A DNA stretch of 64,000 bases from Clavulina sp. PMI_390 (Eukaryota; Basidiomycota; Agaricomycetes; Cantharellales; Hydnaceae): NCBI GenBank assembly GCA_015039315.1, contig WIDE01000063.1:67326-131325 (forward strand), given 5' to 3'. The notes beneath the pieces are model-generated. The model had not been told where the DNA came from, did no database searches, and saw only the letters and a list, made by a program, of their open reading frames with translations. A program made the position numbers and the translations under genes. Of this stretch, positions 1-64,000 are shown one piece after another (the stretch's first letter is position 1; each line of letters starts with the position of its first letter).

Positions 1-91
1 TCAAAATCGACCCAGTCGACAGTTATCGGGCCAAAGCGATAGTCCTGTGATGAAGGACGGCTGACAGACTTGCGTCGTAGGTCGATCCGCG

Positions 92-3000
92 TTGGACCCT
101 CAAAGGCTCTTAGCTCTCCAAATATATCGGAAGGAACAGATCGACGACCAGTTACTCCAAAAGCAATTCTGTATCCTCTCATCAAGTTCAAAATGGCACT
201 TGCAGCATCGAGAGAGGGAGAATGAAAGCTGTGTTGGATGTTGTGACGCCCGAAGTCGTGACAAGCGGGATGTGCCACACCAGCGCTTCGGGCACCGTTC
301 ATCGGGCCAACTTGAACGCGGTTCGTCGTTGTTGTTGTCGTCGCTGACGACCATGACGACTATAACATCGCTCAGAAAGCATCGCGAACCCACTCCTCAC
401 GACAATCTACGTGCCCTGTTCTCGGTGCCCGACGATGCACCGTACCAGCAGGAAATCACTGCGGTCCTTACTCTCGAGGGGCAGGAGGAATCATATGTGT
501 GTACCGTTCTTTGACGTGGATAGCGTGGCATTCAGCTTACACCATATGTGTTGAATAAAGGCCGGGAAGCTGTATGTCTTTGCTCCATACCTCTGTTTCC
601 TCTCCCTGGACAAGAAGTCTGTGCAATTCACGATCCCACTGAGCACTGTTCGGCGTGTCGAGCGACTGAACTCTCGGGCTGGAGTATACGCCTTGAGCCT
701 GGTGACTTGGCATAACCTCAAGATCGTAAGTGCTGCGTTCGTGCGCCTATACCACCTCGTTAACTCTCAGGACACCTTGACCTCCTCCTCAGGTTGTGCA
801 ACTAACATCTCTCCGCCCGGCTGCAGATGCATTCAGTGGACATCTTCGAGACTCCCTCAAGTCCCAACTGGAACTGGGACGCATGAAGGCTGTCAAGCCA
901 TTTTCGAGGACATTATATTCCGAAGCTATCATTCCGATCGGAGGCACAGCCGCTACCGACAAGGAGAGAGAAGACGGCAGTGTCATAAAGGATCCAGACG
1001 CCCCCGAAGATGGAAATGCTATTCAAGGAGAATATTTGGGTGGGTTGGGCTTCACATTCAAATTCCCAGGAGATGCGAAGAAGTACGTTCACAGTTGCGC
1101 TGCTTTCTGCTTTGTTCTGACCATTTCATGCTTCAGGCTACGTGAAGCGTCTAAAATTAAACTTTGGACGAATTACATGCGAGGTACGAGCCCCCCTTGA
1201 TACATGCACGGCGATTACTGAAACACTCTTTAGCACATGGCAGACACCTTACCCTTCTGCGGTATCCCCAAGCGACCCGTTTGATCCAGGTTGGCTTGCC
1301 GAATCGACTACGTGGAGAGCTCTGGGAGACACTCTCCGGCTCTCTCTACCTTCGGTTCGAGAATCCAGGACTTTACCAAAAGCTTCTCGACGATAATGCC
1401 GGCAAGGTTACCACAAGTACAGAAGAGATAGAGAAGGATCTCAACCGAAGTCTTCCGGAGTACGCAGCGTATCAAACGCCTCAAGGTATTGGTGCGCTGC
1501 GGCGGGTGCTCACTGCGTATAGCTGGAAGAACCCGGAGGTTGGCTACTGCCAGGTATGCTTCAGATTCGTGCTATGTTCCCCTATCTCTAATCACTTGAT
1601 TTGATGCTAGGCAATGAATATCCTAGTTGCAGCCATTCTGATGTTCGTCTCCTTCCTGATGATCGGAAGTTGTCTTGTTTGTTCTTACTTTCCGTCGTCA
1701 CAGCTTCATGTCCGAGGAGCAGGCTTTCTGGCTCCTGGAAGTGCTTTGTGATAGACTTCTGCCTGGATATTATGTGTGAGTGCTGTCCGACTTCGTTATG
1801 GATGCCGAGGCTGATTTCGCTGGGCAGACCGAGCATGTACGGCACTCTGCTCGATCAACGAGTCTTTGAATCACTCGTCCACAAATGCCTCCCGATCATC
1901 CACGACCGCTTCCACGAAATTGATGTACAGCTTTCTGTTGCATCTCTACCTTGGTTCCTCAGTTTGTGAGTGCTACGATCAAATCAGTCGCCATCATCAC
2001 TCATGCATACCCACGCGCATGGATCTAGATACATCAACTCGATGCCACTGATTTTCGCGTTCCGAATCGTGGACTGTGTCCTTGCAATGGGCCCAAAGGT
2101 TCTCTTCCAAGTTGGGTGAGTTTCTACGTTACAACTATGATTTGATGCCATTTCCTAATGATGTTTTGGCTCAGGTTAGGTTCGTTCACATACCTAACAG
2201 CTTTTTTCAATAGTGCTGAGCACACTGCATAATGTAGCAATCCTAAAGATAAATGGGGAAAAGCTTCTCGAGATCTCGGACGATGGGCAATTCATTCAGT
2301 GAGTATCAGGTGTTCATGCCGGACCTATCCCACTCTAATATGTTGCTGTAGTCTTATGCGCGATTACTTCGCCTCTCTCGGTGACTCTGCTCACCCCAAC
2401 TCCTCTGACCCACGTACCCGCGCTATCACCAACTTCCAAGAGCTGTTGCTGGTTTCGTTCCGAGAGTTTAGCGTCATCACTGAAGAGACCATCGCTGCCG
2501 AGCGCAAGCGGTTCCGCACAGAGATCGTGACTGGTATCGAGTCTTTCAGCAAACGTGCAGCGATCCGGAACCTACGCACCTTCGGCACGCTCACCAAGGT
2601 GCAGGTGGGTCTAGTGTATGAGGTTCTGTTCCAAAGCGTGGTGGACTGTCCTCCAGATGATGTCCGTCCCCATGCAGACGATGCGAGGGATGCTGCAGGG
2701 CGGCCAGAGACGAGGATAGGCTTAAAAACGTTCAGGGTGTTCCTGAGCCAAATTGCCACTTGGGCAAGGGACGAGAAAATTGTCTCTAATGGATTCATCG
2801 TGAGAGCCGCCCACGTATTGATTGTGCTGCGATGTCTAACACATCACTGTAGGAACGAACTACTCGAGATGTTCCAGAGCATGAATTCATCAATCGCCTT
2901 TTGTGAGAGGCTGTTATCTCGCCATCATGTGTTCTCGACTGAAACAATTTCTAGCTTCTTTTGGGACACTAACCAAAGAGGCGCTTTGTCGTATCAGGTG

Positions 3001-4313
3001 TGTGGCCCCTTCATGTCGGCTGCTAGCGGTAATACCTACTCTGACTTACACAGGACCTTGTACTCGGCCTGAGTGGTGTCATGAACAACGACCTGATGTC
3101 TAACATCGAATGGTTTTTCACTGTACACGATTCTGATCGCGACGGCTACCTCACTAAAGATGAACTTCTTCAGCTTTCTGAAGCTATGTTGGTCAGCCTA
3201 TCTTCTTCATTTGAGAAACGTGCAAATCCATAACTCGTATCACAGTTCATCTTCCGTTCGGAAGCTGGGGATGCATACCTCGGTGCAGTTAGTCGGTTCA
3301 TGACCAATGCATTTGAGTATGGTGATGCTCTACTTGCACCCGAAGAGCTGAAGGATGGAAATGCTGAGGGCTTCAGCCCCAAGAAACCTTATCTCAATCT
3401 CGCCACGTCCGTTTTCCCTGTTTTCAGCTGAATCCTCAATTTCGCTTATTTTGCGTATACTATTAGGTTCCGAATGGTGGTATTGGCGGATGAGATCCTA
3501 GAGTCATTCTTTGACACTGATCTGTCAGCCTCGTTCCAGCTTGAACCGCCCCCAGTACCAGAAGAACTGAAGCCCCAGAAGGCAGGCTTCTTTGGCGGTC
3601 TCGTATCAAGCATTATGAACAACAATGATAATCGGAGGATATTCAACAATGTCGCTGACTCGATTGGGAGATCGATGGGCAAGCACCAGGTTCTTTCCCT
3701 TACATTATTATAACGTGGAACGATTGCTCATTCAAACCCCGGGACAGGTCACTACGCGTCCTTCAATTGGCAAGTTTGACAAGGGCTTCGGCTTGCAGGA
3801 GCCCAAGCCCCGAGAATCGCTTCTCACACCTACTGTCTCTGGAAGGAACCGAAGCCCCTCTGCTTCGTCACGCCTCTCAGAGAAAACGGTCGATACTGCC
3901 GCTACGAGCACAGGTGGAGGCAGTCAGAAGACGACCCTCATCGACACCACTTCCATAAAGTCCGATTCGGACTCTATCTCTCTTAGTGCTAGCTCGACCC
4001 ACGAGCCGCTCACGCCGCTTGTTCAGCAACTCTCTAACACATCGTTCATGGAGCGCACCCACTTCACCATTGATGACGCGGCTGATGGAGACGATGATGA
4101 TCTTGATGACCTGGATGCTGCTGGTGGAGGCGATGTGGATCAGAGTATGATGGATGAGGTAGATGCGTTCTTAGAAGCCCATGACTCGGGCCTCACAGGA
4201 GCAGAAAATGCAGCTGCTAAAGGTAAGCCGATATATTCCACCTTGACTAGCGCCAAAATCTCTGATACTCGTTCTGTGTCTTAGATTTGCTCTCCGCCCC
4301 GGCTATCAAGTGA
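92..4313 (+). CDS. GRAM-TBC-EF-hand Rab GTPase-activating protein (TBC1D8/9, yeast Mdr1/Gyp2 type); 5' end uncertain
   Basis: Probably accelerates GTP hydrolysis by Rab GTPases in membrane traffic. The order of domains is that of TBC1D8/9 and yeast Mdr1. A GRAM domain lies at about 400-720 ([10 protein letters not shown], then [19 protein letters not shown] after an intron). The TBC domain follows at about 1160-2130 and starts [16 protein letters not shown] across an intron at 1183-1233. Both catalytic fingers are visible: arginine in IEKDLNR and glutamine in GYCQ. An EF-hand ([13 protein letters not shown]) lies near 3130-3170, then an acidic Ser-rich tail ending SAPAIK. More than ten introns break the frame. 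The ATG at 92 opens the first long exon, but the frame upstream closes near 62, so the true first exon may lie outside the window. The stop at 4311-4313 is clear. The family call is firm; the exact start is not. Confidence 0.85.
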
Positions 4314-4632
4314 TCTGTTATGGCTAGTGCGAAGTATTTCAATGGTGCACCCCAGAGCTTGGATGGATCGGCACGGGATTGCTCGAAAGGATTGGGAAGA
4401 TTGTACATTTACTCTATAGGACGCAACGTTATCAAAATGCTCTACGCAATCCCTAAGTTTTATAGGTCTCTGGACTGTGTTTAGATACTAATCTGCATGC
4501 GAATGCGTATCACACATGAGCATATCATATGATTTACAAGTCTTGACAGCCTTCATTCTTTTGTTGAGGCTTGGTGCTGTGTGTTTGCTCCGAGCGCAGT
4601 TCCACAAAGTACACAAACAAGGCGACCCTTGC

Positions 4633-7225
4633 ATGGCCAAGATCAATGTGTACCGAATCTTGAGGAGCTCGATTCCTCTCACCACTTTCACGCTCCTTAC
4701 TATTCTTGTTACTTTTCATTTATACCACCGAACTATACCCCTAGGCAACTTGCAGCATATTGGCTGGCAAGCCTATGACCTCGTATCGTTTGGGAACGTG
4801 TCGGCGCCCAGTACTTCTGAAGTCGAAACATCGACCCCCAGCAAACCGATCAGCACGAATGATACATCTACAGACTGGTGGGATGTGATCCCTGACGAGA
4901 CTGAGGCTCTTCCGACTAGCTTCCGGCTTGACGTGTGGAATCCTTTGCTACCTCACAGGACTGGCTGTTAGTACATTCGGCACCTCCGAAACGCCAAAAC
5001 TGACGAAATTGCGACTAGTGACAGAAATTACTATAAAACCCTGCCTGTTCCCTCCTGGTCTCGTCAACTATTGCAAACCAAGTATGTCTACCTCCGTCAA
5101 CCGTTGCTATATGCGATGGGTGTTCCCTAACTCACCTTACGTTTCGAAGGAACGACTGAGGAGGAAGATGCTCTTAAAGGCAGTTGGGTCCTCGTTGAAC
5201 GCGATCTCAATGCGAGGACTGGTCGATGGTACCTCAATATCTGGTACCGACGCTCACGAAGACTGGACGTCCCTCTTATCACATCCCTTCTCATCCTTGC
5301 TGACGATGAGATCGAGCTACTGCCGGAACCTAAGAGCTTGTGGCACAAAGCCTCTGGCTCTTTGCTCGATGGTGTGCGTGGCGCAGGAAAAGATTTGTAT
5401 CTATGGTACAGGCTGCGGCCACCATTGGCGGATGCCACTGATGACGAGGAAATTGAAGCCGCAATCACAGAACTAGACGGTAAGCTATCCGAGCGTCACC
5501 ATCTTGATTTAACTTATCTGTTGTTTCTTAGTCCACTATGGTGATGATCAGCCATACTTTGGATTCGAACGTGTCAAACCCAACGTGTGGACCGGGGACG
5601 AGAAAATTGAATCTGTATCGGCGGTCTATCGCAGAGGTGTGAAGAGTAGGCATCCTCTCTGCACTTTACTCCAACTGTACATTCTCCTCACTCACCTTGA
5701 CGTCTTCCCTCAGCACCTCCCAAAGCCAAGCCTCCCCACTTCCACCACGATGGCACCTACAAAATCCTCCAAATCGCAGACCTCCACTATTCCGTGTCGC
5801 AAGGGCAGTGCCGTGATGTTGATCCAGCCAATAACACCTGCACATACGGTGACACGTCGACAAGTTCTCTACTCGCCAGCGCACTAGATGCTGAGAAGCC
5901 CGACCTCGTCGTCTTCACTGGAGATCAGCTGAACGGCCAAGGCACCTCCTGGGACGCCAAGTCTGTGATGTCTAAATTCACGCGGATGGTAACTGAGAGG
6001 AATATCTCGTGGGCGGCCGTGCTTGGTAATCACGACACGGAGTCCAATATGGGCAGGAAGGAGGAAATGAGGTATCTTGAGAAGTTACCTTACAGCTTGA
6101 CGAAGGCAGGGCCAGAGGATGTACATGGTGCTGGAAATTACCTCCTGAAAGTGCTGAGTCCTGATCCGTCAGTGTGATCTGTCATTTTTCCTTGTCTTCC
6201 GTTAGCTAACGACTGCCTTGCTCGTAGGTCAAAGACACATGTTCTTACGCTATATTTCCTCGACTCTGGATCGTATGCTGATAAAGGCTGGCAATGGTGG
6301 AAGCCGACAGAATACGATTGGATCCGTCCTGTGAGTTCCCCTCCCTTGAAAAAGCCTGTGCATCATTCTCATCATTCGTATCAGACTCAAAGAGATTGGT
6401 TCCTTGAACAATCAGGGAAAATCGACCCGATTGAACGGCCATTTACTCCTGATGGTGCCAAAGACTTGGGTAACCTTGACTTTGGTATCTCTAGTACTAA
6501 GGTCAGCGAGCGACAAGGCAAGACATTAGGGAAGCCCAACGCCATGATGTTCTTCCATATCCCCCTGTGAGTCTTCCCTCTAACGTTCATGTCCTTCAGT
6601 AAGCTGATTGGGTTGCGCGATGGTGGCTTGTCCAGGCCTGAGGCGTATGAACCAGCTGACCACGAGCCTGATACGAAAGCCTATGAGTTGGGCTCGCAAA
6701 TTGATGCACCTGGTGCTGCGAAGCATAATGGGATGTTCTTTGAGGAAGCCATTCTTCGTTCGCATGAGAGGGAAGGTGATATGTCGAGCCTTGTTGAGGT
6801 CAAGGTCATTGGCAATGGGCACTGTCATCTCACTGACCGGTGTCGGAGAGTCAAGTGAGTTTCGACTCTGCATCTTCATAACGCACGAGCAACTCATTCA
6901 TTCTTGCTCGTGAATATAGTGGCGTCTGGATGTGCTTTGGCGGTGGCGGCTCGTACTCTGGTATGTCATTTCTGTAACAAGTGTATTATTGTTCGAACGC
7001 TGAAAGTGTTTCCTCTTCGTACTAGGATACGGCAAGATTGGGTAAGTCTTGTTGACTATCTTCAGGTTACTTAAATTCTCAATACCCTATATTCTCCCTC
7101 TTAGGTTCGATCGACGGTTCCGAGTCTACCAAGTGGAGGACTTTGGCGAGACAATCAAGACCTACAAGCGGACAGAGCGCGGAGAGATCATGGACCAGCA
7201 GGTCCTCGTACGGCGCGACGACTAG
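4633..7225 (+). CDS. Dcr2-like calcineurin-type metallophosphoesterase, membrane-anchored
   Basis: A metallophosphatase of the Dcr2 family; in budding yeast Dcr2 acts on proteins such as Sic1 and Ire1. One hydrophobic helix near the N terminus (IPLTTFTLLTILVTFHLY) suggests a type II membrane anchor. The metal-binding motifs appear in order: IADLHYS (about 5770), FTGDQLNG (about 5915), LGNHDTES (about 6025), FFHIPL (about 6555), and VIGNGHCHLTD (about 6810), the last close to the usual GHxH. Small introns interrupt the C-terminal half; tiny exons encode GGGGSYSG and GYGKIG. The protein ends VLVRRDD. I chose the ATG at 4633 because the helix follows directly; an in-frame ATG at 4516 would add 39 residues. 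The biological substrate cannot be read from the sequence. Confidence 0.85.
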
Positions 7226-7383
7226 CGGTATCACGAGCCGGGTAGATGGGGGCATTGCTTATTGTTAGGATAGGTAATGAGGGATGGTATTGTAACATTA
7301 GCAGTGTATTATAGATAATGCGTATCGTGATATCCCCTAATTATCACCGTCTCAAACCCAACGCTTCCTTCTAACAATCCCTC

Positions 7384-8532
7384 CTACTTCCGCTCAGGCA
7401 ACGGAATCTGGTCTGCGCGCACGGTGGAACTGCCATGCGTGCCAGCATCCACGGCAGCACCAATCAACTCGTGCACCTTGTTCGTCACGTTCTGCTCTGC
7501 CGAGTTTCTCCTTCCTTGCTTCTCGCGCATAACATTCTTCTTGCCCATCGTGCGGTTGCCCCATGGTTCAGCCTTCATGCCGCGTGCAGTACGGACCTGG
7601 CTTGCACGCTCCTCGATCTGCGCCGTCATCGCGACTGACGCGTCAAGCGTCACAGCTTGGGCCTCACGCTCGGCAGTCGTCATGTCCTCGCGCATATTCG
7701 GGAAGTAGAAGGGTTCTTTGAGCCCTACGACGATGCGCTTTTTGGACTTTAGGGCGATGCCCTTGTTGGAGCGCACGGTGGGGAGGCCCTGGCGCTTTTG
7801 GATGGGCGCGAAGCGGTTGTCCGTGCGGATGTACGTGACTTCGAGTCCGTAGGTCGAGTAGAGGTATGAGCGCACGTCGGTTTTGGTTACGCCGTGCGCA
7901 GAGGTGTAGAATGTGGCTTCCCAGGAGTTGTACGACTCGTTGGGTTTAGTGTAGTTGGGCACGAGACGGAGGACGAGGTCGGGGAGGTAGATGGGTCGGC
8001 CGACGATATCTTCGACGGTCGAGGGCAGGGGAACATCAGGGTCTGCGTTGGCGTCTTCAGCAGCCTTGACTTTCTCTCGAGCAGAAAGAGGAGTGGCCAC
8101 CCGTCCTCGCAGACGATTCCGTCGGTTATTCGTGTACTCGAGCCATTCTTGCGCAGAGGGCTCGCCATTCGGCCACGTAGGGTTGTTCAAAAAGTCGCCT
8201 CGCGCGCGTCGTCGTTCGTATGCGAGACGCTGGACGACAGTGAGCCCATCCGAGGCCATTTTCTCATCTGGGATGCCCTCTGCTGCGCGCCGTTCGCGCA
8301 CGGCCATGGGCGTGGACCCGACGAGCGCAGACTCTTGGTCGTTGAGGGGTTCGCGCCATTCGGCGGATGGACGGGTGGATGCGTCGAATGGGATGGGTGG
8401 CCGTCGCGGCTTGGCTCGCTTCAATGCGGTCGCGGATGCGGAGAATGCTCTAGAGGATGGAGATGCGTATACAGAGGAGACACCTCGGGCCCACGCTGAT
8501 GTAGATGTCCTGCTCAGGCTGAAGAGGGACAT
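7384..8532 (-). CDS. mitochondrial large ribosomal subunit protein uL23m (yeast Mrp20/YmL41 type)
   Basis: A single uninterrupted exon of 382 codons, unusual in this intron-rich window. The first 40 residues are rich in Ser, Ala and Arg with almost no acidic residues, as expected of a mitochondrial presequence. The conserved L23 core lies in the second half: LPDLVLRLVPNY, then HGVTKTDVRSYLYSTYGLEV and YIRTDNR, matching the beta-alpha-beta fold that contacts rRNA near the exit tunnel. The long N- and C-terminal extensions fit fungal mitochondrial L23, which is much larger than bacterial L23. It is divergent from TIM23 across 177 bp, so the two mitochondrial biogenesis genes may share a promoter. 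Confidence 0.85.
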   Translation of the reverse strand: MSLFSLSRTSTSAWARGVSSVYASPSSRAFSASATALKRAKPRRPPIPFDASTRPSAEWREPLNDQESALVGSTPMAVRERRAAEGIPDEKMASDGLTVVQRLAYERRRARGDFLNNPTWPNGEPSAQEWLEYTNNRRNRLRGRVATPLSAREKVKAAEDANADPDVPLPSTVEDIVGRPIYLPDLVLRLVPNYTKPNESYNSWEATFYTSAHGVTKTDVRSYLYSTYGLEVTYIRTDNRFAPIQKRQGLPTVRSNKGIALKSKKRIVVGLKEPFYFPNMREDMTTAEREAQAVTLDASVAMTAQIEERASQVRTARGMKAEPWGNRTMGKKNVMREKQGRRNSAEQNVTNKVHELIGAAVDAGTHGSSTVRADQIPLPERK

Positions 8533-8709
8533 TGCAGTCGTTGGGTTCGCGTTGAGGTGGGCAACTCCAGCGAGCGAAAATTAAGCGCTGTTACTTTTTT
8601 TTGCTGACGCCTCGTCACACACCTCTCCTCCCTCCGTTATTTCAGCCTCTCTGTCTGCTTTTTATCTTCCACACTCTAGATTTATAATCTCTCAGCAGCA
8701 GCTAGCATA
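8533..8709. promoter_or_regulatory. shared divergent promoter of uL23m and TIM23
   Basis: The start codons of the two divergent genes are only 177 bp apart, so both promoters must lie here. The interval is pyrimidine-rich on the + strand, with a T tract (ttactttttttt at about 8591) and long CT runs next to the TIM23 start, common upstream of fungal genes. I saw no clear TATA box. Shared regulation is an inference from spacing and from the common mitochondrial role. Confidence 0.5.
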
Positions 8710-9591
8710 ATGTCTTCTTCGTCCGACAACTCCCATGACGCCACCTCCGTCCTCCGAAATGCGTCCTTTGCCAAGGGGCCGGCGCCACAATCCTCCTCCA
8801 CCTCTGCGCAGACCGAAATGTCTGCGTCTGACATGCTCAGCGGCAGCGCATTTGACGTGTCCAAGCTGCATCCCATGGCCCAGCTCGGGGACTCGGTCGA
8901 GTACCTGATGCTCGAGGACGACAAGAAGAACGCGCTGCCGGGGGCCGAGACGGCGCTGCCGAGTCGCGGCTGGAGCGACGACCTATGCTATGGGACAGGG
9001 ACCACTTATCTATCTGGTACGCCCTTATTCCGTTTTGTTCTCGTTAGTCGAAGGCAAACTCGAGTCTCATGCATATTTTCGTAATTTCTTTCTCTCGCAT
9101 GTAGGGCTGGCATTGGGTGGCGCATGGGGTCTGCGAGAGGGCAGCACTCGCAAGCTGGCTGTCTCGAGTGCGCGCCTGCGGCTGAACAGTATCCTCAACT
9201 CGATGACTCGCCGAGGGTCGTTCATGGCAAATTCTGCTGGTGTACTTGGTGTGTTTTCATTGTTCCTATTCCCACCCGTGCTACCTGCCTCTGACTCATA
9301 CCATTTTATTTCATACAGCTCTGATTTACAACGGTCTCAACTCGTCCATTGATGCTTACCGGGGGAAGCATGATGCGTATGGGAGCATGGCGGCTGGCGG
9401 TCTGACGGGAGCGCTCTTCAAGTCGACAGGTACGTGGACGGAATTCCATTTGCTTCCATTATCCCGTATGTCTCATATATTCGTTCTCCCTCTCATTTTA
9501 TCTAGCTGGTGTGCGCCCCATGCTTGCTGCAGCAACGCTGATGACTGGTGCCGCTGGTATCTGGAGCTACGGCAAGAGGCGGTTGATTTGA
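8710..9591 (+). CDS. TIM23: mitochondrial inner-membrane translocase channel subunit Tim23
   Basis: The core of the TIM23 complex, which imports presequence proteins across the inner membrane. Four exons (8710-9016, 9105-9248, 9319-9429, 9506-9591) give 215 residues, the usual fungal size. The N-terminal third is hydrophilic and Ser-rich, matching the intermembrane-space receptor region. The Tim17/22/23 membrane domain follows: YGTGTTYLSGLALGGAWGL, RLRLNSILNSMTRRG, then GVLALIYNG, and AAGGLTGALFKSTAG with its GxxxG packing motifs. All three introns are phase 1 and join at Gly or Ala codons. It diverges from uL23m. The identification is secure. Confidence 0.95.
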
Positions 9592-10198
9592 GTGGGAGAA
9601 GTTTGGTTGGTTGGGTGTTACTTCTGGGGTTTCTGCATATAGCACCCTTTGTGCCCATTATTCCCTTTGCTATAGTTATTCCTTTCTGCCTACTTTGGTT
9701 TCCAATCCTATAATAGAACCCCTTCTCTTCCCTTATCGTGCTGTTATCGGAATGGAAAATCTCCCTACTGGGAGCGGGATTTCAAGCTTTGTCCCAGGCC
9801 CACATCATGACTCAATCTATGGCCAAGCGAAACGTTTGGACCCTCAATACGACATCCAACCCATCATTGACCCTCTGCTACACACAAACAACCAGTAGAG
9901 CATTCGAGGTAGTATATTGTCAGATGATATGATCTCTAGCGGACATCATATCGGCAGCCCAGGCCAAGCAATAAGCACGCTCCTCACGTGAAGGACAGCA
10001 GTTGGTATGCGAGGTGCGATAGCATTTCAAGTGATAAGATACAAGCGACAGTGTAAAAGCAGGTGGGGCAGAGAACGCCTCACGAAGGTGGCAAAGCAGC
10101 GGGGAATACACTATTATGAAATGAGAATTCAGATTAGTCTTTTTGGGGAGCGCGCACACGGAGTGATTCGCCCATACCGGATATTGTGCTGCTCTTGA
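9592..10198. other. convergent intergenic region, no supported gene
   Basis: Lies between the stops of TIM23 (+) and the LC8 gene (-), so it should hold both 3' untranslated regions. An AT-rich stretch just after TIM23 could carry its polyadenylation signal. The short frames here (up to 95 codons) show no familiar domain and no splice partners. I see no repeat. Confidence 0.5.
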
Positions 10199-10636
10199 TC
10201 ACGACTTCCAGATGAGGAATGCCATTTTGTCGATGTAGAAGTAGATGAAGTGTTTTACCTCTGTAAAGAGCGAGAGGTAGGGATAGTTAGACAACAGTAC
10301 ATTAGATGCGGAAGTCGATGATAACATCCACGTCGATGCCCAACAACAACACTAGGCGTTCCTGGACTCACCATACGTGACAAAGCTCCCAAAGTTCTTG
10401 CCAACGACGACATGCCAGGTGGGCGTGAACTTTGCGTCCATATCGCGCTTGACCTTGGCTGCAATGTCCTTCTCGATGGGGTGCTCCTGCAGGGCGGCGA
10501 CGGCGATGTCGATCGTGTCGGCCTGCATCTGCTCCTCCATGTCGACGTTGCGGATGACAGCCTTGGTAGTGGATGCTTCCCGCGACGCAGGGTCGGTGCC
10601 GGTGCCGAGGTTGCTCGTGTGGGTGGTGTCGGCCAT
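10199..10636 (-). CDS. dynein light chain LC8 (DYNLL/Dyn2 family)
   Basis: A small dimeric hub protein of dynein and many other complexes. Two exons (10636-10372 and 10260-10199) are joined by a phase-1 intron at the Glu codon of SFVTYEVKHF. The spliced protein carries the whole LC8 signature: AVIRNVDMEEQMQADTIDIA, AAKVKRDMDAKF, TWHVVVGKNFGSFVTY, and the C terminus HFIYFYIDKMAFLIWKS. It is 108 residues from the ATG at 10636; an in-frame ATG at 10708 would add 24 Pro/Thr-rich residues, longer than usual for the family. It diverges from the CYSTM gene starting at 10958. Confidence 0.93.
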
Positions 10637-10957
10637 CGCGTTGGTTACTTGCGTCGGGGGTGGCGGGTCGGGGGTCGTCGAACTAGATAGAGAAACCATC
10701 GGCGGCATGGAACAGATCGGGGCGCGATGTTCGTGGATAGACGCGTTGGAATATATGAGTCATTTGGTAATAATTCTCCTTTGAAGTTTGATGTGAATAT
10801 CCGCACCTTTTGTTTTCTTTGTTGAAGCGCGTGCAATGGGCCAACGCTGCAATGCACAAACAACCTCAGGCACTCTGTTGCACAGTATTTGGCTACACTC
10901 TCACGCTCTCCGATCGGCTACCTCCTCTCTCTTCCTCCACGACCTCACCTTTCTATC

Positions 10958-12022
10958 ATGTCTAACAAGGATGTGAGTCGTCGGTGGAGTTGTTAAGCAC
11001 ACTGGCAGCCCTTAACAGTCCTTCACAGTACTACAACGCTGGCGGCCAGCAGCAGGGTTGTTCGTATTGCTTCCATTGAGAGGATAATCCGAACATGGTT
11101 GTCTGACCATTTGTCCTCTTTTTGCCAGACCCTCAGCAAGGGCAACAGTACTACCCACCTCAAGGTTCGTAGCTCGAGTCCTCCTTTCAAGCAAAACACT
11201 GAGCTATCCCTTCACCTCTCTAGGTGCACCCCCTCAACAAGGCGTATGTCCGGTCTCGCTTGAAATCCCCGAAAGCGCAGTTCCCGATCCGCTCACTCTC
11301 GATTCTTCGCGTCCCCTCTAGGGCTACTACCCCCAGCAGCCCCAGCAGGCCTACGGCCAGCCCGGCTACGGCCAACCCCCACAAGGGTACCCTCAGCAGG
11401 GCGGTTACCAACCTCAGGTGAGCGAGCCCTCGGCCTTGCGCATCCTTGCTCGGCATTGCTAATGATCATCCTATTACTCTCTTTCTTCTGCGCTCACTCA
11501 CAGCCTCAACCGCAGCAGGTCTACGTCCAGAGACCGGTACGCCACACGCTCCCTGTCCTCTTGGCCTCGTGTAAGGGTCATGTGTTTTCGCACATTTTCA
11601 CTCACGTCTTGGCGATCATCTCCCGCCGCCGCACCCCATTTTTTTCCTAGGCCCAGCAAGATAGTGGTGCCGGTGGGGGCACGTGTATGGCATGGTAAGC
11701 ATTTGCTCTTCTTCCCTTGGCTGCATGCATCAAAGACCAACAGAACTGACGATCGTCGGTCCATGCGTTGATTCGCACAGCCTTGCCGGAGCATGTAAGT
11801 GATCCCGACATCCGGAGCCGCCTCCGAGGAAGCAGTGTTTGATGCTGATGCTGATACGATGATGATTTTTCTCTCTTTCTCTGTGTTTCATGTGCACAGG
11901 CTTGTGTTGCTGCGCGGAAGGTAAGCCCCCGAGAGCGCTTGAACACAATGATGCCATTCCATGTTCGTACTGACGTCGTTCCCGCCTTTTTAAATTTAGA
12001 CCTCTGCGAATGCCTCTTCTGA
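10958..12022 (+). CDS. XYPPX-repeat protein with C-terminal CYSTM-like cysteine-rich module
   Basis: A 109-residue protein spread over ten exons: 10958-10972, 11029-11056, 11129-11164, 11224-11243, 11322-11417, 11504-11536, 11651-11694, 11781-11794, 11900-11920 and 12000-12022. All junctions keep one frame and the lengths sum to 330 nt. The N-terminal part is built of YYPPQ, GAPPQQG and GYGQPPQGYPQQGGYQP units. The C terminus is a Cys cluster (CMACLAGACLCCCAEDLCECLF), the layout of CYSTM/XYPPX proteins, which are thought to associate with membranes and are linked to stress tolerance in other eukaryotes. Several exons are under 25 nt. Function in this fungus is unknown. Confidence 0.82.
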
Positions 12023-12419
12023 TGACCGTATAACCCTCCCTCCTTGCCCACTCTGGCATTCACGAGACCCCTCGTTATGATTCTCTCACGTGGACGTTGA
12101 TTTTATTCGGATTGATGAAGGAGTGTGTGTGTGTGTGCGCGCTTTTGCCCGAGTTGTCGTCGTATGCATATTATTCTCGATTAGGTTCCTCTCTTTCTTT
12201 TCCTTCTCCAGATGTGTAGCTCTACGAGAATATATACGACCCCCGACGGACCTGTCATACCCTTTATCTTTTTCTGATTGTGATTGAGAATAAAATGCCC
12301 GTTATTGAGAAACTGTATGCAAGGTAGAGTTCCCAGGATCCGGCAGTCACCGACCGAGCCGTCCTATTTGCGACTTTTCCCTCGTTCAACGACGAAAGCG
12401 GGATATACTTTCTTTTACT

Positions 12420-14177
12420 ATGATATCAAGACTCGTCGTTGCGCGTCCAGCGCTGAAGCAAGCGGCCCAGGTCCGCTTTGCTAGCTCGAGCGCTTCTTCC
12501 TCTGCCTCTGCTGCGGTGAGTTTGCTCTCTGGTGTCTTTGGGTTGTGTTCGGTTGGGTTGGTCCAATGAGCGTTCGTGTCTAACAAAGTTTTGCATCCTC
12601 GCTTTCTTTTTCGTCCAATTTTGCACTCGTTGCTCGTGGTATGATATGTTCATGGTACCTGTGATGTGTCCGGTGCTCGGCTCTTGTGGTGCTGCAAAAT
12701 TGCTTTTACTCGATTGGCCACGACAATCCCACTCTCTCTCTCCCGGGACTCGACCCAACGCAACTCGCGAATGACAGCGCCAGAACGCCTCGTTGGCTGC
12801 GGCGGGCCTCGCGACGGTCGGTTCGATCGCATGGTACACCCACCAGTACGGCTCGCTGCCTTTCCTGGGCGACGTCTCTGCCAGCTCGCCTGCTGAGCAC
12901 GGCCTGCACCCCGCCGCGTACCCGTGGAGCCACGCCGGCTACTTTGACACTTTCGACCATGCTAGGTATGTGCGCTTTCTTCAATGCTTTTTTTGCCAGG
13001 AGGATTGCTCATTGCTCGGGGTTTTTCTTTTTACGCTGTCGTTGACGACTTCTCACGGATCACACACATGCTTGACCGCTCTTACTCGTCGCCCACACTA
13101 ATGACGCGCTGCATGATATGCCATATCTCTTCGTTGGCTGCATATCTTTTCGCTCTCCGTTATTCGCCGACGACCGACTCTCTCATACTGCAACTCGAAC
13201 AACCTGAACATACTCAAATGACGACGACGAACAAACAGCATTCGTCGCGGCTTCCAAGTGTACCGCGAAGTCTGCGCAGCATGCCACTCGCTCGACCGTA
13301 TCGCGTGGCGTAACCTCGTCGGCGTCTCGCACTCTGCCGATGAGGCGCGCGTGCTCGCCGAGGAAGTCGAGTACACGGACGGCCCCAACGACCAGGGCGA
13401 GAACTTCCAGCGACCTGGCAAGCTCAGTGATTATTTGCCCCCGCCGTATCCGAATGAAGAGGCTGCGCGCGCGAGCAATGCTGGTGCCCTCCCCCCTGAT
13501 TTGAGCTTGATCATCAAGGCCAGGCACGGTGGTGCTGTGAGTTGTCTTAGTATTTGTGCTGCGCCTTTAAGAGAGAAGATGCTGATGATTATGCTTTTCT
13601 TCGCTGCTTGTAGGACTATGTCTTCTCGCTGCTGACTGGTTACGTTGATGCCCCTGCTGGTGTTGAGATCCGTGAGGGCCTCAACTACAACCCGTACTTC
13701 CCCGGTGGTGCTATTGCCATGGCCCGAGTCCTCTTCGATGGTGTCGTGGAGTACCCCGATGGTTCGTATATCTTTCTCACCTGACTACTCTTCTCTTAGT
13801 TCGTCCGCATGCGCCCACTTGACTCACATGCTCTGTCTTTGCGGCATAACAGGAACCCCTGCTACCACCACCCAGATGGCCAAGGACGTTTCGACCTTCC
13901 TGTCCTGGGCTGCTGAGCCAGAGCATGATGAGCGCAAGAAGATGGGTCTCAAGGCTGTCATTGTCATGTCTGGTCTCTGGGCCATGAGCATCTGGATCAA
14001 GCGCTTCAAGTGGGCCCCGATCAAGAGCAGGAAACTCCGTGAGTCGCCCGCCTAGTGCTCTTATCGTAATTAAAGAACAGTATGCTGACGAAAATTTGGC
14101 GAAATTCCTTTGCTTCCTCATCTGTTTTGTTGTGATCAGTCTACACTCCCCCCAAGCCATCCAAGCCATCGCACTAA
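12420..14177 (+). CDS. CYT1: cytochrome c1, heme protein of respiratory complex III
   Basis: Transfers electrons from the Rieske protein to cytochrome c in the bc1 complex. Exon 1 (12420-12515) encodes an Arg/Ser/Ala-rich mitochondrial presequence. Later exons give a hydrophobic sorting segment ([17 protein letters not shown]), [14 protein letters not shown], and the heme-binding CxxCH motif in [17 protein letters not shown] (about 13260-13300). The family landmarks [20 protein letters not shown] and [16 protein letters not shown] are present, as is the C-terminal anchor [21 protein letters not shown] last intron before [12 protein letters not shown] precedes the stop at 14175-14177. No residue expected of the family is missing. 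Confidence 0.95.
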
Positions 14178-14743
14178 GCATAATTCTTGGCGAGAAAATT
14201 GAAAAAGGAAACCTGGGAGAGTGAGAGGTGCTCTGTGCGGATAGAGTCCTCGTAATTTGTGGGGGTAGCACACGGTGTTCTCTCTCTTCTTTTGTTATAT
14301 CCTTTTTCATTTGGTTTGTTGTTGTTGGAGGGAGCATCAGTATTGTCGATATAGTACTAGATCGCGTGAATCTATCTATTTCTCCTCTCCCTGTTTGGCC
14401 GATTGGGTTTGGTAGGATATTGGGCTTCTCTGGCTGGGTATGAGTGCTAGCCTATTATTCAATGATACTGCTGGTGTGACGACGACACGACCATACGTGG
14501 ACTTTGAGAATACTATTCTGTATAATTGCTTGAAGTAATCGCATACTTTGCATACGGAACGTGATGATGCTAGGCAAGTTGGATGAAACTCGAGTCACGC
14601 TGTCAGCCTTCGTGTCTTGACCACTGTCACGCCCACTCATCAAAAGTACTGGCTGCATCTCGACCTTGAGGCGACTATACTATAGCTCTTCCATAAGAAG
14701 ATCCGCCACTCCGACCCTCTATTGCTCATAAGACCAAGTCCAA
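14178..14743. other. intergenic region between CYT1 and SEN2, no supported gene
   Basis: Both neighbours are on the + strand, so this should hold the CYT1 3' UTR and the SEN2 promoter. The first part is T-rich. No frame here has splice partners or a recognisable domain, and I see no repeat. Confidence 0.5.
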
Positions 14744-16474
14744 ATGTCAAAAAAGGGAAGGAGTCGCCCCGAACATCAGCTCTACGCATACGCCCTCCCC
14801 CTCGTACCCACCCCCTCCACCTCCCTCTTCGCGCGTTCCATCAATGGTATTCTCCCTTCCTACCTCGCCATCACTACTGTAGAGAACCCTCGCTGTGTCG
14901 CTACGTTTGATGCTATGACTCGTTCTGTTTGGGTCACGAATAAGAAGGATCGGGAGATCCTGTGGAGGAGAGGGTTCTTTGGGAAGGGCAACTTGAGTAG
15001 GAGCGAGCCGAGTTGGTTGAATAGGAGGATGAATCAGCTGAGAAGCGAGGCTTCTGTTGCAGCTGGGGGCAAGAAGAGTGAGTTCATGTCACTCGGTTCC
15101 GTTTTCTCTTCTGGGTTGTCTTCGTGGGGCGAGGGAGTCTTGGCCCTTTATCACTAAATTCATTTTGACAACTAAATTCATTTTGACAACTTCTCTATGC
15201 GAATGACTACTCATACCGCCAATTGCTCCTCTTATACAGTCCTCACTTCTGAGGAAGTCACAGCTCAACGACGTGCTGAACGCAAGCACTTCAAAGCAGA
15301 ACGTGAAAGAGCAGTGGCAGAGGCAGCTGCCCATGCCGAGGCTGTCTTCCAAGCGGAAGGGAAGCTCGTTGAAGCCCCAGCAGAGCACATCTCGACAACC
15401 GTTCGTGCAAATATTGCAGCGCAGAAGAAAGCTGAGAAGAGCGCAACTGCTACTTCCGAACCTCAAAACGATAGCGCTAGTGCTACTCCCCCCTCTCAGT
15501 CTGTTGAAGGAGATGCAGAAGATACGGAGGTCATTGTACCTGATATCGAAGAGGTCGATGATGTCGAGCATCTGCAGCTCTCGCTCCAGGAAGCTTTTTT
15601 CTTATCCTGGGCACTCGACTGCCTAGCAATTCTGGACCCTGCTACGGTGAGTCCTCTGAACTAGCTGAATCATACCCAAGCTTATTGTGTTCCCTTTTCA
15701 TGCAGGGCCAATACCTCTCCCCTGAGGATCTTTTCCTCGCCTTCCTCCGCTCATCTTGCTCCCTCCCAACGGCAATACTCTCCTCTCTATCCGCTTCAGC
15801 CACTGAACATCTCTGGAGACGCTTCGACAACCCATTCTTAATAAATTATGTCGCGTATCACCACTTCCGGTCATTAGGCTGGGTGGTTAAATCTGGGATC
15901 AAGTTTTGTGTGGATTTGCTACTTTACAAGAAAGGTCCAGTGTTCAGCCATGCAGAGTACGTTATCTATTCCATCAATTGCTCCCACCTACTTCACCTTC
16001 TTCCTGCCGCCTCTTTCGCCTTTTGGGACATCAACCACTTTCTGACACCGATACTTTTTTTCGAACTCTGCGCAGGTTCTCTATTGTAGTCTGCCCAGTG
16101 TACGAAGACCCTTCGGACGAGGAGACATCACCATTCGACCTGCCCAATACAAAGCCCTTTTCATGGGCATGGCTCAGCACGCTCAATCGAGCCAATACTC
16201 AAGTTCGAAAGGTTCGTGCTCCTTTCCCCTTTATCCCCTTCATGCGCCCCGCCGCCCTTACCACAAGCTGACTGCTTTACAAACGCATCATGACTTGCCT
16301 CCTCGCAATGGATGCTGGATCACACAAACACAGGCCCTCATGATCGCATATGTGACGATTCCTTCGTGGAAGCGTGTGCCACTAGACAAGCTCCACTCTC
16401 CGGAAGTGATCACGCAGTACAGCGTACGGGAGGTGACAGTGAAGCGGTTTGTTCCTGCTAGGATGCGGGATTAG
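14744..16474 (+). CDS. SEN2: tRNA-splicing endonuclease catalytic subunit Sen2
   Basis: One of the two nuclease subunits that cut introns from pre-tRNA. The N-terminal exon (14744 to about 15080) carries a conserved patch with VWVTNKKDREILWRRGFFGKG. The second long exon is charged and helical (RRAERKHFKAERERAVAEA). The nuclease domain is unmistakable: NPFLINYVAYHHFRSLGWVV, then SGIKFCVDLLLYKKGPVFSH, which supplies the catalytic Tyr and His. The likely catalytic Lys lies in the short NRANTQVRKALMIAYVTIP segment that spans a further intron. The protein ends KRFVPARMRD. The first intron contains a perfect 18-bp tandem duplication. Confidence 0.92.
15153..15188. repeat. perfect 2 x 18-bp tandem duplication in a SEN2 intron
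   Basis: The unit actaaattcattttgaca occurs twice in direct succession. Each unit carries a CTAA-containing sequence that could act as a branch site, so the duplication may give the intron two candidate branch points. Probably a recent replication slip. Confidence 0.9.
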
Positions 16475-16762
16475 TGTACAATTATTGTATCTGTACAATA
16501 TTAACATCCGAGGTTATGCTCCCATAATGTTGGATGGCAGGCAATAAGATAGCAATATGTTCCGGAGAGCTGCAAGATAGTTCACCATTCTCCAAAACTG
16601 AGTTCCTTGATCTTTCTTTCAGCGCAAGTCAGCATCGTGGCCGTCTTTCACTCGGTCTACAGATCACACAGAAGGATAGCTTTTGGGAAAGAAATCCATA
16701 GTAAACGCAATGAATAAAGATGATAAGATTAGTGACAACAAAGGGAATGCTGTAGAGTGTAA

Positions 16763-17649
16763 CTACGGAGACTCGTTCTTCTTTGCGATCAATGCGTCTA
16801 TCTCTGCCACGAACGAGCTCAGCTCCTGAAATGATAGAAGGGACATTAGCAACGCTCATGCGATGGGCTAGGATTCATTCAGCAAACCTTGCTGTCAGTC
16901 TCGAATTGTAGACCAAGCTCCGCGCTCTCTCGAGCATCCGCCAGCCGGCCCATACCAAGCAGAGCCTTTGCCTTGCGGAAGTGGCCTTTGCTCCATGGCC
17001 TCTTCAGTTGAATGACGGCATCAGCGTCGACAAGTGCGCTGACAAAGTCCCCTGCAGCGAAAAAGGCGGCGGAGCGATTGCAGATGACCACGGCGACTTC
17101 GTCGCGGACGAGTGCAGCTGCTTCCCAAGGGAAACGCGACACGGCGATGCCTGCTGCCATGTCGTACTTTTGGATGGATTCGATGTGCTTGCCGCGCTTG
17201 AAGAGTTGCTATTAGAGAACCAATATGACTAAGGCGTTAGATGGAATGCGAGGTGGCAGTGAAGAGCTGATGACATGATAGATGATGACACGTACATTAC
17301 CCTCTTCCTTCGCCTTTTGGACTAACGGGGTGCGTTGTGGGTGCACAACATTCGGGGGAGGAGGCACAGGCATCTCCTTCGGGAATGACGCGAGAACTTT
17401 GGCAGTTTGGTTGAGGAAGAAGAAGTTTGTCCCGCATTCGTTGCAGACTTCCAGGTTGTGTGGACCACACGTCACGATATTGTTGTTCTCGCCACCGACT
17501 TGGAGGGCTACAGGAGTGTATTGCGCGTCGATGGCTGCCACGATTGCGGGGTCAGGAGCCTGCACTTGGATAGACTGGGCTCCAGGTGGTGGCCCTTGCT
17601 GAGGATGCGGGTGAGGGTGGGGGTGGGGGTGCGCATGGGGCTGAGACAT
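16763..17649 (-). CDS. Sec72-like TPR subunit of the Sec62/63 ER translocation complex
   Basis: A cytosolic subunit of the post-translational ER import machinery. Three phase-0-joined exons (17649-17296, 17208-16888, 16825-16763) give 245 residues. The N terminus has a His/Pro repeat (HAHPHPHPHPHP). The Sec72 N-terminal module follows: CGPHNLEVCNECGTNFFFLN, where the paired Cys residues look like a knuckle, then HPQRTPLVQKAKEEGN. The TPR domain covers GNQLFKRGKHIESIQKYDMA, ICNRSAAFFAAGDFVSAL and RPWSKGHFRKAKALLGMGR. It diverges from the hydrolase gene at 18003. The Sec72 assignment rests on the CGPHNLEVC signature combined with TPRs. Confidence 0.85.
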
Positions 17650-18002
17650 GGCCTATAAAAGCTAGTTGTAAAGCTGTATATAACAGTGGGCGGAAAATTG
17701 GCTAGCTCTAGCTGAGAGGTGCACAAGTAAGAGGTGAATCCACGTCGATGTTGATTCAATGAATGCCAGCAAGTAGAGGTTCTGGTCACGTGCACCGTGA
17801 GCGTTTCGGTCCCGAACGCAGTGGCACCAACCTAACCGCGGACCTCGGGCTCGGGCCAGCGCTGTATAACATCTTGGCACGCTTGCTGCGCAGTGTGCAC
17901 AGCCTTGCATCCCCCCAATCTTACGATTTTACATCTCTATCCTGGCCTTATCTTGAGCTCTCGATCACTCTGGGACTTCTCCGTCGGTGCTCTTAACGTC
18001 AA
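17650..18002. promoter_or_regulatory. divergent promoter region between SEC72-like and hydrolase genes
   Basis: 353 bp between two divergent start codons. A possible TATA-like element for the minus-strand gene (tataacag on the + strand) lies near 17680. The rest has mixed composition and no clear repeat. No gene is supported. Confidence 0.4.
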
Positions 18003-20048
18003 ATGAGTTCCAACCCCAATGCTCCGATAACCACCTTGCACATCGTGTATGTGCATGGCTGGTATGGCGACCATACATCATTCCAGGTCAGTACACAATC
18101 CGTTTTCCAGCAGAGACCCCGCCTGCGTGTTGGACGAGCGACTCTGTTGCCTAATCTTGATCACCTCCGCAGGCGTTCCCAACCGATCTCCACAACCACC
18201 TTCTACTAAAGCTAGGGAGCGAGAATATCACATTGAATACCCACATATACCCCACCTATAAAGCTAAAAGACCTATCAACGAAGCCACTGAGAAGTTGCT
18301 TACATGGTGAGTTGCGGGTTCCCCAGTCTCCACCCACTCCGCAATGCTTACGATCAATCTTGCTCCTGCTAGGCTACATACTCTTCCAGAGGGGCACATA
18401 ATCCTCGCAGGACACAGCTTGGGCGGATACCTCACGGCCGATGCTTCCATGCTCAGCAGAAAGTTTCCTGCGCTAAAGGGCAGAGTTGTTGGAATGATCG
18501 CGTTTGATACTCCATACCTAGGTGAGATATGAGGCTGGTATGCTGTTTTCCAGACTCTGACGCTAACCGAATACGAATAAGGTATTCACCCCCATGTCGT
18601 CATCAGCGGTCTGGCCTCGATTCTACCAGCTCACGGTCCTAAGGAAGCTGATGTCAATGATCCGACAAAGGTCAACATGCCCTCACCTCAATCATCCGTC
18701 TATACTACCGGTGAGCCTCATTCTTAACCCCTTGCAGCATCCCGCGCTCATAGCCACCCTAGGATCTCCATTGGTAGCCCTTCCTCCTGTTCCCGCACCT
18801 TCATTCCGCGAGAAAGCGCAAAAGTTCTTCACCAAGCATGGAAATGACCCACTAGGCTATACCGCGAAATGGATCACCGAGTTCTTCGAGTTCGGATCAA
18901 GTGTAATCGACAAACAAAGTCTCAGTGCTCGTTATGTTGCACTTGAGAAATGGGGTGATATGGGCGATCAAGCCGGCCTTGCTTCGGCCGCTAACAACCC
19001 AGAGATTGGGGGTGATTGGATACACTTCTTTACTGTGGCGATGAAGCGAGAAAGAGATGAGTCTGGCCGCCTCATCAACGAGAGCCCTGGGCACTCTCCT
19101 CCTCCCTCTATATTCTATCCAGATCGTCAAGGCTCGTCTGGAAATGCACCTGCCATGGTTGGTGAGATCCCGGTCGAGATAGCTCCATTCAAGCCAAAAG
19201 ACCAGCCCTCCACCGTCGATCCTTCTCTCAGTACAACAACGACAACAGCTTCTATTCCAAGTCCTGCGTCTACCACCACCAGTCCGGCTGATGCTCAGCC
19301 TCCCGCGTACGCCCCCTCCGACAGCGCCTCTGGGAGCGGACTCGAATTTGAGCAGTTCAAGAAGTCAGCACGCGATGAGAAAGCCTTGTTCCACGCAAGA
19401 CGGGCTGAAAAGGCGGCTCGTCGAGCTGCCGCGGCAGAATCGTCGTCTTCGCATGGAGGCTTTTCGCTTTCGCGTATGCTAGGGAGGAAGAAGTCTGACC
19501 TTGGATCGAACCAGCCTGCTCCTTCAGCCGTCCAGCAGCCCGCCGCTGCGAGCGATAATGACCTCCTCTCTCCAACTTCTATCAACCCTGAGGGCGGGCC
19601 AACGATGAACCCTCGTGCATCACTTTCCAATACATCCCTTAGCTCATTCGCGTCGCGCGAATCCTCTCTCGACGTTCCAGCCCCCGGAGGCTCCCTCTCG
19701 CGGCCCACATCTCCCACCGGCTCGACTCACTCTGGGGCACCTTCATCCCAAGGGAGACGGAAAAAGCAGGGTCGCCCACATCATTTCATTGTGCTGCCTT
19801 GGGCGATGCCGTATCGCTGGAAAGGCATATACATCGAAGGCGTAGATGACGAGGTGGCTGCGCATACGGGAATTTTCTTCCCTAATATGAACTTTGAGTA
19901 TGATTCGCTTGTGGAGAAGGCGGGAAATTTTGTCATGGAGGCTGTCAGGTATGTCCTTCGCGAATCGATTCATGCGAGGAAGTTGACTAATGGTTTTGAC
20001 CATATGAACAGAAAACGACAGGTGGCGTTTGGGATCCAACCCGCTTAG
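18003..20048 (+). CDS. alpha/beta-hydrolase (DUF676/lipase-like) with long disordered Ser/Pro-rich middle
   Basis: The N-terminal exons encode an alpha/beta-hydrolase core: LHIVYVHGWYGDHTSFQ (oxyanion HG), then AFPTDLHNHL and IYPTYKAKRPINEA, and the nucleophile elbow GHIILAGHSLGGYLTADA. Small introns join these in frame; one near 18712-18762 is needed to reach GSPLVALPPV. The hydrolase core is followed by FFTKHGNDPLGYTAKW and a long low-complexity region rich in Ser, Pro and Ala (about 19100-19780). A conserved C-terminal block begins HHFIVLPWAMPYRWKGIYIE. The substrate is not clear; related fungal proteins are annotated as putative lipases or serine esterases. A final short intron before KRQVAFGIQPA is likely. 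Confidence 0.75.
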
Positions 20049-20341
20049 CACATAGCCAAATCTATCCAATGCTGCTGTTCCTTGTGAATGTTCTTAGTCG
20101 AACAGAATCTGGTTCAGCTTTAGTGTGGCTTTGTGGCTTCAGCGGCCCAAAATCTTCAGACGCATGATGTGTAAACAATGTAACAATGGACTGGACGAAA
20201 ATATAATCATGGAAGCGACTACCAAGTTTCATCACGTTTGAACATTCAATGCTGGAGAGCTGCTCGAATGTTCTGAACTTTCTACATCGGAAGAGTAACG
20301 AAGCGTCATCGTGAAATGCATAGTGCATTGGAAAACCTCTA

Positions 20342-21744
20342 TTATAGCTTGGATACTCCTCTTCCCTTGGCTTTCCGCTTGTTCACTGCAATGGGGATGG
20401 TCAAGGCCATTTGAGAGGATCGAGCAACGCAGAGCATCTTATGTCTCCATTCAGGATCGTCTACGCTGACAGCGCCAGGTTTTCCAATGTCGCTCGGCGC
20501 TGTCCATACCTCAGTGTTAAGCTGGATGGTATTTCGTTAGCCTCTGGTGTGAATTATTCAAAAATTATGGAACGTACCTCCATTCTGCCTTCCACTATGA
20601 ATCGGGTAGTAGTGTATATGCCAAATGTTTGAGGAGCAATATAAGCTGGGAGAGTGGATAGCTTGAGCTTGAACTCAATTTGGAACGACATTGTCGGGTA
20701 CCAGCTGTCCAGGTCAAAGTACGCATGAGTCAGTGGAGGGTGGTTGCAGTCCATCAATCACTCGACTTACCTCTCTCCGGGTTGATCATCTTCCGGCAGC
20801 ATGTCGGGAGACTTCTTCCCAATATCAGTTAGGAAGGCAATGGCGGGTAGCTCGAGACGAGTGGATTTGTCTGGCTCCTCCATCAGCTGGTACCCTGAAA
20901 ATTACATACGATACGGATAATCATCAGCAAGACTCGACCGTAGAACAAAGAAGGGCGTCTTACAGCAACAATCTTGGATCCCACCATCCGTTCCTCCTAG
21001 GCTTTTCTTCCTCTGTATCTCTTCCACAATTGGATCGGCTGAGCGTTCGATGGCACTTCGGAACGTCAGTTTTGTGGGCTTCGGAGTGTATTTGGAGATA
21101 GCGGTGTGCGTGCGGAACGGGATCCGCGTAGCAATCGGATGAGGTGGAAGAATCGTCGGGGTGGCGCGGTCCAGCTTGAGGTTGGTAATGTCGGGGAGTG
21201 TCCCAACAATCATGTGTGTCGTCACGTTCATTCTCCCCTGTTCATATGATATATTAGTTCCTAACAGATGTTATTGGGAAATTCCATCGAGAACCTGCGT
21301 ACCTTTTGATACAAGTCAGCAGTAATGTTCGAGTATCGTCTTCCAGTACGCTGCAACTTAATGTGGACTTCACAAGGCCCTGGTGCAGAGGGTTCTAGGT
21401 AGTGGGCAGAGAGGTGTATAGGGTCGGGCTGGCTTGTTTTGGATTGGTGTTTGATGACGGCATTTACGATGACTGCCATGACATAGCCTAGTGGGGATGT
21501 TCTTCAGCTTGATGGTCTACATGGTGGGATGATCTTGTGAATGGTCTTACCACCATTCGGTACACTGAGTAGCGTAGTATGATATAGCTGTGAGTTAAGA
21601 AGAAGTATGGGGTGTGAGGGGGATCCTGGATTGTACTAACGCGGAGATTGACCAGAACCCATCCAAGCTGCCCGTGTAGACAACGGTTCCATCGTCATAT
21701 GTTTCCGAGTACGCAGTCTCAGATGCTTCAGTGACAGAGTGCAT
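20342..21744 (-). CDS. thioesterase-like hotdog-fold family protein
   Basis: Probable acyl-CoA thioesterase-like protein. Exon 1 starts at 21744 and encodes MHSVTEASETAY and then TGSLDGFWSISA, a typical start for this family. Next come the block VIVNAVIKHQSKTSQPDPIH with HYLEPSAPGPCEV, then GRMNVTTHMIVG. The C-terminal half has DSWYPTMSFQIEFKLKL and GIYTTTRFIVEGRMEV. The last exon gives EVWTAPSDIGKPGAV and ends RKAKGRGVSKL at a TAA (20342-20344). Five or more introns separate these blocks. The family call comes from the FWSI start and the two-hotdog layout; the substrate is unknown. Confidence 0.72.
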
Positions 21745-22374
21745 GATCCAGAAACCTTATGCACGAGGGTAGATTCTAGGTCCAGACACAGAGTGCAGGA
21801 GGTGGTGCAGATCCAGAGTGAGATTGGTCGCCTTCATCCCGGCTTTCAAGTCCGTGCCCCTGCCGGTAGGGCGTCGGTATACATACACACAAACACAGGG
21901 CTGATATTGATCTCGGCCAGCCACCATAGCTTCGTCAACATGCAATATGAGGGCTCGCCATGGGGGCTAGCTAGATCGAGGTGCCGTATAATAACGATAT
22001 GATGCGCCGAGCGGAACAATCTTTGTCACGACCCATGCCATACGAATCAAAGACTTACATCCGCCAGCCAGCCAACGAAAGCCGTTGACGGAGTGTTTGC
22101 CAACACTTCCATCTGAGACGCCACCTCAAATCTTTACTATTCCCTCTACTATATGCCTGAGCCGTCCGTGAGCGTCATCGGCTTTTCGTCCAAGTTCACT
22201 GCTTCTTGTTGTCTTTGTTCGAGTTGGGACATAGCGACCGCTCCTTTGTGCTCTGTGGTCGCCTATAACATGCAGCCCCCTTTGGTATAAAAGTGTGGAT
22301 TCTATTTATGTGGGGCATGCATCACTGCCTCAACCTCCAAGATCCGCTCCAAGCTTGACCCTTATCCTTTCACA
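21745..22374. other. divergent intergenic region, no supported gene
   Basis: Holds the promoters of the thioesterase-like gene (-) and the unknown gene starting at 22375 (+). A TATA-like ggtataaaag lies near 22284-22293, about 85 bp before the + strand ATG. Frames here overlap on both strands and carry no recognised domain. Confidence 0.45.
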
Positions 22375-24003
22375 ATGTCGAGTCACCCGCGCCAAATGCC
22401 GATTGAGACTCAGCTATCTGATGACGAATCATCGGCGGTGGAATCTTTGCTTGCTTCTATTGCGGCTGCATCGTTCATTCCAAGGAACATCCGTATTTTA
22501 GTTCACGCATTTGCTGAGCGCTACCGGCAGTTCCTCACATACAAAGATCTTACTGAAGAGGTGATACACTGGATCCTTAAGATATACCTGCCAATATCCT
22601 CCGATTTTATTGTCAAACCGAAGCCATATGTGGTCGATGAACAGACCGGGACTGAGTACGAGGTTCGTCATCCCCCCTTAGATCTCCCCTTTTGACATCA
22701 CCTCATCTATGTCAAATAGGCCAGCATGGGAATCCTGTATTTTGGTCCTGAAGAAGCCAAAGAGTGCAGTTTCAAATGGGTGCTCATAATCTTCTCGGAT
22801 GGCAAACAAGAGCCTAGCAATCATCCTGATGCTGATGAGCCGATCTGCGACCGGTGGGTCCTTTTACTCTCTTTTCATTGTTCACTTCTTTGATGACTAT
22901 CCCGGGTTCTAGATCTGCTGAGGTGATCGGATTCCTCAAAAATGCCCAACTTCGGGATTTGCTCCACCACAAAGTTCGCTATCTTTTTGCCCTCAGCTTT
23001 GTTGGTATATCCTTCAGGATATATCGCTACGACATCTCCACTCAACACATGATGTCATCGCCATCTATCTCGCAATATGAGATCTCGGGTCTCGATGATG
23101 CTCTGCGCCGCCAGCACGTTCATCACATCCTCACACAATCAGGGTACACCTGGCTGTTAGCGGTGTTTTTCTCCATCTATTTACAGCTTGGAGCGATGTC
23201 AGGAGAGGAGAAAGGTGTGTTTTATCCTGTTCATATTCTTTTGAACGCCTAATCCCAATGTCTCTTCTCTAGTCCCTAAACTGCCATCGGAGCCATTCCC
23301 GTCCGATGCTCGGACACTGGCTGCATTCATACTAACAGAGGACGAAGAGGAGGCTTCTCGCATCTTAGCCAACATGTCTCCGGGGGAATATCAGGAACTA
23401 TCTGCACAGCCCAACGAGAACCCAGCTACGGAACAAGAGTCGATCTCTTCAATTACGTCTGTAACGAGCAATAGTAGCGATAGACCTGAAACCCCGCCGC
23501 CTCACCTCTCTGGAAAAGGTATCTCCAATATCCGCGATACCGCTCATGTGTCGTCTCGAAATCGATATGATGGAGATCATGATGAGGTCGGGCGTGTACT
23601 AGACAGCCATGACGAGCTCAGCCCGCCTTATACCTCCGACGACCATTCAAGATCACTAATATCAGCAAACGATAGCATTCTTGTTGCCGTTGGAGACTCG
23701 CCGCCACGATCGATCAGCCCTCCGTCGACACCGCCTCGTACAACTATCCCGCAGCTTACGAGCATTTTTGACTCGCTGACTCTGACGCCGGACGAACCTA
23801 ATCATGTGCAGGCACGAACGAGGCTTCACCAGAATATTCTTCAATCCGGGACTTCTCCTATTCGAGACAATACTCTGGGGGTTCACAAGCACCACCACTC
23901 AGACGTTCCAGGTCTTCCTATGATCAAAGCCAGCGCGTCGAGCCCCGCGCTTCTCAAGACCTCTGTTCAGCCTGCACCGTCAAAGGAGGATGAGGACCTC
24001 TAA
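22375..24003 (+). CDS. uncharacterised protein with C-terminal Ser/Pro-rich region
   Basis: I do not recognise this protein. Exon 1 (22375 to about 22661) encodes a helical segment including PRNIRILVHAFAERYRQF. Later exons carry a compact globular part with MGILYFGPEEAKECSFKWVL, then EVIGFLKNAQLRDLLHHKVR, ALSFVGISFRIYRYD and TWLLAVFFSIYLQLGAM. The last exon (from about 23272) begins LPSEPFPSDARTLAAFIL and turns into a long Ser/Pro/Asp-rich tail that is probably disordered. Splice junctions are consistent and codon use resembles the neighbours, so it looks like a real gene. A TATA-like element lies about 85 bp upstream of the chosen ATG. Confidence 0.65.
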
Positions 24004-24523
24004 TTTGGAGGAGCGGGGTGCTGCCCCGGTAGGCGCGCAAGACTCAATCTCCCTGCTCTCCGGTCAGGGAGCCAAGCCCGACCACTCCGCCGGCATATCA
24101 GGTCAAGACACCCAAGCCTCAGCTCAGCAATGTCATCTCGGATACAATTGTTTTGCTAATTTCCCAAAAAGGAAGTCACTCTCGTGTCTCTGTAAATTCA
24201 GCTCATAATGTACCTACCAGTGATGCTGACTTCGATGTCACTAATTATTGTACACTCGGGGTCGAAAGTCTGATTTATCAATGATCATATCATTATTTAG
24301 TCCCAATTGCATTATCCTTTCCCTTGAGCTGAGGAAAAGAAAAAGGTGATGCGGCGTTCTATTGAGGACTACTGTGTCAGCGAGTACAGAGAGGGAAGAT
24401 GATGTTTTATAGCAACGCAAGGCCCAAAGCTATTCTCGAAAGTTCAACAGGAGGAGATACAAACTGTAGAACATGACCGCTGACAAAGAAAGTGGTCTGT
24501 CGATAACTAGTAGCTCCTCTGAT
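24004..24523. other. convergent intergenic region, no supported gene
   Basis: Lies between the stop of the unknown + strand gene and the stop of the minus-strand small paralog. It should hold both 3' ends. AT-rich after 24140. No domain and no repeat seen. Confidence 0.5.
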
Positions 24524-25199
24524 CTACTTTTTGTACATTGCCAGGAAAAATCCCATGATAGTACAAATAGCAGCGGCCGCCCCAAGAATATTGTACCAGT
24601 TCATACACCAAGCCTGGTTCCATTCCCAATTTCGAAGTCGGCGAGAGTTCCCGGATACCGAGGTAGTCGCTGGCCATCAAGAAAATGAAAGATGGTCAGC
24701 TAATTAGTAGTATGGGTAGGAGGGTTGACGCACCATGGACATCTCGAGGCAGCGTATGGGTAGGCAGAGACCTACTTCCGAACAGTGAGACAGGCACAAC
24801 ACGTGTTCGGGGTTCAAAGCCAGCATGCACGCGTCTTCTGGCTCGACGAGAGGAATGGGCCCGAGGCATGCGCGCAGGAGGCGACCAACGGCTAGGGTGG
24901 TGTGAGGGACGGACTCGAGAGATGCGTGGGGATGAATGATGAGGAATCAGATGAATGGGACTAGAAAGCGGGCGGCCAGTGCCAATGGCATCGAGAAAAT
25001 AAGCTGGTTTTGGAGAGGAGATGATCTCGGCGGAGGGCTCAATGCCTAAGGAGGCGAGTGGAGGGTATTCAGCTACAAGCAGTAGACTAGATACATTTGA
25101 CAAACCTAGGAGCGTTGTTCCTGACTGTTGGGGTTCGTAAGAATCTAGTTGGTTTGGCTCATTCATGAGGCTGTTATCCTCCTTGCGGATAAAAAACAT
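24524..25199 (-). CDS. uncharacterised small protein, (I/V)LG..AA.CTI C-terminal-helix family, copy B
   Basis: Two exons, 25199-24734 (466 nt) and 24669-24524 (146 nt), give 203 residues. These exon lengths equal those of the head-to-head paralog at 25968-26649. The protein starts MFFIRKEDNSLMNEPNQ and continues with LGLSNVSSLLLVAEYPPLAS, then a Ser/Pro/Arg-rich part (SPRISRVRPSHHPSRW). It ends RRLRNWEWNQAWCMNWY followed by the hydrophobic segment NILGAAAAICTIMGFFLAMYKK, which resembles a C-terminal membrane anchor. I do not know the family or function. An in-frame ATG at 25289 lies only a few bases after a TATA box (25295-25302), so it is less likely to be the start. The stop is at 24524-24526. 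Confidence 0.65.
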
Positions 25200-25294
25200 C
25201 GGCCAAAAGATTACAATGAAGATGAGAATGGGGTTGTAGAATTGATGTACCTTGGCTTGGGTTTGTGTGTGGAGAGGATGGGGACGCATTGCGC

Positions 25295-25302
25295 TTTATA
25301 AA
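25295..25302 (-). promoter_or_regulatory. TATA box of small paralog copy B
   Basis: Reads tttataaa on the minus strand within ctgctctttataaagcgcaatg, about 95 bp before the chosen start at 25199. The same context occurs in front of copy A on the other strand, so the promoter was duplicated with the gene. Confidence 0.6.
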
Positions 25303-25337
25303 GAGCAGCAGTGATGAAGACTAATTTTGCAACTCCA

Positions 25338-25599
25338 TGCAGGTCACTAAGTGTTCTTGGAGGTCATGGTGCACAGAGTGAGCAAAACCTGCCGATCACA
25401 AACTCAATAGAAAGTGGGTTCTGTGGCTAAACTGACTCAAAGCGATGCTCTCAAGGTGAGATCAATTCAGTTCGCCGGCTTCGGAGGCCCTTGAGATCAA
25501 TTCAGTTTAGCCACGGAACCCACTTTCTATTGAGTTTGTGATCGGCAGGTTTTGCTCACTCTGTGCACCATGACCTCCAAGAACACTTAGTGACCTGCA
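25338..25599. repeat. 98-bp near-perfect inverted repeat with 66-bp spacer
   Basis: The left arm (25338-25435) and the right arm (25502-25599) are reverse complements with a single mismatch by my reading (ctgtgg against ccgtgg). The spacer holds two direct copies of gagatcaattcagtt at 25458-25472 and 25493-25507, the second running into the right arm. The palindrome is the axis of a larger inverted duplication that includes the TATA boxes and the two paralogous genes. Confidence 0.9.
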
Positions 25600-25605
25600 C
25601 GGCCA

Positions 25606-25729
25606 AATTCTCTATTGAGCGGATCTCAAGCAACCCAATTCTCTATTGAGCTGATCTCAAGTAGCCCAATTCTCTATTGAGTCGCTCCCAGGCAACCCAA
25701 TTCTCCATTGAGTCGATCTCAAGCAGCCC
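25606..25729. repeat. 4 x 31-bp tandem repeat (minisatellite)
   Basis: Four consecutive 31-bp units begin aattctctattgag (aattctccattgag in the fourth) and end aaccc or agccc; they start at 25606, 25637, 25668 and 25699. A truncated unit (gctttctctatgg) follows. The ctattgag and gatctcaag parts also occur in the adjacent palindrome, so the array probably arose from it. Copy B lacks this array on its side. Confidence 0.9.
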
Positions 25730-25843
25730 GCTTTCTCTATGGATTAGCACCGTCCGAGTAAAACACGAAACCCGCACACCATGACCAAGGACAGCAATAC
25801 CTGCACGGAGTTGCAAAATCATTACTCACCATTATTCCTGCTC

Positions 25844-25850
25844 TTTATAA
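25844..25850 (+). promoter_or_regulatory. TATA box of small paralog copy A
   Basis: Reads tttataa within ctgctctttataaggcgcaatg, matching the promoter of copy B almost base for base. It lies about 118 bp before the chosen start at 25968. Confidence 0.6.
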
Positions 25851-25967
25851 GGCGCAATGCGTCCCTCGCCTCTCCACACACAAAACTAGTAATAGCAAAG
25901 AAAACCCCAATCCAAGGTGCATCAATTCTACTGGACCATTCTCATCTTGGTCATAACCGTTCAGTCA

Positions 25968-26649
25968 ATGCTCTTTATCCGCAATAAGGATAACAGCCTC
26001 ATGAACGAGCCAAACCAACAAGACTCTAGCCAACCCCAACAGCAAGAACTCACGGTCCTAGGTTTGTCAAATGTATCTAGTCTACTGCTTGTAGCTGAAC
26101 TCCCTCCACTGGCCTCCTTAGGCATTGAGCCCTCCAACGGGATCATCTCTTCCCCCGAAGCAGCTTATTTTTCCGATGCCGTTAGCACTAAGCACCCGCT
26201 TTCTCGTCCCGCTCAGCTGATTCCTCAATGTCCAACCCCACGCATTTCCCGAGTCCGTCGTTTACCCCATCCTAGCCGTTGGCCGCCTCCTAGACGCATC
26301 CTTGGGGCACATTCCTCTCGTCGATCTAACAGCCGTGTGCATGCTGGCATTGAATTCCAAACAGATGGTGTGCCTATGTCATCGCTGGGAAATGGATTCC
26401 TGCCTACCCATACGTCGCCTCTTGATACCCATGGTGCGTTCAGAATTTCGGCGCGCTCCGCTACTACAAAAAATGACCATCTCCCGTTTTTCCTGCTGAT
26501 CAGTGACCGCCCAGGCAGGCGGAAACTTTCACAGACTTCGGGATTGGGAATGGAACCAGGTTTGGAGGATGAACTGGTACGACATTCTCGGGGCGGCCGC
26601 TGCTATCTGCACTATAATTAGTCTATTTTTCGCGATGTACAGAAAGTAG
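25968..26649 (+). CDS. uncharacterised small protein, (I/V)LG..AA.CTI C-terminal-helix family, copy A
   Basis: Two exons, 25968-26433 (466 nt) and 26504-26649 (146 nt), give 203 residues with a phase-1 junction. It starts MLFIRNKDNSLMNEPNQ and shares with copy B the blocks LGLSNVSSLLLVAE, LPPLASLGIEPS and PRISRVRRLPHPSRWPPP. It ends HRLRDWEWNQVWRMNWY followed by DILGAAAAICTIISLFFAMYRK, a hydrophobic segment with basic residues at its end. The upstream ATG that copy B could use is followed here by an in-frame TAG, which supports the start at 25968 for both. Both copies stay open after clear divergence, which suggests selection on the protein. No known function. Confidence 0.65.
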
Positions 26650-27710
26650 ATCAGAACGCCCTTTGACGCTTATTGATTAGCCACTGTGTTCGTTGACGCC
26701 CATGTCTCCTCTTGCCCCTTGAATGTTGCCACCTAGCTCGGAAGGACCTGTTGTTGAATCTTCCCTAGTATTTTGGTTAGCCGAATACACAAAAACACTA
26801 TTATGGGAGGTGATAATCACTCAGAGGCATCATGAAAGCGAGGTGGCTCCAAGACAAGAATCGAGCGCCAACGACCTCATGCTAACCCAGAATCCTAGCG
26901 ATCACTTTATCAATTCAAGTCTACTAAACGAAATTCTCTTTGTTTCGCCACCGGGGCTAGTCAGTTCTCAGCCCGCGCGATTGTCCTTTGGCTTACAAGC
27001 ATTCTTGACTTTTGACGCTAGACCAGTCTCCTCAAGTACGCACGCAGGTGAGACCATAATAGACCGTGGTTAAGTCTCAATATCCTCTTCGAAACCGCGC
27101 GGAAAGATTCCACATAGAGAATTACCCGAAAGAACTTGGGTTTCCCTCCGTAGTCCAGGAGAGCACATGCTGGGCGCCAGCATGAGAGTTCTTAAAGATT
27201 TGGCCCGGCTTGCAGCGTGGAAGGTGGCTGATTGAGACGTATACTTTGTGGATGTGTAGAGGGCTTCTCTGCCAGCGGCGCGCAAGGCTCGCGCTCCTCG
27301 GACTTCGACGACGCTGCCAAGCTTGGCAACTCTGCAACTGTGTCGAGCTCGGGACGTCAATACCTCGGTTAAGTTCCAACGCAATATTGGGGCTACTGAT
27401 AGTCCGGTGGCACCAGCCTGCCGTCTCAGCATCCTGGTGACGATCCTCTTGCGTTTGCCCGGCAAAACTCTGGTCCGTCCGCCCCATGCTCCCACTTGCT
27501 TTTGCCCGGCGTTACTCGATGAGGTTCACAATGTTGTTACTTATAGACCATCTGAGATAGATTTTCCTCGCCACCGTACGACTTAATGTCTCATCTGTCG
27601 ACGATGAGGGCTCAATGGGAGGGACGAACAATATGATGAGCGTGAGAATGTATTTGTGTTTGGCTTATTGGAATTTGAATTGTTGCCCCAAACGCGCCCA
27701 TCCCAAAACC
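26650..27710. other. 1.06-kb stretch without a confident gene
   Basis: A 116-codon frame at 26723-27073 (+) is open and Ser-rich (SSLLNEILFVSPPGLV) but shows no domain and lacks the C-terminal helix of its neighbours; it could be a decayed relative or chance. Minus-strand frames at 27070-27495 are Arg-rich and overlap each other, as shadow frames do. The last 130 bp should be the MSH2 promoter. Confidence 0.4.
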
Positions 27711-30700
27711 ATGTACGCGACCGGGAAAGAGAAGTCACAGGTTGAAGGTTCGTATCTACGCGACAGCTCGAGTTAGTTCATCAACTTGAGCGCGTTGTTG
27801 TTGCTAGATCCTGCGGATGTCGCGTTTGTGTCGTGGTTCAATAAGCTTCCAGAGGTTCGCATCGTCGCGTTTGTTAGCGGTTCAAAGCCTCATCTCGACA
27901 CTTTTCCCCCTTCCTATGTTATAGAGGCGAGAAGATACTGTTAGACTCTTCGAGCGACCTGTAAGTAACTCTGGGCCCGCCTCAATACACTGAGGCGCCT
28001 ATGGCTGCGTTGGTGCTGGAGGTTGATAACTGAACTTTAGGTGTGCTATAGGACTTTTACTCAGCGTATGGGCCAGATGCGATATACATCGCGAACCATG
28101 TCTACCGTACTCACAGCGTCATCAAACACATGGGCCGGAAGGACGCGCTCTTACCATATGTCACGTTATCTCAAGTTGTCGCCAAGAATTTCCTTCGCGA
28201 GGCTCTCACCGCCAAGCAGCTGAGGATAGAGATCTGGACCCCTGAACCAGGGGCTGGCAACAAGAAAACCTCCAAGTTTCAGTTATCCAAAAAGGTGAGC
28301 GGGGGCTGTCAGCTGGGATATTTCTGGGCTGCTCACATCTCGTGTTCTCTTTCAGGCATCCCCGGGGAACCTCCAAGATGTCGAAGATCTCTTGTTCTCT
28401 CATAGCGATATCACTTCTTCCCCCATTATCATGTCTATGCGCGTCTCTAAACGCGAGAACAACATTCTCGTCGGCTTGGCCTTCGCCGACGCTTCTGTCA
28501 GACAAATTGGAGTTTCGGAATTCCTCGACAACGACCTGTTCTCAAACGCGGAATCTTTGCTCATCCAGCTCGGGGTGAAAGAGTGCTTGATACCTAGTGA
28601 TCCTCGGGGAAAGGACGTCGAGTTGGCAAAGCTACGCGTGGTACTAGAACGGTGTAACGTTGTCATCACAGAGCGTAAACCATGTGAGTGTCATTTGTGC
28701 CCCATTTCCGGCCTGGTTGAGTTTCTGCTGAACTCGCTGAACTATTTGTTAGCGGAGTTCATGACGTCCAACGTGGAACAAGACCTGAATCGGCTACTGA
28801 AGACTGACACCCCCGTCGCTACCCTTCCCTCGTTCGATCTCAAGCTTGCGATGGCTGCAACCTCTGCCCTAATCTCGTACCTCTCCCTACTTGCCTCCGA
28901 TGCCGACGGCCAGTACACCTTACTCCAACACGACCTTTCTCAGTACATGCGACTGGACGCGTCAGCTCTTCGCGCCCTCAATCTTGTCCCTGGAGAGGGA
29001 AGCAGTGGAGTCGGAGCCGCAAAAACTACCACCCTTTTCGGCGTTCTCAACCATTGCAAAACTGCACAGGGAGTGCGACTGCTCGGACAGTGGCTAAAGC
29101 AGCCTTTGGTCAACCTCCACGAGATCAGTAAGCGAAGCTGCTCCCTACACTTGAACCAACTGCGCGAATCTTACGATCCTTCGCTCCCGCAGAGAAACGA
29201 CAAGATCTTGTCGAGGCTATGGTTAACGATTCAACTTTGCGAACTTCAGTTCGGGTATGTTGGCAAGAATTCTCTTATTTCATTAGGCTGACAGCAGTAT
29301 TCATAGGGGGATTTCCTCAAAACGATGCCAGATCTTCACCGCATCGCGAAGAGGTTTCAGCGTAACAAGGCTGGGCTTGAGGAGGTCGTGCGCGTCTATC
29401 AAGCCATAGTGAACGTGAGCTGGTTATAGCCAATCCCTCCATTAGATCTCATCGCTCATTTGTTGTCCTTCTCTCCAGCTGCAAGGTCTCACTGATAAAC
29501 TTGGAGAGGTTGAAGCGGGAGAAGACACTAAGGCATTGATGCGGGAACGATACATCGCTGAGCTTGAGGTAAGAGCACAGCCAAGGTAGCCCAGAGATCT
29601 TGACACGATTCCTTTCCCATTTTTTCTCCAGAACCATGCCACCACACTCCAGAAATACTCTGATATGGTCGAGGAGACGATCGATCTCGCTCAGCTGTCG
29701 TCACATACCTTCGTCATCAAGGCGGAGTATAATGAAGACCTTCAAGCGCTCACAGCAGAGCTTGGAGAGGCTCGGGATTCTCTGGACACCGAACATCGTA
29801 AGGCTGGTCGAGACCTAGGCCTCGAACTCGACAAAAAGCTTCACTTGGAGAACAACCCCACATACGGATACTGTCTTCGGATTGCTAAAGGAGTGAGTCC
29901 ATCTGTGCACTCCATTTTACTACTTACTGATATCCCGTTTAGGATGCAAAATCGATCCATGGGAACCGCAAATACATAGAGTTGAGCACTCAGAAGGGAG
30001 GAGTTTTCTTCACGACTGTGAACCTGAAGGAAATCGCCAATACCTACGCCGAGAAATCTGAGGCGTATCAGAAGGCTCAGAGCGGTCTAGTGAAGGAAAT
30101 CGTTGGTATTGCCTGTAAGTATATGGTGTGTGGTCGGCTTCGTCGTTCGTCAACTAAACACGCTTTTTGGGATCGGCTCAGCTACCTACACCCCTGTTCT
30201 AGAAAGCTTGGATGACCTTCTTGCAGATCTCGATGTTATTATTAGGTACGCAGTACTGCTTTTTTGTGTTGATCGCGCGTCCTAATTGCTTTCCTAGTCT
30301 CGCTGAAGCTGCCACCTCTGCTCCAATTCCTTACGTCAAGCCCACTGTACATGATAAAGGTGTGTAGTCTCCTATGGACGAACTTGGCACCATTTCTTAC
30401 ATCTTACTATTCAGGGGAAGGGAGCTTGGTCCTCAAGGAAGCTCGTCACCCCTGCCTTGAAGTCCAGGACGAAATCAGCTTCATCCCTAATGACGTATCT
30501 CTCGTCAAGGGCGAAAGCGAGTTCCAAATCATCACGGGTCCCAACATGGGCGGGAAGTCTACCTACATTCGTCAGGTATATATGGCCAACTTGCTGGTCA
30601 GTGGCATATTTGCTAATTCTTGATTGCAGATTGGAGTCATCGCTCTTATGGCACAAATTGGATCCTATGTTCCATGCACCGAGGCGGAGATGCCCGTTTT

Positions 30701-31715
30701 TGATTCTATTCTGTGCCGTGTTGGTGCTGGCGATAGTCAGCTTAAGGGGGTCTCCACGTTCATGGCCGAGATGTTGGAAACAGCCACTATCCTGAAAGTG
30801 AGTTTGCGTTAGGACGCTTTCATGACTATGACCTTAGTCCCTTTCATCCCGTAGTCTGCATCCAAGGACTCTCTTGTGATTATCGATGAGCTTGGACGGT
30901 AGGCCCCTTCGCTTGGTCCTGCATGTTCCCTCCTAAACTCTGTTACTCAGGGGTACCTCCACCTATGATGGTTTTGGTCTCGCCTGGGCTATTTCGGAGT
31001 AAGCATCTTATCGGGCCTTCCACCTTTCTTCCCAGTCGCTGATCGTTCTTTTCAGACACATTGCTACGGAGATCCACGCTTTCTGTCTCTTCGCTACGCA
31101 CTTCCATGAGTTAACAGCTCTGGCTCAAGAGGTGCCGCACGTCAAGAACCTGAATGTCGTCGCCCACGTCACTCCTCGAGATCCAAAAAGCAAGCAGTCT
31201 AAGCATGACCGTGATATCACACTGCTGTATAAGGTGGAGCCAGGTGCGCGTATAGCTGCCTCTTATTTGTGCCTTTCGCCTCATTCATACTGCTCTTGGT
31301 AAGGTGTTTGCGACCAAAGCTTTGGTATTCACGTTGCCGAGTTGGCAAACTTCCCTGAGAATGTGGTCAAGCTTGCCAAGCGCAAGGCGGACGAACTAGA
31401 AGATTTCGGAGGTATGTTACGCCCGTCGTCTTGTTCTAGCTACATCTGAAGACAATTGCATTGTGTTACGCAGAGGGCGAAGCACCTGCCCCCAAATTCT
31501 CCAAAACCGAAATGGATGATGGCGCCAAACTTGTCGAGGAATTCTTACAATCCTGGGCCGCCTCCCAATCTGTGCAGGACGGCGACGACGTTGTCATGGA
31601 AGACGCTGACTCTCAAGCTGCTCGCAAACTCAAAAGCCTCCAAACCTGTTACGCTCAATACAAGGACCGGCTCGAGGCGAATCCATGGTGCATGGATATC
31701 ATCGAATCCCTATAA
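27711..31715 (+). CDS. MSH2: DNA mismatch repair ATPase Msh2
   Basis: The common subunit of the MutS-alpha and MutS-beta mismatch recognition complexes. The first exons are short: [28 protein letters not shown], and a small exon around RLFERP. Then [19 protein letters not shown] begins the mismatch-recognition region, followed by the connector and lever domains ([20 protein letters not shown] with WLKQPL). The ATPase is complete: Walker [15 protein letters not shown] (about 30535-30575, next intron directly after), [15 protein letters not shown], Walker [18 protein letters not shown] split by an intron, and [10 protein letters not shown]. About 15 introns are needed. The C terminus ([16 protein letters not shown]) ends at 31715. 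It converges on VMS1, stops 195 bp apart. Confidence 0.95.
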
Positions 31716-31909
31716 TCTGTTACTTGCTACCCTCTCAACCTTCTTGAACGTTGCCATGCATGTTATGATCATCTTGGACGTATATTCTATCTTCTGTACT
31801 ATTACTATATGCCACTACACAACACGAGTGGCTATAATACAACATCGATTTGGCCCAACATGGGCAGCTTCCAAATATCAGATAAAAAAAATCTTACTGT
31901 CCAGAAAGT

Positions 31910-34493
31910 CTATTTGCCCTCACCCAGCGCCTTCAACCTCGCTTCTGCTGCTCGAGCTCTCCTTTCCCTTTCGACTTTCGCTCGCATCTCGGGAGACATC
32001 GCATCAAGGTTCGCCTGGTTTTGCTTGATCAGACCAGCCATTGGGCCACCCACTTTCTGCGGGCCCTTCCTCGTCGCATCCCGTTCTGCTCGCTCCCGCT
32101 CTAGGCGCTTGATCTCTATATCGGCCTGCATCTGAGCCTGCGTCTGGGCACTAGCCGTAGAAGCAGCCTGGGCATCAGCACGCTCCTTCATTCGGTCCTT
32201 CAGCCCCTTTCTCCGCACGCCCTTCTTGCGCGCTTCGGCCTCTTCCATCTCGGGTGTAAGAACGCTTGGCACACCTGCGCCTCCAGCTCCTGAACCGAGC
32301 CAGTCGAACCAGTCAGGATGCGCATGTGCCGCGCGACGGAAGATATTGCGGGCAGCGCGCGTGGGTGCCAAGTCGTACGCTCGCTTTTGGCCGCCGGGCG
32401 CGCGTGATTGGGCGATCGAATCATCTTGGTCGTCAGCGTCGTTGAATGTCGTAGTGGACTGAGAAGAGGATGAAGATGAGGGGAGGGGGATTGTGGGATC
32501 GGCGCGTTGCTCAAGGAGCCATGATATGACAGTTTCGTGTCCTGCTGCGCTAGCAACATGAAGGATTGTTGCACCTGCGCCTATGCCGTCTTCTTCCCGC
32601 ACTCCTACAGGTATCCGAGTGTCCACAAGGGGAGGAATGGAGGCTGTCGAGTCATCAGGTATCGAGACGGGGCCAAGTGGGCGTTCCCCCTTCGCTTCCA
32701 TAGCTGTAAGGTTCGTCCACAAAGTTTGTATGGATTCGAGTCGACCTTTCCGGACCATCTCAAGAATCTTCTGCCATCGCTCTCGCACAGCAAGCTCTTC
32801 CGGGCTCAGCTGTTCTCGCTCCTTCTTTTCCCGAGGAGCAGGCGCTGTGGGTTGAGGCGGAGCGACAGGCTTTCGCTTTTGGTAGAGCGCCAAGAAGGCT
32901 TCGTCCGCTGCGCGAAGTTCCTCTTCTGTAAGATGTGTGATTTTGACTCGGGTGAGCTCATGAAGGCAGCGAGAAAGTTCAGCGAGTGTCTGGAGGAATC
33001 ATTGGTTACGGGATCATAAGGTGGATTGCTAATTGTCTCGAAGGACTTACTGGTCTCCGAGTCTGGAAGGGGAACGTTCGTATACGAGCATCTCCTGTGA
33101 ACAATTTTATATTGTTGAGCGTCCAGATCATAACGAGAGGTCAGAAACCATGATGACGCAGACCTTTAGGCATTGGGGACTCATCGAAATCCATGAATAT
33201 TCTTCGGTTCGACACACTCGCTCGAATAAAGATCTTTTCGCATTCTTCCAGCTCATCTTTCCACTCTAGTAGAAGTGCTTGGATGTCCTATGTGTTAAAT
33301 ATTGAGTGGGTACTCGATACTGGCGTGGCGCAGGAGTAACACACCTCTCGGAGAGCCTGCTCGCCGTATCGACGCAGCTGGGCACCAGCACTCTTGGCCG
33401 GGCCTTTCGCATTATCATTGACAGATTGGGATCCACCCTGCTTTCTTCGCGCTAGCGATTATAACACGGATTAGTCATCCTGTATCTTCCCAGTCGCTGC
33501 AAAGGAGGATGGACGTACTGGTATATCGGTGGAACGTCTTGTGCGCAAGAATCTCAAGATCGGGAACCGCGTGGTTTGCCTTTCCCTTGCCTTTCTTTGC
33601 CGTGGGGACTGGTTCCGGAACGTCCGATGTCGTGGATGATCGTCCAGGCTTGGACACTCTCGCAATCATGCCGGCGAAATGACCACCAGCGACCATAAAT
33701 AGCGCCCAACGCCTTCCATGCTCTCCACCATCCTGAAGCTCTTGCAAGCTTCTGATGTTGTCCTCGTTCGAGTCAAAATATGGATCGGAGGAGGGGAAGA
33801 TTGCGATGTATGCGCCGAGCTGAGTGTTAGGGACAGAGGACGACTGGAACCACATGATAGGTGACCGAGGAATCTTGGGGCCGTAGTCTTCATCTTCATC
33901 TTCGGCACCTTTATTCTGTGGATTTTTCCGAATATTGTGTTTTTTGTGCTTTTGGATGAGGGTGGACACAGCGTCATCGGAGTCATCTTGTGAGTCGTCA
34001 TCGGAAGAGGATGCGGAGCCAGAGAGGGAGCCTTCTAGACCTTGATCGGGATCGAAAAGGTTACAACCAGTTATGTAGTGATGACTAAGGTTCCAAACTT
34101 ACCTTCGACAAGAGTCGCGAACTCGGTCTCCGTCACCGGTTTGGCATTGGAGTTGTTCAGTCGACGTTTGACATTATAACGATGCCAGTCGGAGCGGAAG
34201 TGGTTTCGCTGCTCATTGACGTCCGAGAAAGATACTCCAAGGCACAAGTTACAAGACAGAGCACCAGTGGCTCCCTCTGGATTTGAGTCAGCTTCTGATG
34301 GAGGTGCTTGTGGTGTGGGAGCTGGTTGTGGGTCAGGAAGAGATCGGCTGGGACCTGGTCGTATGCTCAGGTCTTCCAGTACCGTAGGAGGTAGCGCGAA
34401 TACGTGCAGAGGTTCTCGGAGAGCCATCTGCTGCAGTCGATGAAGAAAAGTTGGGAGATGGGGAGATGGATGTTTCGGTTCCGAGAAGCCCAT
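31910..34493 (-). CDS. VMS1: Vms1/ANKZF1-type peptidyl-tRNA cleaving factor (VLRF1, ankyrin, Cdc48-binding)
   Basis: Releases stalled nascent chains from 60S ribosomes in ribosome quality control and protects mitochondria. Exon 1 starts at 34493 and includes a C2H2-like zinc finger (CNLCLGVSFSDVNEQRNHF with H in SDWHR). The next exon opens the VLRF1 domain: IMWFQSSSVPNTQLGAYIAI, WALFMVAGGHFAGMI, KTFHRYT. The catalytic loop follows as RRKQGGSQSVNDNAKG, where the Gln of GGSQS is the key residue in yeast Vms1. Ankyrin repeats (GATILHVASAAGHETVISWL) and a coiled-coil tail come after. Near the C terminus RERRARAAEARLKALG fits the VIM motif that binds Cdc48/p97. Nothing important appears lost. Confidence 0.93.
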
Positions 34494-34704
34494 TATATAT
34501 TTGGCTCTGCACAGCGTTTCGCAACCGTCACTACATGCGCCGTGTGCTCAACTTGAGCGAGTCATTTCATGATGACTCAGAGTAGTGCTAATCCTGGAGA
34601 CTTGTATTCATCATTTCGCTGACTAACTTTCCTAGCATTACTTGATACTTGTCAATCAGCTTCGACTCTCCAGCTATGCTCAGCGTCCGCATGGCAGCAA
34701 GATG

Positions 34705-35435
34705 TTAAGCTGCCTGAACCCATTCCTTGACTTTCTGTATCCGTGCTCCCAACTCCTTCATCTCTCTACCCAATCGTTTGACGTTGGTAATCCCTGCGTC
34801 CTCCAATACATTCTCGAATGCTCGGCAACATTCCCACCACTCATCCATATTTTCCACGACTTTACGGGTTCCGTCATCAACCGCGAATTCTTCCACGGGC
34901 TCGAGGAGGATAATAAGTGTCCTCCGAGGGTCCCTATATACTGCCAGAGTGTCATCAGCTCCAGACCGATGACGGAGGGCTTGGTAGTTGCTGGCTGTTG
35001 AAGACACAGAACTCTCCGAATCTGAAGAGCCCGTGTCCGAAACGGGGCTAGGAGGCTGCGAATGTGCGGCGCTGGAACTCTGGTGCAAAGCATACGCCAT
35101 GGGGTCGAGGATACAACGGTCAGACACGTATGGCTTGGAGATAGTGGCCTCTCGCTTCAACTGTGCCTCCATTATTGCGCTCTGGAATGACAGCTATGAA
35201 TCATACAAATGTCAGGTTTTGCACTTATCGTTGATTATAGATATATATCACAAGCTACCTTGCCAACATCTTGCCGAGTGAAACCTTGCGTCGCCATGAC
35301 TGTCCTCGCAACTTCGGTCAGGAGACTTGGCTCACTGTTCTGCGCGAAAATGTCATTCCAGTCTGCTATTAGGGCGTTGGCTAATGTTGTCTTGCCGCAG
35401 GAGTGAGGGCCAGTTAAGATGACTCTTTCTAGCAT
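34705..35435 (-). CDS. small P-loop NTPase (AAA_28/NadR-kinase-like)
   Basis: Two exons joined by one intron. The N terminus MLERVILTGPHSCGKTTLAN holds a complete Walker A motif. It continues LLTEVARTVMATQGFTRQDV, then after the intron FQSAIMEAQLKREA and SDRCILDPMAYALH; the RCILDP strand is likely the second metal or phosphate site, as in P-loop kinases of this fold. A Ser-rich insert and LIILLEPVEEFAVDDGTRKV follow. The protein ends KVKEWVQAA. An in-frame ATG at 35537 would add 34 residues. It diverges from the RdRP gene across 107-209 bp. Substrate unknown; it could be a small-molecule kinase. Confidence 0.7.
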
Positions 35436-35644
35436 GACGGGGTTGTGTGGGTGATTGGCTAAAGTGAACGAGCGCTTCCCAAGTATTCTTATTCTATATC
35501 TCCCAAGCAGGTAGGTAAGCGTTAGCTTCTCCGTCATCTCGATTTGCTAATTCACCGCTTTTGGAGTCGAAATTTCACAGATTCACAACCGCGCGCCTAT
35601 CTCTCTGTTTCTGTTTACAGCTATCGCCACCGTCTATCACAGCG

Positions 35645-38600
35645 ATGGCAAAAATCAAAGTGAAAACGCTCAGTTTTGGCGATCAGAACTGGGACCTTGA
35701 CATTCGTCTGAATGACTTCAATCGGGCTCCGCGTAGGTCAACGGGCCCGTTTCTCCGAGCCCTGAGTATTGAGAAAAGGGAAAATGTCAAGCAGACCTCT
35801 GCGCAATCAGCGCCGGCCCCCGCTGCATCAGGTGCCGCTAACCGACCCGCTGAGGAACACCCTGATGATCCAATATTTGATCTCGTATTTCAGACCCAGG
35901 CTCTTCCGTTAAATCGTGCAATGTCGCCGACCTTGGCTCCAAGGCTAATCCATTTGAATATTGCTGCCTTGCGGTGGCCCAACAAGCGTCCGTCTGAAAC
36001 GGGCGATTACTTGGTCAAAATTCTAAAAGCTGGGATCAAAATCAATGGGAGTAGCTATTGGTTTTTTGGTCACAGCAACAGTCACCTCAGGGCCCGGTCA
36101 TGCATCCTCATGAGTGCCGATCGACCCGAGACGGTGCATAATTTTGTTCTTGGTATGGGCGACTTCCAAAGGATCAGGACTGCTGCAAAGTGTCAGTATC
36201 TCTTATGTTCTAACTGATACAATTCGGTACTGATATATCGTTCAGTCGCGAAGCGGATCGGACTTCTGTTCAGTACTGCTGATACTGGCTTGGATCTCCC
36301 AACTGAACTCACAGAGGACATACCTGACGTCATGAGCACGGACGGCAAGGTAGAGATGTCGGACGGTTGCGGTCTCATCTCGTATAATTTCTCTCGCGCA
36401 CTAGCCAAGAAGCTGGATATTCACTTCCAAGGTAATATCTACGTGCCCAATGTCTTTCAGCTTCGCTACCGTGGTTATAAGGTATGTTTTTTTCAGTTGG
36501 CATACAAATAAGTTTGATATATTCATACCATTTCACTAGGGGGTAGTGGCAACTTGCTTCGCTCTCGATGCTAAGAACAGCAAGCGCGAAGCTGGTTCGC
36601 CCAAGATCCAGGCCCAGTTTCGCTCATCAATGAGAAAGGTGGGAGGAATGTGTCCTTATATATCTCATTGCTCATTATTACCAATATCAGTTCAATGCTT
36701 CGGGAAGCACGGGCACACTATTCTCTGTCGTTGGATATTCCAAGCCATTCACGTTTGGGAGTCTCAAGTGAGTCGCATACCTAATGTATCTGGCACGGTC
36801 CCATCATGATTGATGATATGGTTGAGCTTAGTTCGGAACATGCGACCCTTCTCTCATCGCTTGGAATCTCGAATGAGGTTTTCCTCAAGAAGCAAGCAGA
36901 ACACTTTCAACACATCTTCAACGCTACCACGGACATTGAGAGCGCAATTCTGCTCCTATCCACCAAGTCTCTTGGTGATATCGTCTCTAGTGTGTCGCAC
37001 AGCGACGAGCCGCACACTCAGCGGCTTGAGTTAGTCCAGGAGCTTGCGATCAAAGGTCTTGAGGACCCAGAAGTGCAGCGTAAATTTCGGAGGCTCCAAG
37101 ACCACGAAATGAGCCTTGCGATTAACAAGCGAGGAGAAGAAAAGGTTCGCATTCTTATCCCTCAGTCAAGACGTTTGTATGGTGTATGCGACGAGACGGA
37201 CAGTCTGAGGGAGGGTACTGTGTTTATCCGCGTCCAAGTGCCTCGTAAGGTATAACCTCTATGATAGATGCTACGGTCAAGATGTTCTTATTCTTTCTGC
37301 ATTACTAGGGTCTAGTGACGCTCGTCAATGTTGACGTCATCATTGTGCGCAATCCGTGTCTCCACCCTGGAGATATCCTGAAACGCCGTGCGGTCGACCC
37401 TGGTCCTGATTATGGCAAGTTTCGAACAGTACGTCTCCCATGTCTGATATGGCTTTGCATTCATTTTACTCATGATGTTACCTGCAGGAATGTCTAGTTT
37501 TCTCTGGGAAGGGCCAGCGCCCTGATGCAAGCATGTCTTCAGGCGGTATGATGCCTCCTAAATTGACGTATGGCGCTATTACTGATACTTCTCTCGGCAA
37601 ATATTATTCAAGGTGACCTCGACGGTGATGAGGTATGAGACAAATCCATGATATGGTGATATCCCCGATTCACTTTGCCCAACAGTTTTTTGTATGCTGG
37701 GACAAGGATCTCATACCGGCAAATGTCTCAGAGGTATTTCAAGCCATAATACCGAGTGTTAGTACGTATGGGGGAGCCCACTGATGCGTTGCTTAGAGCT
37801 ATGACTACCCTGCACCAAAAGCGCGTCGAGAACCACCTGTGACGCAAGATCGACTTGTACGTCCTAACTTCACTGGAACTTCGTCACATGGCACCGGTAA
37901 TCCAGAACTCTCCTTAGATTGAGTATTTTGCACGATACAACACTGGATCTCTGGGCAAAGTGAAGAAGTATTACCTCGAGTGGCTCCGTGCCACTCCTAG
38001 AGGCGCTTTGGGCCCAGAATGTCAAGAGGTTAGGCCTGGAATACTTGTTTGGCTGTCTCTAATCTCATGAGTTCACTTACTCCTGCAGCTCAACGCTCTT
38101 CACTCGGATGCTGTCGATGGAGGCGCAGTCAGGATACCAGAACGTCTCCTCAATGTCCCCAAGAATCCCTCTGACGCTTTTATCCTCGATGTTCTTTCCC
38201 GTAAAGGGAAGGAGTTTAGTGAAGAGTGGCAGAATATACACGCTCGTCGACTTCCCGCGCGAGGCCCAATCCCTGGTAGCGCTGTCAACAACCCTGTCAC
38301 CGAGCGCGACCTTTTGACTTTGCTTTCCTCCGAGTCTCTTGCTCTTCCAGAGTACCTTCGGTTCCAGATAATGCTCTCGTACTGCCGACGGACTGGTGCT
38401 GATCCCTCCCAGTTCATGCCACACTTTCATTGGGGTGAACTGACGCCAAACGAGAAGTACGTTGTTCAGAGTATTGCCTTTTGGGATCCGAGGTATGACC
38501 CGGGCCCGGGCCTTTGGAACAGGTGAGCAAAGGATCTCTATCATCTCGCCATTGATCACTTATGACTTCGTTCAGCTTGGAGCGTTCCCCACTTCTCAAG

Positions 38601-41600
38601 GGCTATAATCTGAAAGCCCATCATCTTGACGGCCCGCTGAGCTTGCAGCGTCTCTATACCTCCGAGACAGACCGAATGCTTTACTTCTTCCGAAAGCTCA
38701 AAGTTGCCATTGACTATTTCCATCGTTTTCTTATCGTGATGAAGGTATAGTATGGCATATAGGCCTTGTGACGAAATCCTAACCGCTTCTATTGGCAGGT
38801 CAACTCGAGATTCACGGTGATTATCTACAAATGCACCCCAATTGTGTGGGGCGAGGAATCCCTGGTCGGGAACGGCGTTCGCATCATGGCACTTACCAAT
38901 GCTGAAGGCCGACATGGCTCCACCGCTGTAGCCACCTCTTTCTTGCTGACGGGGCCTCGAATATTCCAGCTTTACTCTAAGGATCTCAGGGACACCTTTG
39001 TTTTTGTCAACATGGTGACAGTGAAAGGAGTTGAAACAGTTCAGACAAGCATTGCACTACAAAAGATTGATAGCATTATTCAGGTAAGACTCTCTCCACA
39101 CAATAGCTTCATTGAGCCGTAACATCCTTGCCATTTCTGAACTTAGCGTCATGTTGGTGCTGTCAGACGTGAAGATGTACAAGAGATTGAAATTCATGTT
39201 GTATCTAACCGCGATAGGGTGGCAAGCCAACAACTGGATCTTGCATTCAATTTGTGAGTGGCCCAATTCTGAACATACAATTGCTAATTGCTCACAATCT
39301 GATTCGAGTATTCCTAAGCGTCGGAACTGAAGAGATTATTCGTCGAATATCGCGAGATCCCAAGGTATCTGTGAAAGATTCTCTTCAACGTGTGGAGTGG
39401 TCAACTTTCCCCACTCATTGGAAGGAGATCGTGCTCGGTGCCAAATGGCAATTCCTAGATGGCCTTGAAGAGAAAGATGTCGGGGATATTGTTCAATTCT
39501 GCGTCTCTCATCACGCAGCCCATCGTGTAATCCCCATCGTCGACCACCTGCTGGATCAGCGGGGTGTGGAGTATGCTCCTGTTGCCGTGGCTCTCATGAG
39601 CGACTATGCCCCGCTGTTATCTCTACTGCTGAGCAATCGGCTCCACGTATCTCCAACTAAACCGGATGCAGAGCTTCTTCGCCAATCGGGGTTCCCTCTA
39701 TTGCAATCACTAGTGAGTATTGCAAACTTTGCAGGGGAGGCAACGGTATGGATTATCCAGGATCGATTCTTGGGTATTATCGAGTCCTTGCATCCAAAAG
39801 ATATACTCGAGCTGATGTGGAGAGCATCCTTCTCTGTCCACGCCCCTCTTCTATCCCACCTCATAATCCAAGTTCTCCGAGAGATGAAGACGGGCGATCA
39901 TTCTGGCGGAGTTCTGTCACATGCTTTAAAGCTTGGCGCTGCGGTATGCATTGAGTATTCCGGGCAACTGGCAGACCAACTTCGTCCTAGTAGCTCCAAT
40001 ATTCAAGGCCTTCCTCGTGCCAAGTCCAAGGAGCTTCTCATTAGCCCGAAAGTTGACGAGGACTGGCAAATCTCGTTTGACTTTCGCAAAGATGCAGATC
40101 TCCGCCCCCGTTCAGGAGATCATCTTCGTCTGCGTGATGCTATCACGGACTCCAAAGTCGAAGTGGATATTATAGACTGCATTGTGACAAAGTCCTACGA
40201 TGGGAATGCGACCTTGCAGTCATACCATGTTCCCCCGCCTCAAATGGAGGACAGATCATGGAGAGTATATGTCACTGGACCAACGGCTACCGTCAAGGCC
40301 GAGATGGATGCTGTAGCAAAGATGACTGATCTCACAGAGGCTCCGATTGATCTAACTACAATTATTTGTGGAGGCATCCCCGATCCTGGGGGGTCGCCTC
40401 TACTCGTCTTAGATCCCCCACCTGACGATCTGAAGCTAAATGATAGGTGCGCGCCAATTTCATCCTCCGCGTTGACCATTGTTCTTACGTGTATCCAGCC
40501 AAAAGAATGCGGTTGCTGCTGTTAGGGACCATCGTTTGACACTTATATGGGGGTGCGGATTCAATTTCCTATCCCCGTATCGTCAAATAGATTCTAATTG
40601 CTCTTTGTCTTAGACCTCCAGGAACTGGGTGAGCTCCACTTTATCCTTTGATCAGAAGCATGGCCGATCAAACGATGTCTTGAGCGACATAGGAAAACAT
40701 CAGTAGTGGCCAATATCCTCTTCTACCTACTTCACGTCCTTGATGAGGAGGATAGGATTCTTCTCACTGCTTCGACGAATAATGCTGTTGATAATGTCCT
40801 TGAACGTCTCCTCACGTTCCCTGACATTGACTCGAGCAAGCTGATTGTGAGCTTCGGTTGCCTTTTTGGCAAGCAAGAAAAGCGCTAACCCCTTTCTCCG
40901 TGATCATCGTAGCGAGCTGCGACAGATGAAAGCAAAGTGTCTCAAAAGCTTCACCACTTGACCGTATCAGCAATGGAGTACGACACCCCTCGCGGCAGAG
41001 AGGAGGCAAAGAAGGCACAGAAGCGGATTGAGGCCGCACGGATCGTATTTACTACTTGTGGTTCGTTCTTTCATCGCTCAGTCCGCGATATCTGATGCGT
41101 AGCGCGTTGAATATGTAGCTGGGTCTGGACTTGGACTGGTCAGGAAGATGAATTTTGAGGTAGCGGTAGTGGATGAGGCCTCCCGTAAATCGTGGCGGCC
41201 ATCAATCGTTCTACAATGGCTAATGCACATGTTGTAGAAATCGTGGAGTCTGTCGCTCTCATTCCACTCATGAAAGGCGCCAAGAGAGCTGTGCTAGTAG
41301 GGGACCAGTAAGTGCGCCGTCAGATCTCATCTTTTCACAGTCAAGCAAAGCAATGACTTAGTGAATCACAGTGTACAGCTTCGACCGAACGTCACGCCGG
41401 CGGCTGCGGAGCTACAGCATGACCGCTCGTTGTTTGAAAGATTATATACCGAGTATACAGGCCCCGAGGTGGGGAAGCGTATGCTGGAGGTTAGCATACG
41501 CATTAGCTTTTCAGCGAGGTAATGCTGATATCAAGGCAGGTTCAATACCGATCCGGAGCAGAGCTAGCCAATTTTGCATCGCAGCGCTTTTACGAAGGTC

Positions 41601-42187
41601 GATTGAGCGCTGGCCTTCTGCCCTCGGATCGCGTACTTCACCCAAGCGCTTTCCCCTGGCCTATGACTCGGAGGAACCGGGTTCGAGCCCAACCTTATCC
41701 TTGTGTGTTTGTGCAATGCGACTCTGAAGAATCATATGGTGGTCAGTCGAAGCACAACGTTGGTCAAACCAAGTTGGTGAGGGCGATTGTCCAAAAACTG
41801 CAATCACCAGCTGCCGCAGGAGGGATTCCACCGCTGGCGTCCTTTGCGCTTCTTACGCCGTACACAAAGATGAGAACAGCTCTGGAGGCTCTTCATCTTC
41901 CAAACTCATCTGCAATCACAATTGACGGTGCACAAGGCCGAGAGTATGACTATGTTGTCTTTGCCACGGTGCGCTGCAATATCGAGCGCGAAATTGGTTT
42001 TTTGAAGGATGAGCGTCGTCTCAATGTCGCCCTGACAAGAGCGCGATATGGCCGAATCATTGTTGGTGATAGGGCGACCTTGATTGGAGCGGAGGATGGT
42101 GGAGAAGTCTGGAGAGCTGCCTTGGATGATTGTGAAGAGTTGGACGCAAGTTTATTCATTCCTCCCGAAGTCACTGTCGCTTCTTGA
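35645..42187 (+). CDS. RNA-dependent RNA polymerase fused to UPF1-like SF1 helicase
   Basis: Predicted single protein of roughly 1,800 residues. The N-terminal half is a cellular QDE-1/Rdp1-type RdRP: FAKRIGLLFSTADTGLDLP, GLISYNFSRALAKKL, FQLRYRGYKGVVATCF, VRILIPQSRRLYGVCDE, NVDVIIVRNPCLHPGD, and the catalytic SGGDLDGDE (37612-37632, split by introns). IEYFARYNTGSLGKVKKYYL and LNALHSDAVDGGAVRIPERL close the polymerase. The exons continue in frame (KGYNLKAHHLDGPLSLQRLY) through an all-alpha-looking linker (NFVGTEEIIRRISRD on). The helicase then begins RSQKNAVAAVRDHRLTLIWG and has GPPGTGKT across a 15-nt exon (40614-40628), TASTNNAVDNVLERL, VVDEASQ, LVGDHVQLRP, VQYRSGAEL, IDGAQGREYDYV and LNVALTRAR. 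Polymerase and helicase are intact. Two adjacent genes remain possible but no stop or promoter separates them. Likely role: RNA silencing. Confidence 0.85.
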
Positions 42188-42983
42188 TAGCACTAGCTGT
42201 ATAACAAACCATACCCACGGGCTGAGATTTTGGTTGTGGAACCAGGGCTTCGTCGCGTCATCGGCATTCCCCGAAGGTTCCGACGCGCGATTCATCGAGC
42301 CCTCGCGCGCTACTCCAGGGACTTTGAGAGAGGAACTCGTGGAACAGCAGGGATGGAAACCTACATAGATGACAATCAAGTCCGCGAGACGGCCCGACGT
42401 ACCCTGAGCCGCGAACTGAACGACCTAGTAAGGCTTTCTTCTGAGTCTGGACTCCAACACTAAACTGCGGCACTGGATGCTTTCCTCGCCCCCAATCTTA
42501 GCGCCCAATCCCTCACATCTATCTTGCTGCTCTTCGAATATATATGCGACGACATCCTCTAGACCTCAATTTCATCATGAAGCTCGAAGACGAAGGCATG
42601 CTTCTCTAGACGCTGGGTCACTGCCGTCCATAAGTTCCGTACTGATCAGTTGTTTTCAGGCGGCACTGTGATCTGTATGGACTGTTTGGAGGCTATTAAA
42701 TGCGGTGTCTGCACCAATAAGGCTAAGAGCATGTATGAGTTTTCGGGTTTAGGCCCATTGGAGGTGTGTATATGAAGACCTCTCTTGGGACAATCCTTAA
42801 CTCTGCTTCAACGACAGCACCACATATCCTCCCCTATACACGTCGCAAATTCCTCAGACCGAAAGAATGATATTGTACGTGCATTATTGCGAATAACCTG
42901 ATTGGCATCTTGACGTCTCCTTGGATTAGCCATTCTCGAGCTCCCTTACCTACGCCCTTCCTGAACTCACCAACAACACACCC
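42188..42983. other. 796-bp interval with a possible small CxxC gene, unresolved
   Basis: A 77-codon frame (42230-42463, +) reads FRRAIHRALARYSRDFERG and VRETARRTLSRELNDL. If a donor at about 42430 joins an acceptor at about 42501, the next stretch reads LRPIPHIYLAALRIYMRRHP and MKLEDEGMLL. Further on, after a TTTTCAG acceptor, a frame reads VICMDCLEAIKCGVCTNKAK with two CxxC pairs (about 42665-42735). I could not link all three parts without a stop, so this is either a small gene with unusual splicing, a decaying gene, or upstream exons of the SNF2 gene. Confidence 0.35.
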
Positions 42984-45900
42984 ATGGAACCTCTTCAAAA
43001 CAATAAACCATCAAACGGATTCCCAAGAGGAGACGTGATTGATATTTCCGACGACGACGACGAAGTCCAGATCGTTCCCCCTCCTCAGGCTCCAGGCCCA
43101 GTCGCTACCACTTCTCGAAATATCGACCCCTCTCCGATGCTTGTGAGACGCAGGGTAAAACGCAAAGTTGAATTTGGAGATGGCGAGATTATTGAATATT
43201 CGTCAGAAGAAGACGAACCTTTCCCGGGCCTTTCGGCCGCTCCTTCGCAACATCATGGTGGTGACGCTGGCTCTTCTACCCTTTCTGTCCCACCAGTAAC
43301 TCATGGAGGGTCTGGAAGCTCCTCTTTGATGAGCAGAACTTCTTCCACTGGCTCCAACCCAGGGAGCATGGCGTCCGGCAATAAGAAACGGAAGCGGTAT
43401 GATTTTGGTGATGAGGTGATCTATCTGACCGACGACGAAGATGATACTGGTCCTGCACAAATCGGCTATCAATTTCAAAAACGCTTCCGAATTGAAGGCA
43501 GCAATGCTTCGAATCCAGAGGATCTTCAGCTTCCTGGGGCCTGGCCCGAGTCTGTGTACTCTACCGCGGGGCCATCAAGTGGCCCTTTTACCTTCCAGGA
43601 GCCACCAGTAGTGCACAATCCCTATGCAACGGCTGCGACTGTGAACTACTACGATCAAAGCGGTTTCCAGATGAATTATGATGACCAGAATCCCTATCAT
43701 CCTGTTCTCGATGTAGCAGGTGCAGACCATCAAGAGAGGTAATTTATTGCTGTCTCGTACGTATCAATTCACGCTGACACTCGGATGCTCCACCATAGGA
43801 TCAAAGATTTCATAGAACAAGCTGCTAATGATAATGATGAACGGTTGAAGTCGGTGGATGATGCTGCACAATACCTCGGTCTCAATAATCGGAAAGATCT
43901 AATTCCAGGTGTCAGAGTTGAGCTGCGCCCACATCAACTCATTGGGATCTCTTGGTACATGGCGAGCTATCTTGCTTGCGGCCTTTGGCTGACGTTTCCT
44001 CCTTTTTACACCGACCAGGATGATGGAACAAGAAAAAGGGAGGATGCGAGGTGGAATTCTCGCCGACGATGTGAGAAGTTGTTTTAGACTCTTCGAGCTC
44101 AATGTCTAACAGCAAACTCTATAGATGGGTTTGGGAAAGACGGTATATTTCGCCTATTATAGAGCATCTGCGAGTGCTCAAAGCGCCTGCAGGTCCAAGC
44201 AATTTCCTTGATGGTAGCTCACTCGCCTTCGGCAACACAAGACAAAGATTTCCATGGAACCCTTATTGTTGCCCCTGCAGCACTCCTACAGCAGGTGAGC
44301 CTTGCCCTTCCGGGGTGATCTCTCGACTGCGCACTTACGGCCCTCACACATAGTGGAAAGAAGAGATCACAGAAAAGACCATCAAAAGTCTACTCAGCAT
44401 ACGCATTCATCACGGGAACGAAAAGTTGAAGTCCCCCGAAGAAGTGGGACAGCATAACGTAGGCTTCCGTACATTATCACCGAGACCAATCTCATCACTA
44501 ACTTACGGACTATCTCGATATCAGGTGATCATCACCTCGTATCAGACGCTTTGTAGCGACTTCACGAAGGACACCAATATGCCGTACGTTCAACTATAAT
44601 TCAACAGGACCGACCATTTCATCTTCTCTTAAATAGAATAGGGCCTCTCGCGAGCAACGAATGGCATGTAAGTCGCAGAGCTCTTAACGATCCCCTCAAC
44701 CCTGACCAAGATTCGCAGCGTATCATCCTTGATGAAGCACAGCAAATACGCACTCGGTACTCCACCAGCTCACCGTTCCTCAATTTCCTTGCTCATTCCC
44801 TTTTCAGATCAACGCGGACTAGTATATGTATGGCCCTGCTTCAGGCGAAATACCGATGGTGCCTTACAGGAACGCCTGTTACAAACGTTCGGCATTTCAT
44901 GATTGTTACTCGATATACCCAATTCCTGACTATTCCTTCTGTAGAGCTTGGCCGATTTATACCCGCTGATACGATTCATCAGTGAGTCTGTCCGAGCAGC
45001 CTTCTGTCTCTTTCTGATTTTTTGTGTAGAATTTGCACCATGGAATGACTGGTTGTACTTCAACGACCAGATTGGGAAGATCCAGAAAAGGAATCTTGAA
45101 GTCGCTGGTGAGAACGCTACGTGAACTGGTTGATCAACTAGTGCTGACCCAAAATAGCCACGCGAGCAAATTTGATACTGAAGCAGACTCTTCTTCGAAG
45201 AACCAAGAAGTCAAAAGTCGTAAGTCACTCTGCTCTCACTCCTAGTCGACAACATCTCATATCATCACATCTTACAGGAAGGTGAAGGGGTGCTGGATTT
45301 GGGTATCAAGGATGTCGAGGTGGTGGAGATAGACTTTACGCCAGAGGAGCGCGAAGTGGGTGCTACGTCCTTCTTCATGTTCATTTATTAACCTCCACTC
45401 AGATATATCGCCGAATCGAAGAGCGCGCACAACAGAAGGTCAACAAATTCCTGAAAGCGGGCACCCTGATGAAAAACTATGCCTTCGTTTTTGTACGTCA
45501 CTTAGGCTATATCAGTCTCGCGCCCATCTAACGTGAATGCAGGTGATGATGTTGCGTTTGAGGCAAACTTGTAATCATCCTAGGCTCGTCACAGTGGGTA
45601 CTCATAACTCGGTCTCAATTTCAAATGCTGATCAACTTGTTATTCCTTACCCAGTATACGGATAAGGCAGCTGGGAATGGAGAAACCCTTATCGAAGGCG
45701 AAGAGGGCGAGCCAAAGCACGATCCACTGGCAGCCGATACACCTGAAGCCATTCGCAAACGTGCTATCCGTGATGTTGGTCCTGAATTCGTGACTAGTGT
45801 AAGCCCTTTTGCAACTTTCTCCCGGTCATCACATTCTAACTCAGTTTGCGTTATTATCTAGCTTCAAGAGCGGTAAGACCTAATATGCTATGTATATTCA

Positions 45901-47475
45901 TCGACCCTATCTCATTGGATTTTGTAGACTTAAACAACGAGCCGTCGACCGGATCACGGCGGAGTTATCTGGTGCGGACGATACGACGGAAGAAGACGAA
46001 GACTGCCCTATCTGTTTTGATTGTAAGTATTGTGTCCAATACTTCGCTTATAGCGAAGATTGCTGAAGTCTCCCTGTAGCCTTCAGCAACTCCACCCCTG
46101 TCTTTACGGCATGCAAGCACAAGTTTTGTCAAGGTGAATCATCCATGTGAAGCTGGTGACCTGCTCCAGACGTAGCTCAATGTCTCAACCGTCATAGAGT
46201 GTATAATGGACGTCCTCAAGTCTCCACTTCGACAGTAAGCGCGCTCCTCCATTGGTGATATTCTGTGCGAGGAATATGGTCTAATTCAGTTATTAGGGCT
46301 GATGCAGCGAATGCCAATGACCGTGCTGCCGCTGCAAACTCTCGACCTTGCCCTGTTTGTCGTCAAGATATTGGTAGGTGTCAAATAGTTTGGATTGTAT
46401 ACCAGATTTCACATCCTGTTCTTCCAGCAAGATCCCAGATATTCAAGGCTTCCGCATTTGAGCCCACTACCGAGGAACTCGAGCAGCTTCAAGAGGATGT
46501 CAGGGCTCGTTCTGGGAATGTCACTGCTGATGATGATGCATATGATGATTTGAGCTTGTCCAGCGATCCTAAAGGCAAGGGGAAAGCCAAAGCCGAACCA
46601 AATGAACTTAAGCTGGATGACCTCCTGATCGAGGAGGATCATTGGGAGCCAAGCTCAAAGATGGCTAAGATGGCACGTAATATTTCACACACTCAAATAC
46701 ATCGGTCAGCAATCGTCTAATCATTGAATCTGTTCCTTCAACTTTTCTTAGATGGAGTACACCAAGACATGGCTTGAGGGGCATCCTGATGACAAAATCG
46801 TCATGTATTCGCAGTGGACAACAATGATTGACAGTGTGTTGCTTTTGCTTGCGCCTTGTATCCTTTGGACTAATTGGAAACGGGATTCGCAGTGATGACG
46901 GAGCTTCTCCATAGAGAGCATATCTCCAGTCTACGTTTCGACGGCAAGATGTCGCGCCGAGCAAGAGACGAGGTGCTGAATGAGTTCAAGTCTGGTGATG
47001 GTCCCGAGACCCCTCGCATTCTGATCATCAGCCTTAAATGCGGTGGTGTTGGGCTCAATCTCGTCCATGCTAACCGAGTGATATGCCTTGACCTGGCGTG
47101 GAATAGTGCTACCGAAAACCAGGTATGCGGCTCATCATGAGGATTATCACTGATCATTCCGTACTTATTGGGCTCAACTTGTCGTGTTTAGGCAATCGAC
47201 CGTGTCTACCGTTTTGGCCAAAGTAAGGACGTCGTGGTGAAGCGTCTGGTTATTCGTAACACAATAGAAGACCGCATCCTGAAGTTGCAGATGGCCAAAC
47301 AGGGTCTTTCAGATGCTGCTTTGGGTGAAGGTGCAGCGACCCGTGCGGGTAGGATGTCCATCAACGACATCAAACTGGTGAGCTTCAAGCTGATTTACCC
47401 TTGGAGTTGCATATAGCGCTTCGAGCTCTAACAATGATTTTGTCATTTTAGCTCTTCAACATCGGAAAGCATTAA
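42984..47475 (+). CDS. SNF2-family ATPase with inserted RING finger (Rad16/Uls1/Rad5 group)
   Basis: A chromatin or SUMO/ubiquitin-linked translocase. Exon 1 (42984-43740) is acidic and disordered and starts MEPLQNNKPSNG; it has VIDISDDDDEVQIVPPP, which looks like a SUMO-interacting motif, and VIYLTDDEDD of the same kind. The ATPase begins VELRPHQLIGISW, then GGILADDMGLGKT (Walker A, split by introns near 44070-44145), HGTLIVAPAALLQQWKEEI, IITSYQTLCSDF, and the DEAQ box RIILDEAQQIRT. The RING sits between the lobes: DCPICFDSF, CKHKFCQECI, RPCPVCRQDI. The second lobe has KIVMYSQWTTMID, FDGKMSRRARDEVL, LKCGGVGLNLVHANRVICLD and AIDRVYRFGQSK. It ends KLLFNIGKH. RING position and DEAQ fit Rad16/Uls1 best. 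Confidence 0.88.
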
Positions 47476-47774
47476 TCATGCTAAACTTTGCAAAGTTTAG
47501 TATACACTATAGGAGTGTATGCAGTTTAAAGAAAGGGAGGAGCCCTCTCTTTCCTCTGCTTAGCCAAATGGTGTTATTGCCGCCCACATCAGTGTAACTG
47601 TATCACATGTGCGTTTGTTTCTGTCTCAATAAACCCCTCCCATGAATATCTGGAACAGTATAGAGTTATATGGAAAATGATTACAATTGCAATCCGAGCG
47701 AGGAAAGGAGTGTGTTCCGAGATAAAAATAACTCCCAAACGTGCTGCTAAATACATATGTACGAATGATAGATC

Positions 47775-50700
47775 TCATTCTACTTGGATCGTGATGTCGG
47801 TCAACGACGGGATCCCTCTTTTTAGCACCTCTTCGGCATTGCGTATGATACTTGTTAGTGGTATAAGAGGCGCTGCCTCATCGTCTTCTGAGCGCTGGAC
47901 GACAAGGGTGATGGAGCCAACGATAGTCTCAGCATCTTTGGGCCAGAAGCGGGGGTTTGCGTAGGACTGGACACCATGGATATGTGAAATCTGGAAAGAG
48001 GCGTCATAGAGAAGTAGGAAGGGGGTAGACGGGAATACGAGAGCGTCGGTCAGCTCAATTTTGGGGGCGGGGACTATCAAAAATGACAACACGTACTTCA
48101 TTGAGCGCCCTCTTTACGTTGTCTTCTCCCCTCCCGTCCAGCTCTAAGCTAAGCACTTTTCCACAATCAATGACCAGAGGCACCACGCTCACTACGATCA
48201 TCGTTGCGATGAACAGAGATGCGATGGGGTCAAAGCCCGTCCAGCCATACCACTGGATAAGCAGTGTAGAGAGAATGACGCCGACAGATCCCAGAGTATC
48301 AGCCATTACATGGAGGAAGACGCCACGCATGTTGTGCGAGTGCCCATGATCGTCGTGCGAATGAGAATGGGAGTGACCATGTGAGTGGGCATGAGAGGAT
48401 GGGCCAGGGGAGTGTGCATGTGAGTGGGGGTGGTGTTCAGCGAGGTGTGCATCAGTTTGCGAGTAGCTGTATGACGGAGTGATGGGGCTTTTGATATCTA
48501 TCGGGGGTAGCAGTGCCTCGATCGAAGGATGCGAACGCAAACGGTGATCATGACTGTGTAGGTCGTTCGTCGAGAGAGACAAGGGCTAGAGCGATAGAAG
48601 ATTCAGCTCAGTTACTTGCAAAATTCGCAGGCTGCACATACTTGATTAGGAGGCGTATGACCATGCTCATGATTGTGTCCGTGGTCATGGCCATGATGGT
48701 CGTGCCCATGATCGTGCCCGTGTCCATGTTCATGCCCGTGCGAATGCTCATGCGAGTGTCCATTGGCACCCTGGTTAACCAGTAAAGATAATATTATAGT
48801 CAGTAATGCCAAAGCCAGTGCAAACGGGCTGGAGGAGTAGTTCTGACTCACCGAGGTAGGGTGTGGGTGTTGATGTCCGTCATGAGAGTGACCATGCCCG
48901 TGATCGTGGTCGTGACTGTGGGCGTTGTGGTCGTGGTCGCAATGCTCGCCGTGCTCATGATCATGATCGTGGTCATGCCCATGTCCATGCGCGTGCCCAT
49001 GGTCGTGATCGTGATCATGGTCATGACTATGCCCATTACTTCCGTGGCCGTGGTCATGAGCATGGTTGTGGCCATGATCATGGTCATGGCTATGTCCATT
49101 GCTGCCATGAACGTGGTCATGAGCGTGACTATGCCCATTGGCGTGGGTGTGTCCATGATCATGGGCATGGCTGTGTGAGTGATCATGCTCATGCTCATGC
49201 CCATGTCCACGTCCATGCTCGTGTCCGTGCCCATGGTCATGAGAGTGAGCATCATGGCTCTTCAGACCCGATATCATATTAGTCCAGCATTTCTGGCGCC
49301 ATTGGAAAAGTGAAAACTTACATGTCCATGATCATGACTGTGCCCGTGTCCATGGTCGTGACTATGCTCATGCCCATGATCGTGCCCATGTCCATGGCTA
49401 TGACCGTGATGATGGTGTCCACCCATAGCGAACATACCAAACAGGTTCACGCCCAGACCCATCGAGCTCACCAGCAGGAGCTGATTCGTGTTCATCTCTG
49501 GGGGATCCATACTGGAAACCGCAGTATAAAGTGATTAGCCATGAGAGCGCTTTGGTCCACGGGAGAGTTGGCACTCACATGCGCTGGATTGCCTCAAAGA
49601 CAATGAAGATCGAGATGAGGATCAAAAAGATACCGTTCGCGAACCCAGAGAGCGTCTCAATACGGCCATACCTAATGGAATAGAGTTATATGTGGTGGTG
49701 TGAGTAGCGAACCAAGTAACAGAATAAGCGACACCAAATGGTGTCTGGAAAACATTCAGTGCTACGCACCCGTAGGTGAACTTCTCATTTGGCGGCCACG
49801 TGGCCATGATCGAGGCGAAGAGGCCCATAGCAATAGCCATGCAATCGAAGAACATATGGATCGCTGCAATTGGAAATGCATTCCAGCGATTAGAGTTCCG
49901 AAGATCGAGCATTCAAAGAAGTGAAAGATGAACGCAGAAATGCACGCATGAGTCCTGGTCAGCACTGGGTCTGGCTTGTTAGCACTCACCGTCCGAAATC
50001 AAGCCCAAGCTATTCGTCCACACGCCATATGTGATCTGGACGCCCATGTACGCCAAGTTGAGTGCCAAGAAGTAGGCGATCTTTCGAGATTCGGGGTTGG
50101 ACATTACAGTCGAATAGTACCCGCGAAGTTGACCCGGAGAGAGCATGGATGGCGATGAGGAAAGGGGAGTCGGTGTCGACAGGGCTATCGCACACACACG
50201 ATTCAGAACTCATGGAAACAGACCAGGGCAGAAACTGGGCGCAGGGGCATCAACTCACCAACATACATCAGCCCGCTGACGACACCTTCCATGAGCCCAA
50301 AGCCCATCCCTCCTCGGTGGGCAATCGAGCCCAACAGTACCATGACGATATCTGCACCAAAAGACAAGAATACAGGGATAGAACGAATGATGGAGATGTG
50401 TGCGGCGGGTGGAGTGGGCAAGTATGTAGGTGGGGCAATCATTGCCGCGGCGAGGAGCGGGATGGGGAGAAGGGAAGTGAGTGGGATGCTTGCTGTCGGT
50501 AGTTGGAGGGGCGAGGGCTACAGGAGTGACAATGGAGATGCGAGTGAGCTTTCAGCACTTTGAATGACACAAGAGGAAAAGAAAAGAAATGAGGAAGAAA
50601 CTCACAAACCAAGTGCTCAGGACGCCAAAGGGAACCGCCATACCAGCGGCACCAACTAGAACAACGCCAAGAGCCATTTCTGGAGAGCCAAGCTCATGTG

Positions 50701-51600
50701 CCAAGACTTGAACATAACGTTGGTGTAGCAAAGAAGTGCCCGCATGAATGATGAGAGCAAGATAGGCGGGCGCGGCAGCGCGGATGGGGGATTCGGCTGC
50801 CGCTGTGGAGGGTGGGGCAGAGGCAAGAGCGTATGCGGTCGCCAAGAGGGAGATTGTGAGGGCGGTGATGGTGTAGAATGTTTTCTTAGGCTGGAAAACG
50901 TGAATATAAGTACGGAGACACGGCCACAGAAATAGCGCGGTTGAGGACTAAGATGGAACCCCAACACAGAGACCGAGCACTTACGGATGATGACGATGCA
51001 AATGAGGTTATCCATGATGTCGATGCATGAGTGAATACAATGATGCTAATGGAAAGGCGTCAGATTCGTATCGACGAAGGGGAGTTCAATCACGAACATT
51101 GATAGTGAGAGTTGAGACAGGGCGGCGAGCAGGGTCCAGTACTGGACAGCGAACGCCGCAGCAGGAATGATGATAGCAATAGGCTACACAACACGGGGGC
51201 ATATCCGATAGTCAGCATTTCAACACTCGTCAAGACGGTCGGTGGGGGGACACATACGTCGATGCGGGACAGCTTGTAGAGCTTATTGTGGTGACCGAGC
51301 ACGAAAAGAGCCACAGCAGCGACCGGAGCAGCAACAAAGAGAGCACGGGTGAGCACCCAGGTCGACCCATAGTGCCGTTCTAGTAGCCATTGTTTAGCGG
51401 TCGCGAGAGCGAGAACGCGGAGAGCTTGGACACCGAAAGGAATGACAAGTTTGGCTGGAGTCAAGCTACGTAGACCAGCGGGTATATTAGTAGCAGGCTT
51501 TGAGGGCATGTACACCTAGAACAGACCTCTCATCACGGCCAAAATCTCCTAACGAGCTCTTTGAACGTCGTCGCGGGTCGGCATAGGCTAGATGAGGCAT
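47775..51600 (-). CDS. MSC2: Msc2/ZnT5-type cation diffusion facilitator (zinc transporter) with giant histidine-rich loop
   Basis: Probably moves Zn2+ into the ER or Golgi lumen. In yeast Msc2 works as a heteromer with Zrg17. Exon 1 begins [20 protein letters not shown] at 51600 and splices to [20 protein letters not shown]. Several membrane exons follow before the CDF core. The core has both zinc sites of the family: HMFFD in helix II ([14 protein letters not shown]) and HVMAD in helix V ([17 protein letters not shown]), each HxxxD. Between them lies an extraordinary His/Asp/Gly loop with well over 80 histidines. The C-terminal cytosolic domain ends [17 protein letters not shown] 78-bp intron inside the His loop (about 48776-48853) is open in frame, so a gene finder could miss it. 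Long N-terminal membrane part favours Msc2 over short ZnTs. Confidence 0.9.
48660..49430. repeat. hexanucleotide-like CAT/CAC-rich repeat coding the histidine loop
   Basis: On the minus strand the sequence alternates His codons with GGC/GAT/GAC/GAG/AGC, giving long HGHGHDHDH runs interrupted twice by introns. Because the period is six bases, several other frames stay open for hundreds of bases on both strands; those frames are shadows. Longer internal duplications such as two copies of [13 protein letters not shown] suggest growth by unequal exchange. Confidence 0.85.
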
Positions 51601-52303
51601 TCGAGCATAACCAACTTGATCGTGTTGATTTCGGGGAATTAACTTCGTGTGGCCAAACAAACCACTCAACCCATCACTCGTCCCTCAGTTTGCACTATCC
51701 CCCAAAAGAGTCATCAAGTGCGCAAATATCGACTGAGAAGTACTTCATGAAGGAGAAGGTCTATGACCTTCTATTCAAGCCGCTAGCTGTGCTGTGTACG
51801 CACTCGACGGCTTCTCTCCGTCACCTCATCATGGCTGATTGTCGTAGCATTCGGTGTAATTTCCGTCTGCCGATCGTCCCCCAAAATAATTACTTGAATG
51901 ATCTCTTAAAGGAAGTCGAAATATCATCTTTCGTGAGGTCAAAGTCGTTATCGCTTGATGAAATGAGAGATTGCGTTCAAATTTTCCGACCACATGTCGG
52001 CCGAACACACATGCTTCTTGAGCATCGACGCATCAACCGCGAAACGCCATCAGCCGCAACATTGCCGATAAGCGTAGCCATATCTTCTTGCCCAGCCAAT
52101 GTTGCACAAGGTGTCAACTAAATTAACCATTAAGGTCCTCCCTCACTTTTCTCTTCATCCGATAGGCTTCTTTTCATGCCCTGGCGCGCTCATAAATGCA
52201 GCCATGTCGTCCTGAAAATATCTCCTCTAACCTCTCCCCACTCCACCGAGGCTTCCTCTTCGAACGGTGCTCTTAGAGCCAGCCTAGTCGGCACTCCGTC
52301 ACC
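51601..52303. other. divergent intergenic region, no confident gene
   Basis: Holds the promoters of MSC2 (-) and the S41-like peptidase gene (+). An open + strand frame at 51561-52121 overlaps MSC2 exon 1 and shows no domain; I treat it as chance. A short stretch ataaatgc near 52190-52200 may be part of the peptidase promoter. Confidence 0.45.
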
Positions 52304-55300
52304 ATGGGCTTCTCAATGCTCACCCTCGCTCTCTACTCTCTTCTTTCCTTCTCCACATCAACATCTGCCCTCCGAGTTCCTGTCTCGGAGGACGATTCTC
52401 TCTCTTCCCGAGCGTCCGACCCCTGCGCCCAAATCGCCGGCCAGGCCTTTGTCGACCCCGCTCTTGCACTCGGATGCCTTCGCTCCTTCCCCTACAATGA
52501 AACCCTCAAACAAAACGTCCTCACAGTCGTCAGCCGATCGCTCGACTTCTTTACGTTCGAGGACGAGCAGCTCGCTTCGCCTCCTCCCTTCCAGGAGTCC
52601 AGCGTGAATCTCCGAGCCCAAATTGCGAGGATTAATGCCACAAAATACTCCGTAAGTTCTTTCTTGATTGCCTGGGTTATCCGATTCGGCTCGGCCAAGC
52701 GCATGCACGCTATCTGTCGCCGTCGGGATAGCGTGCGCAGCATGTGGTCGATGTCGAGGAGTTCGTGTAGCGTTGGCATGTCAATGTCTTCGTTAGACGG
52801 CTTCGATCAATTACCAATATCCTGTCGAAGCACCATGGTTCCTGACGCATAGATGCTTAATGATTCACCCCCTTCATTCTAGACGGACTATGACTTCAAT
52901 CGCGACCTCTTCAATGTCGTCAACAGTCTGAATGATGGCCGTACGTGTCCCTTCTTTGTTTCGCTCCTTTCACCGATCGTTCCTCGCGATTCGTGTACCT
53001 CTCCCTTTCGAGGTGTGCATATGCACCTCGGGGCCCGGGGGAGTTTATTTTCCACGAATTTGCTTCCCCCGACAAAGCGGCGCGCGTGGCTCTCTTCACC
53101 ACATGGGTTACTCCTCATGCTACGATTGCTTGGCCTTGGGCCTAGCAACCCCGGAGAGCCACCCCCCGCTCATTGACCGACTTTTCCAATGGGATCGCGA
53201 CTTTATGATCATTAATTGTTCATTTCTGGAATTACAGGAGCTGACGCTTCTTATCTTTTTGCTTCCGTCCGTCACGTCGACTAGATACCGCATGGTTCCC
53301 GTACTGCTACTGGGCTGCCTTCCAGAACATTATCCCCGCGCCTGTTCAGATCCTTGCAGTTAACGGCGTCCAGAATGTTTACATGTGAGTAGCTCCGAAT
53401 ATCACCGAAATCCGTCTCTCTACTGGATGAATGAAACGACAATCGAACTTTTACTGACGAGCTCTATCCTCTGTGCCTTTCGCCTTATCATTGACTTCGC
53501 CCCTCATCAATAAAATGAATGACATGCAGCGCCCCCGACACTGTTGCCTTCGTCTCGCAACTCGGGTCCTCCTTCACCGACTACTACACCTCGATCGGCT
53601 TCAACTGGACCGCCTACGCCGGCTCCAAGGTCCTCAAGATCGGTGGTGAAGATGCTTTCACCTACGTCGACCACATCGCCTCGACGCTCTCAGGCAACTA
53701 CCTCGACCACGAAGTCCGCGTCAACTCTGTGCTCTCGTCGTACCGTCTCTCAGGTGGCGCATGGAGCCAGCGCCTCGGAGATCTTGCAGGTCCCGTATGG
53801 CCCGACCTGGAGAACCTCACCTTCCAGCTCATCAGCCCCGGCCAGACCAAGGTCGAGACCGTCACATTCCCATACCGCGCAAGCTACATCGGAAGCGGGA
53901 GCTTCACCGACAAGGCCAGCTACTGGGCGAACAACTGTGCTGCGCAGGATGATACGAATGGCGTGGATTACTTTGGGGGCAGTGCCGCTCCCAAGCAGTC
54001 GACCGGTGTCAGTGGATTGCCCACAAAGAAGGCTGCGCAGGCCAAGGCGGAGAGGCATGAGACTGATGGCAGCAAAGCTTCTGGTGTGGGATTGCCGCCT
54101 CAGTATCAGCCCACTGCGCCTAATGTGCGCAACGCCGATGTGCTCAAAGCCTACGTCCTCCAGGGCAACTTGAGCCATGTGGGAGTGGTGAGTGTTCGGC
54201 TTATCCCTTTCTCATCTTGGTCGCGACTGACGAATACTGACTCTCAATCCTCTTTCTCATATGCCTGCTTTCTTGGTAGCTGATGGTTGGATCCTTCTCT
54301 CCCGCGAACTACACTGGAGTAAGCAGCTCATTCAAGCTATTTGATGGCACCACCAAACTGAGCAACACCTCATTAACCTCCGCGATTAGTTCCAAGCCGA
54401 CGTCATGGCCGCCATCACCAGCTTCCAGTCCCAGGGAGTCACCAAGGTCATTGTTGATGTCACTGACAATGGCGGCGGTTATGTTTGCTTGGGTGAATTC
54501 TTGCATCTCGCTCTGGTTGGATCTGACTTTGGCTATGGGTGAGTCGCGAACCCTGTTACTGACACTGATTCATTATGACATGATTGCTTATGGCAAACTT
54601 TCGGTCTATCTCTTCACAGAGGTTTCCAGACCTCCCACCGCGGAAACCCCCTAGCCGTGAAGGTAGTCGCAGCGCAGATTAAGCGTGGCGTGACTTCTGC
54701 CTACTCATGTAAGTCCTTAGAATTGATGATCTCCTTTTGAAATTCTCCATACCGCATGCTCACATATTGTATTCGGCTTATTGGTCTCCAGTCTACGCTC
54801 CAGACAACTACGCTTTCCTGAACAACACCCCGATGCCTTCAACATACGATTACATGGTTCCAACTGTCCCACACATCGTCAACGGCCGTTCTGAGCCTAC
54901 TGGGCAGCACAACTTGGATATCTGCACGCCATTCAACTCGCCACTTCCCGCCAAGGCGCCATTCGCAGCAGAGAACATCGTCGTCGGTGCGTCTTCCGTA
55001 TGTATGTTGAGTAATGGACTTCTTCTGACGTTCATACAGTCGGCAATGGTAATTGCGCTTCCACCTGCGCACAGTTCACGACGGTCATGCATGAGCGTCA
55101 CGGCATCCGTATGGCGACGTTCGGCGGAAAGCCCAACACCCAAATGGAGTACAAGGGAATGGCGGGTAACCAAGTGCTGGAGTGGTTCGATCTTGATAGC
55201 GAGATCAAAACTGCCCTGCTGAAGGATGTGAGTGAGCTCACACTAGTTGCGATTGAGGTTCAGTCTGACCATATACTGAATGTTGATTTATGCTCCTCCC

Positions 55301-55653
55301 GGCATCTCGACCATGATGTATAGGATCCTCTTGCGCCCCCTGATCTGTAAGTCCAAGATTTGCTTGAAATTTGCGAATCAGACCTAACGGAAATTCGCTC
55401 ATACTGTGTAGCCTTGTGAACGGTGATATCCGTATCAATTGGCGTACTGCATACAGCTGGTACGATAAAGTGACGCCAATTGCATTCAAGAGTGAGCCAG
55501 CTCAGTTCCGCTTCGCGTACACGGCGGACACGGTCAACACGCCCCAGAACCTTTGGACCTTTGTGTAAGTCCTGGCGCTGTTTCCATCTGTAATGTTCCA
55601 GATATAATGCCAATCTCGCTTCTCTTTGCTACAGGGCCAACAAATTGTTGTAA
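52304..55653 (+). CDS. secreted peptidase S41-like (tail-specific protease fold) protein
   Basis: An N-terminal signal peptide is clear (MGFSMLTLALYSLLSFSTST, then SALRVP). Exons then give DPCAQIAGQAFVDPALALGC, a short exon with YDFNRDLFNVVNSLNDG, HTRWFPYCYWAAFQNIIPAP, and a large exon 53529-54188 (PDTVAFVSQLGSSFTDYYTS). The S41 catalytic core follows: VTKVIVDVTDNGGGYVCLGE (the usual D.R.NGGG strand), then VVVGNGNCASTCAQFTTVMH, where the Ser between two Cys residues is the likely nucleophile, and a Lys 23 residues on in ATFGGKPN fits the Ser/Lys dyad. It ends LWTFVANKLL. The D.R.NGGG strand has Thr where Arg is common. Extracellular role is unknown. Over ten introns. Confidence 0.83.
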
Positions 55654-57050
55654 AGGGCCGAACGGGACCAACCCGTCTCCCTTCCTCCCCCATGGTATTC
55701 GCTCCTTGAGGATTAGGTTACACCGTCGTTACTGCATTTTTTCAGCATTTGTATTTCGCGTATCAACAGTGTTGCGTTATTGTGCTTCAGGGGACATGCG
55801 TATTTTTATTCGAAGCAACTTGGACGGCTGAGGTTACCGCGTTAAGGTCAACTCGATCCCGTCCTGACAATCTGACATTAGTGGGGTGTGAATACACTCG
55901 CTTTAGCGCGATGTATAATATCAAAGATGATGCAGAGATATCTTACACTCATGGAGGCCTGCTGTGTATATCTAGGTGAATTGGCGGTGCAAAATTATCG
56001 CTCACCCAACGTGCCAGCGGCACGCCCAGAGCCCGGGACTGGCCACTTGCGCTGCTATCGATTACGTCAAGTCGTCAACGAATTAGACGAGGTTCTCACC
56101 TGTACATAGGATTGATCGGTTTCCGATGGGCATTGCTGTGTAGCATGGCACGAATCGGCCATGGGACGCCGGATCCTGAAAGCTTGAGGGCCAGGCCACC
56201 TCTGAGCTCCATTCCCCGTCTAGTCCTAATAAACTATAAACGGATACAGAGCATCCCGGGAGATCTGGGTGTAAAAACTAGAAGACCAGGACCTCACGTT
56301 TACGTTTCGGGCCTCTTGGGGGCCGTTTGCAACTATCAATGCACTAAACATCCATCCACTCAGAGTGAATTGTAATGCACGGCCTTCACATCCACATGGC
56401 CCTCTGTAATTTACAGCGTGAAACCCTTTCCATACCTACGCAATAGCCGGAGGCAATTGGTTACTTCGACCTCGTGGCGGACTCTGTCATGGCAGATCGT
56501 CGACCACGGTGCACTGCCTCAGTATGTCATCCTCGGCGCACTGCCCCCAAAGGCAGTGCGTCGACGTCGAGAATCCAATTTGACAGGCTCCACTGCATCA
56601 CCGAAGTATTCGCATCTGGAAAGATAAATACCAGGGTGCTCAGTTATCCTCCATATTATTCGAAGCCCCCCAAAGAGTCCACGCCTACATTACGCTCCCC
56701 CCGCTTGTCGAAGGCTTGGAGGCCTCAATACAACCTTCTTTGCCACTGTCTAAATCTGTAAGTGGCGATCTGACGAATACTGTGCACTATAACACATGCA
56801 CTGATCCATACTATCACAGTATAATTATATCTGACGTCCAGTGCTGTGACCGATTCTCTCATCCTGGAACCCCATATTGTCTCGATCCCCTAGCTCCTGT
56901 GGCAAAGCAGCCTTATACGTACGACCATCCTGGTTTCTGTCAATTCCGACAGGAGAACCGATCATGACCAAGTGACAATCTGACGTGTCCGTTCACAGAA
57001 TAGTCACTGAAGCTCCTCCAAGCGACAGTGTTCTACAGTGTTCTCCTCAG
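55654..57050. other. 1.4-kb gene-poor stretch with a strong hairpin
   Basis: No frame here shows a domain. At 56537-56560 the sequence forms a perfect 9-bp stem (cgcactgcc / ggcagtgcg) with a 6-nt loop, followed at once by the 10-bp palindrome tcgacgtcga. The 300 bp before 57051 contain stop codons in all frames and are probably the upstream region of the small gene that follows; gataaatacc near 56624 is a weak TATA candidate. Confidence 0.45.
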
Positions 57051-57475
57051 ATGGGCGACTCCAGTAGCTCCAGCAAGCGACCCGTCCATCATCAACACAT
57101 GTCGATTTGCGCTTACAAAACCATCCAGTATACCACGACCATTCATATTCAAGTGATTGAAGCTCGACCGATGTTGGTTTACCCCATGCCCCGCGTAGTT
57201 GCGTATCCTTCCTTTGCCTCTTCCACCACAGATACTGCCGCACACAAAGGTATGTGAGCATAATTCCCGTTAACATTCTACAGCAACTCATAACCGACAT
57301 GGCACGCTCCACAATAGATGCACTCCCTCTTCCTGTGTCGATCAATGAAGACCAGCATGTCGGAGTATACGCGCGATTGCTGAACATGATCAACAACACC
57401 AGCTTGGGCGGAATCCTCGGCGGAGTTGCTGCGGCGTGCACTATTGTCGGCACGGTGCTCATTATTCACTGGTAA
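57051..57475 (+). CDS. uncharacterised small protein, (I/V)LG..AA.CTI C-terminal-helix family, copy C
   Basis: Two exons, 57051-57249 and 57318-57475, sum to 357 nt (118 residues) with a phase-1 junction. It starts MGDSSSSSKRPVHHQHMS and is rich in Thr, Tyr and His. After the intron it reads DALPLPVSINEDQHVGVYAR and ends NMINNTSLGGILGGVAAACT followed by IVGTVLIIHW and a TAA. That last segment matches the C-terminal hydrophobic segment of the genes at 24524-26649 and 62816-63478. The N-terminal part is much shorter than in copies A and B, so another upstream exon may exist. Function unknown. Confidence 0.5.
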
Positions 57476-58140
57476 AGATATGGTGTGTGGCCTCCTTAGC
57501 CGCAGCTGGCAAAGAGGGGTTGGCAAGGGGAGCATGCTGGGAGGCATCGGGGAGGGACTGGACCGAGTGTCATCGATAAATCGTTATTCCTGCTTTCACA
57601 TCGCGCTTTCGTTCTCTGCTGCATAGTTATAATATTGGATTTAGACTTATTGATGACTATCTTACTTGCTTTATGAGTTTGGGTAGGAGTCTGGGGTGAC
57701 CCTGGTTTAGAGCTGTTTAGGTACCGTTAGGTAAAGGAGTTTGCGTTGTCAAGCCACGATCATGGGCTTAAATCTTCGTTACCGCGTAGAGTAGTGTGGT
57801 CGACGTGGAGGAAGAGGTGGTTAGGACTGAGTTGATAGCGTCATGATGCGGCCCACGCCCCTGCCACCGGACTACGTGTTACCTGTATGGGGGACAGTGC
57901 TATTGCCGCCTCCGGTCGGAGTTCTTGGTGAGGTGTTGCCAACAAAGATGGGGGCGCTGCGGACTTTCAGGGTGCACTTGGTCTCATCGTATTGAAGGAC
58001 CGATTGCTTGATGTGTCTCCTTCTGCATCACACGGGTTCTTGTTGTGTTCGGCTCTTTTGTGAGCTAATGTTTGGGTTGGTTGGTGGTTGTGTCCCGAAC
58101 TGGGAGAGTCGCTCGGAGTGGCATCCCCCAGGTGACCTTT
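57476..58140. other. intergenic region, no supported gene
   Basis: Unusually rich in G and T on the + strand (many ttgg and gtgg runs), different from its neighbours. No domain or splice pattern seen. The frame of the F-box gene stays open upstream to 58072 but has no ATG there. Confidence 0.45.
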
Positions 58141-59421
58141 ATGTCACGATTCGATAAACTCGCGGTTGAGACCATTGTGTCCATATTTCATCTAACTATC
58201 CCCTCCCTTAATGATGGGACACCTGAACCTCTTGATCCTCGTCGAGCTCAGTTCGCACTTATCGCGACCTGTCGTCGCTGGCGAGAGATTGCTATCTGTC
58301 AAGCTGCTCTCTGGACTACCATCTTCATCATCCTCCCGTGCCCTAACAATCGCTCCCCCATAATCAAGCGGATGGTGGAATGGTCTGCTGGACGCCCTCT
58401 TTCCATCTATGTGGCCAATGCCAGCGACTACGACCCAGACGATGGCCAATCGATCCCACACATGTCGGCAGTACCAGAGCTGATCCAATCACTGATACCG
58501 AATGCTGAGCTGCTCTGGTTCGATGCAGACCCCAAACTCACCTCGTCATTTGAGGGCATTGAATCTGGGTGGTTCCCACTTGAGCTGCCAGAAAGCCACA
58601 AGCTTCGCAGGCTGGTCATTGGCCCTAACTCATGTCAAGAAATGGGTAACGGAGAAGATCTAGTTTCCGGCCCACTTTCGCTGCCCCTCGACATCGTCCA
58701 AATCAAAAGCTACACCGATAACTTCCCTTCTGCGCTGACTGCGTCCCCTCGAGAACTCTTTATCCATGCTGAATCGTCCCAGGAGGTTTCTCCAGAGATA
58801 TTCGATGACTTCACCATGTTGAGCCGCTTGGAGAGGCTCTCTCTCACGTTCCATATGGATCATAATTTGGACGTCCTCCTTATACATGAGAATCTCCGCT
58901 CCCTCGACATTCTACTGGCCCACGAATCGTTTTATTTCGAAGAGGAAATTCTCATTATCGATAAACTTCCACTATTAGAAAATCTTGTCATTCGAGTCGG
59001 GCCTCGTGGCAAACAGGGAGGAGGGCATCATAGCCCCCACCTTCAGCTTCCACCACTTCCGGCATTGAAAAAGATCATCTTGAAGCCATCTATCCGTCAC
59101 TTCCAGACTGACATTCTCTACCCCCTGTATGGGCAGTGTGATTGCCTGAGCAGTCTCATCTGGCGGGCCCCTAATTTGATCATGCTCGAAGTCCACCAGG
59201 GACACGCTATTGGGGCACTCAAGAAGCTTCATCAAGGCTACCGCCAAGGGTCTCTCCTGGTTCCAACATGCCCCAAATTGGAGTCAATTTACATCACCGG
59301 GGTGCCTCCCGAAAATGACGAGGAATCTCCTGAGCTCGTTGCGATGAGCAATGAGGTTAAGGATCTCACAAGAAAAGTTGAAGCGCAACGCCCCGGACTT
59401 CGCGTTGAGTGGTCCAATTGA
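58141..59421 (+). CDS. F-box-like protein with leucine-rich C-terminal part
   Basis: One intronless frame of 426 codons from the ATG at 58141, itself notable here. The N terminus MSRFDKLAVETIVSIFHLTI has the LP.E.I..I pattern of an F-box, and it continues FALIATCRRWREIAICQAAL with the W typical of fungal F-box-like proteins. The rest has irregular leucine-rich repeats (ELIQSLIPNAELLWFDADP; LEVHQGHAIGALKKLHQGYR). Such proteins are greatly expanded in Agaricomycetes and are thought to recruit substrates to SCF ubiquitin ligases. The target is unknown. Confidence 0.75.
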   Translation: MSRFDKLAVETIVSIFHLTIPSLNDGTPEPLDPRRAQFALIATCRRWREIAICQAALWTTIFIILPCPNNRSPIIKRMVEWSAGRPLSIYVANASDYDPDDGQSIPHMSAVPELIQSLIPNAELLWFDADPKLTSSFEGIESGWFPLELPESHKLRRLVIGPNSCQEMGNGEDLVSGPLSLPLDIVQIKSYTDNFPSALTASPRELFIHAESSQEVSPEIFDDFTMLSRLERLSLTFHMDHNLDVLLIHENLRSLDILLAHESFYFEEEILIIDKLPLLENLVIRVGPRGKQGGGHHSPHLQLPPLPALKKIILKPSIRHFQTDILYPLYGQCDCLSSLIWRAPNLIMLEVHQGHAIGALKKLHQGYRQGSLLVPTCPKLESIYITGVPPENDEESPELVAMSNEVKDLTRKVEAQRPGLRVEWSN

Positions 59422-60244
59422 TATGTAGACCGAGAGGATACAGTTCGAACTCTGTTGTGGCAGGGAGTGAGGAGAGTTTGGTTGCATCTGAATATTCGAT
59501 CTATTGGTGCATTCGGGCTCGCGCCTCTCTGGTACAGACGTCCTATACTTAGTAAGGGCCGACCAGTGTTGGTGACAGGCTGCAGCTGGTAGGGCGCCGT
59601 GTGCCATTGACCAGAAGGATGACGTCATACCTCATAGTATAAAAACTCGTTTCGCTCACATAAAGCTCTAAAGCACAAGATTCTGGGCAACTTACTCTTC
59701 AAAGGTAATTGAGACTCGAAATTAATGGCTAACATGCTGGGAAAGCCGTTCCGGGTCGCGCGTTGATAGTAGAACCATGTTGGTTTCTTTGTACGTGTGG
59801 TTCAACGCACCGCATTTCTGGCGAAATGCTTACTCCGTCCTTAACCTTCTGTTACTATCATATCATGTGTGGAGGCGATTCATTCTAGATTTGGGTTCAT
59901 GATCGACCAAGATATCGCTTCTGAAGGACGGTAGGACCCTGAGCTGTGAACGCTAATTGGAACCCGCTGAACAATTCACTGACATTTCCATTGGTGCAGT
60001 TGAAAAATAGCCGCCCTATTGATCTACCTTGGATGCTCTCCAATGATCTCATCTTGCTTTCAAATGAATATGTAAGCAATCTTCATACGAATCTGAATGC
60101 AATTTGAGTGGTCAATCACAGTATAATGCTGAGGCAGGTGCCCATCTGGCGATATAAAGGCGTGATGGATGCCTCCCTTGATACTCCCCCACCTCCACAT
60201 TCCCTCATCAATCCGATCCATCCCGCAACCCTACCAGAACTCTT
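59422..60244. other. intergenic region, no supported gene
   Basis: A TATA-like gatataaagg at about 60150-60159 lies 85-95 bp before the NmrA-like start codon and is a good promoter candidate. Short frames elsewhere carry no domain. No repeat seen. Confidence 0.5.
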
Positions 60245-61745
60245 ATGCCCGTCCCACAGAGAATCATTGCCGTGCTTGGAGCCACTGGTATTCAGGGTGG
60301 TGGTGTAGCTCGTGATCTCCTGAAGGATGGAGAGTTTGCCGTGCGCGCTGTGACTCGCAATGCTGAGAGTGACGCTGCTAATGGTGGGATGATCTTGGCG
60401 ATCCGGACGGCCCTGATGACCGCTCGCTGACACTATCCAATTGACCACTAGAGCTCAATTCACTGGGGGCTGAAATCACTGTGGCTGATTTATCGGACAA
60501 GGCTAGTCTCACTAAAGCTTTTGAGGGCGTCTATGGGGTGTTTGGCCTGACTGGTAAGTGAACCGTCCACAGAAGCAGTCGAGCATCCCATCCCCGGGTT
60601 CGTGTATTGATCAGCCAATTACCCTTAGACTGTGTGTATACACGATCGACTTTGATGAACTTGTCTTCTCACTAATTCATATTCTCAAGTCTGGGAACCT
60701 TTCTTCAGAAACAAATGTGCACAAAAGGAGACTGAACTTGAGGAGACTCAGCACGGCAAGAATATCGTCGATGCTGCCAAGGCTGCTGGTGTGAATCACC
60801 TTGTCTGGAGCACACTGGAGAGAATTAAGGGAGTGCATTGCTACCATTTCGAGGGCAAAGCGAATGGTGCGATTCCCCGTCGCTCGATTATTCCATAGCC
60901 TTCATGGTTCATCGGTTGATGCCAATATGCGCTTGTCTGCAGTTGATGATTATCTAAAGGCATCAGGCGTACCATATACAAGCCTAACCACATCATTCTA
61001 TTATCAGGTACGTTGAGACCCTGCTACAGTGCAGACGGGAATCTGACGCTTGATATCGTATGTTTGTTCAGAATTCTTACAAATTTAACGTAAGGCCCTC
61101 ACGTTAGGTATCGCTTGTCTAGCTAACCTTCATTATGGGCATGACATCACTGTAGCTACTAAGGGAGCAGCCTGACGGTTCGTTTCTCTTAGACTACGGT
61201 TTGCCAGCTGATGCGAAGGTGCATCTCTATGATGGTGCCAGTAATGGGGATTGGGTGTGTCTTCTATGTTGTCACAGGGTCGGTTTTTGACAACAAACTC
61301 ACGACCAGGCCCTACCTCGTCCCGTAATTTTACATCCGCCTCCACGGCTAATTTAGGTCCTCCCCATCCTCAAAAATCCTGCTAAATATCTCAACACGGA
61401 CGTTCTGGCATGCGCCGAGTTTGCTGATATGAACCACTTGGCTGTGGCCATCGCTGAAGCCAGCGGGAAGAAAGTTGTTGCCAAACAGTATACTATGGAG
61501 GAGTTCAACAGTGATGCTCATGTGAAAGCTGTGAGCCATGAGCTGTGGCTAAAGTGATTAGCTTGTCACTGACGCGAAGGGAAATAACTATGCTGACGAT
61601 TCATCCGCTTAGCTTGCACGCTTGGACCATCGGAGCCATTGAGCGCGATGTTTCCAAGTCGTTCGAAGTGGTTCCTAACCCGCGTACGGTGGAGCATGTT
61701 GTAAAAAGTGACCCAAAGCTTCGTGCTTTGCTCAAACTGGATTGA
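60245..61745 (+). CDS. NmrA-like NAD(P)-binding protein (isoflavone-reductase-like)
   Basis: An atypical short-chain dehydrogenase of the NmrA group, which includes redox sensors and reductases. Exon 1 gives MPVPQRIIAVLGATGIQGGG and VARDLLKDGEFAVRAVTRN, the glycine-rich nucleotide site. A phase-1 intron leads to ELNSLGAEITVADLSDKASL and FEGVYGVFGLT. Further exons read VWEPFFRNKCAQKETELEET, KNIVDAAKAAGVNHLVWSTL, DDYLKASGVPYTSLTTSFYY and PDGSFLLDYGLPADAKVHLY, all at their expected places. The last exon is RDVSKSFEVVPNPRTVEHVV and ends LRALLKLD at 61745. A TATA-like box lies upstream. Without the active-site Tyr context I cannot say whether it is an enzyme or a sensor. Confidence 0.82.
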
Positions 61746-62815
61746 GATTTTATGGAAACCAACTTTCTACAATTTCAGCTTTTCCGAGCGAGTTGGAGCC
61801 TGGCGTGGTGCCAAATCAGGATCGTTGGGCTCGCGTGCGATGTGAAATATATGATTACATCAGGCAGTACTGCCGCTGGTCGTGGTCTCCCTATTCAAAA
61901 TGTCTGCAGACCCCATTTTTGGGAGCCAAGGGGAGTGAGGCAAGTCTTGTTGATTCATGCCGCGGGATTGTGTAATATCAGGGCGCAATACAAGCCTTGT
62001 TGAAATAAAGCTGCGGAATACGGCTGGAGAGAAGTTCTCCTCTAGTTCGCTGGGTCCCCTTGTGGCCGTTGTGGACGATGATCTCGTGGAGTCGGCCCGA
62101 GGCCAGCTTGGGCTTGCTGTCTGGTTCTCGGACGATCATTGATGTGCAAGCTTTGATGTGCAAGGTCGCGCCGACGGCTTTGATAATATAAACGTTTACT
62201 TTGATTCAATTGAGATAAAGCGGTGCGCTGTCAGGCGCGTGCCCAGTCGTCAAAAGTTGTCAAATGACGGGCCATATCTGTATCGCCTGGACACCGCCCC
62301 GCATTTTCTCAATTGAACCATGAACAGACGGTCCTGTTATGGAATCCCTCGGTGCTACGTTGCACATCAATGATCTTCCGAGGCCCAGGCAGCAGGCCCA
62401 AGCTGAACTCGAGCCGACTTAACAAACTCACCACCTACAACGACCACATGGGAACCCAGCCAACAGGAGGAAAGAGTAAACTGAACTGTATGCTACGGCT
62501 ATATTTCAACAGAGGTATTGTATTGGGCTCTGATCTGATACGGAACATCTGCGTGGGATGTATATTTAAGGGCTGAAGGCGGCTTCTTCCCTGCTTCTTC
62601 TACCCCCCTCCAAAGCTCTAGGACAAATCTGTTACCACTCAAAATATCTCTGGAGGAGGAGAGCACAATCTCGTATAAGGTGATTCCAGTCGGTAGGTCT
62701 TCTCTGGCTTCTGGGATATTGCACGAGCGTAACCCACCTTTGCGGCCAAAATCAGCTCGAAGGGTATTAGGACCCTCCAACCGTTCGTCAAAGTCGTCGA
62801 GGCCACACCAAAATC
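61746..62815. other. repeat-bearing intergenic region before small-gene copy D
   Basis: Contains the diverged inverted repeat described separately and a direct repeat of gatgtgcaag at 62141-62165. A TATA-like gtatatttaag occurs at about 62558-62568, some 250 bp before the start of copy D. No gene supported. Confidence 0.5.
61975..62535. repeat. diverged inverted repeat, arms of about 175 bp
   Basis: The reverse complement of about 61975-62155 aligns with about 62355-62535 along its whole length. Shared blocks include ttgcacatcaatgatc, gcccaagctg, acccag and tatttcaaca. Identity looks like 70-80 percent by eye. The internal part is about 200 bp. The layout is that of a short transposon-like element or an old local inversion duplication. 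Both arms read as related short peptides, but I take that as a result of DNA homology, not coding. Confidence 0.75.
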
Positions 62816-63478
62816 ATGGAGGTGCAATGTGAACCAGCCGGTTTGTGTCAATGCACGGAAGAAGAAACACTAGGATCACGTTTGTCTCTAGCATCATATT
62901 TTCTGCTCCCGATTTACTAACTCACTCTACACTCTAGGCGCCTGCACTGGTGAAAGCCTAAACACTAGTTTCCCTCCTTCGGGACCACTTCGCTCTTCCG
63001 ACAATTCCGATGATGGTCATCCAGTTTCCCGTCCACCTCCCATTCATCTCCGCCCACATCCCCATTACCCATCATCATCCAGGTCATCGCGCCATTCGCT
63101 TCGCGCCGTCTACCATACTCCATACATTGATTCCCATACCCAATTGAGCGCGGCTGCGCTCTCTCCATCAGGCAATACACTACTACCTACATACATGTTC
63201 CCAACCAGCTCTGGGAGCGATCCGGTCGCTGTCGGCTCTTCAGATGATCAGGGTATGTCAAGCAAACTGAGCACACCCCCTACCACACGAATTCTTACAC
63301 ACAGAGATTAGTCTCGGGTATTGCTGCAAATGTTCCCTCATCGACAGCGAGCCGCGGAGAGTGGCTCCGACCTCGAGAATGGGCCCAGAACAACGTTCAC
63401 AACATGACCTGGAACGGAGTCCTCGGTGCCGCAGCCGCCGTCTGCACGATCGTCGGCCTGTTTACAGCTATGCACTAG
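62816..63478 (+). CDS. uncharacterised small protein, (I/V)LG..AA.CTI C-terminal-helix family, copy D
   Basis: Three exons (62816-62879, 62938-63252, 63312-63478) sum to 546 nt and give 181 residues; both introns are phase 1 and the first has a ttactaac branch site. It starts MEVQCEPAGLCQCTEEETLG and has a Ser/Pro/His-rich middle (VSRPPPIHLRPHPHYPSSSR; TYMFPTSSGSDPVAV). It ends RGEWLRPREWAQNNVHNMTW followed by NGVLGAAAAVCTIVGLFTAM and His, stop. The Trp-rich stretch before the helix parallels the WEWNQVWRMNWY of copy A. The start is supported by the frame and by clean splicing. Function unknown. Confidence 0.6.
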
Positions 63479-64000
63479 TTCATCGGCTCAGATGATTGGG
63501 GGGAGGGGTTAGTCTACAAATGCTTACTTTCGTCCCCGCCACCTCATCGTCACAATGCTTCGCTTTCGTGTTCTCTTCGCTGTTACTTTGCTTTCGCTAG
63601 GCGCTTTCGGTCTTCGCTTTCAACTACGTTTTCGAGTTTTCGTCTCATGCTTGCTTGTCTCGTTGTGGTCATCGTTCTGAATCACGTTGTAATTGTCGCA
63701 ATTAATTCTATTCCAGTAAACAAGAAACGACAGCAACGCGACAAGTAAAAGAGCGGACGTGATAGCACTCAAGAGTTATGCACTTGATATACGACGTAGT
63801 AAGTAGTGAGTAGGGAAAAGCGAAAAATGACAACAATAAGATATATATGAAAGATTGAATAAGAGTCCATCGCACAGGGGTTTCTTGCTTGCAGTAGTTG
63901 TCGTCCATGAAGATGATATCATATCTAGAAAAGCGTAGAGTCCCCATCTTTTGCTCGGTCCGCACACCTGCTCTACGACTTCCGCAGTCATGCACTATCA
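63479..64000. other. window end, no supported gene
   Basis: Pyrimidine-rich, then AT-rich. A minus-strand frame (63708-63995) contains hydrophobic runs but is made of low-complexity T/C sequence and has no start context. A gene running off the window cannot be excluded. Confidence 0.4.

Follow-up and report, generated by a model that had tools for sequence, protein, structure and literature searches.

A predicted RNA-dependent RNA polymerase-helicase fusion in Clavulina sp. PMI_390 and its relatives in fungi, algae and animals

Introduction

The locus described here raises the question of whether an RNA-dependent RNA polymerase (RdRP) and a UPF1-like helicase that follow one another on the same strand are made as one protein, and what such a protein would do. 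The window, that is, the whole stretch of DNA that was analysed, comprises 64,000 nucleotides of a contig of Clavulina sp. PMI_390, and positions refer to it. A sequence-only reading had described the locus as a natural single-chain version of the Rdp1 and Hrr1 proteins of Schizosaccharomyces pombe, which would give direct evidence that polymerase and helicase work in series on the same RNA.

The predicted gene has an open spliced frame, the domain order described below and intact motifs, and the analysis shows the same architecture in proteins of fungi, volvocine algae and some animals. In our judgement it is likely that the gene encodes a single chain of RdRP, TLDc-like module, helical segment and UPF1-like SF1B helicase, that this chain is the Clavulina member of the Fgrdrp5-type family, and that its RdRP would feed Dicer; delivery of the polymerase by the motor is proposed with less than even confidence.

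Results

Gene model and reading frame

The features that define the gene model are the following.

35645..42187, + strand: RdRP-helicase fusion gene, 24 exons, 1,729 aa (spliced translation, GT-AG introns, relatives with the same order)
39319..40446, + strand: exon 16, the linking exon, coding frame without a stop
40447..40498, + strand: intron 16, read through by the public model P0001
40614..40628, + strand: exon 18, 15 nt, within the ATP-binding loop

The 24 exons splice into a single frame without an internal stop, with a coding length of 5,190 nt including the stop codon, so that the protein is shorter than the 1,800 residues given earlier. All 23 introns are of the GT-AG type and measure 50-67 nt each. 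The junctions were placed by hand with the family motifs in mind, and were later compared with the family consensus; they replaced a gene-finder model of 1,690 aa that had several wrong junctions, including near Walker A.

The coding frame of exon 16 is open for 375 codons, for which the chance is about 4e-8 given the base composition of the exon itself, and the remaining two frames contain 15 and 19 stops. The sequence-only reading had placed this exon at 39318-40446; the absence of a stop held, whereas the start had to be moved by one base. RdRP and UPF1-like helicase are thus fused in one predicted gene with one frame throughout, as had been proposed, and we regard the existence of a gene for this fusion, together with its family assignment, as close to certain.

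Domains and conserved motifs

Along the translated protein, the following regions were distinguished.

36014..38121, + strand: RdRP domain PF05183, aa 124-609 (Pfam)
38506..39230, + strand: TLDc-like module, aa 738-922
39231..39796, + strand: linker, mostly alpha-helical, aa 923-1089 (AF2 model of exon 16)
39797..40333, + strand: helicase stalk and domain 1B, about aa 1090-1268
40433..42073, + strand: SF1B helicase motor, aa 1302-1692, PF13086 and PF13087 (Pfam, invariant columns)

The order is therefore RdRP, TLDc-like module, helices and a complete SF1B helicase. The Pfam search found PF05183 followed by PF13086/PF13087 in one chain, at 340.6 bits for the RdRP, 144 for AAA_11 and 129 for AAA_12, the last two covering the C-terminal third. 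The motifs from which both halves had been called intact were all located in the translation: SGGDLDGDE of the polymerase at aa 517, coded at nt 37539-37632 with introns interrupting it, and, in the helicase, GPPGTGKT at 1324, DEAS (as DEASQ) at 1448, GDHVQLRP at 1473 and ALTRAR (as NVALTRAR) at 1676. The conserved helicase motifs, which we take to be I, II, III, V and VI, are all intact. Of the near-invariant columns, defined as those with one residue in at least 97% of the fused proteins, the window protein has the consensus residue at 47 of 49 in the RdRP core, the exceptions being 388 and 500, and at all 54 in the helicase core. Judged by these motifs, there is no sign that either half is inactive.

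The AF2 model of exon 16 had a mean pLDDT of 85.7. As its global matches in Foldseek were poor, the assignment of stalk and 1B rests on a separate comparison of the model, in which the stalk and the 1B barrel were found ahead of motif I, with the caveat that helical parts score high by chance in such comparisons.

Spread of the fusion and its trees

The occurrence of the same domain order elsewhere was followed in 236 proteins from protein searches, which took the best 120 of 290, all 57 and the best 120 of 904 matches and scored the candidates with most shared words. Both cores, at more than 200 bits each, were present in 173 of 237 proteins (the 236 database matches plus the window protein), and none had them in reverse order; because family members had gone into the search profiles, this figure counts presence and not independence. 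Among the remaining 64, ten with the middle module are cut or partial models of the fusion family, and 54 are other RdRPs and helicases. The named sources of the fused proteins are Basidiomycota, Ascomycota, Glomeromycotina, volvocine algae (Gonium, Pleodorina, Volvox, Edaphochlamys and Chlamydomonas schloesseri), three lancelets and a soft coral, so that the order first noticed in Clavulina recurs in fungi and in some algae and animals. The lancelet proteins P0170, P0173 and P0187 each have RdRP core, middle module and helicase core, and P0227 of the laboratory strain Coprinopsis cinerea AmutBmut is built in the same way.

The trees with animals took 30 of the 173 fused proteins. In the RdRP tree, these 30 rows formed one clade (99/98) against 10 other RdRPs. 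The fused helicases formed one clade with 72/26 in one tree, and this clade was missing from the best tree of another, which did not reject it (p-AU 0.21). The former helicase tree left out L018-L020, L023-L025, P111, P113, P120 and P138, and the later tests additionally L026, P112 and two UPF1 rows, so the helicase trees sample a part of the helicases of the Clavulina genome. The fungal fused RdRPs as one clade were not rejected (p-AU 0.10), and the best tree of another run grouped Glomeromycotina with the algae. Several fusion events, or transfer between lineages, would be the alternative to a single origin; on the sequences compared, one ancient fusion event is the simplest reading, favoured by the RdRP tree and by the middle module common to all, with the helicase tree favouring neither view.

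A fused protein from an insect record, P0180 of Bradysia odoriphaga, stood among Basidiomycota-type rows in the RdRP tree, which would reflect either fungal contamination or horizontal transfer.

In the Clavulina assembly, RdRP matches were found at ten loci after grouping of exon matches, and the window locus alone adjoins an AAA_12 match. Further RdRP matches are clustered, with three in a row at C269:668886-681679, an opposed pair at C99:12757-22518 and a tandem pair at C247:719353-725780. Contigs C117 and C200 share one helicase fragment, that is, a duplicated or uncollapsed stretch.

The middle module

A conserved module lies between the RdRP and helicase cores in all 173 fused proteins (E below 1e-3). 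A profile of it made from 12 Dikarya rows, window protein included, gave 77-96 bits with each of six algal proteins, and stand-alone RdRPs and helicases scored -0.5 bits at most with it. The helical linker behaves differently, as a Dikarya profile of it fails to reach the algal proteins (1.1 bits or less), and hhalign of fungal against algal linkers gave 78 columns at 24% probability.

When the middle module was tested for the TLDc fold, the outcome was positive. Pfam TLD reached 19.1 bits in one of 12 middle-module segments, below the cut-off of 24.5; it was absent from whole-protein Pfam scans of the window protein and 13 other fused proteins (limits of E 1, and 0.01 in one scan), and TLDc was not found by a profile search of the module against PDB sequences. 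In a viral structure library, the matches included two phage RdRPs, with E of at most 0.001, and a TLD protein of a Pandoravirus, with 1.3e-3.

Truncated public models at the ATP-binding loop

The top database match of the fusion is P0001, the RdRP of Clavulina sp. PMI_390 as publicly annotated (1,313 aa, 98% identical over 75%). Its C-terminus is a read-through of intron 16 and agrees with the frame that stays open to 40525. When intron 16 is spliced out, the string LNDSQKNAV...LIWGPPGTGKT is obtained, in agreement with the family consensus. Walker A is distributed over nt 40551-40699, and the exons directly after intron 16, of 54 nt and 15 nt, bear most of the ATP-binding loop. P0001 ends just ahead of GPPG, and P0076, P0081 and P0082 end just past it (after LIWGPPG), the four coming from four different Agaricomycetes.

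The coincidence of these ends in different species would fit a mechanism in which the introns at the ATP-binding loop are retained in a regulated way, so that an RdRP-only isoform would be made beside the full chain. We consider this rather unlikely, as very short exons are a frequent cause of failure of gene predictors. A second alternative, that the RdRP ends near 40525 and a separate gene or transcript encodes the helicase, could invoke the end of P0001 and the Met codons within exon 16 that could act as starts. It is highly improbable, since the conserved sequence leading into Walker A is restored once intron 16 is spliced out, exon 16 itself encodes stalk and 1B of the helicase, the 173 proteins span both cores in a single chain, and the break falls at very short exons. 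The break of P0001 is accordingly read as an annotation failure in a single-chain fusion gene, and such broken models show how the helicase half of the fusion can go unnoticed.

Identity of the helicase half

Against solved structures, the helicase half scored 181 bits with yeast UPF1/NAM7, 136 with SMUBP2, 115 with SEN1 and 77 with ZNFX1, so the description as UPF1-like was borne out. Another Clavulina gene (C247:354125-355757) gave the reverse pattern, with 201 bits for ZNFX1 and 88 for UPF1. Around that ZNFX1/Hrr1-type gene (L021, C247:351500-357500), an NFX1-like cysteine-rich stretch after it and an apparent further ATPase motif were seen by eye.

ZNFX-1 and S. pombe Hrr1 have been termed orthologues (PMC9276528), and Hrr1 has been grouped with SAD-3 and RnhA (PMC5384783). 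The equation of the fusion with a natural Rdp1-Hrr1, judged here without the S. pombe Rdp1 or Hrr1 sequence, has in its favour that each is a pair of RdRP and SF1 helicase tied to RNAi. The trees leave room for it: with all nested rows included, a clade of fused helicases plus the ZNFX1-type gene was missing from the best trees and was unrejected (p-AU 0.41 and 0.29), as was one of Dikarya-type fused helicases plus that gene (p-AU 0.13), the ZNFX1/Hrr1 type being represented by a single row on a long branch. A p-AU of 0.024 against this grouping was set aside, as it came from a test without two Dikarya-nested rows (fus_ena26 and Bradysia), with which the value is 0.13. It is the scores, and not the trees, that disfavour the equation, together with the separate ZNFX1/Hrr1-type gene with its reverse scores; moreover, the RdRP half forms a clade of its own, and Fgrdrp5 branches apart from QDE-1, SAD-1 and RRP-3 (PMC11237814). 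We therefore hold a single-chain Rdp1-Hrr1 to be very unlikely, and the fused helicase is probably not Hrr1.

Uniting the Dikarya-type fused helicases with only UPF1 in one clade was rejected (p-AU 0.008), so the fused helicase is not UPF1 itself; as far as sequence comparison goes, it forms a separate, UPF1-like branch. Searches of the Clavulina assembly with two fungal UPF1 proteins (P0102 and P0103) found no true UPF1; the top match, at 82 bits, was a SEN1-type gene on C31, and the missing UPF1 may reflect loss, an assembly gap or a limit of the search. That the helicase half replaces UPF1 in Clavulina, as this missing match might suggest, is scarcely credible, as UPF1 may have been missed by assembly or search, the UPF1 CH domain (PF09416) and PF18141 were not found in the Pfam scan of the fusion protein, and the joint clade was rejected.

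Discussion

Published relatives

Fgrdrp5 of Fusarium graminearum (FGSG_09076) has been published as an RdRP with DEXDc and AAA domains on a separate branch (PMC11237814). Like the Clavulina fusion, it is a single chain with the RdRP ahead of DEXDc and AAA (PF13087) (P0036, 1,721 aa), and the two share middle module, linker and RdRP clade; unlike it, Fgrdrp5 is an ascomycete protein with known deletion phenotypes. Its deletion lowered antisense exonic sRNA from 27.3% to 18.91%, 5'-U reads of 21-25 nt by about 32%, and ascospore discharge to 47.6% (PMC11237814). By analogy, this phenotype supports a role of the fusion in siRNA production; as the deletion takes out the whole protein, the roles of the two halves are not separated by it. 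The available text of PMC11237814 holds no mention of a TLDc-like module or a kinase partner for Fgrdrp5.

The lancelet protein BL02069 of Branchiostoma lanceolatum, described as an RdRP plus AAA_12 (PMC6396948, Fig. 1 legend), resembles the fusion in these two domains and differs in being from an animal; for the lancelet, the authors report no convincing evidence for RdRP activity (PMC6396948). As Fgrdrp5 and the lancelet RdRP plus AAA_12 were already in print, the Clavulina gene is a further case of a known architecture. The S. pombe RDRC also pairs an RdRP with an SF1 helicase (PMC9276528), but its Rdp1, Hrr1 and Cid12 are separate proteins, and Hrr1 is of the ZNFX1 type whereas the fusion helicase scores closer to UPF1. 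The RDRs with an N-terminal DEAD-box helicase of oomycetes, Dictyostelium, Hydra and Nematostella (PMC4791657) likewise have helicase and RdRP in one chain, although the helicase is of another type and is placed before the RdRP. In Volvox carteri, one RdRP has been reported, with the helicase unmentioned in the main text (PMC5093975). For the wide spread of the family, the TLDc-like module and the AAA_28 link described below, no report was found in the openly licensed PMC papers searched, although such reports may exist.

Proposed mechanism

The RdRP-helicase fusion as such is no direct evidence of two activities working in series, contrary to what the sequence-only reading had drawn from it. 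UPF1-type motors load on 5' single strands and travel 5' to 3', and the template of an RdRP is read from 3' to 5'. As these polarities are opposed on one template, delivery would be the most economical coupling. The motor would move on the target RNA as far as the 3' end, clearing off proteins and structure en route, and the attached polymerase would thereby be brought to its start site, where it would convert single-stranded into double-stranded RNA for Dicer; the TLDc-like module could serve as a docking platform. MOV10, like its prototype UPF1, unwinds duplexes bearing a 5' single-stranded overhang (PMC12305709). Delivery of the polymerase to the 3' end by the motor is the coupling that we favour, though with less than even confidence. 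With polymerase and motor in one chain, the way in which RdRPs find and clear their templates becomes testable with point mutations in a single gene.

The AAA_28 neighbour

A second gene lies head-to-head with the fusion.

34705..35435, - strand: AAA_28 P-loop gene, 221 aa, exons 35435-35259 and 35193-34705 (gene model, Pfam)
35436..35644, no strand: gap of 209 bp between the divergent start codons (position)

The gap is a possible shared promoter. The neighbour scored 77.1 bits with Pfam AAA_28, against a cut-off of 27, and no other AAA_28 gene was detected in the 39.4-Mb assembly, where the two exon matches obtained both fell here (29 of 32 candidates scored). The chance of such adjacency is about 2 in 10,000, assuming about 10,000 genes or more and with the question posed after the link was seen.

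Among the matches listed, AAA_28 was fused N-terminally to the same RdRP-helicase in seven ENA proteins by Pfam annotation, four of which were rescanned. In P0206, the P-loop is absent at the annotated start. The related proteins P0230, P0201, P0213 and P0234 are without AAA_28, possibly owing to start sites set too far downstream in their models. A profile of the N-terminal AAA_28 extension matched the Clavulina neighbour with E 3.3e-11 among 238 sequences, which shows that both belong to the same family and gives no sign of a special bond.

We suggest, with less than even confidence, an ancient eukaryotic RNA-copying machine, so far undescribed as a family, in which RdRP, TLDc-like platform and UPF1-like motor form one chain. 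It would predate the divergence of fungi, animals and green algae and have the AAA_28 kinase as a dedicated partner. Copying may be assisted by the kinase through phosphorylation of RNA ends or of nucleotides. The occurrence of the fusion in algae and animals, its TLDc-like module and the AAA_28 gene linked to it point to a class of cellular RdRP that has escaped notice.

Three of the ENA fused proteins (P0206, P0207 and P0222) had C-terminal CCCH zinc-finger matches, weak in P0206. Judged by eye, the neighbouring stretch of the window at 31910-34493 (- strand) is presumably VMS1/ANKZF1-like, and that at 30000-31716 (+ strand) resembles MSH2.
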